Origin: an uncultured Verrucomicrobiota bacterium
GTDB lineage: Bacteria; Verrucomicrobiota; Verrucomicrobiia; Limisphaerales; UBA9464
NCBI GenBank assembly: GCA_903907925.1
Contig: CAIVQB010000106.1
Coordinates: 88,990 to 152,989, forward strand
DNA: 64,000 nucleotides
Direction: 5' to 3'
The position numbers and the translations under genes are program-made. This document shows, piece after piece, positions 1 to 64,000 of the stretch. The notes below the pieces were generated by a model. That model did no database searches. It worked only from the letters and a program-made list of their open reading frames with translations, and had not been told where the DNA came from. Position 1 is the stretch's first letter. Each line of letters starts with the position of its first letter.

Positions 1-287
1 CGCGCGCTCTGGCGGATGACCTCGGGCAGTTCCGGTGCCAGGGTCAGCGCCGCCGACAGGGGGCCCTTCGCGATGTCGTAGTTACCGAGGTCGATTTGGG
101 CTGCGGCCTGCTGGACGAGCTTTCCCGCACGGCGGGTCTTGAAATAGCGGTAGGCCGGTCGTGCGGCAAAGATACCCGCCACCACCAGCACAAGAACGCC
201 AAAGAGGGCCACCGGGATCCAGCGTGAGTGGTCCCGGAATCCCGACAACGAATCGTGGCTGCCGCCTGCAGAAGTCAATACGGCCAT
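1..287 (-). CDS. Partial membrane protein with TPR-like region, cut by left edge
   Basis: An open frame starts at an ATG (bases 287-285 on the minus strand) and is still open at base 1, so only the first 95 residues are visible. Residues 24-42 (WIPVALFGVLVLVVAGIF and on) form one clear membrane helix. Residues 55-92 have the spacing of a tetratricopeptide helix pair, with a G-N-Y then A, and an A-L-x-L-x-P pattern. The layout suggests an inner-membrane protein anchored at its N terminus with a TPR scaffold behind it. No specific function can be given. The start codon choice is supported by codon pattern only; there is no strong ribosome binding site. Confidence 0.7.
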   Translation of the reverse strand, partial: MAVLTSAGGSHDSLSGFRDHSRWIPVALFGVLVLVVAGIFAARPAYRYFKTRRAGKLVQQAAAQIDLGNYDIAKGPLSAALTLAPELPEVIRQSA

Positions 288-664
288 CGTAGTTGGATTC
301 GGATGCCGGGCAAAGTCCGGTTTGGGGCCGTTCCGTTTTTGGTCCCGGATGGCCGCGAGTGGGCCTGGGTGTTCGGACTTCGTTGAATCGTTGGGGGTAA
401 GCGCGATTTTTTATCGCCAAAGAATGATTGTAAATTGATTGTCTCCAACAGGATATGCCGCCGAAATCCATCCGAAATCGCGGGACTTTTCGGCATCCTT
501 CCGTGAAGAAGAGGGCGCGGACTTCTGCCGAATGCCGGGTGTTCATTGTGAATGGAGTCACTTCAACCCGGTTGATGCGGGAGAGCGACGACCGGCCGGC
601 CTGCAAGCGAACGCTTGCCAAAGTGGTCCCACCGCCTAGTCTCGGCGTTCCTTTGTCTCTAGCC
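288..664. other. Intergenic region between divergent genes
   Basis: This 377-base gap separates the divergent left-edge gene and yajC, so it should hold promoters for both. It has an A/T-rich stretch around 405-445, unlike the GC-rich surroundings, with a small inverted repeat (GCGAT 403-407 and ATCGC 413-417). I see no convincing gene and no confident -35/-10 pair. The yajC frame is open upstream to 455, but that extension does not resemble YajC. Confidence 0.5.
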
Positions 665-985
665 ATGTTGACTGCTGCCTTTTCGATCCTCGCCGAAGCT
701 TCACCTGAGGACGCAAAACGCGCCAACCTGTATCAGGTCGGCATGATTGCGTTCATGATCGTGATCTTTTATGTCATGCTCATCCGCCCCCAGCAGAAGC
801 AGGCGAAGAAACAGGCGGAGCTCCTCAAAGGGCTGAAAAAGGGGGACAAAGTGGTCACGTCATCGGGCATCATCGGAGTGGTGACTGGTATTCAGGACAA
901 TGCCGTCACCCTGCGTTCCGCCGACACCAAGCTGGAGGTCCAGAAGAGTGCCATCAGCCAGGTGACCGGTTCCGTCGAAGACTGA
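665..985 (+). CDS. yajC: Preprotein translocase subunit YajC
   Basis: YajC is a small inner-membrane protein that associates with SecDF in the Sec translocon holoenzyme. The 106-residue product has the family layout: a short N terminus, one membrane helix at about residues 23-40, the hallmark RPQQK at 41-45, and a basic cytoplasmic domain with KKGDKVVTSSGIIG at about 58-71. The ATG at 665 gives the usual family length (about 85-115); the frame stays open further upstream, but those residues do not look like YajC. It lies 40 bases before secDF on the same strand, the conserved yajC-secD-secF order, so the two are probably co-transcribed. Confidence 0.93.
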   Translation: MLTAAFSILAEASPEDAKRANLYQVGMIAFMIVIFYVMLIRPQQKQAKKQAELLKGLKKGDKVVTSSGIIGVVTGIQDNAVTLRSADTKLEVQKSAISQVTGSVED

Positions 986-1025
986 TCCGTCGCCCCGTCC
1001 TCCGTCCCCGATTCCGCGTCCGCCC

Positions 1026-3638
1026 ATGAACCGCAGCCACCTCTGGAAGTTCGTTCTCGTCGTCTTTGTCGTTGTCTGGTCACTCAGCGAGATCTGGCCG
1101 CCCAAGTCGCGCAACCTGATCGACCAGTTCGACACGCTGGCCGTCAACACGCTGAACGACACCAACTACAATGGGATCATTTCCAAGGCGCGGAGCCTGG
1201 AAGCCTCGATGGCCCATCGCGGGACGTATTCCAATCTTCTGGCGGCGATCGGCACCAACGATCTCCGGCGTTATTTTCCAACCAACTTCGTGAAGATTGT
1301 CGGTGACCGCAACCAGACGCGCGCCAATCTCGCCATCCTCAACCGCGTGCAGCGCGAGGCGGCCGGCCGCTTCAAGCTCGGCCTCGATCTTCAGGGCGGC
1401 ACGTCCTTTTTGCTGGAAATGGACACCAGCAAGCTCGGACCCGACAGCCTGGCCAATTCGATGAGCAAGTCGTTCTACGTCGACCAGGCCGTGTCGGTTC
1501 TTCGCCGGCGAGTCGATGCCTATGGTGTCGCCGAACCGTTGATCCAGCCGGCAGGTGAGAATCGAATCATGGTGCAATTGCCGGGACTCAGCGAAGCCGA
1601 CAAGCTCGCCGCCCGTGAAGGCATCCAGAAGGCCGCCCGCATGGAAATCCGCATGGCCGATCCGGACATGGCGGAGAACCTGAAATCGCGACTCGTTCCC
1701 CCGGGGTACGAGCGGCTCTATGAAAAGACCGAACTCGAGGATGGCACCGAGGGTTATCGTGAAGTCCTGCTGGAAAAGACGCCGGCCGCTCCGCCGGGAG
1801 AACCGAAGCGCGGTCTGACCGGCAGCTACATCAGCGCCTCGTACGTGGCGCGGGATCCGGTGACCGGCAATCCCGAGGTCCATTTCAACCTGGATACCGA
1901 GGGTGCCCAAATTTTTGCCGACGTGACCCGCGCGAATGTCGGGCGCCTGATGGGCATCGTTCTCGACGGTGAAGTGGTTTCGCTCGCCACCATCCAGGAA
2001 CCGATTACCGGTGGCAGTTGCCGGATCAGCAATTCCGCCGGGGGTTATTCGGAAAAGAAGGCGCAGGAAATCGCCACCGCCCTCCAGAACCCGCTCCAGA
2101 CGCCGCTCCATATCCTGTACGAGCAGGGTGTGGATCCGTCGTTGGGCGCTGATTCCATCGCCAGCGGCATCAAGGCGTCCCTGATCGGCACCCTCGCGGT
2201 GGCCGGTTTCATGGCGGTTTATTACCTCCGTGCCGGCTTGGTGGCCAATGTCGCGTTGCTCACCAACATCATCGTCCTGCTGGGCATCATGTGCTCGCTG
2301 AACGTCACCTTCACCCTGCCCGGAATCGCCGGCATCGTGCTGACCGTCGGTATGGCAGTCGACGCCAACGTCCTGATCTACGAGCGCATCCGCGAAGAGC
2401 TTGCCAAGGGCAAATCGATGCGGGGCGCTCTCTCGGCCGGCTATGACCGGGCCTTCGCTACCATTTTCGATTCCCACATCACCACGTTGATCTCTTCGAT
2501 CATCCTGATCGCGCTGGGCACCGGTGCGATCAAGGGCTTCGGTGTTTCCCTGACCATCGGCGTGGCTGTCAGCCTCTTCACCGCGCTGATCGTCACTCGC
2601 CTGATCTTCGACTTCCTGCTGGCGCGCGGACTGTTGAAGACGCTGCCGATGCTCCACATCATCAAGGCGTCGCATCTCAATTTCATGGCGCTGGCCAAGC
2701 CGGCCTTCACGTTGTCCTGGGCGGTCATCCTGATCGGTATCGGATACGGCGTCTTCGTCCGGGGTTCCAATCTTCTGGGCGTTGAATTCGCCGGCGGCGA
2801 CAGCGTTTCCCTGGCCTTTTCCCAGAAGGTCAATGTCGATGAAATCCGCCGCGAAATCGGCCATTTGAACATCGGCGATGCCATCATCACTTATCAGCAG
2901 GACAGCGCCTCCGGCCGCCAGACGCTCCGGTTGGTCACGGCCAAGAAGGACGACAAGAAGCCCGGAAAAGAATACGGCGACGTTGCGGTTGAGGGCCTCC
3001 AAAAGGCGTTCCCGGCCGCTGGATTCAAACAGATCGGCATCGATCATGTCGGTCCCACGGTCGGTCAGGAGATTCAGAAATCGGCGATCATCGCCTCGCT
3101 CCTTTCGTTGTTCGGCATTCTGGTCTACGTCGCGTTCCGCTACGAATTCAGCTTTGCGGTCGGCGCGGTCGTGGCCGTGATCCACGACGTCCTGATGACC
3201 ATCGGATGGTACTGTCTGACCGGTCTAGTCGGCGAGGGACGCCAGTTCAACGCCACCTTTGTCGCGGCGCTGCTGACCATCATCGGCTTCTCGATCAACG
3301 ACACGATCGTCATCTTCGACCGCATCCGTGAGGATCTGAAGCTGGGCATTCCCGGCAGTTTCAAGGACCTGGTGAACCGGGCATTGAACGAAACCCTGAG
3401 CCGGACGATCATCACCTCCGGCACGGTGTTTCTGGCGACCGCTTCGCTGTATTTCTTCGGCGGCGGACCGATCAACGACTTCGCCTTCACCTTCCTGGTC
3501 GGCATCATCACCGGCACTTATTCCTCGATCTACATCGCCAGTGCGCTGGTGTTGTGGTGGCACAAGGGACAACGGCCGTCCATCGGCGTGCAGGTGGCGG
3601 TGCGCGAAGGACGTGGCGAGACGGCCGGAGCACTCTGA
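1026..3638 (+). CDS. secDF: Fused protein-export protein SecD-SecF
   Basis: This single 870-residue protein carries both SecD and SecF, the RND-like subunits that use the proton gradient to pull exported proteins out of SecYEG. The SecD half has an N-terminal helix (about 8-24), the periplasmic motif LGLDLQGG at 118-125, and a helix bundle with VDANVLIYERIREE. The SecF half begins near residue 549, has LGVEFAGGD at about 584-592, and ends in a second bundle with FSINDTIVIFDRIRED. Separate SecD and SecF proteins are usual in Proteobacteria; fusions are known in several other groups. The ATG at 1026 places the first helix at the very N terminus as expected. It follows yajC directly. Confidence 0.95.
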   Translation: MNRSHLWKFVLVVFVVVWSLSEIWPPKSRNLIDQFDTLAVNTLNDTNYNGIISKARSLEASMAHRGTYSNLLAAIGTNDLRRYFPTNFVKIVGDRNQTRANLAILNRVQREAAGRFKLGLDLQGGTSFLLEMDTSKLGPDSLANSMSKSFYVDQAVSVLRRRVDAYGVAEPLIQPAGENRIMVQLPGLSEADKLAAREGIQKAARMEIRMADPDMAENLKSRLVPPGYERLYEKTELEDGTEGYREVLLEKTPAAPPGEPKRGLTGSYISASYVARDPVTGNPEVHFNLDTEGAQIFADVTRANVGRLMGIVLDGEVVSLATIQEPITGGSCRISNSAGGYSEKKAQEIATALQNPLQTPLHILYEQGVDPSLGADSIASGIKASLIGTLAVAGFMAVYYLRAGLVANVALLTNIIVLLGIMCSLNVTFTLPGIAGIVLTVGMAVDANVLIYERIREELAKGKSMRGALSAGYDRAFATIFDSHITTLISSIILIALGTGAIKGFGVSLTIGVAVSLFTALIVTRLIFDFLLARGLLKTLPMLHIIKASHLNFMALAKPAFTLSWAVILIGIGYGVFVRGSNLLGVEFAGGDSVSLAFSQKVNVDEIRREIGHLNIGDAIITYQQDSASGRQTLRLVTAKKDDKKPGKEYGDVAVEGLQKAFPAAGFKQIGIDHVGPTVGQEIQKSAIIASLLSLFGILVYVAFRYEFSFAVGAVVAVIHDVLMTIGWYCLTGLVGEGRQFNATFVAALLTIIGFSINDTIVIFDRIREDLKLGIPGSFKDLVNRALNETLSRTIITSGTVFLATASLYFFGGGPINDFAFTFLVGIITGTYSSIYIASALVLWWHKGQRPSIGVQVAVREGRGETAGAL

Positions 3639-3790
3639 ACCGGCGCGCGGGGTGATCTGATCCGTCGGCTGAGGCTGCGGGTGGGTTTCGCACGTAACCG
3701 GCCGGGCTCGGCTTGATGAGCCGGAATGGACTGCGGGCTTGCCCTTGTCGTCGGGTCGCGGTGTGATCGGGCGTTCCCGATTCCATCGCC

Positions 3791-4990
3791 ATGAAGACCT
3801 CCCTTTCGCGTCGCCAGGCCCTTGCCGGTCTGGGACTTCTCGCCGCAACCCCGCTGGCGGGCTGCATCCACTACGAATCCAACACCGATTCTGATCCCGG
3901 TGGCACCCGCAAGGGATCCGCCGGTCACGACCGCTCTCCCATGAACCTCGAACGCTCCTCCTTCGGATCCCTCGCCGACGGCACCCCGGTGTCGTTGTTC
4001 ACCTTTCGCAACGCGAAGGGCATGACTGTCAAGGTCACCAATTACGGCCTTATCATCACCGAATTGCACACGCCGGACCGCACTGGCAAAAGCGGCAACG
4101 TGGTGCTCGGATTCGACAACCTGCCCCGCTACCTCGCCGGCCATCCGTTTTTTGGCGCGATCGCCGGCCGCGTGGCCAACCGCATTGCCAAGGGCCGCTT
4201 CACCATCGACGGCCAGGAATACAAAGTGGCCGTCAACAATGGCGCGAATCATCTCCACGGCGGAGTGGTCGGTTTCGACAAGAAGGTCTGGAAGATCGAG
4301 GGGGATGAAGTGACGCCGGAGTTCGCCCGGGTCCGCTTCAGCCTGGTCAGCCCAGACGGCGACGAGGGCTATCCCGGAAACCTCAAGGTGACTGTCGATT
4401 ATACGCTCACCGCGGACAGCGAACTGCGCATCCACTACCGCGCCACCACCGACAAGGCCACGCCGATCAACCTGACCAACCACAGCTACTTCAATCTCGC
4501 GGGGCAGGGCGTGATCGATGGCCACCAGCTTCAACTCATGGCCGATCGTTACACGCCGGGCGATGAGGGGCTGATCCCCACCGGAGATCTGATTTCGGTG
4601 AAGGGCACCGCCGTGGATTTCACGACGCCCCACACCCTCGGTGAGCGGATCGAGATCACCGGCCTCACCCCGACCGGCTACGATCACAACTTCGTGCTCA
4701 ATTCCGGTGGCCAATCCCTGGCGTTGGCGGCGCGGGTGATCGAGCCGACCACGGGACGGGTCCTGGAAGTGCTGACCGATCGGCCGGGCATCCAGCTTTA
4801 CACGGCCAACTTCCTTCCGGCCGATGGCATCGTCTGCACCGGCGGCGTCACCTTCCCGCGGCACGGTGCCTTCTGCCTGGAAACCCAGAATTTCCCGGAT
4901 GCGGTCAACAAACCGAAGTTTCCCAAGTCGGTCTGGCGTCCGGGTGAAACTTACGACACTACGACGGTGTTCCGGTTCAGCGCCCGCTGA
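3791..4990 (+). CDS. galM: Aldose 1-epimerase, exported lipoprotein
   Basis: Aldose 1-epimerase (mutarotase) interconverts alpha and beta anomers of aldoses such as glucose and galactose. In the 399-residue product, NHLHGG is at 153-158, the catalytic histidine of the NHSYFNL motif is H231, and the catalytic base is E364 in CLETQNFP. The N terminus is an export signal: a Tat-like SRRQAL at 6-11 followed by a hydrophobic stretch ending in the lipobox LAGC, with C25 as lipidation site. The enzyme should therefore sit on the periplasmic side of a membrane rather than in the cytoplasm, which suits free sugars released outside the cell. It is convergent with the DUF1080 gene, and a strong hairpin lies between them. 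Confidence 0.92.
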   Translation: MKTSLSRRQALAGLGLLAATPLAGCIHYESNTDSDPGGTRKGSAGHDRSPMNLERSSFGSLADGTPVSLFTFRNAKGMTVKVTNYGLIITELHTPDRTGKSGNVVLGFDNLPRYLAGHPFFGAIAGRVANRIAKGRFTIDGQEYKVAVNNGANHLHGGVVGFDKKVWKIEGDEVTPEFARVRFSLVSPDGDEGYPGNLKVTVDYTLTADSELRIHYRATTDKATPINLTNHSYFNLAGQGVIDGHQLQLMADRYTPGDEGLIPTGDLISVKGTAVDFTTPHTLGERIEITGLTPTGYDHNFVLNSGGQSLALAARVIEPTTGRVLEVLTDRPGIQLYTANFLPADGIVCTGGVTFPRHGAFCLETQNFPDAVNKPKFPKSVWRPGETYDTTTVFRFSAR

Positions 4991-5010
4991 AACGACTGGT
5001 TGAAACGCAA

Positions 5011-5051
5011 AACAGGGCGGCCGCGCGATGCGGACCGCCCTGTTGCTTTTT
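5011..5051. terminator. Bidirectional intrinsic terminator
   Basis: A perfect 10-bp stem (AACAGGGCGG 5011-5020 with CCGCCCTGTT 5035-5044) is followed by a T-run (CTTTTTC). It lies between the convergent galM and DUF1080 genes and can serve both; the T-run favours galM. Confidence 0.85.
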
Positions 5052-5085
5052 CGGAAGGCTGTTGAAGCGATCCGAAGGGTGGCGA

Positions 5086-5763
5086 TTACAGCTTCTTGAC
5101 CCGGATGTTCTTGTAGAGGACAACGCTCTTCGGATCGTGGGCCTGCAGGGCGAAGGTTCCAGCGTTCAGCTTGCGTTCGAAATCCTTGCCCGGCTGGCGG
5201 CCGGCTTCCTCGGTGAAGTCATTCACCAGGGTGCCGTTGAGGTAGATCTTGATGTTGTTGCCGCGAACGATGACATGATGGGTGTACCATTCGCCGTCCT
5301 TCACCACGCCGACGAGCTTGTCTTCCTTCACATCCTGCACCGAGTACACGCTGCCGGATTTCCGCCAGTCACCGTGGGTCTGGTTGACCTGGGTTTCGTA
5401 TCCGCCCCAGGGCCAGCCGGTGTCCTGATACTTGGTGTGGATGTAGATGCCGCCGTTGGAACCGGGCTGGGTCAGAACATCAACCTTGAGCTCGAAATCT
5501 TTGAACGGTGCGAGGGTGCCGACGTAGAAGTTGTGACTCCGGCCACCATTGGCGCGGAAGGCACCGTCGGCGATGGACCAGGAGGCCTGGCTCTCACCGA
5601 CCTTCCAACCGGTCCAGGTGCCATCGGAAATGTAGGTGAAACCCTCGGAATCCATGGAGCCGAGGGTGTGGGTCGGGCCGCCTGGCTTGGAGGGGGCGGA
5701 TGAAAAACTGGCGCAGCCGGCCAAAAGCGCGGCGAGCACGGCAACGGAGAGGAATGATTTCAT
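5086..5763 (-). CDS. DUF1080 (3-keto-disaccharide hydrolase-like) lipoprotein
   Basis: The 225-residue product has the DUF1080 fold, a concanavalin-like beta sandwich common in Verrucomicrobiota and Planctomycetota and linked in characterised members to 3-keto-glycoside or disaccharide hydrolysis. Recognisable segments are DGTWTGWKVGESQASW near the N terminus of the domain, the central GSNGGIYIHTKYQD, and the C-terminal LQAHDPKSVVLYKNIRVK. The start at 5763 gives a compact lipoprotein signal (LLAGC, lipidated at C17); the frame stays open upstream but lacks a signal sequence. It is divergent from the GNAT gene and convergent with galM. The substrate cannot be told from the sequence. Confidence 0.88.
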   Translation of the reverse strand: MKSFLSVAVLAALLAGCASFSSAPSKPGGPTHTLGSMDSEGFTYISDGTWTGWKVGESQASWSIADGAFRANGGRSHNFYVGTLAPFKDFELKVDVLTQPGSNGGIYIHTKYQDTGWPWGGYETQVNQTHGDWRKSGSVYSVQDVKEDKLVGVVKDGEWYTHHVIVRGNNIKIYLNGTLVNDFTEEAGRQPGKDFERKLNAGTFALQAHDPKSVVLYKNIRVKKL

Positions 5764-5871
5764 GGTGCACGGAGTTGATACGGATCCGCCGGCCCGCCGG
5801 CAAACCGAAATCCGACTGATCACGCGGCAGGGAGATTGTCGGCGTGGGGGAATCTCGACACGATTCAACCC

Positions 5872-6519
5872 GTGAATCCGCCCCGACCGGAATCCCGCGA
5901 TGCCCAGATCCGCCCCTGTCGTCCCGGGGATGAACCGGCACTGTATGAGGTTTGCCTGAAGACCGGGAATGGCGGGACCGACGGGACCGGACTTTTTTCC
6001 GACGCGGGCTGGCTGGGGCACCGGTTTGTCGGGCCGTACTTGGCGTTGGAACCCGCTCTTTCGTGGGCATTGGAGGATTCACAGGGCGTTTGCGGATACG
6101 TTCTGGCAACCGCCGACTCGGAACGATTTGCCCGCCGGTTTGCAAACGAATGGATGCCCAGAGTCTCCGGCGAACTGGATCGGATACGTTCGAACATCCC
6201 GGAGCCCCGGTCAGGAACCGAAGCCGAACAACGCGATTGGTTCGCTCATCCCGTTTGGTTTTTCCCCGAACCCCGGTCGGTCTATCCATCCCACCTACAC
6301 ATCGACCTGTTGTCGCGGGTGCAGGGCAGGGGATATGGACGTCGAATGGTGGGGCTGATGCTCGATATCCTCGCTGGGCGTGGATCCCCCGGAGTTCACC
6401 TGGGAATGCATCCGCTGAACCTGCGAGCCCGGCAATTCTATGCGAGTCTTGGATTCCAAGAGCTCGCCGTGGAGAACGAAACCCTGTACCTCGGACGACG
6501 TCTTTCGCATGTCACCTGA
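5872..6519 (+). CDS. GNAT family N-acetyltransferase
   Basis: A GCN5-related acetyltransferase that would move an acetyl group from acetyl-CoA to an unknown amine. The N terminus reads IRPCRPGDEPALYEVC, the typical first strand and helix of GNAT proteins. The acetyl-CoA pyrophosphate loop is VQGRGYGRRM, and the last motif is NLRARQFYASLGF. I chose GTG at 5872, about 15 residues before the first strand; a TTG at 5836 in the same frame is possible. The last 11 bases overlap eda, so the two are probably translated together. Lower confidence applies to the start than to the family. Confidence 0.82.
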   Translation: MNPPRPESRDAQIRPCRPGDEPALYEVCLKTGNGGTDGTGLFSDAGWLGHRFVGPYLALEPALSWALEDSQGVCGYVLATADSERFARRFANEWMPRVSGELDRIRSNIPEPRSGTEAEQRDWFAHPVWFFPEPRSVYPSHLHIDLLSRVQGRGYGRRMVGLMLDILAGRGSPGVHLGMHPLNLRARQFYASLGFQELAVENETLYLGRRLSHVT

Positions 6520-7156
6520 TTCCCAACGCAGCCTGCGCGCCAGCCGATTGATGGATGCGGGCGTGATTGCGGTGATCCGCTCGCCCGATCCCGGGCTGGT
6601 TCCCGAACTGGGGGCCGCCTTGCTGGCGGGCGGGGTCAGCGCCCTGGAAGTAACGACCTCCACGCCGGGATTCGGCGATGCCATCCGCGCCACTCGCGCG
6701 GCCCTCGGCCCCAGCGCGTTGATCGGTGCCGGGACACTGTTGTCAGTCGCGGACTGCGATGCGGCGCTCGAGGCGGGAGCGGATTTCGCCGTGAGCCCGG
6801 TGTTTCGACCCGGATTGATTCCCAGGTGTCATGATGCCGGGGTACCGATTCTCCTCGGCGCGTTCACCCCGACGGAAGCTCAGGCCGTCCACGAGTCTGG
6901 TGCGGACTTCGTGAAGTTGTTTCCGGCCGAAGCATTGGGGATCGGCTTCATCCGGGCGTTGCGGGCACCTCTTCCACATCTCCGTCTGGTTCCCACCGGC
7001 GGCGTGGATGCCTCCAATGCGGGCGAATTCCGCAAAGCGGGCTGTGTCGCTGTCGGAGTCGGCGGCAGTCTGGTCAAGGCGGAGTGGCTCCGGGCGCGGA
7101 ATTGGGCGGCGCTGACCGAGCTCGCCGCGGCGATGGTGGCATCGTGGCGTCGATGA
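6509..7156 (+). CDS. eda: 2-keto-3-deoxy-6-phosphogluconate aldolase
   Basis: KDPG aldolase splits 2-keto-3-deoxy-6-phosphogluconate into pyruvate and glyceraldehyde 3-phosphate in the Entner-Doudoroff and uronate pathways. The 215-residue product is a TIM barrel of usual size with VIR at 22-24, the catalytic glutamate E47 in ALEVTTSTPG, GAGT at 73-76, the Schiff-base lysine K136 in DFVKLFPAE, and the phosphate-binding TGGV near 163. The ATG at 6509 gives the standard N terminus and overlaps the GNAT stop by 11 bases. Members can also act on 2-keto-4-hydroxyglutarate or the galactonate analogue; no kinase gene is adjacent to decide. Confidence 0.9.
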   Translation: MSPDSQRSLRASRLMDAGVIAVIRSPDPGLVPELGAALLAGGVSALEVTTSTPGFGDAIRATRAALGPSALIGAGTLLSVADCDAALEAGADFAVSPVFRPGLIPRCHDAGVPILLGAFTPTEAQAVHESGADFVKLFPAEALGIGFIRALRAPLPHLRLVPTGGVDASNAGEFRKAGCVAVGVGGSLVKAEWLRARNWAALTELAAAMVASWRR

Positions 7157-7212
7157 CAGTGGGTGCGGCACGGGCTTGCCATTGGAGCGGTCCGTTCTAG
7201 CTTTGGCACTCC

Positions 7213-8385
7213 ATGGACGAGTCCATCCCTCCTTCGCCACCGCTTCCGCTGCCGCCGATTCAACCCCCGCCGCCGCTCCCGCCATTGCCTTCCGATCCGC
7301 CACGGATGGCAGCGCCGACTCCCCGTTCCAGTTCCGGTTGGAAATGGGTGGCCGTGATCCTCGGCTTCGTACTACTGGCCAGTGCGACGATCAATTTCAT
7401 CCTGGGTCTTCCCCACTTGAGCCATTTCGCGTCGCACGAAGGCCATTCGTCCCACAGCGGATCCCAGTTGGTCGAAGTCGTGCTGGAGGACGATTCGGCC
7501 AAGGAGAAGATCGCTGTCATTGATGTCAACGGGGTGATCTCCGACGAATCCGGGCGCGGTGGAAGCAGCCTGGTGGATTCCATCAAGGACCAACTGGATC
7601 GCGCGGCCGACGATGAGCGGGTGAAAGCGGTGATTCTTCGGGTGGATTCCCCGGGTGGTGAAGTGCTGGCGAGCGATGAAATCTATCGGGCGCTACACCG
7701 CTTCCAGACCAACACCGACATTCCGGTCATCGCCAGCATGGGCTCGATCGCCGCCTCCGGGGGATACTACATCAGTGCCCCATGCCGCTGGATCGTGGCC
7801 AATGAACTGACCATCACCGGCAGCATCGGCGTGATCTTTCACACCTACAATTACCGCGCCCTCATGGACAAAGTGGGCGTCCGTCCGGGCGTGGTGAAGA
7901 GTGGAAAACTGAAGGACATGCTCAGCCCGGACAAACGGCCCGAGGATGAGTTGCCCGAAGAGCGGGCCATTTTGGCCGGCATGATCGATGAGAGTTTCGC
8001 CCGGTTTGTTTCGATCATCGTCGCCGGCCGGGGCTGGGCGGCGCACCAGAATGAGGAGGACAAGATCACCGAAGGGCGGACCCTGGCGCCGAACTGGCGT
8101 GATTTCGCGGACGGCCGGATTCTTTCCGGAAACCAGGCGTTGAATCTCGGCCTCGTCGATGAAATCGGAAACTTCGACACCGCGGTCTCACGGGCGCTGG
8201 CGCTGGCCAACATTGATGCGGCCAAGGTCGTCACCTACGAGCTGCCGCCCAATTATTCAAACCTGTTGCGTCTCCTCGGCAAGACCGAGAACCGCGCGCT
8301 TCAAGTGAACGTGGGTGGGATCGATCTCTCACCGCGACTGCCACAGGGACGTCTGTATTTCATGTCACCGCTGCACCTTCACTGA
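7213..8385 (+). CDS. sppA: Signal peptide peptidase SppA-like S49 protease
   Basis: An S49-family membrane serine peptidase that degrades signal peptides left in the membrane after export. The 390-residue product has a very proline-rich cytoplasmic N terminus (residues 6-30), one membrane helix at about 44-65, then the protease domain. The catalytic serine is S182 in IAASGGYY and the general-base lysine is probably K234 in KSGKLKD, 52 residues later, the spacing seen in short bacterial SppA. The proline-rich tail is longer than usual. It lies between eda and an M24 peptidase on the same strand. The family call is solid; a role limited to signal peptides is inferred. Confidence 0.9.
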   Translation: MDESIPPSPPLPLPPIQPPPPLPPLPSDPPRMAAPTPRSSSGWKWVAVILGFVLLASATINFILGLPHLSHFASHEGHSSHSGSQLVEVVLEDDSAKEKIAVIDVNGVISDESGRGGSSLVDSIKDQLDRAADDERVKAVILRVDSPGGEVLASDEIYRALHRFQTNTDIPVIASMGSIAASGGYYISAPCRWIVANELTITGSIGVIFHTYNYRALMDKVGVRPGVVKSGKLKDMLSPDKRPEDELPEERAILAGMIDESFARFVSIIVAGRGWAAHQNEEDKITEGRTLAPNWRDFADGRILSGNQALNLGLVDEIGNFDTAVSRALALANIDAAKVVTYELPPNYSNLLRLLGKTENRALQVNVGGIDLSPRLPQGRLYFMSPLHLH

Positions 8386-8419
8386 CGGGTTTGCAAACGG
8401 TGATCGCCGGGGTCATGGC

Positions 8420-9550
8420 ATGAAATCCGAGAACCTGCTCATCATTGCCGATTCCGATCGCGACGCGGATCTTCGGTACGTGACCGGATTTCAGGCCTCC
8501 GACCCCTTCATCTGGCTGGAAGCGGACGGGCGGGGGCACGCGGTGTTCAGTGATCTTGAGATCGATCGCGGCCGTGCGGAATCCTCGGTGGACAAGGTGC
8601 ATGCGTTGTCGACCCTGTGCCGCCGATTGGTGCGGGAGGGCGTGGAGGCACCGGGTCTGGCCGAAGTCGCGGCCCTGTTGTGCCGCGACCTGGGAGTCCG
8701 CCGGGTGGTGGTGCCGTCGAAGTTTCCGCTGCTGCTGGCGCGACGGTTGCGAAAGCTGGGGATCAAGGTGAAACCTCGCGAGGGTTGTTTTCTCCCGGGC
8801 CGTGAGTTGAAGGAGGCGGCCGAGGTTAAGATGATTTCTGCAGCGCTGGTCATGGCAGAGGTGGGAATGGCGGAAGGGATTCAAGCTCTTCGAAAAGCCC
8901 GGATCGGTCGCAATGGACGGCTGCTGCTCCATGGCGTAGAACTCACCAGCGAGAAACTTCGTTCGATCATCGACTGCGCCGTCCTTCGCGCCGGGGGACT
9001 TCCCGCCAACACCCTGGTGGCCGGAGGTGTCCAGGCCTGCAATCCGCATCAACGCGGACACGGCCCGCTCCCGGCCCACCAGCCGATCGTCATCGACATT
9101 TTTCCGCGTTCGATCCGCACCGGTTATTTCGGAGACATCACCCGGACGGTGGTGCGAGGGCGCGCATCCGACGCAGCTCGACGGCAATATGCAGCCGTTC
9201 TGGAAGCGCAGAACCGCGCGTTTGATTGCCTGCGCGAAGGGGTCACCGGAAGCGAAGTTCACGCGGTGGTCGAGGCTTCGTTCCGCGGTGCCGGGTTCGT
9301 CACCCGAAGGGCTCGTGGTCGCCATACCGGATTCTTCCACAGCACCGGACACGGGATCGGCCTGGAACTTCATGAGCCGCCGCGACTCGCGCGACTCGCC
9401 GACAGTCCGCTTCGGATCGGCCACGTGGTCACGATCGAACCGGGGCTCTACTATCCGTCCACCGGCGGAGTGCGTCTGGAGGACGTGGCGCTGGTGACGG
9501 CAGGTGGCCCGGTCAACCTGACCCGCTTCGAGAAAATCTTCGAACTGTAA
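8420..9550 (+). CDS. M24 family metallopeptidase (Xaa-Pro aminopeptidase-like)
   Basis: A pita-bread-fold metallopeptidase that removes N-terminal residues, often before proline. All five metal ligands are visible: D226 and D239 (VIDIFPRS and YFGDITRT), H311 (HSTGHGIGLELHEPP), E340 (TIEPGLY) and E354 (VRLEDVAL). The N-terminal 150 residues form the creatinase-like domain typical of Xaa-Pro peptidases rather than methionine aminopeptidase. I chose ATG 8420 because MKSENLLIIADSD starts the domain; the frame is open upstream into sppA. It starts 34 bases after sppA and may share its transcript. Substrate specificity is unknown. Confidence 0.88.
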   Translation: MKSENLLIIADSDRDADLRYVTGFQASDPFIWLEADGRGHAVFSDLEIDRGRAESSVDKVHALSTLCRRLVREGVEAPGLAEVAALLCRDLGVRRVVVPSKFPLLLARRLRKLGIKVKPREGCFLPGRELKEAAEVKMISAALVMAEVGMAEGIQALRKARIGRNGRLLLHGVELTSEKLRSIIDCAVLRAGGLPANTLVAGGVQACNPHQRGHGPLPAHQPIVIDIFPRSIRTGYFGDITRTVVRGRASDAARRQYAAVLEAQNRAFDCLREGVTGSEVHAVVEASFRGAGFVTRRARGRHTGFFHSTGHGIGLELHEPPRLARLADSPLRIGHVVTIEPGLYYPSTGGVRLEDVALVTAGGPVNLTRFEKIFEL

Positions 9551-9561
9551 AAAATTCTACG

Positions 9562-9589
9562 TTGCAACCGCCGGTGGGCCGCCTACCAC
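9562..9589 (+). promoter_or_regulatory. Possible sigma-70-type promoter for argA
   Basis: TTGCAA (9562-9567) and TACCAC (9584-9589) are separated by 16 bases and lie 29 bases before the argA start, preceded by an A-rich run just after the upstream stop. The match is loose. Confidence 0.35.
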
Positions 9590-9618
9590 TTCGCGCCAAG
9601 CGTGTCTGACCGTCTCCA

Positions 9619-10899
9619 GTGAAACCCACCGATCTTCGCGGAATCCTCCGCTACATCCCCCGTTATCGCGAGAAGACCTTCGTGGTCGCCGTCGATGGAT
9701 CCATCGTCACTGACGATAATTTCGCCAACCTGCTTCTAGATCTCGCGGTTCTGCGTTCGCTGAACATCCGCATCGTCCTGGTGCACGGTGCAGCGGAACA
9801 GATCCGCGCACTTGGCGTGGAACGCGGCATCACTCCCTCCAATCTCGACGGCACAGGAATCACCGACGCCGACACCCTGAATCTGGCGCTGACGGCGGCC
9901 AACCGTCTGACCCACGAGATCCTGGAGGGATTGGCGGCGAACGACCTCCGTGCGGTGTCGACCAATGCGGTTATCGCTCATCCGCTTGGCATCCTCGGTG
10001 GGGTCGACCATCAGTTCACCGGCAAGGTGGAACGCATGGACGTCGAATTCCTCCAATCCCTGCTGGCTCAGGGCATCATCCCGGTGGTGCCGCCGTTGGG
10101 CTTCGACGGCGACGGCAAGACCTACCGCGTGAACTCCGACGCCGTGGCGGCCAGCTTGGCGGATCAGTTGCGGGCGATGAAACTGGTCTACGTCACCGGC
10201 AATGACGGCCTCGTTCGTCAGGGCCGGTTGCTGCGCCAGGTGCCGGTCGCCGATCTCAAGCAATTGATCGCCCAAAGCCCGGCTGATCTTCCTCCGGAGG
10301 TTCTATCCAAGGCCCGTTTTGCCGTGACCGCCTGCGAGGCCGGCGTGCCGCGGGTCCATGTGATCAATGGACGGGTCGATGAGGGGTTGCTGGCCGAGAT
10401 TTTCTCGAACGAAGGCGTCGGGACGATGGTGTACGCCAATGAGTACCAGCAGATCCGGCGGGCCTTGAAGAAGGACATCCGCAGCCTCCTGCAGTTGACG
10501 AAGAATTCGGTCGCCAGCGCGGAACTGGTGAAACGGACCCGGCCGGCCATCGAGAAACAGATCGGCGACTATTACCTTTTCGAAATCGACAAGAACCCGG
10601 TCGCCTGTGTCGCGCTCCACGTTTATCCGGAACAGAACAAGGGCGAGCTCGCCTTCCTGTTCGTGAATGCGTCCCACGAGAATCAGGGCATCGGCAGCAA
10701 GCTTGTTCAATTCGTGGAGAACAAAGCCCGCGAGCTCGGATTGTCGGAATTGATCACGCTCTCCACCCAGGCTTTCACGTGGTTTCAGGGCAAGGCGGGC
10801 TTCGTCGAGGGAAGTCCCGATGACCTGCCATCAGGCCGCCGCGAGCGCTACGACTCCAGCGGCCGGCATTCCAAGGTCCTGATCAAGAAACTGCGCTGA
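9619..10899 (+). CDS. argA: Amino-acid N-acetyltransferase (N-acetylglutamate synthase)
   Basis: ArgA acetylates glutamate to N-acetylglutamate, the first step of arginine synthesis. The 426-residue product has the two-domain layout of the classic enzyme: an amino-acid-kinase-like domain (about 1-295, with VLVHGAAEQIRALG and YRVNSDAVAASLADQL) that senses arginine in known members, then a GNAT domain (about 300-426, with ELAFLFVNASHENQGIGSKLV) that does catalysis. The start is a GTG at 9619, and the first residues (KPTDLRGILRYIPRYREKTFVV) match the family. No other arg gene is nearby. It is convergent with the superoxide dismutase gene. Confidence 0.93.
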   Translation: MKPTDLRGILRYIPRYREKTFVVAVDGSIVTDDNFANLLLDLAVLRSLNIRIVLVHGAAEQIRALGVERGITPSNLDGTGITDADTLNLALTAANRLTHEILEGLAANDLRAVSTNAVIAHPLGILGGVDHQFTGKVERMDVEFLQSLLAQGIIPVVPPLGFDGDGKTYRVNSDAVAASLADQLRAMKLVYVTGNDGLVRQGRLLRQVPVADLKQLIAQSPADLPPEVLSKARFAVTACEAGVPRVHVINGRVDEGLLAEIFSNEGVGTMVYANEYQQIRRALKKDIRSLLQLTKNSVASAELVKRTRPAIEKQIGDYYLFEIDKNPVACVALHVYPEQNKGELAFLFVNASHENQGIGSKLVQFVENKARELGLSELITLSTQAFTWFQGKAGFVEGSPDDLPSGRRERYDSSGRHSKVLIKKLR

Positions 10900-10926
10900 T
10901 CTCGCCCGGCGCGTTGTGAAACGGGA

Positions 10927-10960
10927 AACGGCGCCGCGTTATGATTCTCGCGACGCCGTT
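10927..10960. terminator. Hairpin between convergent argA and sod, possible terminator
   Basis: AACGGCG (10927-10933) pairs with CGCCGTT (10954-10960), with an inner CGCG/CGCG extension. There is no T-run, so intrinsic termination is uncertain; position between convergent genes is the main support. Confidence 0.4.
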
Positions 10961-10995
10961 GGAACGGCCGGCCCAAAGCGGCGTGCCGTGCGAAC

Positions 10996-11727
10996 TCAGC
11001 CGGCAATCTTATCGTACCGCTGCTGGATGAACTCCCAGTTGATCAACGGGAAGAACGCCTTCACGTAATCGGCGCGACGGTTCTGGAATTTGAGATAATA
11101 CGCATGCTCCCACAGGTCGATGCCGACCAGCGGGGTGCGGCCGGCCGACAGCGGTGAGTCCTGGTTGGCGGTGGATTCCATCGCCAGTTTCTTGTTGGCG
11201 TCCAGGGTCAGCCACACCCATCCGCTGCCAAACACGCCCAGACACTTTTCCAAAAAGAGTTTCTGCCCCTCCTCCTTGTCGGCGAACAATGCGCCGAGTG
11301 CTTCTCCCAGCGGGCCTTCAGGACCGGGACCGCCCTCGGGTCGGAGGCATTGCCAGAACAGCGTGTGATTGTAGTGGCCGCCGGCATGGTTGCGGACCGC
11401 CGTGCGGATTTTCTCCGGCACCGCGTTCAAGTCCTTGAGCAGTTCCTCGACGCTGAGCTTTTGAAGGTCGGGATAGTCGGCGAGCGCCTTGTTCAGATTG
11501 GTGACGTACGCGGCATGATGCTTGTCGTGATGGATCTCCATCGTCTTCGCATCGAACTGGGGCTCCAGCGCGTTGGCGGCATAGGGCAGCGGCGCGAGTT
11601 TGTGCGGACCGGTCGGTGCCGGCGTCGCCGCCTGCGCGAGCGCGCGGGTCACCGTGGTGCTGAGGAAGAATCCGGCGGAAAGGAGGCCGGTTGATTTGAG
11701 GGCCTGACGGCGTGAGAGAAGAGTCAT
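10996..11727 (-). CDS. Exported Fe/Mn superoxide dismutase
   Basis: Iron/manganese superoxide dismutase converts superoxide to oxygen and peroxide. In the 243-residue product the four metal ligands are H66 (MEIHHDKHH), H121 (GGHYNHTLFW), D204 and H208 (GIDLWEHAYY). The GGHxNH pattern is more typical of Mn or cambialistic enzymes than of strict Fe enzymes. Unlike the cytoplasmic form, it has a Tat-type signal: SRRQALK at 5-11, a hydrophobic stretch, and a likely cleavage after ALAQA near residue 34. It should therefore act in the periplasm after folding with its metal inside. The ATG at 11727 gives this signal; the frame is open further upstream but reads as low-quality sequence. Confidence 0.93.
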   Translation of the reverse strand: MTLLSRRQALKSTGLLSAGFFLSTTVTRALAQAATPAPTGPHKLAPLPYAANALEPQFDAKTMEIHHDKHHAAYVTNLNKALADYPDLQKLSVEELLKDLNAVPEKIRTAVRNHAGGHYNHTLFWQCLRPEGGPGPEGPLGEALGALFADKEEGQKLFLEKCLGVFGSGWVWLTLDANKKLAMESTANQDSPLSAGRTPLVGIDLWEHAYYLKFQNRRADYVKAFFPLINWEFIQQRYDKIAG

Positions 11728-11875
11728 GGAAAACGGGGTATTGATGTTCCACGAACCATTGCCACATCCCGGCGTCCATGCAAGTCCGCGGCGGGAACCG
11801 AACGGATCCGACCACCCGAAATCGGACTGTCCCCGGCCGCCCGCCGCGACTAGGTTGCGCCCATCCGCCGCCCTG

Positions 11876-12418
11876 ATGGCCTCCGATTCTCCCAATCCCA
11901 ACGATCGCCCCAAGGCGTCGTGGCTCCAGATCTTCCTGATCGGCCGGAATCCGAAAGTAACCGCCATCCGCCTCCTCGTCACCGCCGGCCTGGTGGTCGG
12001 CTATTTCCGCTGGATGGCCCTTCCTATCCAGGTCACGGGCATCAGCATGGAGCCGACTTATCACGACGGTCAGAGAACCTCGGTGAGCCGGCTTTCGCTG
12101 CGACTCCATCCCCCGGTCCGGGGCGATGTCATGGCGATCCGCACCACGGGTTTCCACAACCTGCTTCTCAAGCGAATCATCGCGCTTCCCGGGGAACGAG
12201 TTCACATCCGACGCGGCCAGGTCTTCATCAACGGCGAACCTCTCGACGAACCGTACCTCATCAAGAAAGCCCCGTGGAACTGGCCCCGGGATCTCGAGGA
12301 TGAATTGATCGGTCCGGACGAATTCCTGGTCATCGGCGACAATCGTGGCATGCCCCAGGACCGTCATGAATTCGGCATCGCGAAACGGGAACGCCTGGTG
12401 GGAAGGGCCAATCGATGA
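11876..12418 (+). CDS. lepB: Signal peptidase I
   Basis: Signal peptidase I cleaves signal peptides from secreted proteins at the outer face of the inner membrane. The 180-residue product has one membrane helix (about 28-50), then catalytic S57 in GISMEP, catalytic lysine K99 in LLLKRIIALPGE, and the GDNR box at 154-157. It is short, as in single-helix Gram-positive-style SPases, and lacks the large inserts of the E. coli enzyme. ATG 11876 gives a sensible N terminus; an in-frame upstream extension reads as non-coding. Its stop overlaps the next start (ATGA), which suggests translational coupling. Confidence 0.92.
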   Translation: MASDSPNPNDRPKASWLQIFLIGRNPKVTAIRLLVTAGLVVGYFRWMALPIQVTGISMEPTYHDGQRTSVSRLSLRLHPPVRGDVMAIRTTGFHNLLLKRIIALPGERVHIRRGQVFINGEPLDEPYLIKKAPWNWPRDLEDELIGPDEFLVIGDNRGMPQDRHEFGIAKRERLVGRANR

Positions 12419-12915
12419 GTCGCGGCTTTTTCCGGATCATCGGGTCCCTGATGGTCCTGGGTATCGTGGGCCTGTGGGTCCTGGTCCGGCCCACGGAAAG
12501 CCGTCGAATCACCCGGACGCTGGAAGCCCTGGCGAAGGAAGCCTCGTTTCGTCCCGGCGAAGGCCAGTTGCGTCGGCTGGCACGGGTTGAGTCGTTCGCC
12601 AACGCCTTTACCGAGGATGCCGTCATTCACTTTGAAACCCTGGGAATTCCGCCGGCGCAATTGTCCGGTCGCGATGAGATCCGCAGTCTGGCCGGCGCGA
12701 TTCAGATTCTCCAGGGCGGGATGGACGTTCAGTTGTTCGATCCGGTTGTGACCCTGGGGCCGGCGGAGGATACCGCCCGGGTTTACCTGACCGCCAGCGC
12801 CTCCAGCGGGAAGCAGGAAGCCTTCACCGCGCAGGAATTTGAGTTCCGGTTGGTGCGGCGCGATGGCACCTGGCGGATCCGCGAACTCAACACCGTCAAG
12901 ACCCTGCGGCGGTGA
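12415..12915 (+). CDS. Membrane-anchored NTF2/SnoaL-like hypothetical protein
   Basis: A 166-residue protein with an N-terminal membrane helix (about 7-23) and an extracytoplasmic domain. The domain pattern (residues ~55-160: a helical start, GIPPAQLSGRDEIRSL, then long alternating strands ending FEFRLVRRDGTWRIREL) resembles the NTF2/SnoaL cone fold, where this last segment is a typical final pair of strands. I do not recognise a specific family. Its start overlaps the lepB stop by four bases (ATGA), so it is probably made with signal peptidase I, but a functional link is only inferred. Confidence 0.72.
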   Translation: MSRGFFRIIGSLMVLGIVGLWVLVRPTESRRITRTLEALAKEASFRPGEGQLRRLARVESFANAFTEDAVIHFETLGIPPAQLSGRDEIRSLAGAIQILQGGMDVQLFDPVVTLGPAEDTARVYLTASASSGKQEAFTAQEFEFRLVRRDGTWRIRELNTVKTLRR

Positions 12916-13028
12916 TGGCGCGGAGATTTCGGATTGGCTCGATTCCCGATCGAAGATCCCTCGCCAAGACGCCCTGGACCCGTCGTAGGCCCACGAACGA
13001 CGCTCGTGGAATGAAGCTTACCCCCCGT

Positions 13029-13059
13029 CCCTCTCCTCCATTCCGAATGGAGGAGAGGG
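13029..13059. repeat. Palindromic intergenic repeat, family P copy 1
   Basis: Two 15-base arms (CCCTCTCCTCCATTC 13029-13043 and its complement 13045-13059) form an almost loop-free palindrome, followed by a G-rich tail to about 13083. It lies between convergent genes in a gap (12916-13149) that otherwise holds nothing recognisable. A related copy is at 15312-15342. Confidence 0.8.
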
Positions 13060-13149
13060 TGCCCGGAGGGCGGGTGAGGAGGCGCTCCCCGGTGTAGTGA
13101 AATCTATCGGATCGAATTCAAGAATCGCCTTCGACTCCACCGTTTCGTC

Positions 13150-13782
13150 TCAATTCCGCGCGGCGAACTGCACAAAATTCGAAAGCAACCGCAGCCCGAC
13201 GCCCTGGCTTTTTTCCGGATGGAATTGGGTCGCCCAGACGTTCTCCTTCCGAACAGCAGCAGCGAAGGGGACGCCATAGTCCGTCTGCCCGGCGATGATC
13301 GAGGCGTCCGCCGGCTTGGGAAAGAAGCTGTGGACGAAGTAAAAATGGCTGTTGTCCGGAATGCCCTCGAACATCGGGCAACCCGGCTGCGTGATAGACA
13401 CCTCGTTCCAGCCAATCTGCGGCACCTTGAGATGCGGTTCGGCTGGCGTCGGATGAAAACGGACCACCGGCCCCTGGAAAACGCCGAGCCCGAGGGCGCA
13501 GGAATTGAATTCCTCGCTGCGTTCGAACAAGGCCTGATAGCCCACGCAGATCCCCAGAAACGGCCGGCCGGACCGGATCCATTCCGAGACCGCCGCTCCC
13601 AGTTCCTGGCGATGCAGGGCGTTCAGGCAGTCGTCGAATGCCCCGACGCCCGGCAGGACCACTCCATGCGCCCGCTTAAAATCGTTCGGGGATGCGACCC
13701 GTTCCACCTCGGCACCGGCGGCACGGAGGGCCTTTTCGACGCTGCGGATATTTCCGGCGCCATAGTCAAGAAGCGCGAGCAC
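13150..13782 (-). CDS. hisH: Imidazole glycerol phosphate synthase glutaminase subunit HisH
   Basis: HisH hydrolyses glutamine and passes ammonia to HisF in the fifth step of histidine synthesis. The 210-residue product is a class I glutaminase: DYGAGN at 6-11, LPGVGAF at 43-49, nucleophile C79 in LGICVGYQ (the usual motif is GICLGMQ), and H188 and E190 in QFHPEKSQ. The GTG at 13782 gives the correct N terminus (LALLDYGAGN); the frame is open upstream, but that part is a low-complexity pyrimidine-rich stretch. It lies 146 bases after rlmN on the same strand. hisF is not in the window; hisA is found alone 30 kb away, so histidine genes are scattered here. Confidence 0.92.
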   Translation of the reverse strand: MLALLDYGAGNIRSVEKALRAAGAEVERVASPNDFKRAHGVVLPGVGAFDDCLNALHRQELGAAVSEWIRSGRPFLGICVGYQALFERSEEFNSCALGLGVFQGPVVRFHPTPAEPHLKVPQIGWNEVSITQPGCPMFEGIPDNSHFYFVHSFFPKPADASIIAGQTDYGVPFAAAVRKENVWATQFHPEKSQGVGLRLLSNFVQFAARN

Positions 13783-13928
13783 GGGGGGAGAATGGGGGAA
13801 AATTGCGGAGAAGGCAAAAAACGAAGGTAAAATGAAAAATGAAAAAGGAAGAGGCTGCACGGAATCGCCAGCAACCGCGCGGTATTGCCAAGAGCGCCAC
13901 AACTCGCTTGGTAATTCTCACCAAAACA

Positions 13929-15164
13929 TCATGCGACCTCCGATTCCTTCGCTTCCGTCTTCAACCGCAACTGGCCACAGGCGGCGTCGATGTCGTGGCC
14001 TTTTTCGCGGCGGAGGGTGGTGACGACTTCGTGCTGTTCGAGTTGGTCGGCGAAGGTCTCACACACGTCGTCGCTGGGGCGCACCCAGGGCAGGCCTTCG
14101 ACGGTGTTGTAGGGGATCAAGTTGACCTTGGCGTGCAACCGGTGGGCCAGGGTGGCGAGCGGTTCGACCTGGTCGAGTCCGTCATTTACCCCGGCGATGA
14201 GGATGTATTCCAGGGTAATCATCTTGCCCTTCAGACGGACATATTCCTCGCAGGCGGAAGTGAGTTCGGTGAGTGGGTACTTCCGATTGACCGGCATGAT
14301 CTGTCCGCGGACCGCGTCGGTCGCTCCGTGCAGGGAAATCGCCAGGCGGAACTGGAGCGGGTCGCGGGCCAGGGATCGGATTCCGGGAACCACCCCGCTG
14401 GTGGAGATGGTGATTTTCCGCGCGCCGATGCCGCAGCCCCAGCTCGCATTCAACGTGCGCAAGGCGGCCATCAGGTTTTCGAAATTGGCCAGAGGCTCAC
14501 CCATCCCCATCACCACGATATTGTTGACGATCCGTTCCGGCGGTCGGGGAGCGGCGGGTGGTGCCGCAGGGGCAACGGGAGCCCCGGGCACGATCGCCGC
14601 AGCGGGATCCGTGGCGGTGGTCTCGACGGTGGACTCGGTTGAAGAGGCGGGTACTTCAGTCGGCGCGGGGACGGTTGCGGGTGTGACGGCGGCTTCGACA
14701 CTGGCGGCCCAGCGTTCCACGGCGAGGATCTGTCCGATGATTTCGGAGGGCTCGAGGTTGCGTTTCCAACCGTCAAGTCCACTGGCGCAGAACCGGCAAC
14801 CGTAGGCGCATCCGACCTGGGTCGAAATGCAGAGCGTGTGACGGTCGCTGGCGTCGCCGTAAAGCCCTGGATTTGCGGGGATCAGGACACTTTCAATCAG
14901 CGCACCGTCCGCGAGGCGCCACAGAAACTTTTGCGTGGTATCGCTGGAACCCTGTTTGACGACCAGTTCCGGGAGTCGCAGAGACCACGTCTCCGCGAGC
15001 TGTTGGCGAAGACTCTTGGAGAGGTTGGTCATCGCGTCCCAGGAGACGGCGCGGCGCGCGTACAACCACCCCAACAATTGGTCGAGGCGGTAGGCGGGCT
15101 GACCCCAGGCAGCGAATTGGGCGGCGAGGGTTTCTCGGGTTTGGGAGCGGATATCCGGCAACAC
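13929..15164 (-). CDS. rlmN: Dual-specificity 23S rRNA/tRNA adenine-C2 methyltransferase RlmN, with inserted linker
   Basis: RlmN is a radical-SAM enzyme that methylates C2 of A2503 in 23S rRNA and A37 in some tRNAs. The 411-residue product has the 4Fe-4S cysteines C119, C123 and C126 (CAYGCRFC), C112 matching E. coli C118, and the methyl-carrying C396 (DAACGQL) matching E. coli C355, so it should be active. Odd: residues about 152-210 are an Ala/Pro/Thr/Val-rich linker that normal RlmN lacks, placed between the EIIGQILAVERW helix and the RIVNNIVVMGMGEPLAN segment. This explains the length (about 350-380 is usual). Translation appears to start at GTG 15164. Confidence 0.92.
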   Translation of the reverse strand: MLPDIRSQTRETLAAQFAAWGQPAYRLDQLLGWLYARRAVSWDAMTNLSKSLRQQLAETWSLRLPELVVKQGSSDTTQKFLWRLADGALIESVLIPANPGLYGDASDRHTLCISTQVGCAYGCRFCASGLDGWKRNLEPSEIIGQILAVERWAASVEAAVTPATVPAPTEVPASSTESTVETTATDPAAAIVPGAPVAPAAPPAAPRPPERIVNNIVVMGMGEPLANFENLMAALRTLNASWGCGIGARKITISTSGVVPGIRSLARDPLQFRLAISLHGATDAVRGQIMPVNRKYPLTELTSACEEYVRLKGKMITLEYILIAGVNDGLDQVEPLATLAHRLHAKVNLIPYNTVEGLPWVRPSDDVCETFADQLEQHEVVTTLRREKGHDIDAACGQLRLKTEAKESEVA

Positions 15165-15311
15165 CCCCGCAGCCTAGCACGAATGGCGGCGGCGGAAACC
15201 TTCGGAATAATCCAGTTTCAACCGAATCCAAGCGGTCGAATCCCGCCTTGGCGAAGGGCTTGAAGCGTGGGTCATTCGCAAGTGCGCTTCACCTGTCGCG
15301 CCCGGTGGACT

Positions 15312-15342
15312 CCCTCCCCTCCATTGCCGATGGAGGGGAGGG
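15312..15342. repeat. Palindromic intergenic repeat, family P copy 2
   Basis: Arms CCCTCCCCTCCAT (15312-15324) and ATGGAGGGGAGGG (15330-15342) flank a five-base loop. It resembles the repeat at 13029-13059 in arm sequence and in the G-rich right tail. The host gap 15165-15475 (311 bases, between larB and rlmN on the same strand) contains nothing else I can identify. Confidence 0.75.
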
Positions 15343-15475
15343 CCGGGGAGAGGCGGCGTCCACGGGCGTTGTGGGACGACTGGTGGTGACGTCGGCAATT
15401 GCCCCGGAAAACCCTGCCATCACTGCCAAATCACTCGCGAGAAGCGTCGCTAGAAGGATCGACCCATTCAAGGCG

Positions 15476-16240
15476 TCATCGATTCGCCGAAGCAGCCAAA
15501 GCGTTTATCTGACTGGCCGCGTAGCCGGCACCGAATCCATTATCGATGTTCACCACCGTCAATCCGCTCGCGCAGGAGTTCAGCATGCCCAGCAGGGCGG
15601 TGAGGCCGCCAAAATGAGAGCCGTAGCCGATGCTGGTGGGAACGCCGATCAGTGGTTTCCCCACTAGACCACCCACGACGCTCGGCAGTGCGGCTTCCAT
15701 GCCGGCCACCACGATCAACACATTGGCGGCCTGAAGGTCATCCACCCGTCGCAGCAGTCGGTGCAGGCCGGCCACGCCGACGTCGTAGATGCGCCGCACG
15801 GTATTGCCCATGAATTCCGCGGTGACCGCGGCCTCCTCCGCCACCGGCAAATCGCTGGTGCCGGCCGCCACCACCGCCACATAGCCGGGCCGCTTGGGCA
15901 GGGGCGATTTTTCCATGGTCAGACAACGGGCGGCTTCGTGATGAATCCCTTTCTTGAAGCGCCTACGGAACGCGGTCGCGTGCGCCGGCGTAATCCGGGT
16001 CACCAACACCCGACCACTGGCCTTCAATAGACGCTCGGAAATGGCCACGACCTGCGCCGGAGTCTTTCCAGCGCCGAAAATCACCTCGGGAAATCCCTTC
16101 CGCAATTCCCGCTGGGTGTCGACCACCGCAAACCCCAGGTCGGACACGGGCTCCGCCTGAAACGCCCTCAGGGTTTCGTCGCGGGTCGTCTGGCCGCGCT
16201 GGAATTGGTCGAGGAGATCGGCTGCTTGCTGCGGAGTCAC
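15476..16240 (-). CDS. larB: LarB, nickel-pincer cofactor biosynthesis carboxylase
   Basis: LarB carboxylates and hydrolyses nicotinic acid adenine dinucleotide to start the nickel-pincer nucleotide cofactor used by lactate racemase (LarA) and relatives. The 254-residue product has the helical N-terminal domain and a C-terminal PurE-like domain with VAAGTSDLPVAEEA, AGMEAALPSVVGGL and PTSIGYGSHFGGLTALLGMLNSCASG, all strong LarB features. The GTG at 16240 gives the usual length; TTG 16252 is an alternative. LarC, LarE and LarA are not in the window, so the cofactor pathway cannot be confirmed locally. The gene is divergent from the enolase-superfamily gene. Confidence 0.88.
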   Translation of the reverse strand: MTPQQAADLLDQFQRGQTTRDETLRAFQAEPVSDLGFAVVDTQRELRKGFPEVIFGAGKTPAQVVAISERLLKASGRVLVTRITPAHATAFRRRFKKGIHHEAARCLTMEKSPLPKRPGYVAVVAAGTSDLPVAEEAAVTAEFMGNTVRRIYDVGVAGLHRLLRRVDDLQAANVLIVVAGMEAALPSVVGGLVGKPLIGVPTSIGYGSHFGGLTALLGMLNSCASGLTVVNIDNGFGAGYAASQINALAASANR

Positions 16241-16336
16241 GACCCCAGCCAACCGGTCGCGGTGGCGTCGTGGCAAGGCTGAAAAGTGCGGAGCTCCGAA
16301 TGTTGGCCCTGTTTTCCGCCGCGTTGACCGGGGTCG

Positions 16337-17806
16337 GTGGCTTCCGCATCGTTCGCGCCTGTGTCCCGGTCCACCGATGTTCGCGTCACTGCCGTCACGC
16401 TTTGGTTTCTTCCCGTCGAAACCCGGGTGCCGCTGAAGTTCGGCCCCGAAACCCTCACCCGCGTGACCTGCGCGCGGGTGGCGCTTCGGGTGGTGGATCG
16501 ACAGGGCCGCAGTGCTGAAGGCTGGGGGGAAACGCCGCTGAGTGTCCAATGGGTCTGGCCCTCGCGCGACCCCTACGCGCCGCGCCACGAAGCGCTGAAA
16601 CTGTTCAGCCAACTCCTGGCCCGGGCCTGGAGTTCGAATGGCGATTGGGGACACGCCCTGGAGCTGGGACACGATTTCATCGAACAACTCCTGCCGCGCC
16701 TGCTCGACGATTTCAACGCCAGCGGACTTTCGGGTTCAAAGACGTCCGGTTCCAACGCCATTGCCGCCGGAGTGACGTTGCAGATGCCCTGGCTCGCCGC
16801 ATTGGTCTGCAATTCGGCCTTCGATCTGGCGTTGCACGATGCGTTCGGCCGCATCCACGAGCGCCCGGTCTACTCGACCTATTCCAGCGATTTCCTCAGC
16901 CGCGATCTGTCGCAGTTCATCGAATCGGCTGATCCCGCGGTTTCGTTCTCCGGACGATTCCCGGTGGACTTTCTCGTCCCGGAACCGCCGAGCCGATTGT
17001 TGGCCTGGCATCTGGTGGGTGGATTGGATCCGCTGGATGCCTCCGAATTAAACGGATCCGAACCCGCCGACGGCCATCCGGTGGTGTTGGCCGATTGGAT
17101 TCAGCGCGACGGATTGCGCTGCTTGAAGGTCAAGCTGCGCGGGAACGATGCGGCCTGGGATTTCGCCCGAATGGTGCGGGTGGCGGAGATCGCCCTTCCG
17201 CTGGGGGGTGAACTGTTTTCCGCCGACTTCAATTGCACCGTCACCGATCCCGGATACGTCTGCGACATCCTGGATCGGTTGAAAGCCGATGCGCCGGAGT
17301 TGTTCGCGCGATTGCGGTATGTGGAGCAACCGTTTCCATACGAATTGGAGGAACTTCGCCTGGAGGTCCATCCCGTGAGTCAGCGCAAACCGCTGTTCCT
17401 CGACGAGAGCGCGCACGATTGGCGGAAGGTACGATTGGGTCGGGAGTTGGGCTGGACCGGTGTGGCGTTGAAAACCTGCAAGACTCAGTCGGGAGCGCTG
17501 TTGGCCGCCTGCTGGGCGCGGGCTCACGGCATGGAATTGATGGTCCAAGATCTCACCAACCCGATGCTGGCGATGATTCCCCACGCGCTGTTGGCGGCGC
17601 ATGTTGGAACGATCGCCGGCGTGGAAACTAACGCGATGCAGTTTTATCCCGCGGCGAGTGCGCCGGAGGCGGCGGTTCATCCGGGTCTCTATCAACGCCG
17701 CAATGGGATGATCGATTTGGGGACCCTCCGCGGCCCCGGCTTCGGATACCGGTTGGAAGAAATCCATCGTTCGCCGCCCGAACCGGTGGTCCGGTTTGGA
17801 GGCTGA
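16337..17806 (+). CDS. Enolase-superfamily enzyme, muconate-lactonizing-type subgroup
   Basis: A mandelate racemase/muconate lactonizing enzyme relative, which abstracts a proton alpha to a carboxylate using two lysines and Mg2+. The active-site set is complete: K264-x-K266 (LKVKLRG), metal ligands D297 (SADFN), E330 (YVEQPFP) and D356 (FLDES), and K379 (VALKTCK) on the opposite face. The KxK plus K pattern places it in the MLE subgroup, which includes o-succinylbenzoate synthase and dipeptide epimerases. At 489 residues it is over 100 longer than usual, with extra sequence in the N-terminal capping domain (about 95-230). The GTG at 16337 is one of several possible starts. Substrate unknown. 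Confidence 0.82.
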   Translation: MASASFAPVSRSTDVRVTAVTLWFLPVETRVPLKFGPETLTRVTCARVALRVVDRQGRSAEGWGETPLSVQWVWPSRDPYAPRHEALKLFSQLLARAWSSNGDWGHALELGHDFIEQLLPRLLDDFNASGLSGSKTSGSNAIAAGVTLQMPWLAALVCNSAFDLALHDAFGRIHERPVYSTYSSDFLSRDLSQFIESADPAVSFSGRFPVDFLVPEPPSRLLAWHLVGGLDPLDASELNGSEPADGHPVVLADWIQRDGLRCLKVKLRGNDAAWDFARMVRVAEIALPLGGELFSADFNCTVTDPGYVCDILDRLKADAPELFARLRYVEQPFPYELEELRLEVHPVSQRKPLFLDESAHDWRKVRLGRELGWTGVALKTCKTQSGALLAACWARAHGMELMVQDLTNPMLAMIPHALLAAHVGTIAGVETNAMQFYPAASAPEAAVHPGLYQRRNGMIDLGTLRGPGFGYRLEEIHRSPPEPVVRFGG

Positions 17807-17830
17807 ACCGTTCGCGAAGGGCTCTAACGT

Positions 17831-18418
17831 TCAACCCACCGCGGTCGTTCGGTACAGATTTTCGAGTGCGATCACCTCGGCGACACCCGGTGGTACGAGG
17901 TGGCGGATGGACAGGCCGGCGGCCACACGCGCCCGGATTTCGGACGACGACACGGCGAGGGGCCATCCACGGAGCGCCAGCAGTCGAAACGGTTCGGGCA
18001 ATTCGGGAGGAGTGGCACCGGGTCGCGGAATCACCACGAACCGGACGGCTCCCGCCAGCGCGATGGCCTCGCGCCACAAGGGCAGGCTGGCGACATGATC
18101 GGCACCAATGAGCCAGAACAACTCAGCCTCCGGATGAGCCGCTGAAAACTCACGGACCGTATCGATGCTGTAGCTGACACCGCCGCGCCGAATCTCCGTT
18201 TCACTGACTTCACATCGGGTTTCTCCGGCGAGCGCGAGTCGCATCATCCGGGCCCGAACGTTTGCCGGGGCGGGTTGGGTTCCCGGCTTGAATGGGGATT
18301 GCGCCGCCGGGATGAACACCAGTCGATCCAGCGCCAACTCCTCGAGCGCCGCCCGGGCCACCATCAGGTGACCCAGATGGATCGGATCGAACGAGCCGCC
18401 ATAAAGGCCGAGGCGCAT
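17831..18418 (-). CDS. nadD: Nicotinate-nucleotide adenylyltransferase
   Basis: NadD joins ATP and nicotinate mononucleotide to make nicotinic acid adenine dinucleotide in NAD synthesis. The 195-residue product has the nucleotidyltransferase signature GGSFDPIHLGH at 7-17 (with the HxGH motif at 14-17) and the C-terminal SSSEIRAR, the family ISSTxIR motif. WLIGADHVASLPLW in the middle is also typical. Length and N terminus are standard with the ATG at 18418. It is convergent with the enolase-superfamily gene, 24 bases apart. Its product is the substrate of LarB, encoded 1.6 kb away, which may be coincidence. Confidence 0.93.
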   Translation of the reverse strand: MRLGLYGGSFDPIHLGHLMVARAALEELALDRLVFIPAAQSPFKPGTQPAPANVRARMMRLALAGETRCEVSETEIRRGGVSYSIDTVREFSAAHPEAELFWLIGADHVASLPLWREAIALAGAVRFVVIPRPGATPPELPEPFRLLALRGWPLAVSSSEIRARVAAGLSIRHLVPPGVAEVIALENLYRTTAVG

Positions 18419-18569
18419 GCGCGAAGGTTAATGGGAGTGTTTCCCAACCGGAAGACCGTTTACCGATGCGCGATGCCCGTTGGAAGGAGTGGGCAAGTGA
18501 GCGAGTGATTGAGTACGGATGATACCCCAAAGGCCTGCTCCACAGCCTTCCTCCGATCCATCTGTCCGA

Positions 18570-20735
18570 TCAGCGCGCGGATTGGCTTCCGGCGCGCCCT
18601 TTTCGGAAGGGAACCCTCGCCAGGACGGTTGTTCCTTTTCCAACCTCGGATTCGATGGTCAGGACCCCGCCAATCATCTCCAACCGTTCTCGCATTCCCA
18701 GCAATCCGAGTCGCCCGCCCGCCTTCGACGCCATCATCGATTCCACGTCAAACGAAATTCCGTCGTCGCGGATCCTCATCTGTACCTGGCCGTCCAGATT
18801 CTGGATGTTCATCCGCACCTGACCGGCACGGGCGTGCCGCGCGACATTCTGGAGGGCTTCCTGGGCGACGCGGTACAGGGCGGTCCGGTGGGTGATGTGG
18901 ATCTGTTCCACTCCGGCGAACACGGCCAGCCGGACGCGAACTCCGGTTTCCTTCATGAATTCCTCCAGATAAGATTGGAGCGCCGGAATCAGCCCCAGAT
19001 CGTCGAGAAGCGTCGGGCGCAGTTCACGGGCGAACTGATGCAGAATGACCACCGATTGCTCGATCAGTTGTTGCGTGGGCTTGAGAAACCGGGCGTTGAC
19101 CAAATCACGTCGGGCCAGTCCGTTCAAATGAACCCCGATGCCCACCACCGTCTGGGTGATGACATCATGCAGTTCGCGACTGATGCGTTTGCGCTCCGCC
19201 TCCTGTGCGAGCAGGATCCGATGCGACAGGCTCCGCAGTTGTTTCTGCATCCGGTTCGATTGCCGGAGCATTCTTCGCTGCTGCTGTTCGCTTTGTTTGA
19301 GATTTTTTTCCACCACTCGTCGTCGGACGATCTCCAGCTCTTGTTTCTCGTTTGACGAGGTGACGACCGCCAGCCGTCGCACCGCTTCGTCGGCCAGCTT
19401 GCGTTCGGTGATTTCGCTGAAATAGGCGACCACCCCAAATCTTCCATCCGGCAGGGTGACCCGTTGGATCTGCCATTCGTAGACTTCCTTTGCACCGGTG
19501 TCCAACCGGCGTTCGGCAAATTCCGGTGCCTGATAGGGTGCCCCGGTTTTCAACGTGCCTTTGAAGAGGTTTATAATCCGTGCCGACACCCGCTTCGGCC
19601 AAATAATGTTGAGGATCTCCAACAGATCCCGACCGATCAATGGATGAACATTTTCAAAAACCGGCAGGGCTCTGGGATTGGCCTGTTGGAGTCGCAACCG
19701 GTCATCCACGACGTAGACACCGAACGGGGCCTGCGTGACCAGGGCAGCGAACAACACTTCATGCCGCCGGGCCTGCTCCTCCGCCTGCTTGCGGGCGGTG
19801 ATGTCGCGCACATTGAACTGGATCACCGAGTGTCCGTTCTCCCGGTACAAATTCGCCACCACTTCGACTTCCTGTTGCCGGCCACCTTGTCGTTTGATCG
19901 GCAGACCTTCATAGCGGATCCCGTGATCCCGTTTGAGCTTCTCGAAGATTTCCCCGCCGGCAACTGCATCCTTGAGAAGGCCGATCTCGAACAATTCCCT
20001 GCCGACCAACTCGTCGCGGGTATGGCCGAGAAGGGTCGTCATGAAGGGATTGGCATCAGTAATTTTACGGGTCTCGGGGTCGACGATCAGGATTCCATCC
20101 TGGGCGGCCTCGAAAAGACGGCGGTATCGGATTTCCGAGACTCGCACGCGATCTTCGTCTGCCTTCCGATCGGTGGTGTCCACCAACACCGCGCGACACG
20201 CAAGCTGGTTCTGCAGCCGTTGCGCTTCGATGTTCACCGAACGGGATGGTCGACCCGGAATGGAAATCTCGAACTCGCCCGACTGCCGGGATTGCGTCTC
20301 AAAGACCTGCTTGAGGAAGGAGGTGAAGGCCGACCGCAGGGGCACGGAAATCAGCCGTTGAAAGGGTTTTCCCACCAATGAGGAACGTTCGATCCCAACC
20401 AGGGTGCTGCCGGTGAGGTTGACCCTGTGGATGACGCCGTCCGCCGAGAGGCTGAAATATCCCACCGGGGAAAACTCGTAGAGGTCGGTGTAGTCTTCCA
20501 GGGCCGCTTCGAGTGAGTCCCTCGACCGCTGAAGTTCCGCGTTCTGCAGTTCCAACTCGACCTGGTGAACCTGAAGTTCATGGCAGAGCCGCCGGATGTC
20601 GGCCGCGGATTTTGGAATCTCGACTACCAGGGTGCGAGCTTTGGCCTCGTTGCGGAGTTGGGCCCGGGCGCGTCGCCGCAATTCAACTACGGATGCAGAA
20701 CGGGTCGGTGCCGTGCTTATGGCAGAGGATCTCAC
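18570..20735 (-). CDS. Three-PAS sensor histidine kinase of the HisKA_3 (NarX/DegS) type
   Basis: A soluble sensor kinase of 721 residues with no membrane helix. After a coiled coil (about 45-80) come PAS domains at about 82-190, 205-315 and 327-445, a second coiled coil (445-510), then the HisKA_3 dimerisation domain with phospho-acceptor H523 in ERKRISRELHDVITQT, and a HATPase domain (about 610-715, with DDGISFD and GRLGLLGMRERLEMIGG). Such kinases normally phosphorylate a LuxR/NarL-type response regulator; none is encoded next to it. Its GTG start overlaps the stop of the CheB-CheR gene (GTGA), so the two are translationally coupled and probably act in one signalling path. Confidence 0.9.
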   Translation of the reverse strand: MRSSAISTAPTRSASVVELRRRARAQLRNEAKARTLVVEIPKSAADIRRLCHELQVHQVELELQNAELQRSRDSLEAALEDYTDLYEFSPVGYFSLSADGVIHRVNLTGSTLVGIERSSLVGKPFQRLISVPLRSAFTSFLKQVFETQSRQSGEFEISIPGRPSRSVNIEAQRLQNQLACRAVLVDTTDRKADEDRVRVSEIRYRRLFEAAQDGILIVDPETRKITDANPFMTTLLGHTRDELVGRELFEIGLLKDAVAGGEIFEKLKRDHGIRYEGLPIKRQGGRQQEVEVVANLYRENGHSVIQFNVRDITARKQAEEQARRHEVLFAALVTQAPFGVYVVDDRLRLQQANPRALPVFENVHPLIGRDLLEILNIIWPKRVSARIINLFKGTLKTGAPYQAPEFAERRLDTGAKEVYEWQIQRVTLPDGRFGVVAYFSEITERKLADEAVRRLAVVTSSNEKQELEIVRRRVVEKNLKQSEQQQRRMLRQSNRMQKQLRSLSHRILLAQEAERKRISRELHDVITQTVVGIGVHLNGLARRDLVNARFLKPTQQLIEQSVVILHQFARELRPTLLDDLGLIPALQSYLEEFMKETGVRVRLAVFAGVEQIHITHRTALYRVAQEALQNVARHARAGQVRMNIQNLDGQVQMRIRDDGISFDVESMMASKAGGRLGLLGMRERLEMIGGVLTIESEVGKGTTVLARVPFRKGRAGSQSAR

Positions 20736-23428
20736 GGCTTGCGGGTCCTGCGTGAAGCGACCGTATTCACGGTGCCCCGGGTGCGGGGCTTGCCTCCCGC
20801 CCGGGGCGGAATCTTGACGGTCAATCGCGGGTGGCCTGGCAGACCCCGCAGTTTTGCCTCAAGCGTTTTGGACGCGCTGATGTCGGTGAAGGTGATCACC
20901 ACGCCGTCGATCCGGTCGTCCATGGTGCGGTAGGGCATGATGCGCACGGTGAACCAGCGGCCATCGCGCGCGCTGACCTGCTTTTCCACAGCGGCCAGCT
21001 TCTTCAGCACCTCGCGCGCATCGTCGACGAGTTCCGGATAGCGCAGGTCCGTTGCAAGATCGGTGATGGGGCGTCCCGCGTCCCCTGCAATAAGTTTGAT
21101 GATCTTCGTCGCCTGCGGAGTGAACCGCCGCACATTGAGTTCCTTGTCCAGAAAGAGGGTCGCGATATTCGTGCTATCGAGCAGGTTCTTCATGTCGTTG
21201 CTGGCGTGCAACAGTTCGTCCACCTTGACCTGCATCTCGGTGTTGACGGTCTGAAGTTCCTCATTCAGGGACTGCATCTCTTCCTTGGAGGTGGTGAGTT
21301 CCTCGTTGGTGGACTGCATCTCTTCATTCGTTGATTGCAGTTCTTCGTTGGCAGATCGGAGCTCCTCCTGCGAGGTCTGCATCTCTTCATGGGTGGCGCG
21401 CGACTCACCCCGAACCTGAAGCAGTTCCAACTCCAGTTCTGTCACGCGCGGGCTGCGGGTGTGTGGCTTGGTGAATTTTCCCGGTGCCGGGGAAGCCACC
21501 TCGGCGAAAACAGTCATCATCAACCCCTGCATGGGGCCGGGTTCATCCAGGCACCGGATGGTCACATCCACGCAGTGCCTACCGCCATCCATCCCGACCT
21601 TGAGTCCCCGCAGGGTCACGCCCTCCTTTTTTCGGAGCGCCGCCTTGAAGGCATTCGCGAGTTCGTAGCGCAGTCCTTCCCGGGCCATGGCGAAAATGTT
21701 CCAGTTGGCCTTGCCCGCGGCGGGTTCGAGGTATTTCCCGGTCCGTCCACTGACGTAAAAGATGTCTCCGGTGTCATTGGTGAGGACGGCCGGCGGCGCA
21801 TAACATTGCAGCACCAATTGATCCGCCATCGTCTGGAGACTGGTCGACGGTTTGGTCGCAGGACGAGCCTCGGGACTGGCCGGTGGGCCGGCGGCAAAGG
21901 ACGACGGGAAGACAATCTGATCCGGCCGCAATACGGATTCCGTCCGTCGGAAGAGCCGGTGCTTTGCGCCCAGCGGGACGAAGAAATCGGCGTATTCGCC
22001 CACGGTCTCCGCGCTGCCCTGAAACAGAATGCCGCCCGGATTCAGGCTGTAGTGAAACAACGGAATCAGTTTCTTCTGCACCTCCGTGGTCAGGTAGATC
22101 AACAGATTCCGGCAGCTCAGGATGTCCAGTTTGGTAAACGGGGGATCCATGATGAGATTCTGCGGGGCGAAGATGACCATCTCGCGAATCTCTTTGCGCA
22201 CCCGGTAGCCGTGATCCTCCCGGGTGAAGAATCGTTTGCGCCGGGCTTCCGAAACATCGGCAGCGATCGTTGCCGGATAGAAGCCCTTCCGCGCCTTTTC
22301 GATGGCGTCCCGATCCAGATCGGTGGCGAAGATTTGAATCGTGATTTTCCTTCGGGGCTTGAGCCTTTCAACCGCCTCCCGGAGAACGATCGCCAGGGAA
22401 TAGGCCTCCTCCCCGGTGGAGCACCCGGGCACCCATGCCCGCAACGCCTGACCCGAGGAACGGCTCAAGAGCAGCGCGGGAAGGGCGTGTTCGGACAGGT
22501 GTTCCCAGGCGGCGGGATCGCGGAAAAAATTCGTCACCCCGATCAACAACTCCTTGAACAGCAAATCCAACTCCTGCGAGTTCTCCTGCAAGAAGCGCAC
22601 GTAATCCGCCATCCTCGCGATCTGGTGAATCCCCATGCGGCGTTCGATCCGGCGGTTGAGGGTGTTTCGCTTGTAGAAGGAAAAGTCGTTGCCGGTGTGG
22701 GCACGCAGCAGGATCACCACTTTTTCCAGGGAGCTTCGTGTCTTCTCTTCCTGCACCCCTTCCGTGCAGGTGAAGGGCGGGGGACGCTCCAGATAGGCCA
22801 GCATTTTTCCCGGCAACTCCTCGGCCCCTGCCACGACATCCGCCAACCCGGCGTCGATCACACTGCGCGGCATGGAGTCGAACTTGGCCGTCGTCGGCTC
22901 CTGAACCAGAACCACGCCCGCCTTTTCCTTGATGGCACGTACCCCGAGGGTGCCATCGGAGCCCATGCCGGAGAGAATCACACCCACGCTGTGTTCCCGC
23001 TGATCCTGAGCCAATGAGCGGAGGAAAAAATCAATGGGCAGGCGCATCCCGCGGATCGCCGTCGGCTTGAGCAGATGCAGGACCCCGTGCAGGATGGACA
23101 TGTCCTTGTCCGGAGGGATCACATAGACGCAATCCGGCCGCACGAGGGTGCGATCCTTGACCTGGAAAACACGCATCTCGGTCGCGCGCTGGAGCAGGGC
23201 CTGCAGGATGCCTTTGCGCGTTGGATCTAGGTGCTGGACAATGACGAACGCCATGCCGCTGTGCGCCGGGACGTGCCTCAGAAACTGATCCAGAGCATCG
23301 AGTCCTCCGGCAGACGCACCGATGCCGACGATGGGAAACGAAACACCCGCAGATGAGGCGGAGATTTCCGGCGGATCCACTGGAGCCGGCTTCTTGGGTC
23401 GGCGGGCAGGTGCAACTCTCTTTTTCAC
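20732..23428 (-). CDS. CheB-CheR-PAS fusion (chemotaxis-type methylesterase/methyltransferase)
   Basis: An 898-residue fusion. The N-terminal CheB methylesterase domain has the catalytic S39 (GASAGG), H66 (VQHLDP) and D158 (GMGSDGT) but no receiver domain. A CheR methyltransferase domain follows (about 215-480, with VTNFFRDPAAWEHL, VPGCSTGEEAYSLA and LSCRNLLIYL). A long glutamate/serine-rich coiled coil with NEELQSTNEEMQ heptads (about 650-735) then leads to a PAS domain (about 740-860). Such fusions are usually tied to hybrid signalling rather than flagellar chemotaxis; no MCP, CheA or flagellar gene is in the window. The stop overlaps the GTG start of the histidine kinase. Confidence 0.92.
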   Translation of the reverse strand: MKKRVAPARRPKKPAPVDPPEISASSAGVSFPIVGIGASAGGLDALDQFLRHVPAHSGMAFVIVQHLDPTRKGILQALLQRATEMRVFQVKDRTLVRPDCVYVIPPDKDMSILHGVLHLLKPTAIRGMRLPIDFFLRSLAQDQREHSVGVILSGMGSDGTLGVRAIKEKAGVVLVQEPTTAKFDSMPRSVIDAGLADVVAGAEELPGKMLAYLERPPPFTCTEGVQEEKTRSSLEKVVILLRAHTGNDFSFYKRNTLNRRIERRMGIHQIARMADYVRFLQENSQELDLLFKELLIGVTNFFRDPAAWEHLSEHALPALLLSRSSGQALRAWVPGCSTGEEAYSLAIVLREAVERLKPRRKITIQIFATDLDRDAIEKARKGFYPATIAADVSEARRKRFFTREDHGYRVRKEIREMVIFAPQNLIMDPPFTKLDILSCRNLLIYLTTEVQKKLIPLFHYSLNPGGILFQGSAETVGEYADFFVPLGAKHRLFRRTESVLRPDQIVFPSSFAAGPPASPEARPATKPSTSLQTMADQLVLQCYAPPAVLTNDTGDIFYVSGRTGKYLEPAAGKANWNIFAMAREGLRYELANAFKAALRKKEGVTLRGLKVGMDGGRHCVDVTIRCLDEPGPMQGLMMTVFAEVASPAPGKFTKPHTRSPRVTELELELLQVRGESRATHEEMQTSQEELRSANEELQSTNEEMQSTNEELTTSKEEMQSLNEELQTVNTEMQVKVDELLHASNDMKNLLDSTNIATLFLDKELNVRRFTPQATKIIKLIAGDAGRPITDLATDLRYPELVDDAREVLKKLAAVEKQVSARDGRWFTVRIMPYRTMDDRIDGVVITFTDISASKTLEAKLRGLPGHPRLTVKIPPRAGGKPRTRGTVNTVASRRTRKP

Positions 23429-23749
23429 GCGCTATTTCGTTCCCTGAAAGCTGGCATCCCTGGTTTTGAATAGACAGGGCGAACTCAAAGCCGTTTCCGT
23501 GGATCGCTCTCAAGCGGTGTGTGTCGCGGTCGCTCGGCACAGACCTGCATCTCCGCCGTCCCCATCAGTTTCATCGTTTGGAAGCGATTTTGTCCAAGAA
23601 TGGCAACTGTTGGGCGTTGATGTCCATGACACGGCCGACGCCGCTTACAAATGGCGAACGCCCTTCGTAGCGGTTTGTTTGAGGGCAGGATATGGGGTGT
23701 TCCCCCCCCCATCAACGAGCGCACCCTGCAGGCGCGCACTGATTTCCAA
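23429..23749. other. Gap between cstA and the CheB-CheR gene
   Basis: This 321-base gap has no convincing gene. It should hold the promoter of the CheB-CheR/kinase pair (transcribed leftwards from 23428) and the 3' end of cstA transcription. The one notable item is a run of nine C at 23702-23710, a possible slippage site outside any gene. Short open frames here lack family features. Confidence 0.5.
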
Positions 23750-26131
23750 TCAACAACACCGCTGAACACCGTTGAACCGATGTTCCGCCGCGGTGACGTA
23801 GGCTTGTTGGGCCTGACGGCGTTCGACCTCCGATCGCACTTCGGGAAGATCGATCAACACGCCCATGCCTGGAGAACCGGGTTCGCACGCACAGGCGGCG
23901 TGGGCGCGTGCGCGATCGACTTCGGTTTCGCCGGACCATTCGCGGAGCAGGGCGAGCGTCAGGGCCGCCGCACCCAGTGAGGATGCGGTCCGGGGTTCGC
24001 GGAGCGCGTGATCTGGAAGCCAGACCGGTTCGGTTTCGTGCAGGGCCGCCGATCGGGTTCCGCCGAGCAGTCGGATCCATTCCCCAACGGAAACGATCAC
24101 CAGTGCCGCGGCAAAAGTGAGGAAAACGCCGGTAACGATCAGATCGAAGGCGGCGTTGAAATAGAGACCCGTGGCCGTCTTCAACTGCTTTCGTACCAAC
24201 GGAAGTGTCGGATCCGTTTCCGACGGGATCGTTGCGAGGCGCTGTTGGGCATCGGTGATCTTTTTTTCGTTCACCTTCATTTGCGCCCGGAAGCCGATGC
24301 GGGGATCGGGATCCATCATCTTCTGCCAACCGGCGGTGAAGGTGACTGTCAACAGCCAGGCCAGTGGAATCAAGGTCACCAGCGGCAGCCAGCGGGGTCG
24401 GCGAGGACCGGTGGTCTGAAGTCCCGCCTTGATCAACAGCGTGGTGGCGAGACAGAGCGCGATGGCGGCGAGCAGCTGATTGGCAATGCCGAAGATGGGC
24501 CACAAGGCGCGGGTGCCGCCGTCGGGATTTCGAACGCCGCTGATCAGGACCGCACCCCAGCCGGCCACGATGAGCACGCTGGCCAGGAGATTGGCCGAAA
24601 CCGATCGGGTATCGCCGAGCGGTTTCCAGAGATGACCGAGGAAATCCTGGAGCAGGTACCGGCCGACGCGAGTGCCGGCATCAAGGGTCGTCAGGATGAA
24701 CAACGCCTCGAACATGATGGCGAAGTGATACCAAAGATCGAGCCAGCGACCGTGGGTCAGCTTGGAAAAGATGGCGGCCATACCAACCGCGAGCGTCGCG
24801 GCACCGCCGGTCCGGCCGTACAATGATCGTTCGCCGACATCGTGAGCCAGCCGTTCAAGGGTGGCGGCTTCGAGATGGAAGCCGGTGGCATTCACCCGCG
24901 CGATGGTGTCGGCCGCGATCGCCGCCGCATCCGCACCCGCGCCCTTGATGTTGATGGCGAGATAAACGCCGGGATCCAGCGTGCAGGCGGCGATCAGGGC
25001 CATGATGGCCACCAGCGATTCGAGACACATCGCGCCATAGCCGATCGGGCGCGCATAGCGTTCACGGGTGATGATTTTCGGAGTGATGCCGCTGCCGACC
25101 AGCGCGTGGAATCCGCTGATCGCACCACAGGCGATGGTGATGAAGCAGAAGGGGAACAGCTTCCCAGGAACGACTGGACCCGAGCCGTCGGTGAAGCGGG
25201 TCACAGCAGGCATTTGCAGCGTGGGCAACGCCCAGAGCACTCCGATCGCGAGAGCGAAAATCGTCCCCAGCTTCATGAACGTGCTCAGATAATCGCGCGG
25301 TGCCAGAAGAAGCCACACCGGCAACACCGATGCCGCCACGCCATAAACGATGATCGCCCACGCGATGGGTTCAGCCTTGAAGGTGAAGAGTGCGGCGAGG
25401 TCCGGATGGGAATGGATGAATTGCCCGCCCCAAACGGAGGCCAGCAATAGGGTGACCCCGCCAATCGACGCCTCAAGCGTTCGTCCCACGCGGACCCAGC
25501 GCAGATACCCACCCATCAGCAAGGCGACCGGGATCGTGGCGCCCACCGTGAAAATACCCCACGGGCTTTCCGCCAACGCCGTGACCACGATCACCGCCAG
25601 GACGGCAAGCAGGATGATCATGATGGCGAGGATGGCCACCAAGGCGAGACTGCCGGCGGCGGGGTTGATCTCGTCCCGGACCATTTGTCCAAGTGATCGG
25701 CCGTTGCGCCGCAGCGAGGCGAATAGGATCACAAAATCCTGCACCGCACCTCCGAGCACCACGCCGATCAGGATCCACAACGCCCCGGGCAAATAGCCGA
25801 ACTGGGCGGCCAGTACGGGACCGACCAACGGCCCCGGACCGGAGATCGCCGCGAAGTGATGGCCGAAGACGATCCAGGGATGGGTGGCGACAAAATCCCG
25901 TCCGTCTTCAGCGATTTCACAGGGGGTTGCCCGGCGGTCATCGAGCATGAGCACTCGCGCGGCCAGCCAGGCCGAATAGAACCGGTAGCCGATGGCGTAA
26001 GTGCAGACCGCCGCAATCAGCAGGTAGGCCGACGAAATGGGTTCCCCGCGACGGACCGCGAGAATGCCATAGGCGAACGCCCCCAACCCGGCGACCCCCA
26101 CCCAAGTCATTGCTCGCAGAATCGGCTTCAT
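23750..26131 (-). CDS. cstA: Carbon starvation protein CstA family transporter
   Basis: CstA proteins are large inner-membrane carriers linked to uptake of pyruvate or peptides under carbon limitation. The 793-residue product begins with two helices and the hallmark ATPCEIAEDGRDFVATHPWIVFGHHFAAISGPGP, followed by PVLAAQFGYLPGALWILIG and many more membrane segments, including SGFHALVGSGITPKII. It is longer than usual (about 690-720): the last 90 residues after the final helix are a soluble tail rich in Ala, Glu and Cys. The ATG at 26131 is the natural start. It is divergent from the LptF/G-like gene, and the whole 131-base gap is occupied by an inverted-repeat element. Confidence 0.93.
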   Translation of the reverse strand: MKPILRAMTWVGVAGLGAFAYGILAVRRGEPISSAYLLIAAVCTYAIGYRFYSAWLAARVLMLDDRRATPCEIAEDGRDFVATHPWIVFGHHFAAISGPGPLVGPVLAAQFGYLPGALWILIGVVLGGAVQDFVILFASLRRNGRSLGQMVRDEINPAAGSLALVAILAIMIILLAVLAVIVVTALAESPWGIFTVGATIPVALLMGGYLRWVRVGRTLEASIGGVTLLLASVWGGQFIHSHPDLAALFTFKAEPIAWAIIVYGVAASVLPVWLLLAPRDYLSTFMKLGTIFALAIGVLWALPTLQMPAVTRFTDGSGPVVPGKLFPFCFITIACGAISGFHALVGSGITPKIITRERYARPIGYGAMCLESLVAIMALIAACTLDPGVYLAINIKGAGADAAAIAADTIARVNATGFHLEAATLERLAHDVGERSLYGRTGGAATLAVGMAAIFSKLTHGRWLDLWYHFAIMFEALFILTTLDAGTRVGRYLLQDFLGHLWKPLGDTRSVSANLLASVLIVAGWGAVLISGVRNPDGGTRALWPIFGIANQLLAAIALCLATTLLIKAGLQTTGPRRPRWLPLVTLIPLAWLLTVTFTAGWQKMMDPDPRIGFRAQMKVNEKKITDAQQRLATIPSETDPTLPLVRKQLKTATGLYFNAAFDLIVTGVFLTFAAALVIVSVGEWIRLLGGTRSAALHETEPVWLPDHALREPRTASSLGAAALTLALLREWSGETEVDRARAHAACACEPGSPGMGVLIDLPEVRSEVERRQAQQAYVTAAEHRFNGVQRCC

Positions 26132-26143
26132 GACCGCCGAGGT

Positions 26144-26247
26144 TAGGAGCCTGTCCGAAAATTGGGAAGAGTCCTGCGGCAGGACCCGGACGGTCCCAAC
26201 CCGACCGGCGCGGCGGGACTTCTCGCAATTTTCTCCCGGACTCCTAG
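26144..26247. repeat. Inverted-repeat element, family T copy 1
   Basis: About 30-base imperfect terminal inverted repeats fill this gap. The left end begins TTAGGAGCCTGTCCGAAAAT at 26144. The right end, read on the minus strand from 26247, begins CTAGGAGTCCGGGAGAAAAT. A short perfect palindrome (GTCCTGCGGCAGGAC, 26171-26185) lies inside. It runs from 13 bases before cstA to 16 bases before the LptF/G-like gene, so both promoters must lie in or near it. The termini resemble ends of some IS5-like elements, but no transposase is present. Confidence 0.65.
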
Positions 26248-26262
26248 GTTCGCCCGCGTCGG

Positions 26263-27738
26263 ATGCGCCTGCTCGACCGTTATTTGCTGAGGGAACTGCT
26301 GCTGCCGCTCGGGGTTTGCCTGAGCGGATTCCTCATCTTCTGGGTGGCGTTCGATGTCTTGGGCGAACTGGAGAATCTGCAAAAGGATCACGCGCCCTGG
26401 CTGGGTGTCGCGCACCTGTATTGGATTCGCATGCCGGAAATGCTGCTCACCATCCTCCCGGTGGGCGAACTCCTGGCCCTCCTCTACGCGCTGACCCAGC
26501 ATTCCCGCCATCACGAACTGACCGCCATGCGCGCCGCTGGGATTGGACTATGGCGGATCTGTCTTCCGTACCTGGTCGTCGGTTTCGGGCTGTCCGCGGG
26601 GCTCTATTTCCTCAATGAAGTGGCGTTTCCGGATGCCCGGGAGCACGAGGATCGATTGCGCGCGGATTGGCGGGATCCGGCCGGAATCGGTGGGGCGAGG
26701 AATTGGGTTTCCAACGTACAGTTCCAGAATCCGGCCTCGCGCACCTCGTGGCGGATCGGTGCCTTCAATCAGGTCACCGGGGAACTGCGTCAGGTCCGGG
26801 TGCAGACATTCCTCGCCGAGGATGCGTGGCAGGAGGTCACGGCTTCCGGGGGACATTGGACCTCAGTCGTATGGCAGCTCACCAACGGGCTCGAATACAT
26901 CCATCGTTCGGCGCATGACGACGCGCCGGCGAGCCGCCAGAAGCTGTCGCTGTCGGTCGCCGAACTGGGAGGCGCATTGGACGTCGTCAGCGCGTGGCCG
27001 GGTGAATCGACCGTTCGTCAGATCGGCACCAATTCGATTCCATGGAAGGTACACCTGAACTTTGCCGATGCCGCTGCCGACCGGAAGTGGTCGATTGGGG
27101 AGTTGAATCCGGCCAACGGCGATCTGGCCGATCTGCGGGGACGCGGCCCGGTCGGCGCGGGCGCGCGCCGGACGTTGATTGCCGACGCGGCGCTGTGGAC
27201 CAACGGCGTTTGGCGGTTCCAGACCCGGACGGTGAAGGTTCACGAATTCCTGTTTCGTTCCACCGTCGACGACTATCCGTTTAACATGGAATGGGACGAA
27301 CTCGATGCGCCGGAGCTGGTGGACACGCCGGAGGTGATCCGCAGCGAGGTCCGGGTCGGCTCTCAAATGGGAAAGCAGGTGGCGCTGCAGAAAACGCAGT
27401 TGTCGGCCCGTGAGATCGAAATCTACCGGCGTTTGCATCCGAATCTGTCCCGTCCGGATCGGGCCCGACTCGACACTCAGTTGGAGGTTCGACTGGCCGC
27501 GCCGTGGACCTGCGCCGTGGTGGTCCTGATCGCTATTCCATTCGGGGCGCCGTCCGGCCGACGCAACGTGTTTTTCGGCGTGGCCGGGAGTCTGGCCATC
27601 GCGTTCAGCTATTTTGTCCTGCAACGCCTGGGCTTCGCCCTGGGGCAAAGCGGACAGGTCGCCCCGTGGCTTGCGGCTTGGCTTCCCAATCTGGCGTTCG
27701 CCTTGACGGGTATCCTTCTCATCTCCCGCGTGCGATGA
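26263..27738 (+). CDS. LptF/LptG (YjgP/YjgQ) family permease
   Basis: LptF and LptG are the membrane subunits of the ABC exporter that lifts lipopolysaccharide from the inner membrane. The 491-residue product has three N-terminal membrane helices (about 12-32, 56-78 and 97-118) with the conserved LDRYLLRELLLP start, a large extracytoplasmic jellyroll region (about 120-410), and three C-terminal helices (about 412-490) including IAIPFGAPSGRRNVFFGV. It is longer than the roughly 360 residues of E. coli LptF/G because the outer domain is enlarged. No lptB, lptC or second permease is nearby, so LptF versus LptG cannot be told. Its stop overlaps the next gene (ATGA). Confidence 0.85.
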   Translation: MRLLDRYLLRELLLPLGVCLSGFLIFWVAFDVLGELENLQKDHAPWLGVAHLYWIRMPEMLLTILPVGELLALLYALTQHSRHHELTAMRAAGIGLWRICLPYLVVGFGLSAGLYFLNEVAFPDAREHEDRLRADWRDPAGIGGARNWVSNVQFQNPASRTSWRIGAFNQVTGELRQVRVQTFLAEDAWQEVTASGGHWTSVVWQLTNGLEYIHRSAHDDAPASRQKLSLSVAELGGALDVVSAWPGESTVRQIGTNSIPWKVHLNFADAAADRKWSIGELNPANGDLADLRGRGPVGAGARRTLIADAALWTNGVWRFQTRTVKVHEFLFRSTVDDYPFNMEWDELDAPELVDTPEVIRSEVRVGSQMGKQVALQKTQLSAREIEIYRRLHPNLSRPDRARLDTQLEVRLAAPWTCAVVVLIAIPFGAPSGRRNVFFGVAGSLAIAFSYFVLQRLGFALGQSGQVAPWLAAWLPNLAFALTGILLISRVR

Positions 27739-29483
27739 ACGTGGATGCATCCCAGAACGATTCTGCGGCGCTTCTCCGGCGGGTGAAGCGGCTGGAGATT
27801 TTGAACACCGTTTCCCGCGAGGTTCATTCCAGCCTCGATCTGAAGGAGGTGCTGCAGATCGTCCTGGCCGGTGCGGTGCGCTGGATGCGGGCGCAGAGTG
27901 GGTCCGTCTGCATGGTGAATCCCACCACCGGGTTTCTTGAAGTTGAGGCGGTGCTCGGGCTCCCTGCAGAAGCCGCGAGGGTGCGCCTGCGGGTCGGCGA
28001 GGGGATCACCGGATGGGTGGCGCGAACCGGCCGGCCGGCGTGTGTCGGCGACGTCAGCCGGGATCGCCGTTACATCGCGCTTCATGCCGGGGTTCGATCC
28101 GAACTGGCGGTGCCGTTGCGGGTGGTGGGCCAGGTGCGCGGGGTGATCAATGTCGACGCCAACACCCTCGACGCATTTTCCGAGGACGATGTGGAACTGC
28201 TGACCGAATTGGCGGTCATCGCGGCACCGGCCATCGCCAACACGTGGTTTTTCGAACAATCCCGCCAGAAGGCGCGCCTTTTCGAATCGCTGGTGCACGT
28301 GGGACAGATCATCAACACTACCTTGAGTGTCGATGACGCCCTGCAGGTCATCACCCGGGAGGCCCGGTCGCTGTTGAAGGCGAAGATGTGTTCGCTGACC
28401 ATGCTCGACGACAGCCGTGAGTGGCTGGAGTTGCGAGCCCATTCTGGCGCCGGCGCAGTCTATGTTTCGAAGCAACGGCTCAACGTGGCCGACAGTTTTC
28501 TCGGGATCGTGATCCGCCGGCAGAAGCCAATGCAGTTGGAAAACGTCCAAAGCTCGGCCCGCTACCAGAACGCCTCGCTCGCCCGTCGCGAGGGACTGTG
28601 TTCCCTGCTGAGCGTCCCGCTGATCTATGGCGGACGCCCAACTGGCACGCTCAATCTCTACACCGGCGAACCGCATACGTTTTCCGACGAGGAAGTTCGC
28701 GTGCTTTCGGCGTATGCGGAATTGTCCGCGCTGGCATTGGAGAAAGCGCGGCTGTACGACCGCATTGTTTCGGTGGAGGAGGAATTGCGGGAGAGCGAAC
28801 GGCTTTCGGCGCTCGGACTTCTGGCGGCGGAGATCGCCCATGAAATCCGCAATCCGCTGACGGTGATGAAAATGCTCCATCACTCCCTGGCGCTCGATTT
28901 TCCCGAGGGCGATCCGCGACGTACGGACGTGCGGATCATGGGCGAAAAGATGGATCACCTGAACCGCATCGTGGATCAGGTGCTGGATTTCGCCCGCAGT
29001 ACCGAACCGCAGATCATCGATGTCGACATCAACCAACTGCTCGACGACCTCGGCTTGTTGACCCGCCACAAACTGCGGGCGCATGACATCCACCTGGTTC
29101 GCCGCCTGGCGCCCAATCTTCCCCTCGTGGCCGGTGATCCCACGCAGTTGGAGCAGGCGTTCCTGAACCTGACCCTCAACGCGGTGGAAGCAATGCCCCA
29201 GGGCGGCCGGCTCTCCATCCGGTCGCGGGCCTTTGGCCGTCGCGGGGCGGGCGGACGGCCGACCCATGTGGCGATCCGGTTCCGTGATTCCGGGGTGGGG
29301 ATGACCGAGGAACGGCGTCTGCGCGCCTTCAGTTCGATGTTGAGCACGACCAAGGCGAAGGGCACGGGATTGGGCCTGGCGATCGTGGCCCGGGTCGTCG
29401 AACAGCACCACGGATCCGTCCGGGTGTGGTCCGCCCCCGGCAAGGGCACCACGCTGATGGTGGTCCTCCCGGTGGAACGTTGA
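27735..29483 (+). CDS. GAF-domain sensor histidine kinase
   Basis: A soluble 582-residue kinase: two GAF domains (about 32-180 and 195-345), which bind small ligands or sense redox state, a short coiled coil, the HisKA domain with phospho-acceptor H369 (AEIAHEIRNPLT), and a HATPase domain with N box NLTLNAVEAMP, G1 box DSGVGM and G2 box GTGLGLAIVARVVEQHHG. There is no membrane helix and no receiver domain. The ATG at 27735 overlaps the upstream permease stop (ATGA); a longer frame starting inside that gene is not credible. Coupling with an LPS-type exporter gene raises the idea of envelope sensing, but the partner regulator is not in the window. Confidence 0.92.
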   Translation: MNVDASQNDSAALLRRVKRLEILNTVSREVHSSLDLKEVLQIVLAGAVRWMRAQSGSVCMVNPTTGFLEVEAVLGLPAEAARVRLRVGEGITGWVARTGRPACVGDVSRDRRYIALHAGVRSELAVPLRVVGQVRGVINVDANTLDAFSEDDVELLTELAVIAAPAIANTWFFEQSRQKARLFESLVHVGQIINTTLSVDDALQVITREARSLLKAKMCSLTMLDDSREWLELRAHSGAGAVYVSKQRLNVADSFLGIVIRRQKPMQLENVQSSARYQNASLARREGLCSLLSVPLIYGGRPTGTLNLYTGEPHTFSDEEVRVLSAYAELSALALEKARLYDRIVSVEEELRESERLSALGLLAAEIAHEIRNPLTVMKMLHHSLALDFPEGDPRRTDVRIMGEKMDHLNRIVDQVLDFARSTEPQIIDVDINQLLDDLGLLTRHKLRAHDIHLVRRLAPNLPLVAGDPTQLEQAFLNLTLNAVEAMPQGGRLSIRSRAFGRRGAGGRPTHVAIRFRDSGVGMTEERRLRAFSSMLSTTKAKGTGLGLAIVARVVEQHHGSVRVWSAPGKGTTLMVVLPVER

Positions 29484-29525
29484 CGGGATCTAAGCCGAAT
29501 CCCTGTGTTGAAAACGACGGCAGGA

Positions 29526-29552
29526 CACGGATTTCACGGATTGGCACGGATT
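29526..29552 (+). repeat. Triple CACGGATT repeat, copy 1
   Basis: Three CACGGATT units start at 29526, 29535 and 29545 (spacings 9 and 10). A diverged copy with the same spacing is at 36692-36718. The enclosing gap (29484-29664) lies between convergent genes and holds no terminator I can recognise. Confidence 0.75.
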
Positions 29553-29664
29553 CATGAAGGGCGGATCGGACCCGACTCGTTCCGTTGTGTCCTTACCCCT
29601 GTCCTTGAAATCAGTTTCCCTTTGGGTGAATCGGGGGGCGCCGTTTTTCTGGAATCGATCCCGT

Positions 29665-30354
29665 TCAGGCGCCGATGAGCGGGGCAGACGGTTGACGGTC
29701 GATCAGACGCTGGTGCAGGTCGCTGGACCAGCCCTCGGTGAGGTAGCGGAAGATCCAGTTGTTCTGCTGGCGCAGCCGGCGGTAGCTGTGGGCCAGATCG
29801 AGTACCAGGGTAATCCGGCGGTTGGGACAATTCAGTTCGCCGACGTCGTGCGTCGCGACTTCCTGGAATCCCATCACCCGGGTGTGAAACCCGTGGGGAT
29901 TGTGCTGTTCGCCCTCAAAGATGTCGGTGATGTAGTGGGTCCATCCGCGCTGGACGGTGTCGGCGACCGCGGCCCGCATCAGGGCGACCACCGCAAGCAG
30001 GTTGCGACGGAATTCAGGCAACACGGCAAAGCGTCCGATCTCGGCAATCCGGTTGTTCTTGAGAAAGGCCTCCAGATCAAATCCCCGCGACCGCATCTGA
30101 AATCCGTATTCCCGGTATTCGTCGAGGGGCACCTCGTACAGGACCCGCAGGACGCCGACCGGCCGGTCCTCGACGCAGACGACGAACCAGGACACCCCGG
30201 GATCGGCCAGATCGGCCCGGGAGACGAGTTTTTCGTCCTGCCGGATCCATTGTTTTTCGTCGCGGTAGATGGCCCGCATCACGGTGAGCGCGAGATCGCG
30301 CCCGTGTTCGTCCTCCACCCGCATGACGCGGAGCTCAGTCTTGGTCGAAGTCAT
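29665..30354 (-). CDS. GNAT-fold N-acyltransferase, FeeM/N-acyl amino acid synthase-like
   Basis: A 229-residue GNAT-fold protein. The core has strands WFVVCVEDRPVGVLRVL (56-72), the conserved IAEIGRFAVLPEFRRN (103-118) that matches the CoA/ACP-binding strand and loop, and HYITDIFEGEQHNPHGFHTRVMGFQEVATH. This pattern is closest, as far as I can judge, to FeeM-type N-acyl amino acid synthases and to the exosortase-linked acyltransferases, which use long-chain acyl-ACP instead of acetyl-CoA. It overlaps the upstream PlsC-like gene by 20 bases, so the two are co-translated. Together they recall OlsB/OlsA of ornithine lipid synthesis. The donor and acceptor are inferred, not shown. Confidence 0.72.
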   Translation of the reverse strand: MTSTKTELRVMRVEDEHGRDLALTVMRAIYRDEKQWIRQDEKLVSRADLADPGVSWFVVCVEDRPVGVLRVLYEVPLDEYREYGFQMRSRGFDLEAFLKNNRIAEIGRFAVLPEFRRNLLAVVALMRAAVADTVQRGWTHYITDIFEGEQHNPHGFHTRVMGFQEVATHDVGELNCPNRRITLVLDLAHSYRRLRQQNNWIFRYLTEGWSSDLHQRLIDRQPSAPLIGA

Positions 30355-31147
30355 ACTTCGTTCGTCGAGTGTGATCGTGCCATCGTTTCCCGGAAAGTGT
30401 CGAGATGGCGGTCATCATTTCGTGGTGAAAGTGCCCCGCCCTTTCCCCAATTGTTTCGAGATCGTCACCCCCGGTGGTGGATGGCAATGGTGGACCGAAT
30501 TCCACGGCGAACGGGGAGGTGTCGCGGACCGGGCGGGTTGGATCCGCTCCCGGGAAACGGATCCCCGCCGGAATCACCCGGACCCCGGTCTCGACCGCCA
30601 GTCGGGCCGCGCCTTGATAGCCCCGCAGCAGCAGGGTCGGATGGCGGTTGGCGGTTCCTTCGGGAAAAATGCCGATCGACCGACCGTCACGCAGCCGGCG
30701 TTCCGCTTCGACAAAGGGCGGAAATGCCGGGGTGAATCGGGGTCGGAGCCGATTGAGGAATTGGGGACGGGCAGCCTTACGCGTGACCACGATGGGATCA
30801 TGGGCCCGGATGATTCCAGCCACCCCGGGAATCAGCAGAAAGTTCCAGTCGGCCAGGAAGTGCACCATCCGTCCTCCGCGATGAAAACAAAGCCAGGTAG
30901 GGAGGAGGATCGCCTCGGGACGTTGGGAATGATTCGCCACCAGCAGGAAGGGGTCGTTCGACGGTTGGATGTGTTCCAATCCCCGGAGTTCGCGGACATG
31001 GGAATGGAACAAGGTCAGCAGCGTTCGGCACAACAGCCTCGTTCCCGGGCGATCGGCGAGGTGGGGCAACGGCGTCCGCCACACCTCGGCCCGGCTCGGG
31101 ATTCCCGGGCGGGCTCCGGGTCCGGCGATGGTTGCCGAAGGCTTCAT
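30335..31147 (-). CDS. PlsC-like 1-acylglycerol-3-phosphate acyltransferase family protein
   Basis: A lysophospholipid-acyltransferase-family protein of 270 residues. The catalytic block I is NHSQRPE at 72-78, an H-x4-E where most members have H-x4-D. Block III is FPEGT at 161-165, and VIPAGIRFPG near 190-200 matches block IV. Membrane association is likely around SIGIFPEG and FLLIPGVAGII, but no strong transmembrane helix is seen. It starts 17 bases after the hemL stop and overlaps the GNAT gene by 20 bases, so hemL, this gene and the GNAT form one operon. It could acylate lysophosphatidic acid or, like OlsA, a lyso-aminolipid. Confidence 0.82.
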   Translation of the reverse strand: MKPSATIAGPGARPGIPSRAEVWRTPLPHLADRPGTRLLCRTLLTLFHSHVRELRGLEHIQPSNDPFLLVANHSQRPEAILLPTWLCFHRGGRMVHFLADWNFLLIPGVAGIIRAHDPIVVTRKAARPQFLNRLRPRFTPAFPPFVEAERRLRDGRSIGIFPEGTANRHPTLLLRGYQGAARLAVETGVRVIPAGIRFPGADPTRPVRDTSPFAVEFGPPLPSTTGGDDLETIGERAGHFHHEMMTAISTLSGKRWHDHTRRTKYDFDQD

Positions 31148-31164
31148 CGGATGACGGAAGCCGT

Positions 31165-32451
31165 TTACAATGAGCGGAGCACCTTGGACGCGGCGGAGAT
31201 CGTCGCGTCAATATCCGCCGGAGAATGAGCGGTCGAAATGAAGCCGGCCTCGAATTGCGACGGCGCCAGATAGATTCCGGCATCCAGCATGCCGTGGAAA
31301 AACCGGGCGAACCGGGCGCGATCACTCTTCAGCGCGTCGGCCAGGTTCCAGACCGGGCCCGGTGTGAAATAACCGCAGAACATCGAGCCAATCCGCTGCC
31401 AGGTGACTGGAATTCCTGCGGACCTGGCCGCCTCGGTCATGCCCGCCTCCAGTTGCAATCCGAGGGTTTCGAGGGTGGCGTAGGCGTCGGTCGACTCCAG
31501 CGCGTCGAGTGCGGCCAGTCCGGCGGCCATGGCGAGGGGGTTTCCGCTCAGTGTTCCGGCCTGGTACACCGGTCCCAGCGGGGCGAGTTGATCCATGATG
31601 TCGGTGCGCCCGCCGAAGGCCCCAACCGGGAGTCCGGCACCGATGATCTTGCCGAAGCAGCTCAGATCGGGCGTGAGTCCGTACCGTTCCTGCGCGCCTC
31701 CCTTTCCCAATCGGAATCCAGTCATCACCTCGTCGAGGATGAACACCGCCCCGTTCTCGCGACACAGACGGGTCAGTAGTTCGTAAAAGCCCGGCCGTGG
31801 CAGATACAGGCCGGCGTTGGCCGGGACGCCCTCCACGATCAACGCGGCGATTTCACGTCCGTGGGTGGCGAATGCTGCGGTGACCGCGTCGGCATCGTTG
31901 AACGGGAGGACCAGCGTGTGACGGGCGAAATCCGCCGGGACGCCGGCGCTGTCCGGATGCCCAAAGGTCAGGGCGCCGGACCCGGCCCGGACCAGCAGCG
32001 AATCGGCATGGCCATGATAGCATCCGTCGAACTTGATGATCTGGTCCCGACCGGTAAAGCCGCGCGCCAGCCGGATCGCTGACATGCAGGCCTCGGTGCC
32101 GGAGTTGCAGAATCGAATCTTTCCGACGCTGGGAACCCATTCCTTCACCCGCTGAGCCAGCGTGACCTCGCCCGGATTGGGAATGCCGAAGCTGGTTCCG
32201 CGGTCGGCGGCGGATTTCACGGAGGCAATGATCCCTGGATGCGCGTGACCCAGGATGGCTGGCCCCCAGGTGCCGACGTAGTCCAGAATGCGGTTGCCGT
32301 CGACATCGGTCAGCCAGGCGCCTTTTGCGCTGGCAACGAAGAAGGGATTGCCTCCCACGGCGCGAAAGGCGCGGACCGGTGAATTCACTCCGCCCGGAAT
32401 GTGGTTGAGGGCGGCGGCGAACAGGGCATCGGATTTTTCACGCGGCAACAT
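31165..32451 (-). CDS. hemL: Glutamate-1-semialdehyde 2,1-aminomutase
   Basis: HemL converts glutamate 1-semialdehyde to 5-aminolevulinate, the C5-pathway entry to haem. The 428-residue product is a class III PLP enzyme with the Schiff-base lysine K268 in CFGKIIGAGLPVGAFGG, FCNSGTEA at 114-121, FDGCYHGHAD at 141-150 and LDEVMTGFR at 239-247. The N terminus HIPGGVNSPVRAF is diagnostic for HemL. ATG 32451 is the natural start. It heads an operon with the PlsC-like and GNAT genes. hemQ at 45 kb is the only other haem gene in the window. Confidence 0.95.
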   Translation of the reverse strand: MLPREKSDALFAAALNHIPGGVNSPVRAFRAVGGNPFFVASAKGAWLTDVDGNRILDYVGTWGPAILGHAHPGIIASVKSAADRGTSFGIPNPGEVTLAQRVKEWVPSVGKIRFCNSGTEACMSAIRLARGFTGRDQIIKFDGCYHGHADSLLVRAGSGALTFGHPDSAGVPADFARHTLVLPFNDADAVTAAFATHGREIAALIVEGVPANAGLYLPRPGFYELLTRLCRENGAVFILDEVMTGFRLGKGGAQERYGLTPDLSCFGKIIGAGLPVGAFGGRTDIMDQLAPLGPVYQAGTLSGNPLAMAAGLAALDALESTDAYATLETLGLQLEAGMTEAARSAGIPVTWQRIGSMFCGYFTPGPVWNLADALKSDRARFARFFHGMLDAGIYLAPSQFEAGFISTAHSPADIDATISAASKVLRSL

Positions 32452-32463
32452 GCGGACGGAAGT

Positions 32464-32678
32464 CTAGGAGCCCGCCTGAAAAACCGGAAGGATCCTGTTT
32501 TCGGCAATAAACCGAGTGGGAGAGGTTCGATGAGGTTCGACGGCTTCGGAATTCGCGAGTCCGTGTCGCAAGATTCGCCGGATTTCTCAGACAAACTCTT
32601 AAGAAAGGCCCTGAACTGCCGATACCCTGTCTGACCGAATGAGTTTGCTCAACCAGCCTTTCAGACGGGCTCTCGGAT
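32464..32678. repeat. Inverted-repeat element(s), family T copy 2
   Basis: The left end (CTAGGAGCCCGCCTGAAAAA from 32464) resembles the left end of the element at 26144. Read on the minus strand, a related end starts at 32602 (AGAGTTTGTCTGAGAAATCC) and another at 32678 (ATCCGAGAGCCCGTCTGAAA). The region may therefore be one element with a decayed second end, or two nested ones. It fills the whole gap between the divergent hemL and PEP-CTERM-like genes, and overlaps the start codon of the latter. Confidence 0.5.
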
Positions 32679-33714
32679 GACGCGACGTGTTCCAATTCTT
32701 TTCCTCTCCCTGTTCGTATTTGCGCGATCCGCACGAGGAACGACGGAGTACATCTACGGTATCGGGACCGACTGGAACATTTACCAGATCAACGTCGATA
32801 AAACGGCCAACACCGTTACTTCGACGAAGTTCGGCAATCTGGGTGGCTTTGTCACCGGCTTTGGCACCCACCAGAACGAGTACATCAACGGCCTCGCCAT
32901 CGATCCCTCGACTGGCAACATTTTCTTCAACTACAGCTACAACAATAATTCCAGCGCGTCGTCCGGGACGCTGACCGTCGTTCCCTACATCTACCAGAAC
33001 GTCAACGGATCCTATATTACTCCGTATGCGCTCGGGGCGGCGGTGACATCGGCCACGCTGCCGGCCACCACGGTTGGCTCGGGCTATCTGCCGCGAAGCG
33101 CCTATTATAACGGTGCCTACTGGCTGGGCGTGCAGAACAACGACACCCTGGTTCAATTCCCGATCACCGGAACGACGACCAAGAGTTATTCAGCGGTCAA
33201 CCAGTTCTCCAACTTCGATCACACCTCGACCACGACGCTGGGCGGCGGGGATTTTGTGATCGGCTCCAACGATGTGATCTACGGATCGACCGTTCTTTCG
33301 AGCGCCAACACGTTTTTTCGCCAATCGGTCTCGAACGCGACCAACAGTTCCGGCGCGGCCTGGACCAGCTTCAACATCGACTCCTCCATTCCGTTCGCCA
33401 CCCAGGGATCGATTCAGGTCGCCGGATTGGGACAAAGCGCTGCCGGCGATCTCTACGTCATCTCGTCGAGCGGGAAGAATGTCTACCTGGTCAATGGCTA
33501 TGACAATTCAACGGCCCCGACTTTCACCCAGATCGGGAGTTCCGGCGCGGTGCCGATCACGATGACTGATTTGAGCATTATCGTGACAACCCCGCTGCCG
33601 GTGCCCGAGGTTTCCAACGTCGTTGCCTGTGGAGCACTCCTGGCAGCGGGAGCCGTGGAAGGATTGCGACGACACCGGCGGCGAAACCGAAAACAACCAC
33701 CGGAAGCGCTCTGA
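32677..33714 (+). CDS. Exported protein with PEP-CTERM-like C-terminal anchor
   Basis: A 345-residue secreted protein of unknown function. It has an N-terminal signal (VPILFLSLFVFARSARG, about 5-21). The mature part is rich in Asn, Ser, Thr and Tyr, with strand-rich segments (EYIYGIGTDWNIYQINVD, GLAIDPSTGNIFFNYSY, GYLPRSAYYNGAYWLGVQ) that suggest a beta-propeller or other all-beta repeat. The C terminus has the tripartite sorting layout: VPEVSN at about 307, a hydrophobic stretch, then RRHRRRNRK. This is a loose PEP-CTERM signal, which an exosortase would process; none is encoded here. Its Asn/Ser-rich make-up differs from its neighbours. Confidence 0.75.
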   Translation: MTRRVPILFLSLFVFARSARGTTEYIYGIGTDWNIYQINVDKTANTVTSTKFGNLGGFVTGFGTHQNEYINGLAIDPSTGNIFFNYSYNNNSSASSGTLTVVPYIYQNVNGSYITPYALGAAVTSATLPATTVGSGYLPRSAYYNGAYWLGVQNNDTLVQFPITGTTTKSYSAVNQFSNFDHTSTTTLGGGDFVIGSNDVIYGSTVLSSANTFFRQSVSNATNSSGAAWTSFNIDSSIPFATQGSIQVAGLGQSAAGDLYVISSSGKNVYLVNGYDNSTAPTFTQIGSSGAVPITMTDLSIIVTTPLPVPEVSNVVACGALLAAGAVEGLRRHRRRNRKQPPEAL

Positions 33715-33746
33715 ACAGTTGTTGAATGCGTGGCGGTGAGGGGATG

Positions 33747-36596
33747 TCAATGGCCCGGAGTCCTGCGCTGAGGCCGTGGAGGCTGGGAATGGCCTTTTGA
33801 CGGCGTCAGCAAGGGTTTCAGGTACCGTCCGGTTTGGGACTGTTTGACCTGCGCCACCGATTCCGGGGTGCCTTCCGCGATCACCCTTCCGCCCTCGGCA
33901 CCGCCTTCGGGTCCGAGATCGATGACCCAGTCGGCCTCGGCGATCAGGTCGAGATTGTGCTCGATGATCATCACGGTGTGGCCGCCATCGACCAATCGCT
34001 GGACGACTTCCACCAGCCGGCGTACGTCTTCGATGTGCAGGCCGATGGTGGGTTCTTCCAGGATGAAGAGATCCGACCGGGAAGCGCTGCCACCACGTCG
34101 AGCGGGGGCGCCGATGGATCCCGGGCCGGGTCGAAGTCCGGACAGGAGATGCGAGACCAATTTGATGCGCTGCGCTTCGCCGCCGCTCAAGGTCGGGCTC
34201 GTCTGCCCGAGTTGGAGGTAGTCGAGACCGGTGTCGCGAAGTGCCTCCAGCGGCCGCCGCAACATCGTGTGAGCGGCGAAAAATTCCAGGGCCTCGCCCA
34301 CACTGAGATCCAGAACATCCGCGATGGATTTCCCGTTCCAATGAACATCGAGGGTCTCGGGATTGAACCGTCGGCCGGCGCAGGTCTCGCATCGAACCTG
34401 GGCGCTCGGCAGGAAGTTCATTTCAAGCCGGGTGAATCCGGCTCCATCGCACGCCGGACAACGGCCCTGAACGGAGTTGAAGCTGAACCGGCTGACCGAA
34501 TAGCCCCGCAGTTTGGCCTCCTGGGTGCTCGCGAAAATCTCGCGGATGCGATCGAAGAATCCGACATACGTGGCCGGCGTCGAACGCGGGGTCCGGCCGA
34601 TCGGGGACTGGTCGACCTCATGAACTGCCTGAAGAAGTTCCGCACCGGAAACGCGGAGTCCGCCCCGGGTTTTTCCGCGCTTTCCCTTGCGCGCCAACGC
34701 CGCTTGGACCGCGGGCAGCAGGCAATCCTTCACCAGGGTGCTTTTCCCGGAGCCGCTGACTCCGGTCACCGCCACAAAACGACCCAATGGAAACCGCACC
34801 GTCAGGTTCTTGAGATTGTTGGCATCGGCCTCTTCGAGAATCAGCCATGGCTGGCCCTTCGGCGTCACCGGTCGGCGGGTGCCGCGGGTCGGAAACGAAG
34901 GCGGGCTGGCAAGGCATCGACCGGTGACGGACGCGGGATTCCGCCGCAGATCCTCCAAGGTGCCCACCGCGACCACTTCGCCTCCCTTCACGCCGGCGCC
35001 CGGACCCAGGTCGAGGACCCAATCAGCCCGTCGCATGGTCGCCTCGTCGTGTTCGACCACCACCAGGGAGTTCCCGCGATTCCGCAACCGGGCGAGGGTG
35101 TCCAGCAGTTGATCGTTGTCGCGCGGATGCAGTCCGATGGTGGGTTCGTCGAGGATGTAGAGGACGCCGCTGAGGTTCGATCCGAGTTGGGCGGCGAGGC
35201 GGATCCTTTGAGCTTCACCACCGGAAAGCGTGGTGACTCCGCGACCCAGCTGCAGGTAACCGAGGCCGACTTCCGAGAGAAACCGCAGCCGCTCGCGAAT
35301 CTCTGGAAGAATGTCCCGCGCGATCAATGCAGCGCGATCGGCCAAGCGAAGCGAGGTGGCCCAGGCGAGGGCTGCGTCGACGGAAAACGCTCCCAGATCA
35401 TCGATCGTGGGACCGGGAGTCGGAGGGGTTCGGCGTCCGCGATTCGGACTGGCGCCGGTCGCATCCATCTCCAAATGAACCGCGCGGGCTTCGGGGCGGA
35501 GGCGGCTTCCGTGGCAGGCCGGGCAGGGTTCACGCTTGCCCTCCTGCCAGCGCCACCAGCTTTCTTCGATCGATTCCGCATCGGCCCCGCGGTCTGCGTC
35601 CGGCAGATAGAACATTTCGCCAAAACCCCGGCATTTCGGACACCAACCCTGGCTCGAGTTGTAGCTGAATTGCTTGGGATCCAGCGGAGCGAAGGAGGTG
35701 GAACACTTGGGACAGGCCCGTTCGGTGGAATGAACGGTCAACTGCCCGAGACGGTCGAGCGCGTACAGCACGCCTTTGCCAACGGTGAGTGCCCGTTCGA
35801 CGATTCCCGCCCTTTGACCCGGTTCAGCGGTCTTGGAACGACGCCCTTCAATCACGCCGACCACCACTTCAATGTCGTGTTCCTTGAAGCGATCCAGGCG
35901 GAACGGCTCTCCCGCGTCGTACCAACGGCCGTCCGCGCGGAGTTCGTCGAATCCCTGAGCCGTGGCCCAGGTCGCGATCTGGGAATGGAATCCTTTCCGG
36001 TTCTTTATCACTGGCGCGAGCACGGTGAGATCACCCCGTGCCGCCGCCTCCGTTTCGAGCGAGGCAAGGAGCGCGTCACGGGTCTGACCGCGGACCGGAA
36101 TCTGGCATTTCGGGCAATACTGCGTCCCGAGCCGGGCGAACAACAGACGGACGAACTGGTGGATTTCCGTCACCGTGGCGACCGTGCTCTTCCCGCCGCC
36201 GCGCGAGACATTTTGTTCAATGCTCACCGTCGGTGGCAGACCGGCGATGAGATCCACGTCGGGCCGGTTCAGTTGTTCAACGAACTGCCGGGAATAGGCG
36301 CTCATCGAATCTAGGAAACGGCGTTGTCCCTCGGCGAAGAGAAGATCGAAGGCCAGTGTGCTCTTCCCGCTGCCGCTGACGCCGGTGATGACCACGAACT
36401 TGCCCCGGGGGATGTCGACGGAAATGTTCTTCAGGTTGTGTTCCCGCGCCCCCCGGACGGCGATGGCATCCGCCGGCAGGGCAGGGCGGCCGGCGGCGGG
36501 TAGAAGTTCGTTCAACACACCCGGATGATGGTGCGGGCTTGAGCGGTCGGCAACTCTGTCTGGGGTTGACGGATCAGGAGCGGACACCGATTTCAT
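33747..36596 (-). CDS. uvrA: Excinuclease ABC subunit A
   Basis: UvrA finds bulky DNA lesions and loads UvrB in nucleotide excision repair. The 949-residue product has two ABC ATPase halves: Walker [10 protein letters not shown] at 72-80 and again near 612-620, signature LSGGEAQRI in each half, and DEPTIGLH / EEPTIGLH Walker B segments. Zinc-binding CPKC/CPAC/CETC pairs are present. Odd: a roughly 45-residue N-terminal extension, and a Gly/Pro/Arg-rich insertion of about 17 residues between the second signature and the second Walker B (after SHLLSG). The ATG at 36596 is the only start that includes the extension; a later start near residue 44 is possible. Confidence 0.95.
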
Positions 36597-36691
36597 GATT
36601 CAACCGGAGTTCCGCGTTCACGCGGTTCCGGGAGTCACGTCCACGCGACTCATCGCGAGATTCGCTCCATCGGTCGCCGCAGAAAAAGGGA

Positions 36692-36718
36692 CACTGATTT
36701 CACGAATTCGCACCGATT
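36692..36718 (+). repeat. Triple CACGGATT-like repeat, copy 2
   Basis: Units CACTGATT, CACGAATT and CACCGATT start at 36692, 36701 and 36711, the same 9/10 spacing as 29526-29552. A nearby run (36748-36776), read on the minus strand, contains GGATGAAC-like direct repeats. Both lie in the gap between uvrA and the small lipoprotein gene. Confidence 0.7.
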
Positions 36719-36817
36719 AAGACAAAATGATACTGCACCGACCCAATTCGGTTCATTCCGTTCATCCTGTCAAAAACAGTGGCCACCCATCCTTGGTCTA
36801 TTCCGAAGGGTTCCGGC

Positions 36818-37213
36818 TCAGCGGCGGATGTCTTGCACGAGGACGAGCCGGTGGGCGGAGTCGAACTGGAGCTGGCGGAACCGGTGGAAGGAACCGCCGC
36901 CGACGGTCGTGCCGGTGGTGGTGTCGGCTGCTCCGCTGGTCGCACCGAGCCCGAAGGTGAACGACGGCGGGGTGTCGGTTCCCGCATCCCATTCGGCGAT
37001 GACGGAATGATCCTTCAACTCCAGCGTGTGAGCAGGAGGACCCAGCCGGCGGACTGCGGACTCATAATTCAGCGTGCCGATTTCGGCGCGCAACGTCCGC
37101 AGTGAGGGAAGCGCGCCGGGCTCGGTGCGGCAACCGACCGTGGCCACCAACATCCCGGCGACGACCGCAATTCTGGAAGCCAAAACCAACCGCACGGAGG
37201 ATTCCCATGACAT
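36818..37213 (-). CDS. Small putative lipoprotein, unknown function
   Basis: A 131-residue protein with an N-terminal hydrophobic signal (about 9-27) ending in TVGC, a loose lipobox with C28 as the likely lipidation site. The mature part has a helix (SLRTLRAEIGTLNYESAVRRLGPP), then strands (AHTLELKDHSVIAEWD) and a Gly/Thr-rich loop (about 88-112), ending FRQLQFDSAHRLVLVQDIRR. The pattern resembles SmpA/OmlA-like small lipoproteins, which also pair a helix and a sheet, but I cannot confirm that. ATG 37213 is chosen because it gives the signal; the longer upstream frame overlaps the lysA leader. It is divergent from lysA. Confidence 0.7.
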   Translation of the reverse strand: MSWESSVRLVLASRIAVVAGMLVATVGCRTEPGALPSLRTLRAEIGTLNYESAVRRLGPPAHTLELKDHSVIAEWDAGTDTPPSFTFGLGATSGAADTTTGTTVGGGSFHRFRQLQFDSAHRLVLVQDIRR

Positions 37214-37380
37214 GGCAGCAGTGTGCCGCGGGGTGGCGCGACAGGGAATCCCGGAGTCGTAGTGGACTTGATGGCAGAGGGTTCCACGGTTTTCAGGAGG
37301 AGACTGGCGGGGGTGGCGGTTCCGAAAAGGTCGCCTGCGGCCTTGCGGTGGATTCCCCCCGTGTGGCACAACCCGCGGCC

Positions 37381-38709
37381 GTGCATTCATTCCGGTACTC
37401 TGGCAAAGAACTGTTCTGCGAAAACGTCTCCCTGAGCGCGTTGGCGAAGCGGCACGGCACGCCGCTGTACGTTTATTCCCAGGCCACGCTGAGCGATCAC
37501 TTCACCAAACTCGACCAGGCGCTCGCCCCGGTGCCGCACCTGGTTTGCTTCGCGATGAAGTCGAATTCCAACCTCGGGGTGATTCGCACTCTCGCCGGAT
37601 TGGGCAGCGGATTTGACACCGTCAGCGCCGGTGAAATCCAGCGGGTGATCGCCGCGGGCGGGGATCCGCGCCGCTGTGTCTTCGCGGGTGTTGGGAAGAC
37701 CGAGGAGGAAATCGCCTTCGGCCTGCGCAACGACATTTACAGCTTTAATGTCGAGTCCGAGGCTGAATTGCGCCGCATCAGCCGGGTGGCCCTCAAGCTC
37801 AAGAAGATCGCGCCCGTGGCGGTCCGGGTGAATCCCAACATTGACGCCGGCACCCACGCCAAGATCACCACCGGAACCTACGAGAACAAATTCGGCATTG
37901 CCTTCGAGGAGATCGAGGGCGTTTACGCGCGGGCGGCGCGACTGCCAAACCTTCGGCTGCGTGGACTCCAGATGCACATCGGGTCGCAGTTGACCGACGT
38001 AACCCCGTTTCGCAAGGCAGTGGAGAAGGTGGTGCCCCTCGTCGAGCGCCTCAATCGCAAGCACGGCTTCGATTTCTTCAGCATCGGCGGCGGCATTGGC
38101 ATTGTTTACAACCCGGCCCTGGCCAGCGGGGATCCCGCCTGGTGGCACACTGCGGCGGGCCGAAAGGTGCTGACTCCGGAACGGTACGCCGCGACATTGA
38201 TTCCATTGCTGCAGCCGCTCGGGTTGAAGATTCTCCTGGAACCGGGCCGTTTCATCACCGGCAACGCGGGAGCACTCCTCACCCGGGTGGAATTCATCAA
38301 GAAGACCGGGCGGAAGAATTTCGTGATCGTCGACGCCGCGATGAACGACCTCATCCGGCCGGCATTTTATGACAGCTACCACGAGATCGTGCCGTTGGTG
38401 AAAAAGTCGGGCGCAACGGTTTCTTCCGATGTGGTGGGACCGATCTGTGAGTCCGGCGACTATTTCGCCAAGGATCGTCCGTTGCCCAAAGTGGGTGAGG
38501 GCGACTTCCTGGCGTTGCTCAGTGCCGGCGCGTATGGGGCGGTCATGGGCAGCACCTACAACAGCCGGCCGCTGGCTGCAGAAGTACTCGTGAACGGCTC
38601 CCGGTCCGCCGTCGTCCGGGAACGGCAGCCGGTCGAAGAAATCTGGCGGAACGAAAAGACTGCGCCGTGGCAAACCGCACGTCCCGGTCGGGGCAAATCC
38701 GGCCGGTAG
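37381..38709 (+). CDS. lysA: Diaminopimelate decarboxylase
   Basis: LysA decarboxylates meso-diaminopimelate to lysine, the last step of lysine synthesis. The product (442 residues) is a fold-type III PLP enzyme: the Schiff-base lysine is K60 in [22 protein letters not shown] follows, then HIGSQL, the phosphate-binding [17 protein letters not shown], and [11 protein letters not shown] with the catalytic cysteine-glutamate pair from the partner subunit. I chose GTG 37381 because [14 protein letters not shown] matches the usual N terminus; GTG 37363 is an alternative. An 82-residue upstream extension in the same frame reads as non-coding. pyrH follows after 110 bases. Confidence 0.92.
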
Positions 38710-38780
38710 TCGGTGGTCGCCCCGGTCGGTGTCGTTGGGTCCGCGACCCGCACGGGATCAATGTCGGGTCTCGCCGCGGT

Positions 38781-38809
38781 TTGACCGCATTTGACAGGGC
38801 TGTTACAAC
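38781..38809 (+). promoter_or_regulatory. Possible promoter of pyrH-frr
   Basis: TTGACC (38781-38786) and TACAAC (38804-38809) have 17-base spacing. The -10 box ends only 10 bases before the pyrH ATG, so a transcript from it would be almost leaderless. Confidence 0.45.
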
Positions 38810-38819
38810 CGGTGAGCCA

Positions 38820-39557
38820 ATGAAGAGAAAGTTACCCACCCCACCCCAGCCCCGTTATTGTCGTATCCTCCTGAAGCTCAGTGGAGAAGCGCTGGGCGGC
38901 GAGGCCGGATTCGGGATCAATCCCGAGGCGGTCCACGACATGGCCCGGCAGGTGAAGGAGGTCCAGGATCTCCAAGTCCAGGTGGTGATCGTCGTCGGTG
39001 GCGGCAACATCTTCCGCGGATTGCAGGGCAGCGAGCGCGGGATTGAGCGGGCCACGGGAGACTACATGGGAATGCTCGCCACGGTGATTAACGCCCTCGC
39101 GCTTCAGGACGCGCTCGAAAAGGTGGGTGTCCACACGCGGGTCCTCAGCGCCATCACTATGACCCAAATCGCCGAACCGTTCATCCGCCGGCGCGCGGTG
39201 CGCCATTTGGAAAAAGGGCGGGTGGTCATCTTCGCGGCCGGCACCGGCAATCCGTTTTTCTCCACCGACACCGCGGCGGCTCTCCGGGCGAACGAGATCA
39301 ACGCCGAGGTGGTGCTCAAGGCCACCAAGGTCGACGGCATCTACGACAAGGACCCGAAGAAGCATCCCGACGCCAAGCGCTACAAACAGATCAGCTATTC
39401 CGAGGCGTTGCAGAAGCAGTTGAAAGTGATGGATGCGGCGGCGTTTGCCCTGTGTCAGGACAACAAGATGCCGATCATCGTTTTCGATTTTTTCAAGGCC
39501 CACAACCTGATGCGCGTGGTCATGGGCGAACCCGTCGGCACGCTGGTGACCGTCTGA
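38820..39557 (+). CDS. pyrH: Uridylate kinase
   Basis: Bacterial UMP kinase phosphorylates UMP to UDP; it belongs to the amino-acid-kinase fold, not the usual NMP kinase fold. The 245-residue product shows [10 protein letters not shown] at 16-25, [45 protein letters not shown] and [15 protein letters not shown], all diagnostic. ATG 38820 gives a basic N terminus slightly longer than usual ([12 protein letters not shown]). It is followed by frr after 41 bases, the classic pyrH-frr order of the rpsB-tsf-pyrH-frr cluster, but rpsB and tsf are not upstream here. Confidence 0.95.
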
Positions 39558-39598
39558 CATTTTCCTTCCGCAACGACTCCATTCCAATCCCCACCGCC

Positions 39599-40159
39599 AT
39601 GTCCATTGACGAGATTCTGTTTGAAGCCGAGGAGAAGATGCTCAAGACCGAGGACCATCTGGTCTCCCAGTTCGCCGGGGTACGCACCGGAAAGGCCATG
39701 CCGGCGCTGATCGAGAACGTCATGGTCGAGGCCTACGGCTCCAACATGCGGCTCAAGGAGCTGGCGACCATTTCCGCGCCCGAATCCCGGATGTTGATGG
39801 TTCAGCCCTTCGACGCCGGCAACACCAAGGCCATCGAAAAGGCCATCCAGAGCGCGAACATGGGCCTGAATCCAGCCACCCAGGGAAAGTTCATCCGCAT
39901 CGTTCTTCCCGACCTCAGCACCGAACGCCGCCAGGAGTTCGTGAAGATCTGCAAGAAGATGTCCGAGGACGGGCGGGTCGCGATCCGCACGGAACGCCGT
40001 CAGGCTCTCGAAGGACTCAAGAAGGCGAAGAACGATGGCGGTGTGTCCGAGGACGACATCGAGACCGCGGAAGGGTCCGTCCAAAAGCTCACCGATCAGT
40101 TCATCCGGAAAATCGACGAGCACCTCGCTCACAAGGAAAAGGAAATCCTCACCGTTTGA
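39599..40159 (+). CDS. frr: Ribosome recycling factor
   Basis: RRF, with EF-G, splits the post-termination ribosome. The 186-residue product has the standard length and motifs: FAGVRTGKAMPALIENVMVEAYG, LKELATISAPESRMLMVQPFD, and the long C-terminal helix bundle ending DQFIRKIDEHLAHKEKEILTV. ATG 39599 gives the expected N terminus; upstream codons in the same frame lie inside pyrH. It is co-oriented with pyrH and probably on its transcript. A hairpin that belongs to a repeat element begins eight bases after the stop and may end transcription. Confidence 0.95.
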   Translation: MSIDEILFEAEEKMLKTEDHLVSQFAGVRTGKAMPALIENVMVEAYGSNMRLKELATISAPESRMLMVQPFDAGNTKAIEKAIQSANMGLNPATQGKFIRIVLPDLSTERRQEFVKICKKMSEDGRVAIRTERRQALEGLKKAKNDGGVSEDDIETAEGSVQKLTDQFIRKIDEHLAHKEKEILTV

Positions 40160-40166
40160 ATCAACT

Positions 40167-40257
40167 GGGAGCGCCGTCATCCTGACGGCTTGGAGGTTTG
40201 CGTGGAGTCGGAGTTGACGCTAGAACAGGCAGTCGCCGGCAGGGTGCCAGCGCTCCG
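40167..40257. repeat. REP-like doublet with 23-base inverted ends
   Basis: The left arm 40167-40189 (beginning GGGAGCGCCGTCATCC) and the right arm 40235-40257, read on the minus strand (beginning CGGAGCGCTGGCACCC), match at about 18 of 23 bases. The left arm folds by itself into a 7-bp hairpin, GCCGTCA/TGACGGC (40173-40189). Placement is between the convergent frr and protease genes, as for REP/BIME elements. It may also serve as a terminator. Confidence 0.7.
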
Positions 40258-40294
40258 GGTACGCGGGGTTCGAAGGATGTCGCGGTGATTCGTT

Positions 40295-41308
40295 TTAACG
40301 GCGGCGGCGTTGATAGGCGGCTAGTCCCGCGATGCCCAGGAGGCCCATCAGGCCGGGCAATGAAACCGGAGTTTCGGGGACGCCGACGATGGAGTTGATC
40401 CATTCCACGTTGCTGGAAATTCGGGTCGCGACCCATTCGGCGGGGATGTCCTGAACCGCATCGGGGATGCTTCCAAAACCATCCAGATAAAGCCCGCCGG
40501 CATCGAAGACCGCGGCTTGGAAACTCGAACCGTCGGTGGGCGTGAACCGCCATCCGGTAACGACGCCGTAGTTGATGCCGGCCAGTTTCCAGACACCGTT
40601 CTCCTGGATGAACACCCCGCCGCCGCTGTCTCCGTTCGAGAGCGTGACCTCATCAGGAAGCCCGCCGGCGGTCGTGGTGTCACCCGGAGTCGAGACCCGG
40701 TCGAAATCAGCGCCCAACAGGCTGCCCAAGCCCTGCGCGGAGGCATCCTCGATGGCGGATACCACATTTTGCCCCCAACGGGTTTGGAAATCAGTAGATC
40801 CCCAAAGCCAGCCACGGTTGGCGGTCGGACTCGCGCCGGGAACGTCGACCTCATCGCCGCGCAGGGTTCCGCGTCCAAAGACGGTCAGGGTCTTGCCCGC
40901 CTCGTCTGAACCCTGGTAGAGCGGTGCCCAGGTGGGAAATGGATGATCGACCTTCATCAGGGTCAGATCGGAATTGGGACTGTTCCAGGCCGCAGTCGTC
41001 GTATAGGTCTGGCCCTGAAACGAGACCACCGCACCGGGTGCGCCGCCAACGTGCCGGGCGGTGATCATGTATTCCGGCGCGATGGCAGTGGCGAGGACGG
41101 AGCCGTACTGGATTTCCCATTGCCATCCGCTGCCGTCGCCGGGATCGGTGACGTTGTGCGAGGGATCGCCAGTGCTGTAAAAAATAAGTGCCCGCGAGGG
41201 AAGCGGGGCAGCGACAAGGATCAACGCCACGATCAGGGCTTTTCGGAAGGCAGGATTCTCCCGAGGGATCAGAAGAGTTTTGTCCGGGCGCTGGAGGTTG
41301 GCCGTCAT
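40295..41308 (-). CDS. Exported trypsin-like serine protease with PEP-CTERM-like anchor
   Basis: A 337-residue secreted chymotrypsin-fold protease with a full catalytic triad: H86 (ITARHVGG), D114 (NSDLTLMKV) and S228 (SNGDSGGGVF). The N-terminal signal is RKALIVALILVAAPLPSRA (about 22-40) after a polar leader. The C terminus has VPETPVSLPG at about 308-317, a hydrophobic helix and RRRR, the layout of a PEP-CTERM sorting signal. The protease is thus likely held at the outer membrane or released after sorting. It is convergent with frr and divergent from the symporter gene. Its target is unknown. Confidence 0.85.
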   Translation of the reverse strand: MTANLQRPDKTLLIPRENPAFRKALIVALILVAAPLPSRALIFYSTGDPSHNVTDPGDGSGWQWEIQYGSVLATAIAPEYMITARHVGGAPGAVVSFQGQTYTTTAAWNSPNSDLTLMKVDHPFPTWAPLYQGSDEAGKTLTVFGRGTLRGDEVDVPGASPTANRGWLWGSTDFQTRWGQNVVSAIEDASAQGLGSLLGADFDRVSTPGDTTTAGGLPDEVTLSNGDSGGGVFIQENGVWKLAGINYGVVTGWRFTPTDGSSFQAAVFDAGGLYLDGFGSIPDAVQDIPAEWVATRISSNVEWINSIVGVPETPVSLPGLMGLLGIAGLAAYQRRRR

Positions 41309-41457
41309 CGTTCCCTTGATTATCGGCGGGGCGGCAGGATCTCAAGAGGGGAAACGAGAGTTTCGATGAACTCCGAAGGGATTGCCATCCGGCCCCGCAA
41401 TGGAACATCGTCGCCGGCGACACCCGCGCCGGGTTTTCAACCGCCCCCTCCCAACTC

Positions 41458-43278
41458 ATGCACCTGACCTGGTTTGACTGGTCGATCGTTGTTGCCTATT
41501 TCCTGATCAATCTCGGGATCGGCCTCTGGTATCGCAAGCGCGCCACCGGCTCGACCGATGAATTCTTTGTCGGCGGCCGAAACGTCTCCTGGTGGCTCGC
41601 CGGCACCAGCATGGTGGCCACCACCTTTGCCGCCGACACCCCGCTGGCGGTGACCGGCATCGTTGCGGCCAACGGCATCGCCGGGAACTGGGTGTGGTGG
41701 AACATGCTTCTCAGCAGCATGCTCACCGTCTTTTTCTTCGCCCGATTGTGGCGGCGTGCCGGGGTCCAGACTGATGTGGAATTCGCGGAATTGCGTTACA
41801 GCGGTACACCGGCGGCCTTCCTGCGCGGGTTTCGCGCGTTGTACCTCGGACTTCCCATCAACTGCATCATCCTGGGCTGGGTCAACCTGGCGATGGTGAA
41901 GATCCTGATGATGATCTTCCCGGTGCTAACCACCAATCCGCTCGGGCTGTCCGCCAGCGCCGATCCGAAGCTGACCGCCCTCCTCGTGGTCTTCGGCATC
42001 ATGCTGGTGACGGCGGCAATCTCGATGTTGTCGGGCTTGTGGGGCGTTCTGGTGACCGACCTGTTCCAGTTCGTTCTTAAAATGGGAATGGTGGTCGTGC
42101 TGGCGGTATTCGCCGTGCGTGCCGCGGGTGGAATGGGAACGCTGATTGAGAAGTTGCACGCGCTGGATGCCAAGCGCGGTGGAGGCGGTTCGATCCTGTC
42201 GTTCACGCCGGACCTCGGTTCCGCGTGGATGCCGATGATCACTTTCTTCGTTTATTTGGGCGTGAACTGGTGGGCCACCTGGTATCCGGGCGCCGAACCG
42301 GGCGGCGGCGGTTACGTGGCGCAGCGCATCTTCAGCGCCCGCGACGAACGGCATTCGATGCTCGCGACCCTGTGGTTCAGCGTCGCCCATTACGCCATCC
42401 GCCCCTGGCCGTGGATCCTCACCGCGCTGGCCTCGCTGGTCCTGTACCCGGACTTGGTCGACAAAGAATCGGGGTTTGTGAAAACGATCATTGATCCGGC
42501 CGTGTTTCCGCCCGCGCTGGCCGGGTTGATGGTGGCGGCCTTTGCCGCGGCCTACATGTCCACCGTGGCCACCCAGCTCAATTGGGGCGCCTCCTACCTG
42601 GTCAACGACTTCTACCGTCGATTCGTCCGTCCCGGCCGCGAGGATGCGCACTATGTCCGGGCCGGACAGGTCGCGACGCTGATCCTGATGTTCGCCTCCT
42701 GCGGCGTGACTTATTACCAAAGCTCCATTTCCGGGGCCTGGAAGTTCCTCATGGCTATCGGTGCCGGCACCGGGAGTGTGTTCATCCTCCGCTGGTTCTG
42801 GTGGCGCATCAACGCGTGGAGTGAGGTCTCGGCCATGCTCACCTCGTTCGTAGTGTCGATGATTCTGCAATTCGGATTGAAGTGGAAAACCGAGGATCCC
42901 CGTGAGTTCGCCTGGACCGTGTTGGTGACCGTCGCCTGCTCGAACGTCGTGTGGCCGGTGGTCACGCTGCTCACTCCGCCTGAGGATCGGAAGACCCTGT
43001 TGTCCTTCTACCGCCGGGTGCAGCCCGCTGCGGGCCTGTGGGGGCCCATTGCGAAGGAAGCCTCCGATGTCCGCCCGCCGACCGACGGAAACGCCAACCT
43101 GCGTGACTGGCTGGCCGGATGCGTGATGATCTACCTGACCCTGTTCGGCACGGGGAAACTGATCTTTGGCGAAACGGGCACCGGTCTGGTCCTGCTGGCG
43201 GTGGCCGCGGCAGCGGGGATTCTCGTGTATTGGGACCTCAGTCGGCGGGGCTGGAAGGTCTTTGGGGACGGGCCATAG
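41458..43278 (+). CDS. Sodium:solute symporter family protein
   Basis: A 606-residue SSS-family secondary transporter that uses the sodium gradient. The first helix (DWSIVVAYFLINLGIGLWYR) and the following STDEFFVGGRNVSWWLAGTSMVATTFAADTP are hallmark SSS sequence, and about 13-14 helices follow. The solute is not clear; the GNWVWWNMLLSS segment and the long GGGG-rich loop (about 240-290) resemble uncharacterised members from Bacteroidota and PVC bacteria. The next small gene starts nine bases downstream and may be co-transcribed. It is divergent from the protease gene. Confidence 0.88.
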   Translation: MHLTWFDWSIVVAYFLINLGIGLWYRKRATGSTDEFFVGGRNVSWWLAGTSMVATTFAADTPLAVTGIVAANGIAGNWVWWNMLLSSMLTVFFFARLWRRAGVQTDVEFAELRYSGTPAAFLRGFRALYLGLPINCIILGWVNLAMVKILMMIFPVLTTNPLGLSASADPKLTALLVVFGIMLVTAAISMLSGLWGVLVTDLFQFVLKMGMVVVLAVFAVRAAGGMGTLIEKLHALDAKRGGGGSILSFTPDLGSAWMPMITFFVYLGVNWWATWYPGAEPGGGGYVAQRIFSARDERHSMLATLWFSVAHYAIRPWPWILTALASLVLYPDLVDKESGFVKTIIDPAVFPPALAGLMVAAFAAAYMSTVATQLNWGASYLVNDFYRRFVRPGREDAHYVRAGQVATLILMFASCGVTYYQSSISGAWKFLMAIGAGTGSVFILRWFWWRINAWSEVSAMLTSFVVSMILQFGLKWKTEDPREFAWTVLVTVACSNVVWPVVTLLTPPEDRKTLLSFYRRVQPAAGLWGPIAKEASDVRPPTDGNANLRDWLAGCVMIYLTLFGTGKLIFGETGTGLVLLAVAAAAGILVYWDLSRRGWKVFGDGP

Positions 43279-43287
43279 AGATTTCCC

Positions 43288-43707
43288 ATGAATCAGGCTG
43301 TCGACCTCTCATGGCTGGTGGGGAAGTGGGTCGTTGATGTTGAACACAACGACCACAGTTGGTTCTTCCGTTTCTCTGACGGAGGAGTCGTTTCTACCGA
43401 GTCCGACTGGCGCCTCGTTACGTCCGAAGGGATTCGGGTCACTGGTCCGGACGAAGGACAGTTGTTCGGTCTGGGGCAACCCATGGATGCGCGAGCCCGA
43501 GTGTTGGAATTAACGCAGGGAAAGAGGCTGTTGGGATTTCGAATCGCCGGCCGAACCGGCGATCTCTCGTTGGAATTCGATGACCGGGGCGTGCTGGAAT
43601 TCGTAAACCTATCGTCTGGGTACGAATCGTGGAGAGCTCAATTCGGTTCGAATGAAATCATCTGTCTTGGTGGTGGCCAGGTTGTGAGGCACCCGGCCAA
43701 TTCTTGA
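43288..43707 (+). CDS. Small hypothetical protein, DUF6188-like
   Basis: A soluble 139-residue protein with no signal or membrane segment. It alternates strands (WFFRFSDGGVVSTES, RLLGFRIAGRTGDLSLEFDDRGVLEFVN) and ends SSGYESWRAQFGSNEIICLGGGQVVRH. The ending YESWxxxxxxxxxxxxxGGG recalls DUF6188-type immunity-like small proteins, from memory and unverified. Its base composition looks more AT-rich than its neighbours. It starts nine bases after the symporter stop and is convergent with hisA, seven bases away. Function unknown. Confidence 0.7.
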   Translation: MNQAVDLSWLVGKWVVDVEHNDHSWFFRFSDGGVVSTESDWRLVTSEGIRVTGPDEGQLFGLGQPMDARARVLELTQGKRLLGFRIAGRTGDLSLEFDDRGVLEFVNLSSGYESWRAQFGSNEIICLGGGQVVRHPANS

Positions 43708-43714
43708 TTGGAAG

Positions 43715-44503
43715 TCACGGGGCATTTCGAGCCGACTTTCGGCTAAGTCGATCCCGGTTGAACTCAACGCAGTCCGAGTACCGAACCCCGCTTCCGCCGA
43801 AGATGTCGAGGGCGCTGCCGATGGTCAGATCGATCCGACCCTGACCGATCCGTTCGACTTCCTGAAGGTCGGCGAGCGACCGGGCGCCGCCGGCGTAGGT
43901 GGAGGGCAGGGGACACCCTTCTGCGAGCAGGGCGACCAGTTCTGAATCGATTCCGCGACACAATCCTTCGACATCGACCGCGTGGATCAGAAACTCGACG
44001 CACCACGCTGCCAGTTGCGAAAAGGTGTCGGCGTTGAGTTTCAATTCGGTGAATTTTTGCCACCGGTCGGTCACGACGAAGTAGTCCTCACCGCGTTTCC
44101 GGCAGCTCAGGTCGAGGATCAACCGGCTTCGGCCAACGCGGGATTCCAGTTCTTTGAGGCGGTCCCAATCCAGGCGCCCGTCGCGGAAGACCCACGACGT
44201 GACGATGACGTGCGACGCCCCGGCATCGAGCCAGCCGGGGGCGTTTTCGGCGGTGATTCCGCCCCCGATCTGGAGTCCACCCGGCCATGCCGCAAGCGCC
44301 TCGCGTGCAGCAGTTTCGTTTCCTGGTCCCAGTTGGATCACGTGGCCGCCGGTGAGGCCGTCCCGACGATAGAGATCGGCGTACCAGCCGGCCGGTCGTT
44401 CCGAGACGAAGTTCGTCTGAACTCCTGCTCCGGTGTCGGACAAGGTGCCCCCGACGATCTGGGTCACGCGGCCTTCGCGGAGGTCGATGCACGGTCGGAA
44501 CAT
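43715..44503 (-). CDS. hisA: HisA, eukaryotic-type phosphoribosylformimino-AICAR-P isomerase
   Basis: HisA catalyses the Amadori isomerisation of ProFAR, the fourth step of histidine synthesis. The 262-residue product begins FRPCIDLREGRVTQIVGGTL, the form seen in plant and fungal HIS6, rather than the IPAIDLxxGxxVRL start of common bacterial HisA. Catalytic aspartates are D7 and D131 (LILDLSCRK), and QIGGGI is at 78-83. The C-terminal half (FLIHAVDVEGLCRGID, STYAGGARSLADL, DLTIGSALDIFGG) also fits the eukaryotic-type clade. It stands alone, divergent from the small receiver-like gene and convergent with the DUF6188-like gene. hisH lies 30 kb away. Confidence 0.88.
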   Translation of the reverse strand: MFRPCIDLREGRVTQIVGGTLSDTGAGVQTNFVSERPAGWYADLYRRDGLTGGHVIQLGPGNETAAREALAAWPGGLQIGGGITAENAPGWLDAGASHVIVTSWVFRDGRLDWDRLKELESRVGRSRLILDLSCRKRGEDYFVVTDRWQKFTELKLNADTFSQLAAWCVEFLIHAVDVEGLCRGIDSELVALLAEGCPLPSTYAGGARSLADLQEVERIGQGRIDLTIGSALDIFGGSGVRYSDCVEFNRDRLSRKSARNAP

Positions 44504-44561
44504 GGGCGCATCCTGCGGAACTCACGGCCCCGGCACAAATTTTTTGCCAGCCTTCGCCCGG

Positions 44562-44954
44562 ATGCCCACGCTACCGACGGTGACCAAACCGCTTGCGATT
44601 GTCTTTTACGAGAACCTGCTTCCCGGCAGCCGCCTGGCCAACTGCCTCACGGATCTCGGGTATCGGGTTTCGACCGTCACCGTAGCCGCGGAACTGGCCG
44701 CCGTGCTGCGCCGGGAACCGCCCATGGTGCTGGTGGCCCAACTCCAATTGCGACAGGGCGACCTTTGCCCGGTGATCACTGAACTGAAGGGCGAACCCGC
44801 GCTGGCCCACCTGCCGGTCATTGGTTACGCGCCGCCGAAGAATCAGGCGTTGCAGGATGCCGCCATCGCGGCGGGCGCGAGCCTGGTGGCCGCCGACACC
44901 GCGGTGCTCGACCAATTGCCGCAGTTGTTGGAACATGCGCTCACCGTGGAATGA
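44562..44954 (+). CDS. Degenerate receiver-domain (CheY-like) protein
   Basis: A 130-residue protein with the alternating strand-helix pattern of a receiver domain: LAIVFYENLLPGSRLANCLTDLGYRVSTV, PPMVLVAQLQLRQGDLCPVI, LPVIGYAPPKNQ and AAIAAGASLVAAD. The acidic pair after strand 1 is reduced to YEN, the phospho-acceptor position after strand 3 is not Asp (VLVAQLQLRQ), and the switch lysine after strand 5 is missing. It should not be phosphorylated in the usual way; it may bind a partner constitutively. ATG 44562 is chosen because the domain starts right after it. It is divergent from hisA, 58 bases apart. Confidence 0.72.
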   Translation: MPTLPTVTKPLAIVFYENLLPGSRLANCLTDLGYRVSTVTVAAELAAVLRREPPMVLVAQLQLRQGDLCPVITELKGEPALAHLPVIGYAPPKNQALQDAAIAAGASLVAADTAVLDQLPQLLEHALTVE

Positions 44955-45049
44955 GTCGTGACTGCGGCCCCTTCTTTTGGGGACGAGTGCTCACGGATCC
45001 GCGACGAGTTTTTGGCCCGATTTTATCCGCTGAATTGATCCTCTGATTT

Positions 45050-45868
45050 ATGTCCATCCCCACTGTTCCCCTGACCCAGGGCATCCACGTCTGTCATCTG
45101 TACTTCCGGCTGGATCGCGCCCGCTGGGCTGCATTGCCGGCCGGTGAATCCGCCGCCGCGTTGAAGCGTTTGGAAGCGGTCTGCGCTGCCAATCCGGGAC
45201 CTGCTGCGCCCCGCGTGATGAGCTTTGCCGGCGTGGGTGGAAAGGCTGACGTCGCCTTCATCCTGTTTGCGGCGGAGCTGCAGCAACTCAGTGCCCAGCA
45301 GCGGGCCGTGGAGCAATCGTTTCCGCCCGGCACATTGATTCCGGTTTACAGCTATCTCAGCGTCACCGAGCTGCCCGATTACGTCACGAGCGATGACGAT
45401 CTGAAGCGCATGCTGCAGAACGGGGAAAAGAAACTGCAGCCGGGAACGCCGGAGTTTGATGCGGCGTTTACATCTGCGAAACAACGGAACGACGATTACA
45501 AACATTACCGCCTGCATCCCGAGATGGAGCCGTGGGAAATCATGTGCTTCTACCCGATGAGCAAGAAGCGGCAGCTGGCGGACAACTGGTATTCGATGGA
45601 CTTCGATGCCCGGAAGAAGCTGATGGCGGGTCATGCCAAGACGGGACGGAAATATGCCGGGAAAATTTCGCAGATGATCACCGGTTCGACCGGCATCGAT
45701 GACTGGGAATGGGGCGTCACCCTGTTCGCGCACAACCTCGATGAGGTCAAAAACATCGTTTACGAGATGCGTTTCGATGAAGTCAGCGCGCGATTTGGTG
45801 AGTTCGGGGCCTTCTACATCGCCCTGACCCTGCCTCCGGTCGATTTGTGGACCCACCTTGGACTCTGA
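45050..45868 (+). CDS. hemQ: Coproheme decarboxylase / chlorite-dismutase-family protein HemQ
   Basis: HemQ decarboxylates coproheme to haem b in the coproporphyrin-dependent pathway. The 272-residue product belongs to the chlorite dismutase family: the HemQ-type catalytic tyrosine Y168 lies in CFYPMSKKR and the haem-ligand histidine H195 in AGHAKTGRKYAGKI. The absence of the chlorite dismutase distal arginine motif and the presence of YPMSKKR favour HemQ over a true chlorite dismutase. A strong terminator follows. HemG/HemY and HemH are not in the window. Confidence 0.88.
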   Translation: MSIPTVPLTQGIHVCHLYFRLDRARWAALPAGESAAALKRLEAVCAANPGPAAPRVMSFAGVGGKADVAFILFAAELQQLSAQQRAVEQSFPPGTLIPVYSYLSVTELPDYVTSDDDLKRMLQNGEKKLQPGTPEFDAAFTSAKQRNDDYKHYRLHPEMEPWEIMCFYPMSKKRQLADNWYSMDFDARKKLMAGHAKTGRKYAGKISQMITGSTGIDDWEWGVTLFAHNLDEVKNIVYEMRFDEVSARFGEFGAFYIALTLPPVDLWTHLGL

Positions 45869-45904
45869 AGGGTGGTGGGCTTTCCGACAGTTGGCGAAGC
45901 GAAC

Positions 45905-45939
45905 AACTCCGCGCTTAAATGGCGCGGAGTTTGTTTTTT
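45905..45939 (+). terminator. Intrinsic terminator after hemQ
   Basis: A perfect 10-bp stem, AACTCCGCGC (45905-45914) with GCGCGGAGTT (45922-45931), a 7-base loop and a following TGTTTTTT. It separates hemQ from the ribosomal protein block. Confidence 0.92.
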
Positions 45940-46030
45940 ATCGGGGGTTCATTTCCGTCAAAACAGGCCCAAAACAATGGATCTGGATCGACCGTGGGGG
46001 GCGTGTAGTGAAGTTTTTTCAAAAAAGCCC

Positions 46031-46058
46031 TTGCAGGCAAGTACCTGATGGGTAAGCT
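46031..46058 (+). promoter_or_regulatory. Possible promoter of the rplB ribosomal operon
   Basis: TTGCAG (46031-46036) and TAAGCT (46053-46058), 16 bases apart, follow an AT-rich TTTTTTCAAAAAA tract that could act as an UP element. The gap 45869-46193 (325 bases) holds this, the hemQ terminator and a leader of about 130 bases with a small hairpin (GTCGG 46100-46104 with CCGAC 46110-46114). I see no gene in it. Confidence 0.45.
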
Positions 46059-46193
46059 CTGCGCTCCGTTTCGCCTTCTCTGAAGTCGAAAATGGAATCG
46101 TCGGTTCGGCCGACAACCAGACCGCTCCGCGCGGCGAGGGAATTATGGCCGAACCCCACGTGAGCGCCGCTCCGTGCTAACTGAATTTTTGCT

Positions 46194-47042
46194 GTGAAAA
46201 CGTTTAGACCGTTAACGCCGTCCCAGCGGTATATGACCGTGCAGGACTTCTCGGACGTCACCAAGACGACCCCGGAGAAGTCGCTCGTCTATACCAAGAA
46301 GAAGTCCGGTGGCCGTAACAATTACGGCCGGGTGACCGCACGCGCCATTGGCGGCGGGCACAAGCAGAAGGTCCGCATGGTGGACTTCCGCCGGAACCGC
46401 TTTGGCCTCGAGGCCAAGGTGGTCGCCATCGAGTACGATCCGGGTCGCAGCGCCCGCATCGCCCTGCTCGAGTACTCCGACAAGAAGAAGACCTACATCG
46501 TGGCCCCGGACGGCCTGAAGGTTGGCGAGACCCTGATGAGCGGACCGACCGCCCCTCCGAGCGTCGGCAACGCCCTTCCGTTGGGCAAGATTCCCGTGGG
46601 TGTTCACATTCACAACATTGAGCTGGTCCCCGGCCGTGGGGCGCAGATCGTTCGTTCGGCGGGATCGGCGGCAACGCTGATGTCCCGTGACGAGGGGTAT
46701 GCGCAGGTTCGCCTTCCGTCGGGCGAAATCCGCCGGATCCACGAAAACTGCCTCGCCACCATCGGCCAGGTTGGAAACGCCCAATGGGAGAACGTGGTTT
46801 ACGGCAAGGCCGGCCGCACCCGCTGGTTGGGCAAGCGCTCGCAAAGCCGCGGAATGGTCCGGAACCCGGTCGATCACCCGAACGGTGGCGGCCAGGGCAA
46901 GTCCAAGGGCGGCGGTGGACGCCAGCATCTCACGTCGCCGTGGGGTCTGCTCGCCAAGGGCTACCGCACCCGCAACAAACACAAAATCTCGAACCGGTTC
47001 ATTCTCGTCCGTCGTGACGGCCGGCCAATGAAGCTCAAGTAA
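46194..47042 (+). CDS. rplB: 50S ribosomal protein L2
   Basis: L2 binds 23S rRNA near the peptidyl transferase centre. The 282-residue product starts at GTG 46194 with [12 protein letters not shown] and contains [15 protein letters not shown] and the C-terminal [17 protein letters not shown] with the conserved histidine. It opens the block; rpsJ, rplC, rplD and rplW, normally just upstream, are not adjacent. Confidence 0.97.
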
Positions 47043-47046
47043 TCTT

Positions 47047-47328
47047 ATGGGTCGTTCCCTTAAAAAGGGTCCCTTTGTGGACCAGCATCTGACCGACAAG
47101 ATCGAGAAGGCCAGGACCAGCAAGTCCAAGACCCCGATCCGGACTTGGTCCCGTCGTTCGACGATCACGCCTGATTTCGTGGGCCTGACGTTCAGTGTTC
47201 ACAACGGGAAGGTGTTCAACCCGGTGTTCGTCACCGAGAACATGGTCGGGCACAAGCTCGGCGAGTTCTCCTTCACCCGCACGTTCAAGAAACACGGCGC
47301 CCACACCGCGAAGGCGGAGGCGAAGTAG
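47047..47328 (+). CDS. rpsS: 30S ribosomal protein S19
   Basis: S19 forms part of the small-subunit head and contacts S13. The 93-residue product begins [14 protein letters not shown] and contains [22 protein letters not shown]. It starts four bases after rplB, with the standard rplB-rpsS-rplV-rpsC order. Confidence 0.97.
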
Positions 47329-47343
47329 CATCGAGGAATCGCC

Positions 47344-47682
47344 ATGGAAGTTCGTTCGGTATACAAAAATTTCAGGATGTCTCCGCAGAAGGTGCGCGAG
47401 GTCGTCCGTCAGGTGCGCGGGATGAATGCGCAGCATGCGTTGAGCGTGTTGCAGTTTGTGCCCCGCAAATCAGCGCAGGCTGTGGCCAAGACTCTGAAGT
47501 CCGCCATTGCCAACGCGGAGAACAATCACGGCCTCAAGCCGGAGACCTTGATCATCCGCGAGGCTCACGCCATGACCGCAGCGTCGCTGCGTCGGTTCAC
47601 CCCGAAGGCCCGCGGTTCCGCAGGCCCGATCATCAAGCGGAGCTGCCACATCCAGATCGTCCTTTCCGACACGTCCGAATAG
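47344..47682 (+). CDS. rplV: 50S ribosomal protein L22
   Basis: L22 lines the exit tunnel with its beta hairpin. The 112-residue product has the N-terminal [17 protein letters not shown] and the hairpin segment [23 protein letters not shown]. The start fits the family and lies 15 bases after rpsS. Confidence 0.97.
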
Positions 47683-47689
47683 CACGCCT

Positions 47690-48370
47690 ATGGGCCAGAA
47701 AACCAATCCAGTGGGTTTCCGCATCCCGGTCAATCGGGACTGGCGGTCGAAGTGGTTCGCCTCGAAAAAAGATTTCGGCGGGCTGCTCGAAGAAGACCGG
47801 CTCATCCGGCTGACGCTCAAGCGCAAGCTCGAGTCCGCCTCGGTGCCCCGCATCAACATTGAACGCGCCGCCTCCCGTTGCCGCGTCACCATCTACACGG
47901 CCCGGCCGGGTGTGGTGATCGGTCGCAAGGGCTCGGAAATCGACAAGCTCAAGGAGGAACTCTCCAAGCTGACCGGCAAGGATGTCTACGTCGACATTCA
48001 GGAAATCAAGCAGCCCGAGATCGATGCCCAGCTCGTCGCCGACAACGTCGCGATCCAGCTTGAACGCCGCATTTCCTTCCGCCGCGCCATGAAGAAGGCG
48101 GTCCAGACCGCCATGGATTTCGGCGCCGAGGGAATCAAGATCCGCTGTGGCGGACGCCTGGGTGGAGCCGAATTGTCCCGCGTTGAGACCTATCACGAGG
48201 GCCGGGTTCCGTTGCACACGCTCCGGGCCAACATCGATTACGGCTTTGCCGAAGCGCAGACGGTCTACGGCAAGCTGGGAGTGAAATGCTGGATCTGCAA
48301 GGGCGAGAGCAAGAAGACCCAGCCCGTCGCCAACCCCCGCCCGGTCGAAGCACCGGTGGTTGGGAAATAG
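47690..48370 (+). CDS. rpsC: 30S ribosomal protein S3
   Basis: S3 sits at the mRNA entry channel and has helicase-like activity with S4. The 226-residue product has [21 protein letters not shown] at the N terminus, the KH-domain motif [17 protein letters not shown], and [31 protein letters not shown]. It starts seven bases after rplV. Confidence 0.97.
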
Positions 48371-48408
48371 TCAACCGTCACCCCGAAATTTTCTAGGAAA
48401 CTGAAGTT

Positions 48409-48828
48409 ATGGCGTTGATGCCGGCAAGGGTTAAGTACCGCAAGATGCACCGCGGACACCGCACGGGGATTGCCTCGCGCGGCAACACGGTGGCCTTCGG
48501 TGAATACGGCCTCCAGGCGCTCGAGCGTTGCTGGATGGACACCAAGCAGATCGAGGCGGCACGCGTGGCGGTCACCCGCTACATGAAGCGCCGCGGCAAG
48601 GTTTGGATCCGGATCTTCCCGGACAAGAGCTACACCAAGAAGCCGCTGGAAGTCCGAATGGGCACCGGCAAGGGCGCGGTGGAGTCCTGGGTCGCGGTCA
48701 TCCGGCCGGCCACGATTTTGTTCGAGGTGGACGGTGTCACCGAGGTGGTCGCCCGCGAAGCGATGCGCCTGGCAGCAACCAAGCTGCCGATCAGCACCAA
48801 ATTCATCGCACGCCACAAGATGGCCTGA
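48409..48828 (+). CDS. rplP: 50S ribosomal protein L16
   Basis: L16 helps form the A-site tRNA-binding region of the large subunit. The 139-residue product contains [16 protein letters not shown] and [30 protein letters not shown]. Length and order (after rpsC) are standard. Confidence 0.97.
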
Positions 48829-48838
48829 GGAGTAGCAC

Positions 48839-49060
48839 ATGGCTAAGACCGCTTATAACGATTTGACGGCGCAGGAGCTCAAGGCGAAAAGCCAGGAGTT
48901 GCGCCAGGAGCTTTTCAACCTCCGGCTTCAGAAGGCGACCGCTCGGCTCGAAAAGCCGCATCGGATCACCGAACTGCGCAAGGAGATCGCCCGCTGCGAA
49001 ACGCGGCTTTCCCACCTGTGCCTGACGGCGCCGGCGAAGGCCACCGCCCCCAAAGCTTGA
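48839..49060 (+). CDS. rpmC: 50S ribosomal protein L29
   Basis: L29 is a small two-helix protein at the tunnel exit, a docking site for trigger factor and SRP. The 73-residue product has LTAQELKAKSQELRQELFNLRLQKATARLEKPHRI. The short Ala/Lys-rich tail (TAPAKATAPKA) is slightly longer than usual. Confidence 0.95.
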   Translation: MAKTAYNDLTAQELKAKSQELRQELFNLRLQKATARLEKPHRITELRKEIARCETRLSHLCLTAPAKATAPKA

Positions 49061-49066
49061 CGAAGT

Positions 49067-49354
49067 ATGGCTGAGCAAACATTAGTCCGTGGCCACCGCA
49101 AGGAGCGGGTCGGCGAAGTGGTCTCCGACCGGATGACCAAGACCATTGTCGTTCGTGTGGAACGCCGCTTTCGGCATCCCCAGTTCAAGAAGGTCGTGAC
49201 GAGCTTCAAGAAGCTGTACGCCCACGACGAAAAGGAGGAGGCCCAGATCGGGGACCTCGTCCGGATCCAGGAAACCCGTCCGATTTCAAAAACCAAGTGC
49301 TGGCGCCTGGTGGAGATTCTCAACGCCGACGGCACGAGCCGTCCGTTGGTCTGA
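49067..49354 (+). CDS. rpsQ: 30S ribosomal protein S17
   Basis: S17 is an OB-fold protein that binds helix 11 of 16S rRNA early in assembly. The 95-residue product contains [32 protein letters not shown] and [19 protein letters not shown]. It starts six bases after rpmC. Confidence 0.96.
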
Positions 49355-49371
49355 CCCCCGAGGACTGAATT

Positions 49372-49737
49372 ATGCTTCAAATCCGTTCCAGTCTTGACGT
49401 TGCCGACAACACCGGCGCGAAGGTCGCATGGACCATCGGCGTGTTGGGCCGCAACCAGCGTTACGCCCGTGTGGGTGACGTGATCAAGGTCCACATCAAG
49501 GAGGCCGCTCCCGATGGTTCCGTGAAAAAGGGCGAGGTCCAGAATGCGGTGGTCGTCCGCACCCGCCAGGCCATCCGCCGGGCAGATGGCTCTTATCTAC
49601 GCTTTGACCGCAATGCGGTGGTCATCATCGACAAGGAAAACAATCCGAAGGGCACCCGCATCTTCGGCCCGGTGGCACGCGAGCTCCGGGAGAAAAAGTT
49701 CATGAAGATCATCTCCCTCGCTCCCGAGGTGATTTGA
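49372..49737 (+). CDS. rplN: 50S ribosomal protein L14
   Basis: L14 lies at the subunit interface and binds RsfS and other factors. The 121-residue product has the family length and motifs: [13 protein letters not shown] near the N terminus, [28 protein letters not shown], and [27 protein letters not shown] at the end. Confidence 0.97.
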
Positions 49738-49768
49738 AATCCGGTGATCTGATTCCCGTTACCCAGCC

Positions 49769-50095
49769 ATGAAGGTGGAAACCAAATTCAAATTTCACGT
49801 CCGCAGCGGCGACGAAGTCGTCGTGATCGCCGGTTCGGCCAAGGGCCGTCGCGGCAAGATCTCCCGCGTCCTGACTGCCCGCAAAGCCGTCATCCTCGAG
49901 GGGACCGACGAACGCAGCAAGGAGACCGATGACAAGCGTCGTCTGGTCAAACCGGTGCAGCACTATCTCCGCAAGAGCCAGCAGAATCCCCAGGGGGGCC
50001 TGCTCTGGCTCGAAGGGCCGGTGCATGTGTCCAATGTCATGAAGGTGGACGAGTACGAGCGGCGGAACGCCAAGAGTGCCGCCAAAACCCGCTAA
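49769..50095 (+). CDS. rplX: 50S ribosomal protein L24
   Basis: L24 starts large-subunit assembly. The 108-residue product has the KOW motif region [21 protein letters not shown] and a C-terminal [19 protein letters not shown]. It sits between rplN and rplE as expected. Confidence 0.95.
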
Positions 50096-50109
50096 GCCGA
50101 CCCCGCGAA

Positions 50110-50649
50110 ATGAAGGCCCGTCTTTACAAGAAATACGTCGACGAAGTGCTCCCCGCGCTCAAGGAAAAGCGCGGCTATGCCAACGTCCATCAGATCCCTC
50201 GCATCGAGAAGATCGTCATCAACATGGGCGTCTCCTGCTCCTCGGAAAAAGGTTCCGTGGAAGAGGCGGTGAAGGATCTGACCCAGATCACCGGGCGCAA
50301 ACCGGTCATCAACATGTCCCGCAAGAGCGTCGCGAACTTCAAGTTGCGCGCCGGCCAGGCGATTGGTTGCCGGGTCACGCTTCGCCGCGAGGTAATGTAT
50401 GAGTTCTTCGACCGCCTGGTGACCGCCGCGCTGCCCCGCATTCGTGACTTCCGCGGTGTCTCGGTCCGTCAGTTTGACGGCCGCGGCTCCTATTCGCTCG
50501 GACTCCCGGACCAGACCATTTTCCCGGAGATCGAACTCGACAAGATCAAGCGCCAGCAGGGCATGGACATCACCATCGTGACCACGGCCGACTCCAACGA
50601 TGAGGCGTACGATCTCCTCAAATTGATGGGGATGCCGTTCTCCAAGTAA
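50110..50649 (+). CDS. rplE: 50S ribosomal protein L5
   Basis: L5 carries 5S rRNA in the central protuberance. The 179-residue product has [55 protein letters not shown] and [22 protein letters not shown], all diagnostic. It starts 14 bases after rplX. Confidence 0.97.
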
Positions 50650-50668
50650 ACTTTCAAGCGATACTCTT

Positions 50669-50938
50669 ATGGCCAAGAAATCCTGGCTGGAACGCAATAA
50701 AAAGAAGGCTGCCGTGGTGAAGAAATTCGCCGCCGTGCGGGCCGAGATGAAGGCCAAGGGCGATTACGCCGGCCTGAGCAAACTGCCGAAGAACGCCAGC
50801 CCCGTTCGGTTGGTGAACCGCTGCAAGTTCAGTGGTCGCCGCCGCGGATTCCTCCGCAAGTACGGCTGCTCACGGCTAACCTTCCGCGAAAGCGCCGTCG
50901 CCGGTTTGATTCCGGGTGTGACGAAATCCAGCTGGTAA
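50669..50938 (+). CDS. rpsN: 30S ribosomal protein S14, zinc-free long form
   Basis: S14 is needed for 30S head assembly. The 89-residue product is the long form without the two CxxC zinc pairs; the core [25 protein letters not shown] keeps two isolated cysteines, but not in zinc-binding spacing. It therefore should not need zinc. Confidence 0.95.
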
Positions 50939-50963
50939 TACGCCACCGACCCACGCCGCCGTC

Positions 50964-51350
50964 ATGAACGATCCCATTGCCGACCTTCTCACCCGCATCC
51001 GAAATGCGGGCAGCGCCCTCCATCCGGAGGTCGCGATTCCCCACTCCAAAATGAAGGAGTCGATCGCGCACCTGCTGAAACGCGAAGGCTACATCGCCAG
51101 CGTCGCCGTGGAGGGCGCGGTTGTGAAAACTCTCAAACTCGGGTTGCGCTATCAGAACCGCAAGACCGTCATCACCGGCATCAAGCAGGTGAGCACCCCG
51201 GGTCTCCGTCGTTACGTCAGCAGCACCGAGATCCCCCGGGTCCTCGGCGGCATGGGCGTGGCAATCCTCTCGACCCCCAAGGGTCTGATGACGGGTTCCG
51301 ACGCGCGGAAGCAAAACACCGGCGGCGAAGTGGTCTGCTACATCTGGTAA
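50964..51350 (+). CDS. rpsH: 30S ribosomal protein S8
   Basis: S8 binds the central domain of 16S rRNA and in E. coli represses the spc operon. The 128-residue product has NDPIADLLTRIRNAG at the start, and SSTEIPRVLGGMGVAILSTPKGLMTG and GGEVVCYIW at the end. The standard position is after rpsN. Confidence 0.97.
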   Translation: MNDPIADLLTRIRNAGSALHPEVAIPHSKMKESIAHLLKREGYIASVAVEGAVVKTLKLGLRYQNRKTVITGIKQVSTPGLRRYVSSTEIPRVLGGMGVAILSTPKGLMTGSDARKQNTGGEVVCYIW

Positions 51351-51362
51351 AAAGGTTTTTGT

Positions 51363-51899
51363 ATGTCACGTATTGGTAAAGCGCCCGTTCCGATTCCCGC
51401 CAAGGTCAAGGTGACCGTCACCGGGACCCGTGTCGCGGCCGAGGGCCCCAAGGGCAAGCTCGAACTGAATCTCCCCGCGCTGACCGCGGCGGCGGTGGAT
51501 GGCGGCACGGTCCGCGTCACCTGCGTGGGTGAAGGCAACCAGGCCCGCGCGATGCACGGACTGGCCCGCGCCCTCGTCAATAACATGGTCAAAGGCGTCG
51601 CTGACGGCTTCCAGAAGAAACTGGAAATTCAGGGCGTCGGCTTCAAAGCGGCCGTGCAGGGGAGTGTAGTCAATCTCTCCCTCGGCTTCAGCCATCCCAT
51701 TCTTTACCCGATTCCCGCGGGCATCAAGGTCACCGTCGAGGAGAACACCAAGGTGACCATCGATGGCGCTGACAAGGAAACGGTCGGGCGCGTCGCTGCG
51801 GAGATCCGCAGCTACTACCCTCCCGAGCCCTACAAGGGCAAGGGTGTCCGTTATGTCGGCGAGAAGGTCGTCCGCAAGGAAGGCAAGACCGTTCAATAA
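51363..51899 (+). CDS. rplF: 50S ribosomal protein L6
   Basis: L6 supports the factor-binding region near the sarcin-ricin loop. The 178-residue product begins [14 protein letters not shown] and ends [25 protein letters not shown], both family landmarks. The [10 protein letters not shown] segment marks the domain boundary. Confidence 0.97.
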
Positions 51900-51934
51900 G
51901 GAAGTCGGGTTCAACCCTAGATTCCGTCCGCAGA

Positions 51935-52297
51935 ATGAGAACAGAACACAAGCAGCGTCTCGCACAACTTCGCCACTGGCGTGTCCGCAAACACGTCGTT
52001 GGCAGCGCCGAGCGGCCCCGGATGAGCGTCAAGTTCACCGGTCAGCACATCTACGTCCAGATCATCGACGACGCCGCGGGGGCAACCCTCGCCGCGGTCA
52101 GCACCCGGGGCAAAGCCGCCCCGGCCGGTGTCAAGGGCGCCAATGTCGCCAGCGCCGTCCTCGTGGGCAAGGCCGTCGCTGAGGCCGCCAAGGCCAAGGG
52201 CGTTGCGACGGTGGTTTTCGACCGTGGCTCAGCCCGGTATCATGGCAAGGTCAAGGCGCTGGCGGATGCCGCGCGCGAAGCCGGACTCAAGTTTTAA
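51935..52297 (+). CDS. rplR: 50S ribosomal protein L18
   Basis: L18 binds 5S rRNA beside L5. The 120-residue product has [31 protein letters not shown] and the end [28 protein letters not shown]. The position between rplF and rpsE is standard. Confidence 0.96.
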
Positions 52298-52317
52298 CAC
52301 TTACCGAGGTAACGATT

Positions 52318-52995
52318 GTGGCTGACGAAAAAGATCAACTGACTCCGCCCGCGCCCGCGCCGGCGACCGCAACCCCGGTCGTCGCGGCCGAGGCTCCCCG
52401 GACTGAACGTCCCGAACGCAGCGGCGGCGACCGCGGAGGCGGTGGCGATCGCGGCGGAAACCGCGGCCCCCGTGGCCCGCGTCGTCGTCCGAACAACGAC
52501 GATGACGGCAAGCGCGACGAATTCACCGAGAAAACCATCTTCATCAACCGCTCGTCCAAGGTGGTGAAGGGCGGCCGGCGCTTCAGCTTCAGCGCGCTGG
52601 TGGTCACTGGCGACAAGCTCGGCCGCGTCGGTCTTGGCTTGGGCAAGGGCGGCGAGGTCAGTGATGCCATCCGCAAGGGTGGCGAGAATGCCCGCGCTCA
52701 CCTGACCAGTGTGTCCCTCCGTGGACCCACGATTCCCCACGATGTTTACGCCACCTTCGGCGGCGCCAAGGTCCTCCTCCGTCCGGCCAGCCCGGGCACC
52801 GGTTTGATCTGCGGCAAGACGGTTCGCGCCGTTGTTGAATCGGTCGGCGTGAAGGATGTTTTGTCGAAGTCCCTCGGTTCCAAGAACGCGGCCAACGTGG
52901 CCAAGGCGACCCTCGGTGCGCTGCTCCAGCTCCGCCGCCGCGAGGAAATCATGAAAACCCGCGGGCTGGAAGACCGGTCCAAGCAGACCGCCTGA
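52318..52995 (+). CDS. rpsE: 30S ribosomal protein S5 with long N-terminal tail
   Basis: S5 stabilises the decoding region and translational fidelity. The core (from about residue 69: EFTEKTIFINRSSKVVKGGRRFSFSALVVTGD and GGAKVLLRPASPGTGLICGKTVRAVVE) is normal. The 68 residues before it are a low-complexity tail: a Pro/Ala part, then a Gly/Arg/Asp-rich RGG-like part (SGGDRGGGGDRGGNRGPRGP), then NNDDDGK. The total of 225 residues compares with about 165-170 in most bacteria. The start is GTG 52318. The next gene is rplO, so rpmD (L30) is absent from its usual place. Confidence 0.95.
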   Translation: MADEKDQLTPPAPAPATATPVVAAEAPRTERPERSGGDRGGGGDRGGNRGPRGPRRRPNNDDDGKRDEFTEKTIFINRSSKVVKGGRRFSFSALVVTGDKLGRVGLGLGKGGEVSDAIRKGGENARAHLTSVSLRGPTIPHDVYATFGGAKVLLRPASPGTGLICGKTVRAVVESVGVKDVLSKSLGSKNAANVAKATLGALLQLRRREEIMKTRGLEDRSKQTA

Positions 52996-52999
52996 TCCT

Positions 53000-53452
53000 A
53001 TGTTGCGTCTCCACAATCTCAAACCCCGTCCCGGGTCCACGCATCGCAAGAAGCGGCTCGGCATCGGTGAATCCAGCGGTCACGGAAAGACTTCCGGCCG
53101 TGGTGGCAAGGGCCAGAGCGCCCGTTCCGGCAGTTCGATTCGTATTGGTTTCGAAGGCGGTCAGATGCCGTTAATCCGCCGTCTTCCCAAGCGCGGTTTC
53201 AACAACAAGGCCTTTGGCACCTCGTACCTTCCGGTCAGCCTGGATGTTCTCAATGAGTTCGACGACGGCGCGACCGTTGACGAAGCGGTGTTGAGAACCA
53301 CTGGTGCGGCCCGCGGCAAAAAGCTGCTTCGCGTCAAGATTCTGGGCGACGGCGAGCTGACCAAGAAATTGCATGTGAAGGCGGCGGCGTTCAGCGCCAC
53401 GGCCCGCGCGGCGATTGAAAAAGCCGGTGGTTCCGCCGAAGTGGTGGCCTGA
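53000..53452 (+). CDS. rplO: 50S ribosomal protein L15
   Basis: L15 is a late assembly protein of the large subunit. The 150-residue product has the Gly/Arg-rich start LKPRPGSTHRKKRLGIGESSGHGKTSGRGGKGQ and GFEGGQMPLIRRLPKRGF, both diagnostic. It starts five bases after rpsE and precedes secY. Confidence 0.97.
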   Translation: MLRLHNLKPRPGSTHRKKRLGIGESSGHGKTSGRGGKGQSARSGSSIRIGFEGGQMPLIRRLPKRGFNNKAFGTSYLPVSLDVLNEFDDGATVDEAVLRTTGAARGKKLLRVKILGDGELTKKLHVKAAAFSATARAAIEKAGGSAEVVA

Positions 53453-53469
53453 ATCCGTCCGTTCCGCTC

Positions 53470-54849
53470 ATGCTTCGCCAGCTTTTCCAAACCTTTGCCA
53501 ATTGCTTCAAGATTCCGGAGCTCCGCTCACGGATCATCTTCACGGCATTGGTGCTCGGTGTCTGTCGCCTGGTGGCGATGACGCCGGTTCCGGGTCTGGA
53601 CGGGCAGGCGCTGTCCTCCTTTCTGGAGCAGCAAAGCCGCGGAAACTCCGGGAATTCCGTTCTCGGCCTCTACAGCATGTTCACCGGAGGTGCCCTGGAA
53701 AAGTGCGCCGTCGGTTCGCTGGGCATCATGTCGTACATCAGCGCGACGATCATCATTCAATTGCTGACCGCCGTCGTTCCGATGTTGAGCAAGCTCGCCC
53801 GTGAGGAGGGCGGCCGCCCCAAATTGATCGCCTACGGGCGGTATCTGACCGTCTTGCTCTGCCTCGGGCAGGGATTGGTGCTGACGTTGGGTTGGGAACA
53901 CGCGGACAAGACCTTCTCCGGATTTGTCGGCAGCCTGGTTCCGCCGGATGCGAATCTGTGGTGGTACCGGGTCCAGACCGTCGTGGTTCTGACCTGTGGC
54001 ACCTTGTTGCTGATGTGGCTGGGTGAGCAAATCACCGAACGCGGCGTCGGTAACGGCGTGTCCCTCATTATCACCATCGGCATTCTGAACCGCCTTCCCC
54101 TCGCCGCAAAGGCGATGGGTGTGATGTTCTTTGGCGAGACCCGCACGGCACGCTGGCCGACCGCCTTCCTGCTGATTGCTGTCCTGGCGGTGGTGGTGGC
54201 CGGTGTCATCGCAATCACCCAGGCTCAACGAAAAATTCCAGTCCAGTACGCTCAACGGGCTGTCGGCCGCAAAGTTTTCTCGGGTGGAACTTCATTCATG
54301 CCGCTCCGCGTCAATTACGCGGGAGTGATGCCTGTCATTTTCGCCCAGGCGATCCTGATGTTCCCGAGCATGATCTTCACCAAGCTGGGTGACATCTACC
54401 GCATTTCGTTCCTGCGCGGCTTGGGGATGTCCCTGAGCGAACACGGCTGGCTCTACTTGATCCTGTTCGCGTTGATGATCCTGTTCTTCTCTTATTTCTG
54501 GGTCGCGACCCAGTTCAACGAGCTGCAAGTGTCGGATGATCTCAAGAAGCACGGCGGCTACATCCCAGGCGTCCGTCCGGGGAACCAGACCAGCGATTTT
54601 CTGCACCGGACGATGAGCCGGATCACGCTGGCCGGTGCGATCTTCCTGGTGATCATTGCCACAATCCCGACGCTGATGTCGAAGTACGTCGGAATCGATT
54701 ACAACGTCGCCCAGTTTTTCGGCGGAACATCGATGCTGATCACGGTCGGCGTTCTCCTCGATACGATGCGCCAGATGGAGTCGTATTTGCTCATGCGTCA
54801 CTATGATGGCTTTCTGAAAAAGGGGCGCATCAAGGGTCGGATGGGATGA
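53470..54849 (+). CDS. secY: Preprotein translocase subunit SecY
   Basis: SecY forms the protein-conducting channel. The 459-residue product has ten membrane helices, the plug-region RLVAMTPVPGLDG near 35-50, the loop-5 region GNGVSLIITIGILNRLP, and the cytoplasmic QRAVGRKVFSGGTSFMPLRVNYAGVMPVIFA. The C-terminal VSDDLKKHGGYIPGVRPG is also typical. Location after rplO is the bacterial rule. It works with YajC-SecDF encoded at the left end of the window. Confidence 0.97.
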   Translation: MLRQLFQTFANCFKIPELRSRIIFTALVLGVCRLVAMTPVPGLDGQALSSFLEQQSRGNSGNSVLGLYSMFTGGALEKCAVGSLGIMSYISATIIIQLLTAVVPMLSKLAREEGGRPKLIAYGRYLTVLLCLGQGLVLTLGWEHADKTFSGFVGSLVPPDANLWWYRVQTVVVLTCGTLLLMWLGEQITERGVGNGVSLIITIGILNRLPLAAKAMGVMFFGETRTARWPTAFLLIAVLAVVVAGVIAITQAQRKIPVQYAQRAVGRKVFSGGTSFMPLRVNYAGVMPVIFAQAILMFPSMIFTKLGDIYRISFLRGLGMSLSEHGWLYLILFALMILFFSYFWVATQFNELQVSDDLKKHGGYIPGVRPGNQTSDFLHRTMSRITLAGAIFLVIIATIPTLMSKYVGIDYNVAQFFGGTSMLITVGVLLDTMRQMESYLLMRHYDGFLKKGRIKGRMG

Positions 54850-54951
54850 GGGTTGGTGTTGTTGAAGTTCTTTGTAAAATGCCTGCTTTCCTAGCATCCG
54901 GTGTCGGGTGTTGGGAAGGTGGAAACGGCGGTAGTCCGGTCGGGGGTCTCC

Positions 54952-55722
54952 ATGGCTGATGGAAAACCAAAGACCCCGTCTGAAATCGAGGCCATGCGGG
55001 AAGCCGGGAAACTGGCGGCCCGGGTGCTTCGAGCGGCGGCGGCCCAGGTGGTCCCGGGTCTGACGACCGGTGAACTGGATCAGACGGTGGCGGAACTCCT
55101 GAAATCGCACGGGGCGACCAGTGCGTTTCTGGGGTATCGGAATTTTCCGGGCCATTGCTGCATCTCGGTGAACGAGGCGGTGGTGCACGGGATTGGCGAC
55201 CGGCGGCGGTTGCAATTCGGTGATCTGGTCAAACTGGACATCGGAGTCCGTCATAATGGATTTGTCGGTGATGTGGCCATGTCGATTGCAGTGGGTGGGT
55301 GCTCAGCGACGGCCCAGAAACTGATGGACGTGACCGCTCAGGCATTGTATGAGGGAATTTCCGCCGCGCGCCATGGGGCGCGGGTGAGTGAAGTGTCGGC
55401 ACGGATTCAAAAGCGGGTGGAAGGTGCCGGGTTCAGTGTGGTGCGGGAGTTTGTCGGTCACGGAGTCGGCCGGTCGGTCCATGAGGATCCGCAGGTTCCG
55501 AACTACGTCGACCGGCGGAGCGACTCGCGGTTGAAGGCGGGAATGACGGTGGCGATCGAGCCGATGGTAAATCTCGGCGCCGCGGGAGTGGAAGTATTGG
55601 CGGATGATTGGACCGTGGTGACACGGGACCGCCAGCTGTCGGCGCATTTTGAGCATACGGTGCTGGTGACCGACGGTGATCCTGAAATTTTGACACGAGA
55701 CGAATTGCCGCCGCTTTATTAA
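54952..55722 (+). CDS. map: Methionine aminopeptidase, type I
   Basis: Map removes the initiator methionine from new proteins. The 256-residue product has all five metal ligands: two aspartates in LDIGVRHNGFVGDVAMS, the histidine of GHGVGRSVHEDP, and glutamates in AIEPMV and HFEHTVLVT. ATG 54952 is chosen because KPKTPSEIEAMREAGKLAA follows directly; a GTG at 54901 would add 17 residues. It sits between secY and rpmJ; adk and infA, often nearby, are absent. Confidence 0.95.
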   Translation: MADGKPKTPSEIEAMREAGKLAARVLRAAAAQVVPGLTTGELDQTVAELLKSHGATSAFLGYRNFPGHCCISVNEAVVHGIGDRRRLQFGDLVKLDIGVRHNGFVGDVAMSIAVGGCSATAQKLMDVTAQALYEGISAARHGARVSEVSARIQKRVEGAGFSVVREFVGHGVGRSVHEDPQVPNYVDRRSDSRLKAGMTVAIEPMVNLGAAGVEVLADDWTVVTRDRQLSAHFEHTVLVTDGDPEILTRDELPPLY

Positions 55723-55749
55723 CGGCGGGACAGACAGGAAAGATTTGAG

Positions 55750-55863
55750 ATGAAAGTCAGAGCGTCAGTTAAGAAACTTTGTGAAAACTGCAAGATCGTG
55801 CGGCGCAAGGGCGTCATCCGCGTGATCTGCTCCAACGCGCGTCACAAGCAGCGTCAGGGCTGA
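55750..55863 (+). CDS. rpmJ: 50S ribosomal protein L36
   Basis: L36 is a 37-residue zinc-ribbon protein of the large subunit. The product reads [20 protein letters not shown] and then [16 protein letters not shown], with zinc ligands C11, C14, C27 and H32. It is the zinc-binding form. The gene lies 27 bases after map and 12 before rpsM. Confidence 0.96.
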
Positions 55864-55875
55864 ACCATTTGAGCT

Positions 55876-56271
55876 ATGCCACGCATTCTAGGTGTTGATA
55901 TTCCGGGTGAGAAGCGGGTGGATATTTCCCTCCGCTACATCTACGGACTCGGTCCCGTAAACTCCCGGCAGATCCTGGCCAAGGCCGGGATTGATCCGGC
56001 GACCCGGGCGAAAAATCTTTCCGAACCCCAGCTGTCCCAGATCGTGAACGCGATCCAGGAGGGCAAGTATGTCGTCGAAGGCGACCTGCGCCGCGAGATC
56101 GGAATCAACTTGAAGCGCCTCCAGGCGATCAAGTCGTACCGCGGCAACCGCCATCTCCGCGGACTGCCGGTGCGCGGACAACGCACCCAGACCAACGCCC
56201 GTACCCGCAAGGGGCCGCGTCGTACGGTCGGTGTGCAGCGCAATCCGAACGCCAAGACCGGCACTCACTAA
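55876..56271 (+). CDS. rpsM: 30S ribosomal protein S13
   Basis: S13 contacts the P-site tRNA and the large subunit. The product (131 residues) has [24 protein letters not shown], and [30 protein letters not shown] at the end. The tail is slightly longer than usual. Confidence 0.97.
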
Positions 56272-56289
56272 ACCCTTTTGACGACCCCT

Positions 56290-56877
56290 ATGGCTGAAGA
56301 GACGAAGCCGGCGAAGCCCGCCGCAAAGAAAGAAAGCGCCGAAGGCGTTTCACCCGCAGCCGCCGCGCCCGCCGCTGAAAAGCCGGCGAAGGCCCCCAAG
56401 AAGGCCGCGGCCGCTGCTGCGGCCGAGGCTGCCCCCGCGGCTCCCCCGACCATCGCCGCGCCGAGCGCCGCCGAACTGCTCGGCGACGATCCCAACGCCA
56501 AGAAGGTTGTTCGCGTCAAAGGCGCGAAGAACATCAGCGTCGGCATCGCCAACATCTTGGCCACCTTCAACAACACCCAGGTGACCATCACCGACATGCA
56601 GGGCAACCTGATCGGCTGGAGCACCGCCGGACGGGTCGGATTCAAAGGATCCCGCAAGAGCACGGCCTTTGCCGCGCAACAGGCCGCCCAGGACGCCGCC
56701 CGCCAGGCCATGTCCCACGGCATGCGCGAGGTCGAAGTCCGCGTCAATGGTCCGGGGTCGGGCCGCGAAAGCGCCATCCGCGCCCTCCAGGCGATCGGTC
56801 TCGAAATTTCCGCAATCAAGGATGTCACGCCGGTGCCCCACAATGGCTGCCGGCCGCGCAAGAAGCGCCGCGTCTAG
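56290..56877 (+). CDS. rpsK: 30S ribosomal protein S11 with long N-terminal tail
   Basis: S11 forms part of the platform at the mRNA exit. The core starts at about residue 72 ([31 protein letters not shown]) and includes [23 protein letters not shown] and the C-terminal [16 protein letters not shown]. Residues 1-70 are an Ala/Lys/Pro/Glu-rich low-complexity tail absent from ordinary S11 (about 129 residues). The ATG at 56290 begins [13 protein letters not shown]; a TTG at 56278 in frame is less likely. Confidence 0.95.
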
Positions 56878-56912
56878 TCCGCCACTGATTCACAGCTTTC
56901 CGAACGTCTTTT

Positions 56913-57521
56913 ATGGCTCGTTATACCGGCCCCCGCACCCGCATCAGCCGCCGCTTCGGCGTCCCCATTTTTGGTGCCTCGAAGTACCTTGAACGCCGTC
57001 CCTACGGGCCCGGCGTCCACGGTCCAAAATCCCGCCGCAAGCACTCTGACTACGCGATCGGCCTGATCGAGAAGCAGAAGCTCCGCTATTTCTACGGCCT
57101 CCAGGAACGCCAGTTCCGGAACGCCTATGAAAAGGCGCTCCGCATGCGCGGTGTGACCGGCGAGAAGCTGCTCCAGATCCTGGAAAGCCGCCTCGACAAC
57201 CTCGTCTATCACGCCGGTTTCGCCCTCACCCGTCCCGCCGCCCGTCAGTTGGTCGCCCACGGTCACGTGAAGGTCAACGGCCGCAAGGTCGACGTGCCGA
57301 GTTTCGCCGTGAAGGTGAATGACGTCATCGAGGTCCGCGACCACAACGTCAGCAAGCAGCTCGCCGCCAAGAACGTCGAGGGTGCCACCAGCCGCGTGGT
57401 TCCCGACTGGTTGTCGGTGGACAAGACCGCACTCAAGGCGACCCTGCTCCGGGTTCCCACGCGTGATGAGATCAACCCCATTGCCAACGAGCAGGCGGTT
57501 GTCGAATTTTACTCCCGTTAA
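56913..57521 (+). CDS. rpsD: 30S ribosomal protein S4
   Basis: S4 starts 30S assembly and in many bacteria represses the operon by binding its mRNA. The 202-residue product has ARYTGPRTRISRRFG, RRPYGPGVHGPKSRRKHSDYAIGLIEKQKLRYFYG and the S4 RNA-binding domain RLDNLVYHAGFALTRPAARQLVAHGHVKVNG. The N-terminal zinc cysteines are absent, so it is the zinc-free form. Confidence 0.97.
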   Translation: MARYTGPRTRISRRFGVPIFGASKYLERRPYGPGVHGPKSRRKHSDYAIGLIEKQKLRYFYGLQERQFRNAYEKALRMRGVTGEKLLQILESRLDNLVYHAGFALTRPAARQLVAHGHVKVNGRKVDVPSFAVKVNDVIEVRDHNVSKQLAAKNVEGATSRVVPDWLSVDKTALKATLLRVPTRDEINPIANEQAVVEFYSR

Positions 57522-57625
57522 ACCCGTTCGCCGCTGTTCGGCGCAACTCGCAATTATAGGGGGCGGCCGGCTGGGAGTAGAAATACGCCGGCAATCGCCC
57601 AGGTTAAAATTGCACCCCAAAAGCT

Positions 57626-58636
57626 ATGCCTGTACGTCTCGGTCGGTTTGAAATGCCCAAGCGTCTGACGAAGGAGGAATCCTCCGCCAGCCCCACCTAC
57701 GCGAAGTTTGTCGCGGAACCGTTTGAAACCGGTTTCGGTCACACGGTCGGTAATTCGTTGCGCCGCGTTCTGCTCAGCTCCCTCGAGGGTAGCGCCATCA
57801 CCTCCGTCAAGATTGACGGGGCGATGCATGAGTTCACCACCGTCGACGGCGTGGTGGAGGACGTGACCGACATCGTCCTGAACCTGAAGAAGGTTCGCTT
57901 CAAGACCCATTCCCGCGAAACCCAGACCCTCCTGCTATCCGCCAGCAAGGAAGGCGCGGTCACCGCCGCTGACATCCAGTTGAACCAGAACGTGGAACTG
58001 GTCAACCCGGAGCAGCACATCTGCACTCTCGACAAGAAGAAGAAGTTCGAGATGGAGATCGAGGTGAAGGTCGGCCGTGGTTTCTGCCCGGGCGACGAGA
58101 ACAAGAAGATCGACCAGGCGATCGGCGTCATCGCCATCGACTCCATTTTCTCCCCGGTCACCCGCGTTCGTTACAGCGTGGAAGCCGCCCGCGTTGGCCA
58201 GCGCACCGATTACGACAAGTTGATCGTTGAAATCTGGACCGACGGCCGCATTTCCCCGGATGACGCCCTCACCCAGGCTTCCGCCATCCTCCAGCATCAT
58301 CTCGACGTGTTCGTCGGCTACGACAAGAACGCCGTCGAGTTCGAGGAGGAACAGAAGCCCCAGGACGACGAGAAGGCGAAGCTCCGCAAGCTGCTCAACA
58401 TGAGCGTCAACGAGATCGAACTTTCCGTCCGTGCCGCGAACTGCCTCAACAACGCCAACATCACGGCCGTCGGCCAGTTGGCGATGAAGACCGAGGCGGA
58501 AATGCTCAAGTACCGCAACTTCGGCAAGAAGTCGCTGAACGAGATCAAGGAAAAGCTGTCGGGCCTCGGCCTAGCGCTCGGCATGAACATCGACGCTGCG
58601 CTGCTCGAACCGGCGCCGGAAACCAAAAAGATCTAA
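57626..58636 (+). CDS. rpoA: DNA-directed RNA polymerase subunit alpha
   Basis: The alpha subunit nucleates RNA polymerase assembly. The 336-residue product has the N-terminal assembly domain (FVAEPFETGFGHTVGNSLRRVLLSSLEGSAITSVKIDG) and the C-terminal DNA-binding domain from about 265 (MSVNEIELSVRAANCLNNANI, KYRNFGKKSLNEIKEKLSGLGL). The 104-base gap after rpsD includes an AT-rich patch just before the ATG. Confidence 0.97.
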   Translation: MPVRLGRFEMPKRLTKEESSASPTYAKFVAEPFETGFGHTVGNSLRRVLLSSLEGSAITSVKIDGAMHEFTTVDGVVEDVTDIVLNLKKVRFKTHSRETQTLLLSASKEGAVTAADIQLNQNVELVNPEQHICTLDKKKKFEMEIEVKVGRGFCPGDENKKIDQAIGVIAIDSIFSPVTRVRYSVEAARVGQRTDYDKLIVEIWTDGRISPDDALTQASAILQHHLDVFVGYDKNAVEFEEEQKPQDDEKAKLRKLLNMSVNEIELSVRAANCLNNANITAVGQLAMKTEAEMLKYRNFGKKSLNEIKEKLSGLGLALGMNIDAALLEPAPETKKI

Positions 58637-58640
58637 TCCC

Positions 58641-59180
58641 ATGCGCCATCTCAGCCGCACCGCCAAGCTCGGCCGCACCGGTTCGCATCGCAATGCGATG
58701 CTCGCGAACCTCGTCGGCAGCCTCATCAAACACCGTCGCGTGACCACCACGCTCGCCAAGGCCAAGGCCGCCCGGCCCGTCGCCGAGAAGCTCCTGACCC
58801 TTGGCAAGCAGGCCCAGGAAGCGATCGCCGCCGCGTCGACCGCAGTCGATCCGAAGCAGAAGGCCACCGCCACCGCGATGAATGTCCACTGCCGCCGGCT
58901 CGCCGCTGCGAAGCTCCGCCAGCAGCCCCGCACGTTCTTCCCGGGCACTGCCAAGCACCCGGGCAAGGCCAAGCGCGAACAGTTCCGCGAGAACGAAGAT
59001 GTGGTTCACATTCTCTTCGACAAGATCGCCCCGCTGTTCAAGGACCGGAAGGGTGGCTACACCCGGATCCTCCGCCTCGGCGAACGCCGCGGTGACGTCG
59101 CCCAGCTCGCGATCCTGGAATGGGTCGAGGGACCGGCCGCCGTCGAAACGGCCGAGACTCCGGCCCCGGCGAAGTCGTAA
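58641..59180 (+). CDS. rplQ: 50S ribosomal protein L17 with C-terminal extension
   Basis: L17 lies near the tunnel exit. The N terminus RHLSRTAKLGRTGSHRNAMLANLVGSLIKHRRVTTTLAKAKAARPVAEKLLTLGK is standard, but the protein has 179 residues where about 120 is usual. There is extra sequence in the middle (about 62-110, AIAAASTAVDPKQKATATAMNV and on), and a tail GPAAVETAETPAPAKS after the conserved GYTRILRLGERRGDVAQLAILEWV. It ends the block. Confidence 0.95.
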   Translation: MRHLSRTAKLGRTGSHRNAMLANLVGSLIKHRRVTTTLAKAKAARPVAEKLLTLGKQAQEAIAAASTAVDPKQKATATAMNVHCRRLAAAKLRQQPRTFFPGTAKHPGKAKREQFRENEDVVHILFDKIAPLFKDRKGGYTRILRLGERRGDVAQLAILEWVEGPAAVETAETPAPAKS

Positions 59181-59220
59181 TCCGACCGCGGTTTCCCGAC
59201 CGCAACGCTCCACTTTCACA

Positions 59221-59246
59221 AAGCCCGCCACCCGGCGGGCTTTTTT
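59221..59246 (+). terminator. Intrinsic terminator after rplQ
   Basis: A 9-bp perfect stem, AAGCCCGCC (59221-59229) with GGCGGGCTT (59234-59242), four-base loop ACCC, and a T-run to 59246. It marks the end of the ribosomal operon. Confidence 0.92.
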
Positions 59247-59250
59247 GTTT

Positions 59251-59764
59251 CACGCTTTCGGCCAATGGCCCGCGAACTACCAGCATGAGGCATCGCCCCA
59301 GGTGAAAATCAGCTTCCCGGTTGAGGGCCAAAAGCTCGTTCCATTTCCGGGGTTCACCGATGGACGGGGCTTCAGCTCTTGAGAGACCGCAGTAAACCAA
59401 ATCCCGGGGTGCTACCCAGGTCTGGTAGGTGGCGGGCCGTTGGTGCACCGGAGGAATCAACGTCCACGGGATTCAAATGCCGCATTGCGATTCCTGATCC
59501 CAAATGTCAAAAGGTTGGATGCGATCTAAGGGCCCCGACCCACGCCCCGACCCCATCGCCTTTTTTAGGATTCGCCGTTGAACCGGGCCAGCCTGCCAAA
59601 GCCAGCAGGAGGAACCTCCAAACGAACAGAATCCTGAGCAGTTTTCCGCCCGTAATAGACGCACGTGCGGCTGCCCGGCCGCCTTCAGACCCGTGACCAG
59701 CCTCGGCAAGAACTCGCGCCAGTGTTTCTCCGCCGTCGGCCTGTATTGGGACAGTGGTTCCGAC
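59251..59764. other. Gene-free region after the ribosomal block
   Basis: This 514-base stretch, from the terminator to the 3' end of the LysR gene, contains no gene I can support. Open frames on both strands lack family features and read through low-quality sequence. The region may be decayed sequence at the edge of the accessory patch that follows. Confidence 0.5.
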
Positions 59765-60670
59765 CTACGGATTCGTGAATTGTTGACGCACCCAGACATG
59801 AAACGCATCCGCCTCATGTTTGCCGTGCCAGGCCATTTTGGTCTCTATCGGTGGAAGCAAGAAAGGAAGCTCGGTGACGGTGAGCGGATACATATCCCGG
59901 TAATTCTCCGCCAATCCCAGCGGGCAGGTCAGCAGATATTCGCTCTGGCTCAAGATCGCAGGCGGCGTCAAAAAATTTCCGATGCGCAGCGCGATGTCAC
60001 GGCGTTTGCGCTTGGACTTCAAATGCTGGTCCGTCGGGGCGAACACTCCGGGTGGCACTTCGATTTGCAGATGCTTGCGCATGAGATAGTCGTCCACCGA
60101 TTGTCTCGTTCTGAGATAGGGATTCTTTTTTGAACAAATGCAAACGAAGCGATCGCTGAAGATCGTCTGAATGCTGAACCCGTGCGGGGCCTCCTCAAAA
60201 TACGCAGCGATGGCGAGATCATACTCGCCGTCTTCAAGCTCACGTTTGGGAAAACCACCACTCAAAGAACGGGTCTCGACGCGAAGTGCTGGCGCTGCCC
60301 GTTGGCAATGGCTGATGAAGCCGGTCATTGTTCGCGCCTCAAAGTAGGCCGTGGAGGCGATGACGATCTTGCGATCCAGTTTCGTCAAATCCAAGGCTTC
60401 CCCCGCGCCGTAGAGGCTTTCGGCGGCGGCAATGACTGCGCGCACTCGGGGTAGCAGCGCTGCCACTTTCGGCGTGGCCACGAGGCCGCGCTGACCCCGA
60501 ACGAACAGCGGATCGGAGAATTGATGCCGCAGTCTTGAAAGCGCATGACTCAACGCGGGCTGGCTCAGGCCCAGTCGGTGCGAGGCGCGGGAAAGATTCA
60601 ATTCCTCGCCGATGCCCACAAAAATCGCCAACAAGTTCAGGTCTTTTCCTCTGATATTCATGCGCTGCAT
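59765..60670 (-). CDS. LysR-family transcriptional regulator
   Basis: A 301-residue LysR regulator. The winged-helix DNA-binding domain covers residues 8-65 (LNLLAIFVGIGEELNLSRASHRLGLSQPALSHALSRLRHQFSDPLFVR), and the substrate-binding domain follows (about 92-295, with DRKIVIASTAYFEART). Members of the NodD/SyrM-like branch share the DPLFVR motif. It is divergent from the cupin gene across 91 bases, the usual LysR arrangement, and an inverted repeat starts two bases before its start codon. It should control the cupin-monooxygenase operon and itself. The ligand is unknown. Codon use looks less GC-rich than in the ribosomal block. Confidence 0.9.
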   Translation of the reverse strand: MQRMNIRGKDLNLLAIFVGIGEELNLSRASHRLGLSQPALSHALSRLRHQFSDPLFVRGQRGLVATPKVAALLPRVRAVIAAAESLYGAGEALDLTKLDRKIVIASTAYFEARTMTGFISHCQRAAPALRVETRSLSGGFPKRELEDGEYDLAIAAYFEEAPHGFSIQTIFSDRFVCICSKKNPYLRTRQSVDDYLMRKHLQIEVPPGVFAPTDQHLKSKRKRRDIALRIGNFLTPPAILSQSEYLLTCPLGLAENYRDMYPLTVTELPFLLPPIETKMAWHGKHEADAFHVWVRQQFTNP

Positions 60671-60671
60671 A

Positions 60672-60697
60672 GGCTAAATCCAATCGTTCGATTAGCC
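60672..60697. promoter_or_regulatory. Likely LysR operator
   Basis: GGCTAA (60672-60677) and TTAGCC (60692-60697) are inverted, and AATCG (60682-60686) and CGATT (60689-60693) are nested inside. The site directly adjoins the LysR start codon, so binding there should block the regulator's own expression while lying upstream of the divergent cupin gene. Confidence 0.6.
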
Positions 60698-60761
60698 AAA
60701 TACCAAACCGATGAGAGGATGGCGCCGTAAGTGAAACAGCAATCAACAACTCAAAAACAAC

Positions 60762-61184
60762 ATGAACACAGATTCTCAAACAACGGTTTTTAAGAACGAG
60801 GGCGACCTGAAATGGGAGCAGATGCTGCCCGAACTCGGCGAGGATTCCCCGGTGTATGCCGTGCTCCGCATTGATCCAAAGATGAATGAAACAACGATAG
60901 TCATTGAGTTCCCGTCGGCCATGCACATTCCGAAACACACGCATCGCAAGGGCGAGACGCATATTCTGCTGCGTGGGTCCCACCTGTTCGAAAACAATGA
61001 CACGGGCGAGCGCTTCGACGTTCAGGCGGGTGGCTATTTTTATCTGCCGGGCAACATCGTGCACGAAGCATGGGTTCCCGCTGGCTCGAAGGCCGTCATC
61101 ATCCTCGAAGACGGTTGGAAGGTGGATTGGATGGATGGAGCCCCCACAGGCAAAGATCTCGGCAAGGACAAACCAGATGCCTGA
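60762..61184 (+). CDS. Cupin-domain protein
   Basis: A 140-residue single-domain cupin. Motif 1 gives metal ligands H59, H61 and E65 (PKHTHRKGETHILL) and motif 2 gives H101 (PGNIVHEAW), so it can bind one metal ion. It resembles the ChrR-like cupins, some of which act as dioxygenases or sensors. The product is soluble. It is the first gene of the LysR-divergent operon and is followed by the ABM-family gene after 36 bases. Confidence 0.82.
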   Translation: MNTDSQTTVFKNEGDLKWEQMLPELGEDSPVYAVLRIDPKMNETTIVIEFPSAMHIPKHTHRKGETHILLRGSHLFENNDTGERFDVQAGGYFYLPGNIVHEAWVPAGSKAVIILEDGWKVDWMDGAPTGKDLGKDKPDA

Positions 61185-61220
61185 TTCACGCAACCAACCC
61201 GACACAAACGACCTGAGAGT

Positions 61221-61538
61221 ATGAGCATTCCAACACCGTTGACCCTCATCGCCATCGCCACGGCACTACCGGGGCAGGAGAAAATATTACGAGCCGCACA
61301 GGAAAGGCTCGTTTCCGAAACCGTGGAGGAACGCGGCTGCCTGCGTTACGAACTGCATCAGTCGATTGAAGACGGGCGTGTGCTCGTCTTTGTCGAGACA
61401 TGGGCAAGCGACGCGGATTGGCGGGCGCACATGCAAGGCGGGGCCATCAAGCGCTTCCACGCGAGCGGGGCTGGTAATCTCTTTCAGGATTTTTCCCTCA
61501 TTCGCATGAACCTCGTGACGGACGGAAAACAAAATTGA
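61221..61538 (+). CDS. ABM-family putative quinol monooxygenase (YgiN-like)
   Basis: A 105-residue ferredoxin-like protein of the antibiotic biosynthesis monooxygenase family, cofactor-free enzymes that oxidise quinols and similar aromatics. LTLIAIATALPGQEKILRAAQERL, GCLRYELHQSIEDGRVLVFVETWASDADWRAHM and FHASGAGNL match the family. It functions as a dimer in known relatives. It is the second gene of the operon; a cupin before it and a dehydrogenase stump after it suggest handling of a reactive aromatic or quinone. Confidence 0.82.
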   Translation: MSIPTPLTLIAIATALPGQEKILRAAQERLVSETVEERGCLRYELHQSIEDGRVLVFVETWASDADWRAHMQGGAIKRFHASGAGNLFQDFSLIRMNLVTDGKQN

Positions 61539-61562
61539 CCTTTTTGAACCCACTAGAAGCCT

Positions 61563-61688
61563 ATGAATCTTAACGGCAAACTGGTCGTCGTAATTGCGTC
61601 GTCGGGTGGCATCGAATTTGAAATTGCACGCACGCTGGCTCGCGACGGCGGAGGCAGCGGGATCGCATCTGATTATTTGATATTTTGA
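61563..61688 (+). pseudogene. 5' remnant of a short-chain dehydrogenase/reductase
   Basis: A 41-codon frame (ATG 61563 to TGA 61686) begins MNLNGKLVVVIASSGGIEFE and continues IARTLARDGG. This matches the start of SDR enzymes (NGKVVVVTGASSGIG, EAIARALARDG), but the nucleotide-binding TGxxxGxG is broken and everything after the first helix is missing. It follows the ABM gene by 24 bases. It most likely is a truncated third gene of the operon. Confidence 0.65.
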
Positions 61689-61993
61689 GCGTGTAATTGC
61701 GGGATCGGGTCAAGCAAACGGAGCAGCGAGGTTTGGAGAACTGTTCCGGGTTGCGGCTCACCGCGTGGGAAGCGCAATGAGATCCTGGATGCGTTTGTGC
61801 GCGGCGGAGTGAGTGGGGCTGGGAGCTTGCCCGCAGGGCTGGGATCAGGTCCCCGACCTTGGCCAGTTGGATCCAGAAGCGGGTACGAACAATAATCCCT
61901 CAACAGGACCCTTCCCAATTCTCAGACGCGCTCTTTGGATGAGAACGGCGCGAGTCCTTGCCCGCGCGGCTGAAACGGACAGAATGCCGCGCC
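61689..61993. other. Gene-free region after the SDR remnant
   Basis: These 305 bases contain no gene I can support. They start where the SDR homology is lost, so the break point of a deletion or insertion probably lies at about 61655-61690. I find no transposase or clear inverted ends. Confidence 0.45.
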
Positions 61994-62779
61994 ATGATCC
62001 TTCGTGACACTGAATCGGTGGAGCTCTCCACCCCGACCGGGCCGATGCGCACTCATCTGTTCCGACCCGTCGCACCGGGCCGCTACCCGGGCATCCTGCT
62101 GTATTCGGAGATCTTTCAGGTCACGCCCCCCATCCGACGCAGCGCGGCCTTCCTGGCCGGCCACGGCTACATCGTCGCCGTGCCGGAGATCTGGCACGAA
62201 TTCGAGGGGGCGGGCTGTTCGCTCGCCTATGATCAGGGCGGCGCAGATCGCGGGAACGCGCTGAAGTTGGAAAAGGAATTGTCCGCCATCGACGGCGATG
62301 CACGGGCAGTGCTGGATTTTCTGAAATCGCATTCCGCGTGCACCGGTCGGCTCGGGGCGCTCGGAATCTGCGTTGGAGGGCACCTGAGCTTCCGGGCTGC
62401 AGCGACCTGTCCGGATGTCCGAGCCGCCGCCTGTTTCTATGCCACTGATATTCACAAGGGAGCCCTTGGAAAAGGAGGCGACGACACCCTCGCCCGCGCT
62501 CGCGACATCCGCGGCGAATTGCTCCTGATCTGGGGCCGACAGGATCCGCATGTCCCGCGGGAAGGACGCCGGAAGATCTATGAGGCCATCGCCGACGCCG
62601 GCATCGACTTCACCTGGCACGAGTTCAACGGTCAGCACGCCTTTCTGCGTGACGAAGGCCATCGTTACGATCCGGCACTCGCGCTGTTGAGTCAGAATCT
62701 CGTGCTGGAACTGTTCCATCGAATGCTGGGCGAAGGAGCCGGGGCGGTCGCGGTGACCTCCTCCGAGTCGCGCCACTGA
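61994..62779 (+). CDS. Dienelactone hydrolase family protein
   Basis: An alpha/beta-hydrolase of 261 residues. The nucleophile is C126 in GICVGGH, the acid is D184 in GRQDPHV, and the base is H215 in NGQHAF; E39, equivalent to the glutamate that activates the cysteine in classic dienelactone hydrolase, is also present (YSEIFQV). The chemistry should be hydrolysis of a lactone or ester, for example dienelactones from chloroaromatic breakdown, but many members have other roles. ATG 61994 gives the usual N terminus. It is followed by the glycosyltransferase after 58 bases. Confidence 0.88.
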   Translation: MILRDTESVELSTPTGPMRTHLFRPVAPGRYPGILLYSEIFQVTPPIRRSAAFLAGHGYIVAVPEIWHEFEGAGCSLAYDQGGADRGNALKLEKELSAIDGDARAVLDFLKSHSACTGRLGALGICVGGHLSFRAAATCPDVRAAACFYATDIHKGALGKGGDDTLARARDIRGELLLIWGRQDPHVPREGRRKIYEAIADAGIDFTWHEFNGQHAFLRDEGHRYDPALALLSQNLVLELFHRMLGEGAGAVAVTSSESRH

Positions 62780-62837
62780 CCGGGCGCAGTTCCGCAATCG
62801 GTTCCTGACGCAGCGTTTCCAAGTCTTGTCTCGATCC

Positions 62838-64000
62838 ATGGATTCTCGCACCACACCTCCGCCGGACCTGGTGGTGGTCTGCCAGTTGTTTCATCCCGAA
62901 CTCGTCAGCACCGGCCAGACTCTCACCGAACTAGTGGAAGAGCTTTCCGGATTGGGCCGGCGCATCACGGTGATCGCCTCCCAACCGACGGTGATGCCCG
63001 GCGCTCCCCGGGTTCCGGCCTGGATCGAACACCGCGGCGTGACGATTCGCCGGACCTGGAGCACCCGCCTTCCCAAGAAGCGGTTTTGGGGAAAGCTGAT
63101 CAATCAGGCGACCTACTTCATTTCGGCCACCTGGACGGTTCTCACTCAATACCGCACCCAGCCGCTGCTGCTCCTGACCAATCCGCCGTATCTCCCATTG
63201 CTGGGCTGGATGTTCAACGTGCTGCGCAGGCAGCCGTTCCACGTGGTGCTCTTCGACATCATGCCGGAACAGGCCGAATCGATCGGCTTTCTCAAGCCCG
63301 GCGGATGGATCGCCCGGATCTGGCGACGATTCAACCGGCTCTGGTATCTGCGCGCCTCCAGCGCGGTGGTGCTCAGCCGGGACATGCTCGAAGGCGCGTT
63401 GAAAAACGCCAATCTCGCCGGCACGCCCGACGAGGCCGCCGCCCGCGCGAAGACCCGCATTATCCACGTCTGGGCCGATGATCGTCTCATCACGCCGCTG
63501 GCCAAGGAGGCCTCTCCGGAAACGGTGCGATTGGGCGTGGCTGACAAATTCGTAATCCAGTATTCCGGCAATCACGGACGTTTTCACGACATTGAAACCT
63601 TGGTTGGACTCGCGGCGGCCTTTGGTCCCGATGAGGGCGTGGTGTTTCAATTCATCGGCGAGGGCCAAAAGAAACGGCTCGTGTCGCAACGCTTCCCGGG
63701 CACGGCGCATCCGCAGGTCTACGAATCCAGCTACGTCTCGAAAGAGATTCTCCGCGAGTCGCTGGCGATGGCTGATATGGGTGTGGTGGCGCAGTTGCCC
63801 GGACAGGAGTTTGTCTGTTTTCCGTCGAAGCTGCTCGGCGTGATGGCCGCTGGCCGGGCCACGCTGGCCGTCTGTCCGCCCGATTGCGAACTCGCCCGGA
63901 TGATCCGCGATTTCGACATCGGCATCGTTGTTCCCAACGGCGACATCTCCGGCGGGCAGCGCGCCCTGCGCGAGATCGCCGCCCAACCCGATCGGGTCCG
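62838..64000 (+). CDS. Glycosyltransferase family 4-like protein, cut by right edge
   Basis: An open frame from ATG 62838 to the window end (387 complete codons). The N-terminal Rossmann part reads VVVCQLFHPELVSTGQTLTELVEELSGLGRRITVIAS, the start of WcaI/GT4-type sugar transferases. The second Rossmann domain opens with FVIQYSGNHGRFHDIETLVGL and continues with FQFIGEGQKKRLV and the ADMGVVAQLPGQEFVCFPSKLLGVMAAGRATLAV donor-binding region. It probably adds a sugar in exopolysaccharide or LPS synthesis. The last 20-40 residues or more are missing. Donor and acceptor are unknown. Confidence 0.88.
   Translation, partial: MDSRTTPPPDLVVVCQLFHPELVSTGQTLTELVEELSGLGRRITVIASQPTVMPGAPRVPAWIEHRGVTIRRTWSTRLPKKRFWGKLINQATYFISATWTVLTQYRTQPLLLLTNPPYLPLLGWMFNVLRRQPFHVVLFDIMPEQAESIGFLKPGGWIARIWRRFNRLWYLRASSAVVLSRDMLEGALKNANLAGTPDEAAARAKTRIIHVWADDRLITPLAKEASPETVRLGVADKFVIQYSGNHGRFHDIETLVGLAAAFGPDEGVVFQFIGEGQKKRLVSQRFPGTAHPQVYESSYVSKEILRESLAMADMGVVAQLPGQEFVCFPSKLLGVMAAGRATLAVCPPDCELARMIRDFDIGIVVPNGDISGGQRALREIAAQPDRV

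Follow-up and report, generated by a model that had tools for sequence, protein, structure and literature searches.

The hisA locus and its genomic context

The window, which is the whole stretch of 64,000 nucleotides analysed here, contains on its minus strand (43715-44503) a hisA gene of the eukaryotic type, annotated as a ProFAR isomerase from a profile match and an AlphaFold fold. The reading frame is intact, with an ATG start, no internal stop and a product of 262 amino acids. In hmmscan, the product matches the eukaryotic profile TIGR02129 (hisA_euk) over residues 2-250 with 371.3 bits (2.8e-111, cut-off 229.3), and it scores only 61.9 bits with the bacterial HisA profile TIGR00007 (cut-off 228.95). 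The score with the HisF profile TIGR00735 is 21.4 bits, against a cut-off of 294.55. These values agree with an earlier note on this DNA, which had recognized a HisA of the plant and fungal HIS6 kind instead of the common bacterial one.

Among solved structures, the best relatives are Medicago truncatula HISN3 (9fcf, 276 bits) and Saccharomyces cerevisiae His6 (2agk, 242 bits), and the next HisA is the standard bacterial enzyme 4gj1 with 42 bits. The identity of the window HisA in a common alignment is 53% to Medicago and 51% to yeast. Its AlphaFold model (mean pLDDT 92) shares the fold of these two characterised members, with 9fcg as the best match (Z 38.5), followed by 2agk (Z 34.4), and with 5abt as the best standard HisA (Z 26.0). 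The protein is a eukaryotic-type HisA in both family and fold, and the pathway context suggests that it acts as a ProFAR isomerase. There are also differences from the two eukaryotic enzymes: Medicago HISN3, a plastid protein, has additional residues in the loop that follows strand 1, and yeast His6 has a one-residue insertion and a VAMN motif, neither of which is present in the window HisA.

A search of the genome with PF00977 gives three places: this hisA, a HisF gene on contig C49 (TIGR00735, 334.5 bits) that encodes a homologous TIM barrel separately, and a match of 54 positions on contig C1 with 23.6 bits, at the cut-off. Neither PF00977 nor TIGR00007 finds a standard hisA in this genome, about 4% of which is missing. 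The eukaryotic type is thus the only HisA here, which answers a question raised by the earlier note. The same note described an orphan gene away from hisH. The distance holds, as hisH (13150-13902, minus strand; TIGR01855, 201.2 bits), encoding the amidotransferase subunit of the pathway's next enzyme, lies 30 kb from hisA. The position is not peculiar, however: hisF, hisB (contig C36), hisG (C78) and hisD (C1) are each on a different contig, and with the his genes scattered in this way, an isolated hisA is normal for this genome.

Congeners keep the flanks of hisA, a sodium/solute symporter gene at one end and receiver-like and HemQ genes at the other. Comparison with five relatives (NG86) gives a low dN of 0.15-0.20 against a saturated dS of 1.35-2.0; for congeners, dN is about 0.15 and dS about 1.4-1.8. 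Contamination or a pseudogene was considered and rejected, as the frame is intact, the neighbours are conserved in congeners and dN is low. As a separate observation, the ORF at 40295-41308 of the window (minus strand) has a trypsin-like look and a C-terminal tail resembling a sorting signal (VSLPGLMGLLGIAGLAAYQRRRR), PEP-CTERM-like by eye; it has no NCBIfam match.

Candidate catalytic residues

As a ProFAR isomerase, the window HisA would carry out the fourth step of histidine synthesis, in which an aldose is isomerised to a ketose, with a TIM barrel as its scaffold. The standard enzyme of bacteria (TIGR00007; S. enterica HisA, 4gj1) has the same barrel, an aligned first catalytic Asp and presumably the same reaction, but the window HisA scores 62 bits against its cut-off of 229 and is about 19-22% identical to it, and its strand-6 motif TDxxxDG is HAxDVEG in the window HisA. 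We compared candidate residues in a signature alignment of 184 rows, 171 of them distinct; its loci were in part selected for their similarity to yeast, so that counts from it are not frequencies.

Asp7 (codon 44483-44485, minus strand, as for all codons here) aligns with the Asp mutated in ligand-bound structures, namely D57N in Medicago (9fcf and 9fcg) and D7N in S. enterica. Model residue 1 pairs with residue 51 of 9fcf, which places Asp7 opposite Asp57 and S. enterica Asp7; this pairing is based on structure entry titles and aligned ranges. The column is Asp in 170 of the 171 distinct rows, and the sole Asn belongs to the D57N mutant chain itself. Three further positions are invariant in all 171: Asp131 in LDLSC (44111-44113), His174 (43982-43984), where the profile alignment shows strand 6 of standard HisA ending in YTD, and Glu179 in DVEG (43967-43969). 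The TDxxxDG motif, which is invariant in 10 standard HisA rows, is absent from the window HisA, which reads HAVDVEG instead.

We propose Glu179 as the general acid in place of the second catalytic Asp of standard HisA, because it is opposite the invariant Asp of TDxxxDG in the profile alignment and is itself invariant, while the neighbouring Asp177 varies in 6 of 171 rows. We take the second catalytic Asp to be Asp176 of S. enterica HisA, a residue whose mutation is named in a structure entry title. Asp7 would be one catalytic acid/base, and Glu179 would stand in for the second Asp.

Distribution of the two HisA types

Within the order of the window, TIGR02129 exceeds its cut-off in 57 of 58 genomes, including the window's own. 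The exception (G032) is a genome of 70% completeness, and two genomes (G014 and G051) have split matches. TIGR00007 exceeds its cut-off in none of the same 58. With this distribution, the conserved neighbours in congeners, and the grouping of the window HisA with its own genus and family in the trees described below, we conclude that the gene was inherited vertically within the order, with no recent gain. The earlier note had raised gene exchange; as a recent event in this bacterium, it does not fit a gene that serves the whole order as its usual HisA and is found in many other bacteria. The window hisA is a member of a known family and an ordinary gene for its order.

We then surveyed 144 genomes of the phylum, each at least 90% complete, with both HisA profiles on the same set. 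The eukaryotic type is present in 57 and the standard type in 75, and no genome has both. The rest comprises four genomes just below the standard cut-off (223-225 bits), one with a fragment, and seven with neither type near threshold (G062, G070, G097, G126, G134, G162 and G170), which may be histidine auxotrophs or may have a further HisA type. Two genera are mixed across species: in g34, G078 and others have the eukaryotic type and G108 the standard one, and in g48, G197 has the eukaryotic type and G142 the standard one. A family named for eukaryotes is widespread in bacteria and substitutes for standard HisA between close relatives. The mutual exclusion of the two types is not absolute: among 30 genomes with named loci, taken from the best 80 loci described next, two MAGs (G348 and G364) have both.

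A scan of genome contigs gave at least 593 confirmed stretches (of at least 594), and the best 80 of 593, those closest to Medicago, were kept, a choice that biases this set toward the plant side. These 80 include loci from Thermodesulfobacteriota (Desulfobacterota), Armatimonadota, Latescibacterota, Gemmatimonadota, Myxococcota, Kiritimatiellota, Lentisphaerota and Verrucomicrobiota, and also from Lachnospiraceae and other Bacillota, Paenibacillaceae, Endozoicomonadaceae (Endozoicomonas), Scalindua, Nitrospina and Fibrobacteria. In Thermodesulfobacteriota, the phylum of Desulfobacter latus (G345), the type is found in 9 of 118 genomes, two of which were known beforehand. Since the family is broadly bacterial, the most fitting reading of "eukaryotic HisA" is an old alternative HisA of bacteria, which would have displaced the standard enzyme altogether in some parts of Verrucomicrobiota and in a patchy manner in other groups.

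The slot between hisH and hisF is often occupied by hisA. The order hisH, eukaryotic-type hisA, hisF is found in 4 of the 80 named loci (L120, L123, L130 and L157), all from Paenibacillaceae (Cohnella/Paenibacillus), and appears to be an in-place replacement of the standard gene. For the other 76, hisH and hisF were not found in the flanks examined, which extend up to 6 kb and are often shorter.

At the profile level, the resemblance to standard HisA is weak (18% identity, hhalign probability 98), as would be expected for a paralogue with another isomerase function. We consider such a paralogue extremely improbable: the genome has no other HisA, the match to the yeast and plant HisA family is at the equivalog level, and the gene swaps with standard HisA without overlap in the 144 genomes and holds the hisA slot in Paenibacillaceae.

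Phylogenetic positions of the yeast and Medicago enzymes

The only two eukaryotic members of the family found in the PDB, yeast HIS6 and Medicago HISN3, represent eukaryotes in all comparisons, which limits the weight of the pattern described here. The first tree has 81 rows, after 33 of the best 80 loci were dropped as redundant and 31 of the 59 order and phylum loci other than the window's own were used. In this tree, yeast HIS6 is located among Verrucomicrobiota rows (10 rows, 99/96*) and Medicago elsewhere, in a group of 56 rows (100/95*). The window HisA groups with its own genus and family, L111 (Verrucomicrobiales) with the window's order, and the Kiritimatiellota and Lentisphaerota rows with rows of the same phylum; these last groupings indicate that the window is from Verrucomicrobiota. 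Forcing yeast and Medicago into one clade costs 54.8 log units (AU p 0.0069). The second tree has 89 rows, with 11 of the 81 dropped and 19 added. Yeast is found here in groups of 23 rows (99/99*) and 18 rows (100/96*), nearest to family f44 (99/80*), and Medicago in one of 52 rows (99/91*); the window HisA stays with its own genus and family, and the AU p value of a yeast and Medicago clade is 1.4e-5. Neither eukaryotic enzyme groups specifically with the window's order in these two trees. In terms of identity, however, L015 from that order is one of the closest rows to yeast (54.8%), which counts against the explanation that we favour below.

For a rooted tree, 25 of the 89 rows were dropped and 11 standard HisA rows served as outgroup, with L187, a standard row read in the wrong frame, left out. 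The eukaryotic type and standard HisA are split with 100/100, and the window HisA is outside ordinary bacterial HisA; the grouping that would have refuted the earlier note is thus not seen. Yeast and Medicago are again apart, both inside bacteria, and the forks joining yeast with Verrucomicrobiota have 94/95 and 81/97, without an asterisk. With some 10 changes per column on the branch to the outgroup, the position of the root is not trustworthy. The exact sister of Medicago shifts between the three trees.

The description of TIGR02129 reportedly proposes a eukaryotic (plant) origin for the Fibrobacter gene. A transfer from eukaryotes such as plants to bacteria would fit the naming of the family from eukaryotes and the presence of a Fibrobacteria locus (L128) among our matches, but it is very improbable as an explanation of the gene, since the type is carried by nearly all of the order (57 of 58 genomes) and occurs in many phyla, the eukaryotes are two tips at separate places within bacterial diversity, and L128 does not group with Medicago in any of the three trees. 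We therefore rejected plant-to-bacterium transfer on distribution and trees. The other suggestion of the earlier note, that the eukaryotic gene goes back to an old bacterial source, is supported in its general form by a broadly bacterial family that has its eukaryotic members within bacterial diversity. A 2024 paper on HISN3 reportedly put forward a source other than cyanobacteria for the plant enzyme.

Sequence signatures also bear on whether yeast and Medicago belong apart. In the signature alignment, 35 of the 171 distinct rows carry an insertion of one residue after TSxxF: yeast and 34 others, all from the phylum of the window. At the VAMN position, 31 of these 35 also read MN and another two IN. 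Both the insertion and a VAMN-type motif are missing from Medicago. Two loci of the same class as the insertion rows (L219 and L223) are without the insertion in this alignment. When both diagnostic segments were removed, yeast still grouped with Verrucomicrobiota rows (18 rows, 99/95*), and the AU p value of a yeast and Medicago clade was 0.053.

This rise of the p value and the long yeast branch (1.2-1.4) would suit a single eukaryotic acquisition, with the separation of the two enzymes as a long-branch or model artefact. We regard a single acquisition as rather unlikely, given the AU p values on full columns, the insertion and VAMN-type motif, which yeast shares with Verrucomicrobiota rows and Medicago lacks, and a yeast-Medicago identity of 45%, lower than that of either to many bacteria. 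Since the p value climbs to 0.053 without the diagnostic segments, we consider two bacterial sources of yeast and plant HisA likely, not proven. The specific account in which eukaryotic HisA is a bacterial invention acquired at least twice, fungal HIS6 (with yeast as representative) from a Verrucomicrobiota-like donor within that phylum and plant HISN3 (with Medicago as representative) from another bacterial lineage, is in our judgement slightly better than an even bet; the form shared by plants and fungi would then reflect separate transfers and not common eukaryotic descent.

Taken as a whole, our best explanation, to which we assign a probability of roughly 0.8, is that the window hisA encodes the sole ProFAR isomerase of its genome, that it is of an old bacterial type inherited vertically in the order, and that eukaryotes acquired it from bacterial donors, most likely on two or more occasions. 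The point of interest is the bacterial breadth of the family and the different bacterial neighbours of its two sampled eukaryotic members. A literature search found no paper on this bacterial HisA family or on separate plant and fungal HisA sources. The two-source pattern yields a concrete proposition open to test, that one and the same step of the pathway reached yeast and plants from different bacteria. If selective inhibitors are aimed at plant and fungal HisA, bacteria with this form would need checking too.

A scan of viral contigs, which sought more eukaryotes, gave two phage loci instead. On an IMG/VR contig of 72 kb (L196:4992-5738), a eukaryotic-type hisA directly follows groEL and hsp20 and precedes an endolysin-like ORF; on a second IMG/VR contig (L195:4992-5765), the same type is found in the company of some 30 ORFs that are very short and for the most part in one orientation. 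The two group together (100/98*) on the yeast and Verrucomicrobiota side of the tree. The hisA of L196 is a metabolic gene in phage DNA, and such phages may be a vehicle for transfers. We also note a eukaryotic-type HisA with 50.6% identity (MT839235.1:3639-4403, L239) on an unannotated faecal scaffold of 4.5 kb named "Bacteriophage sp.".
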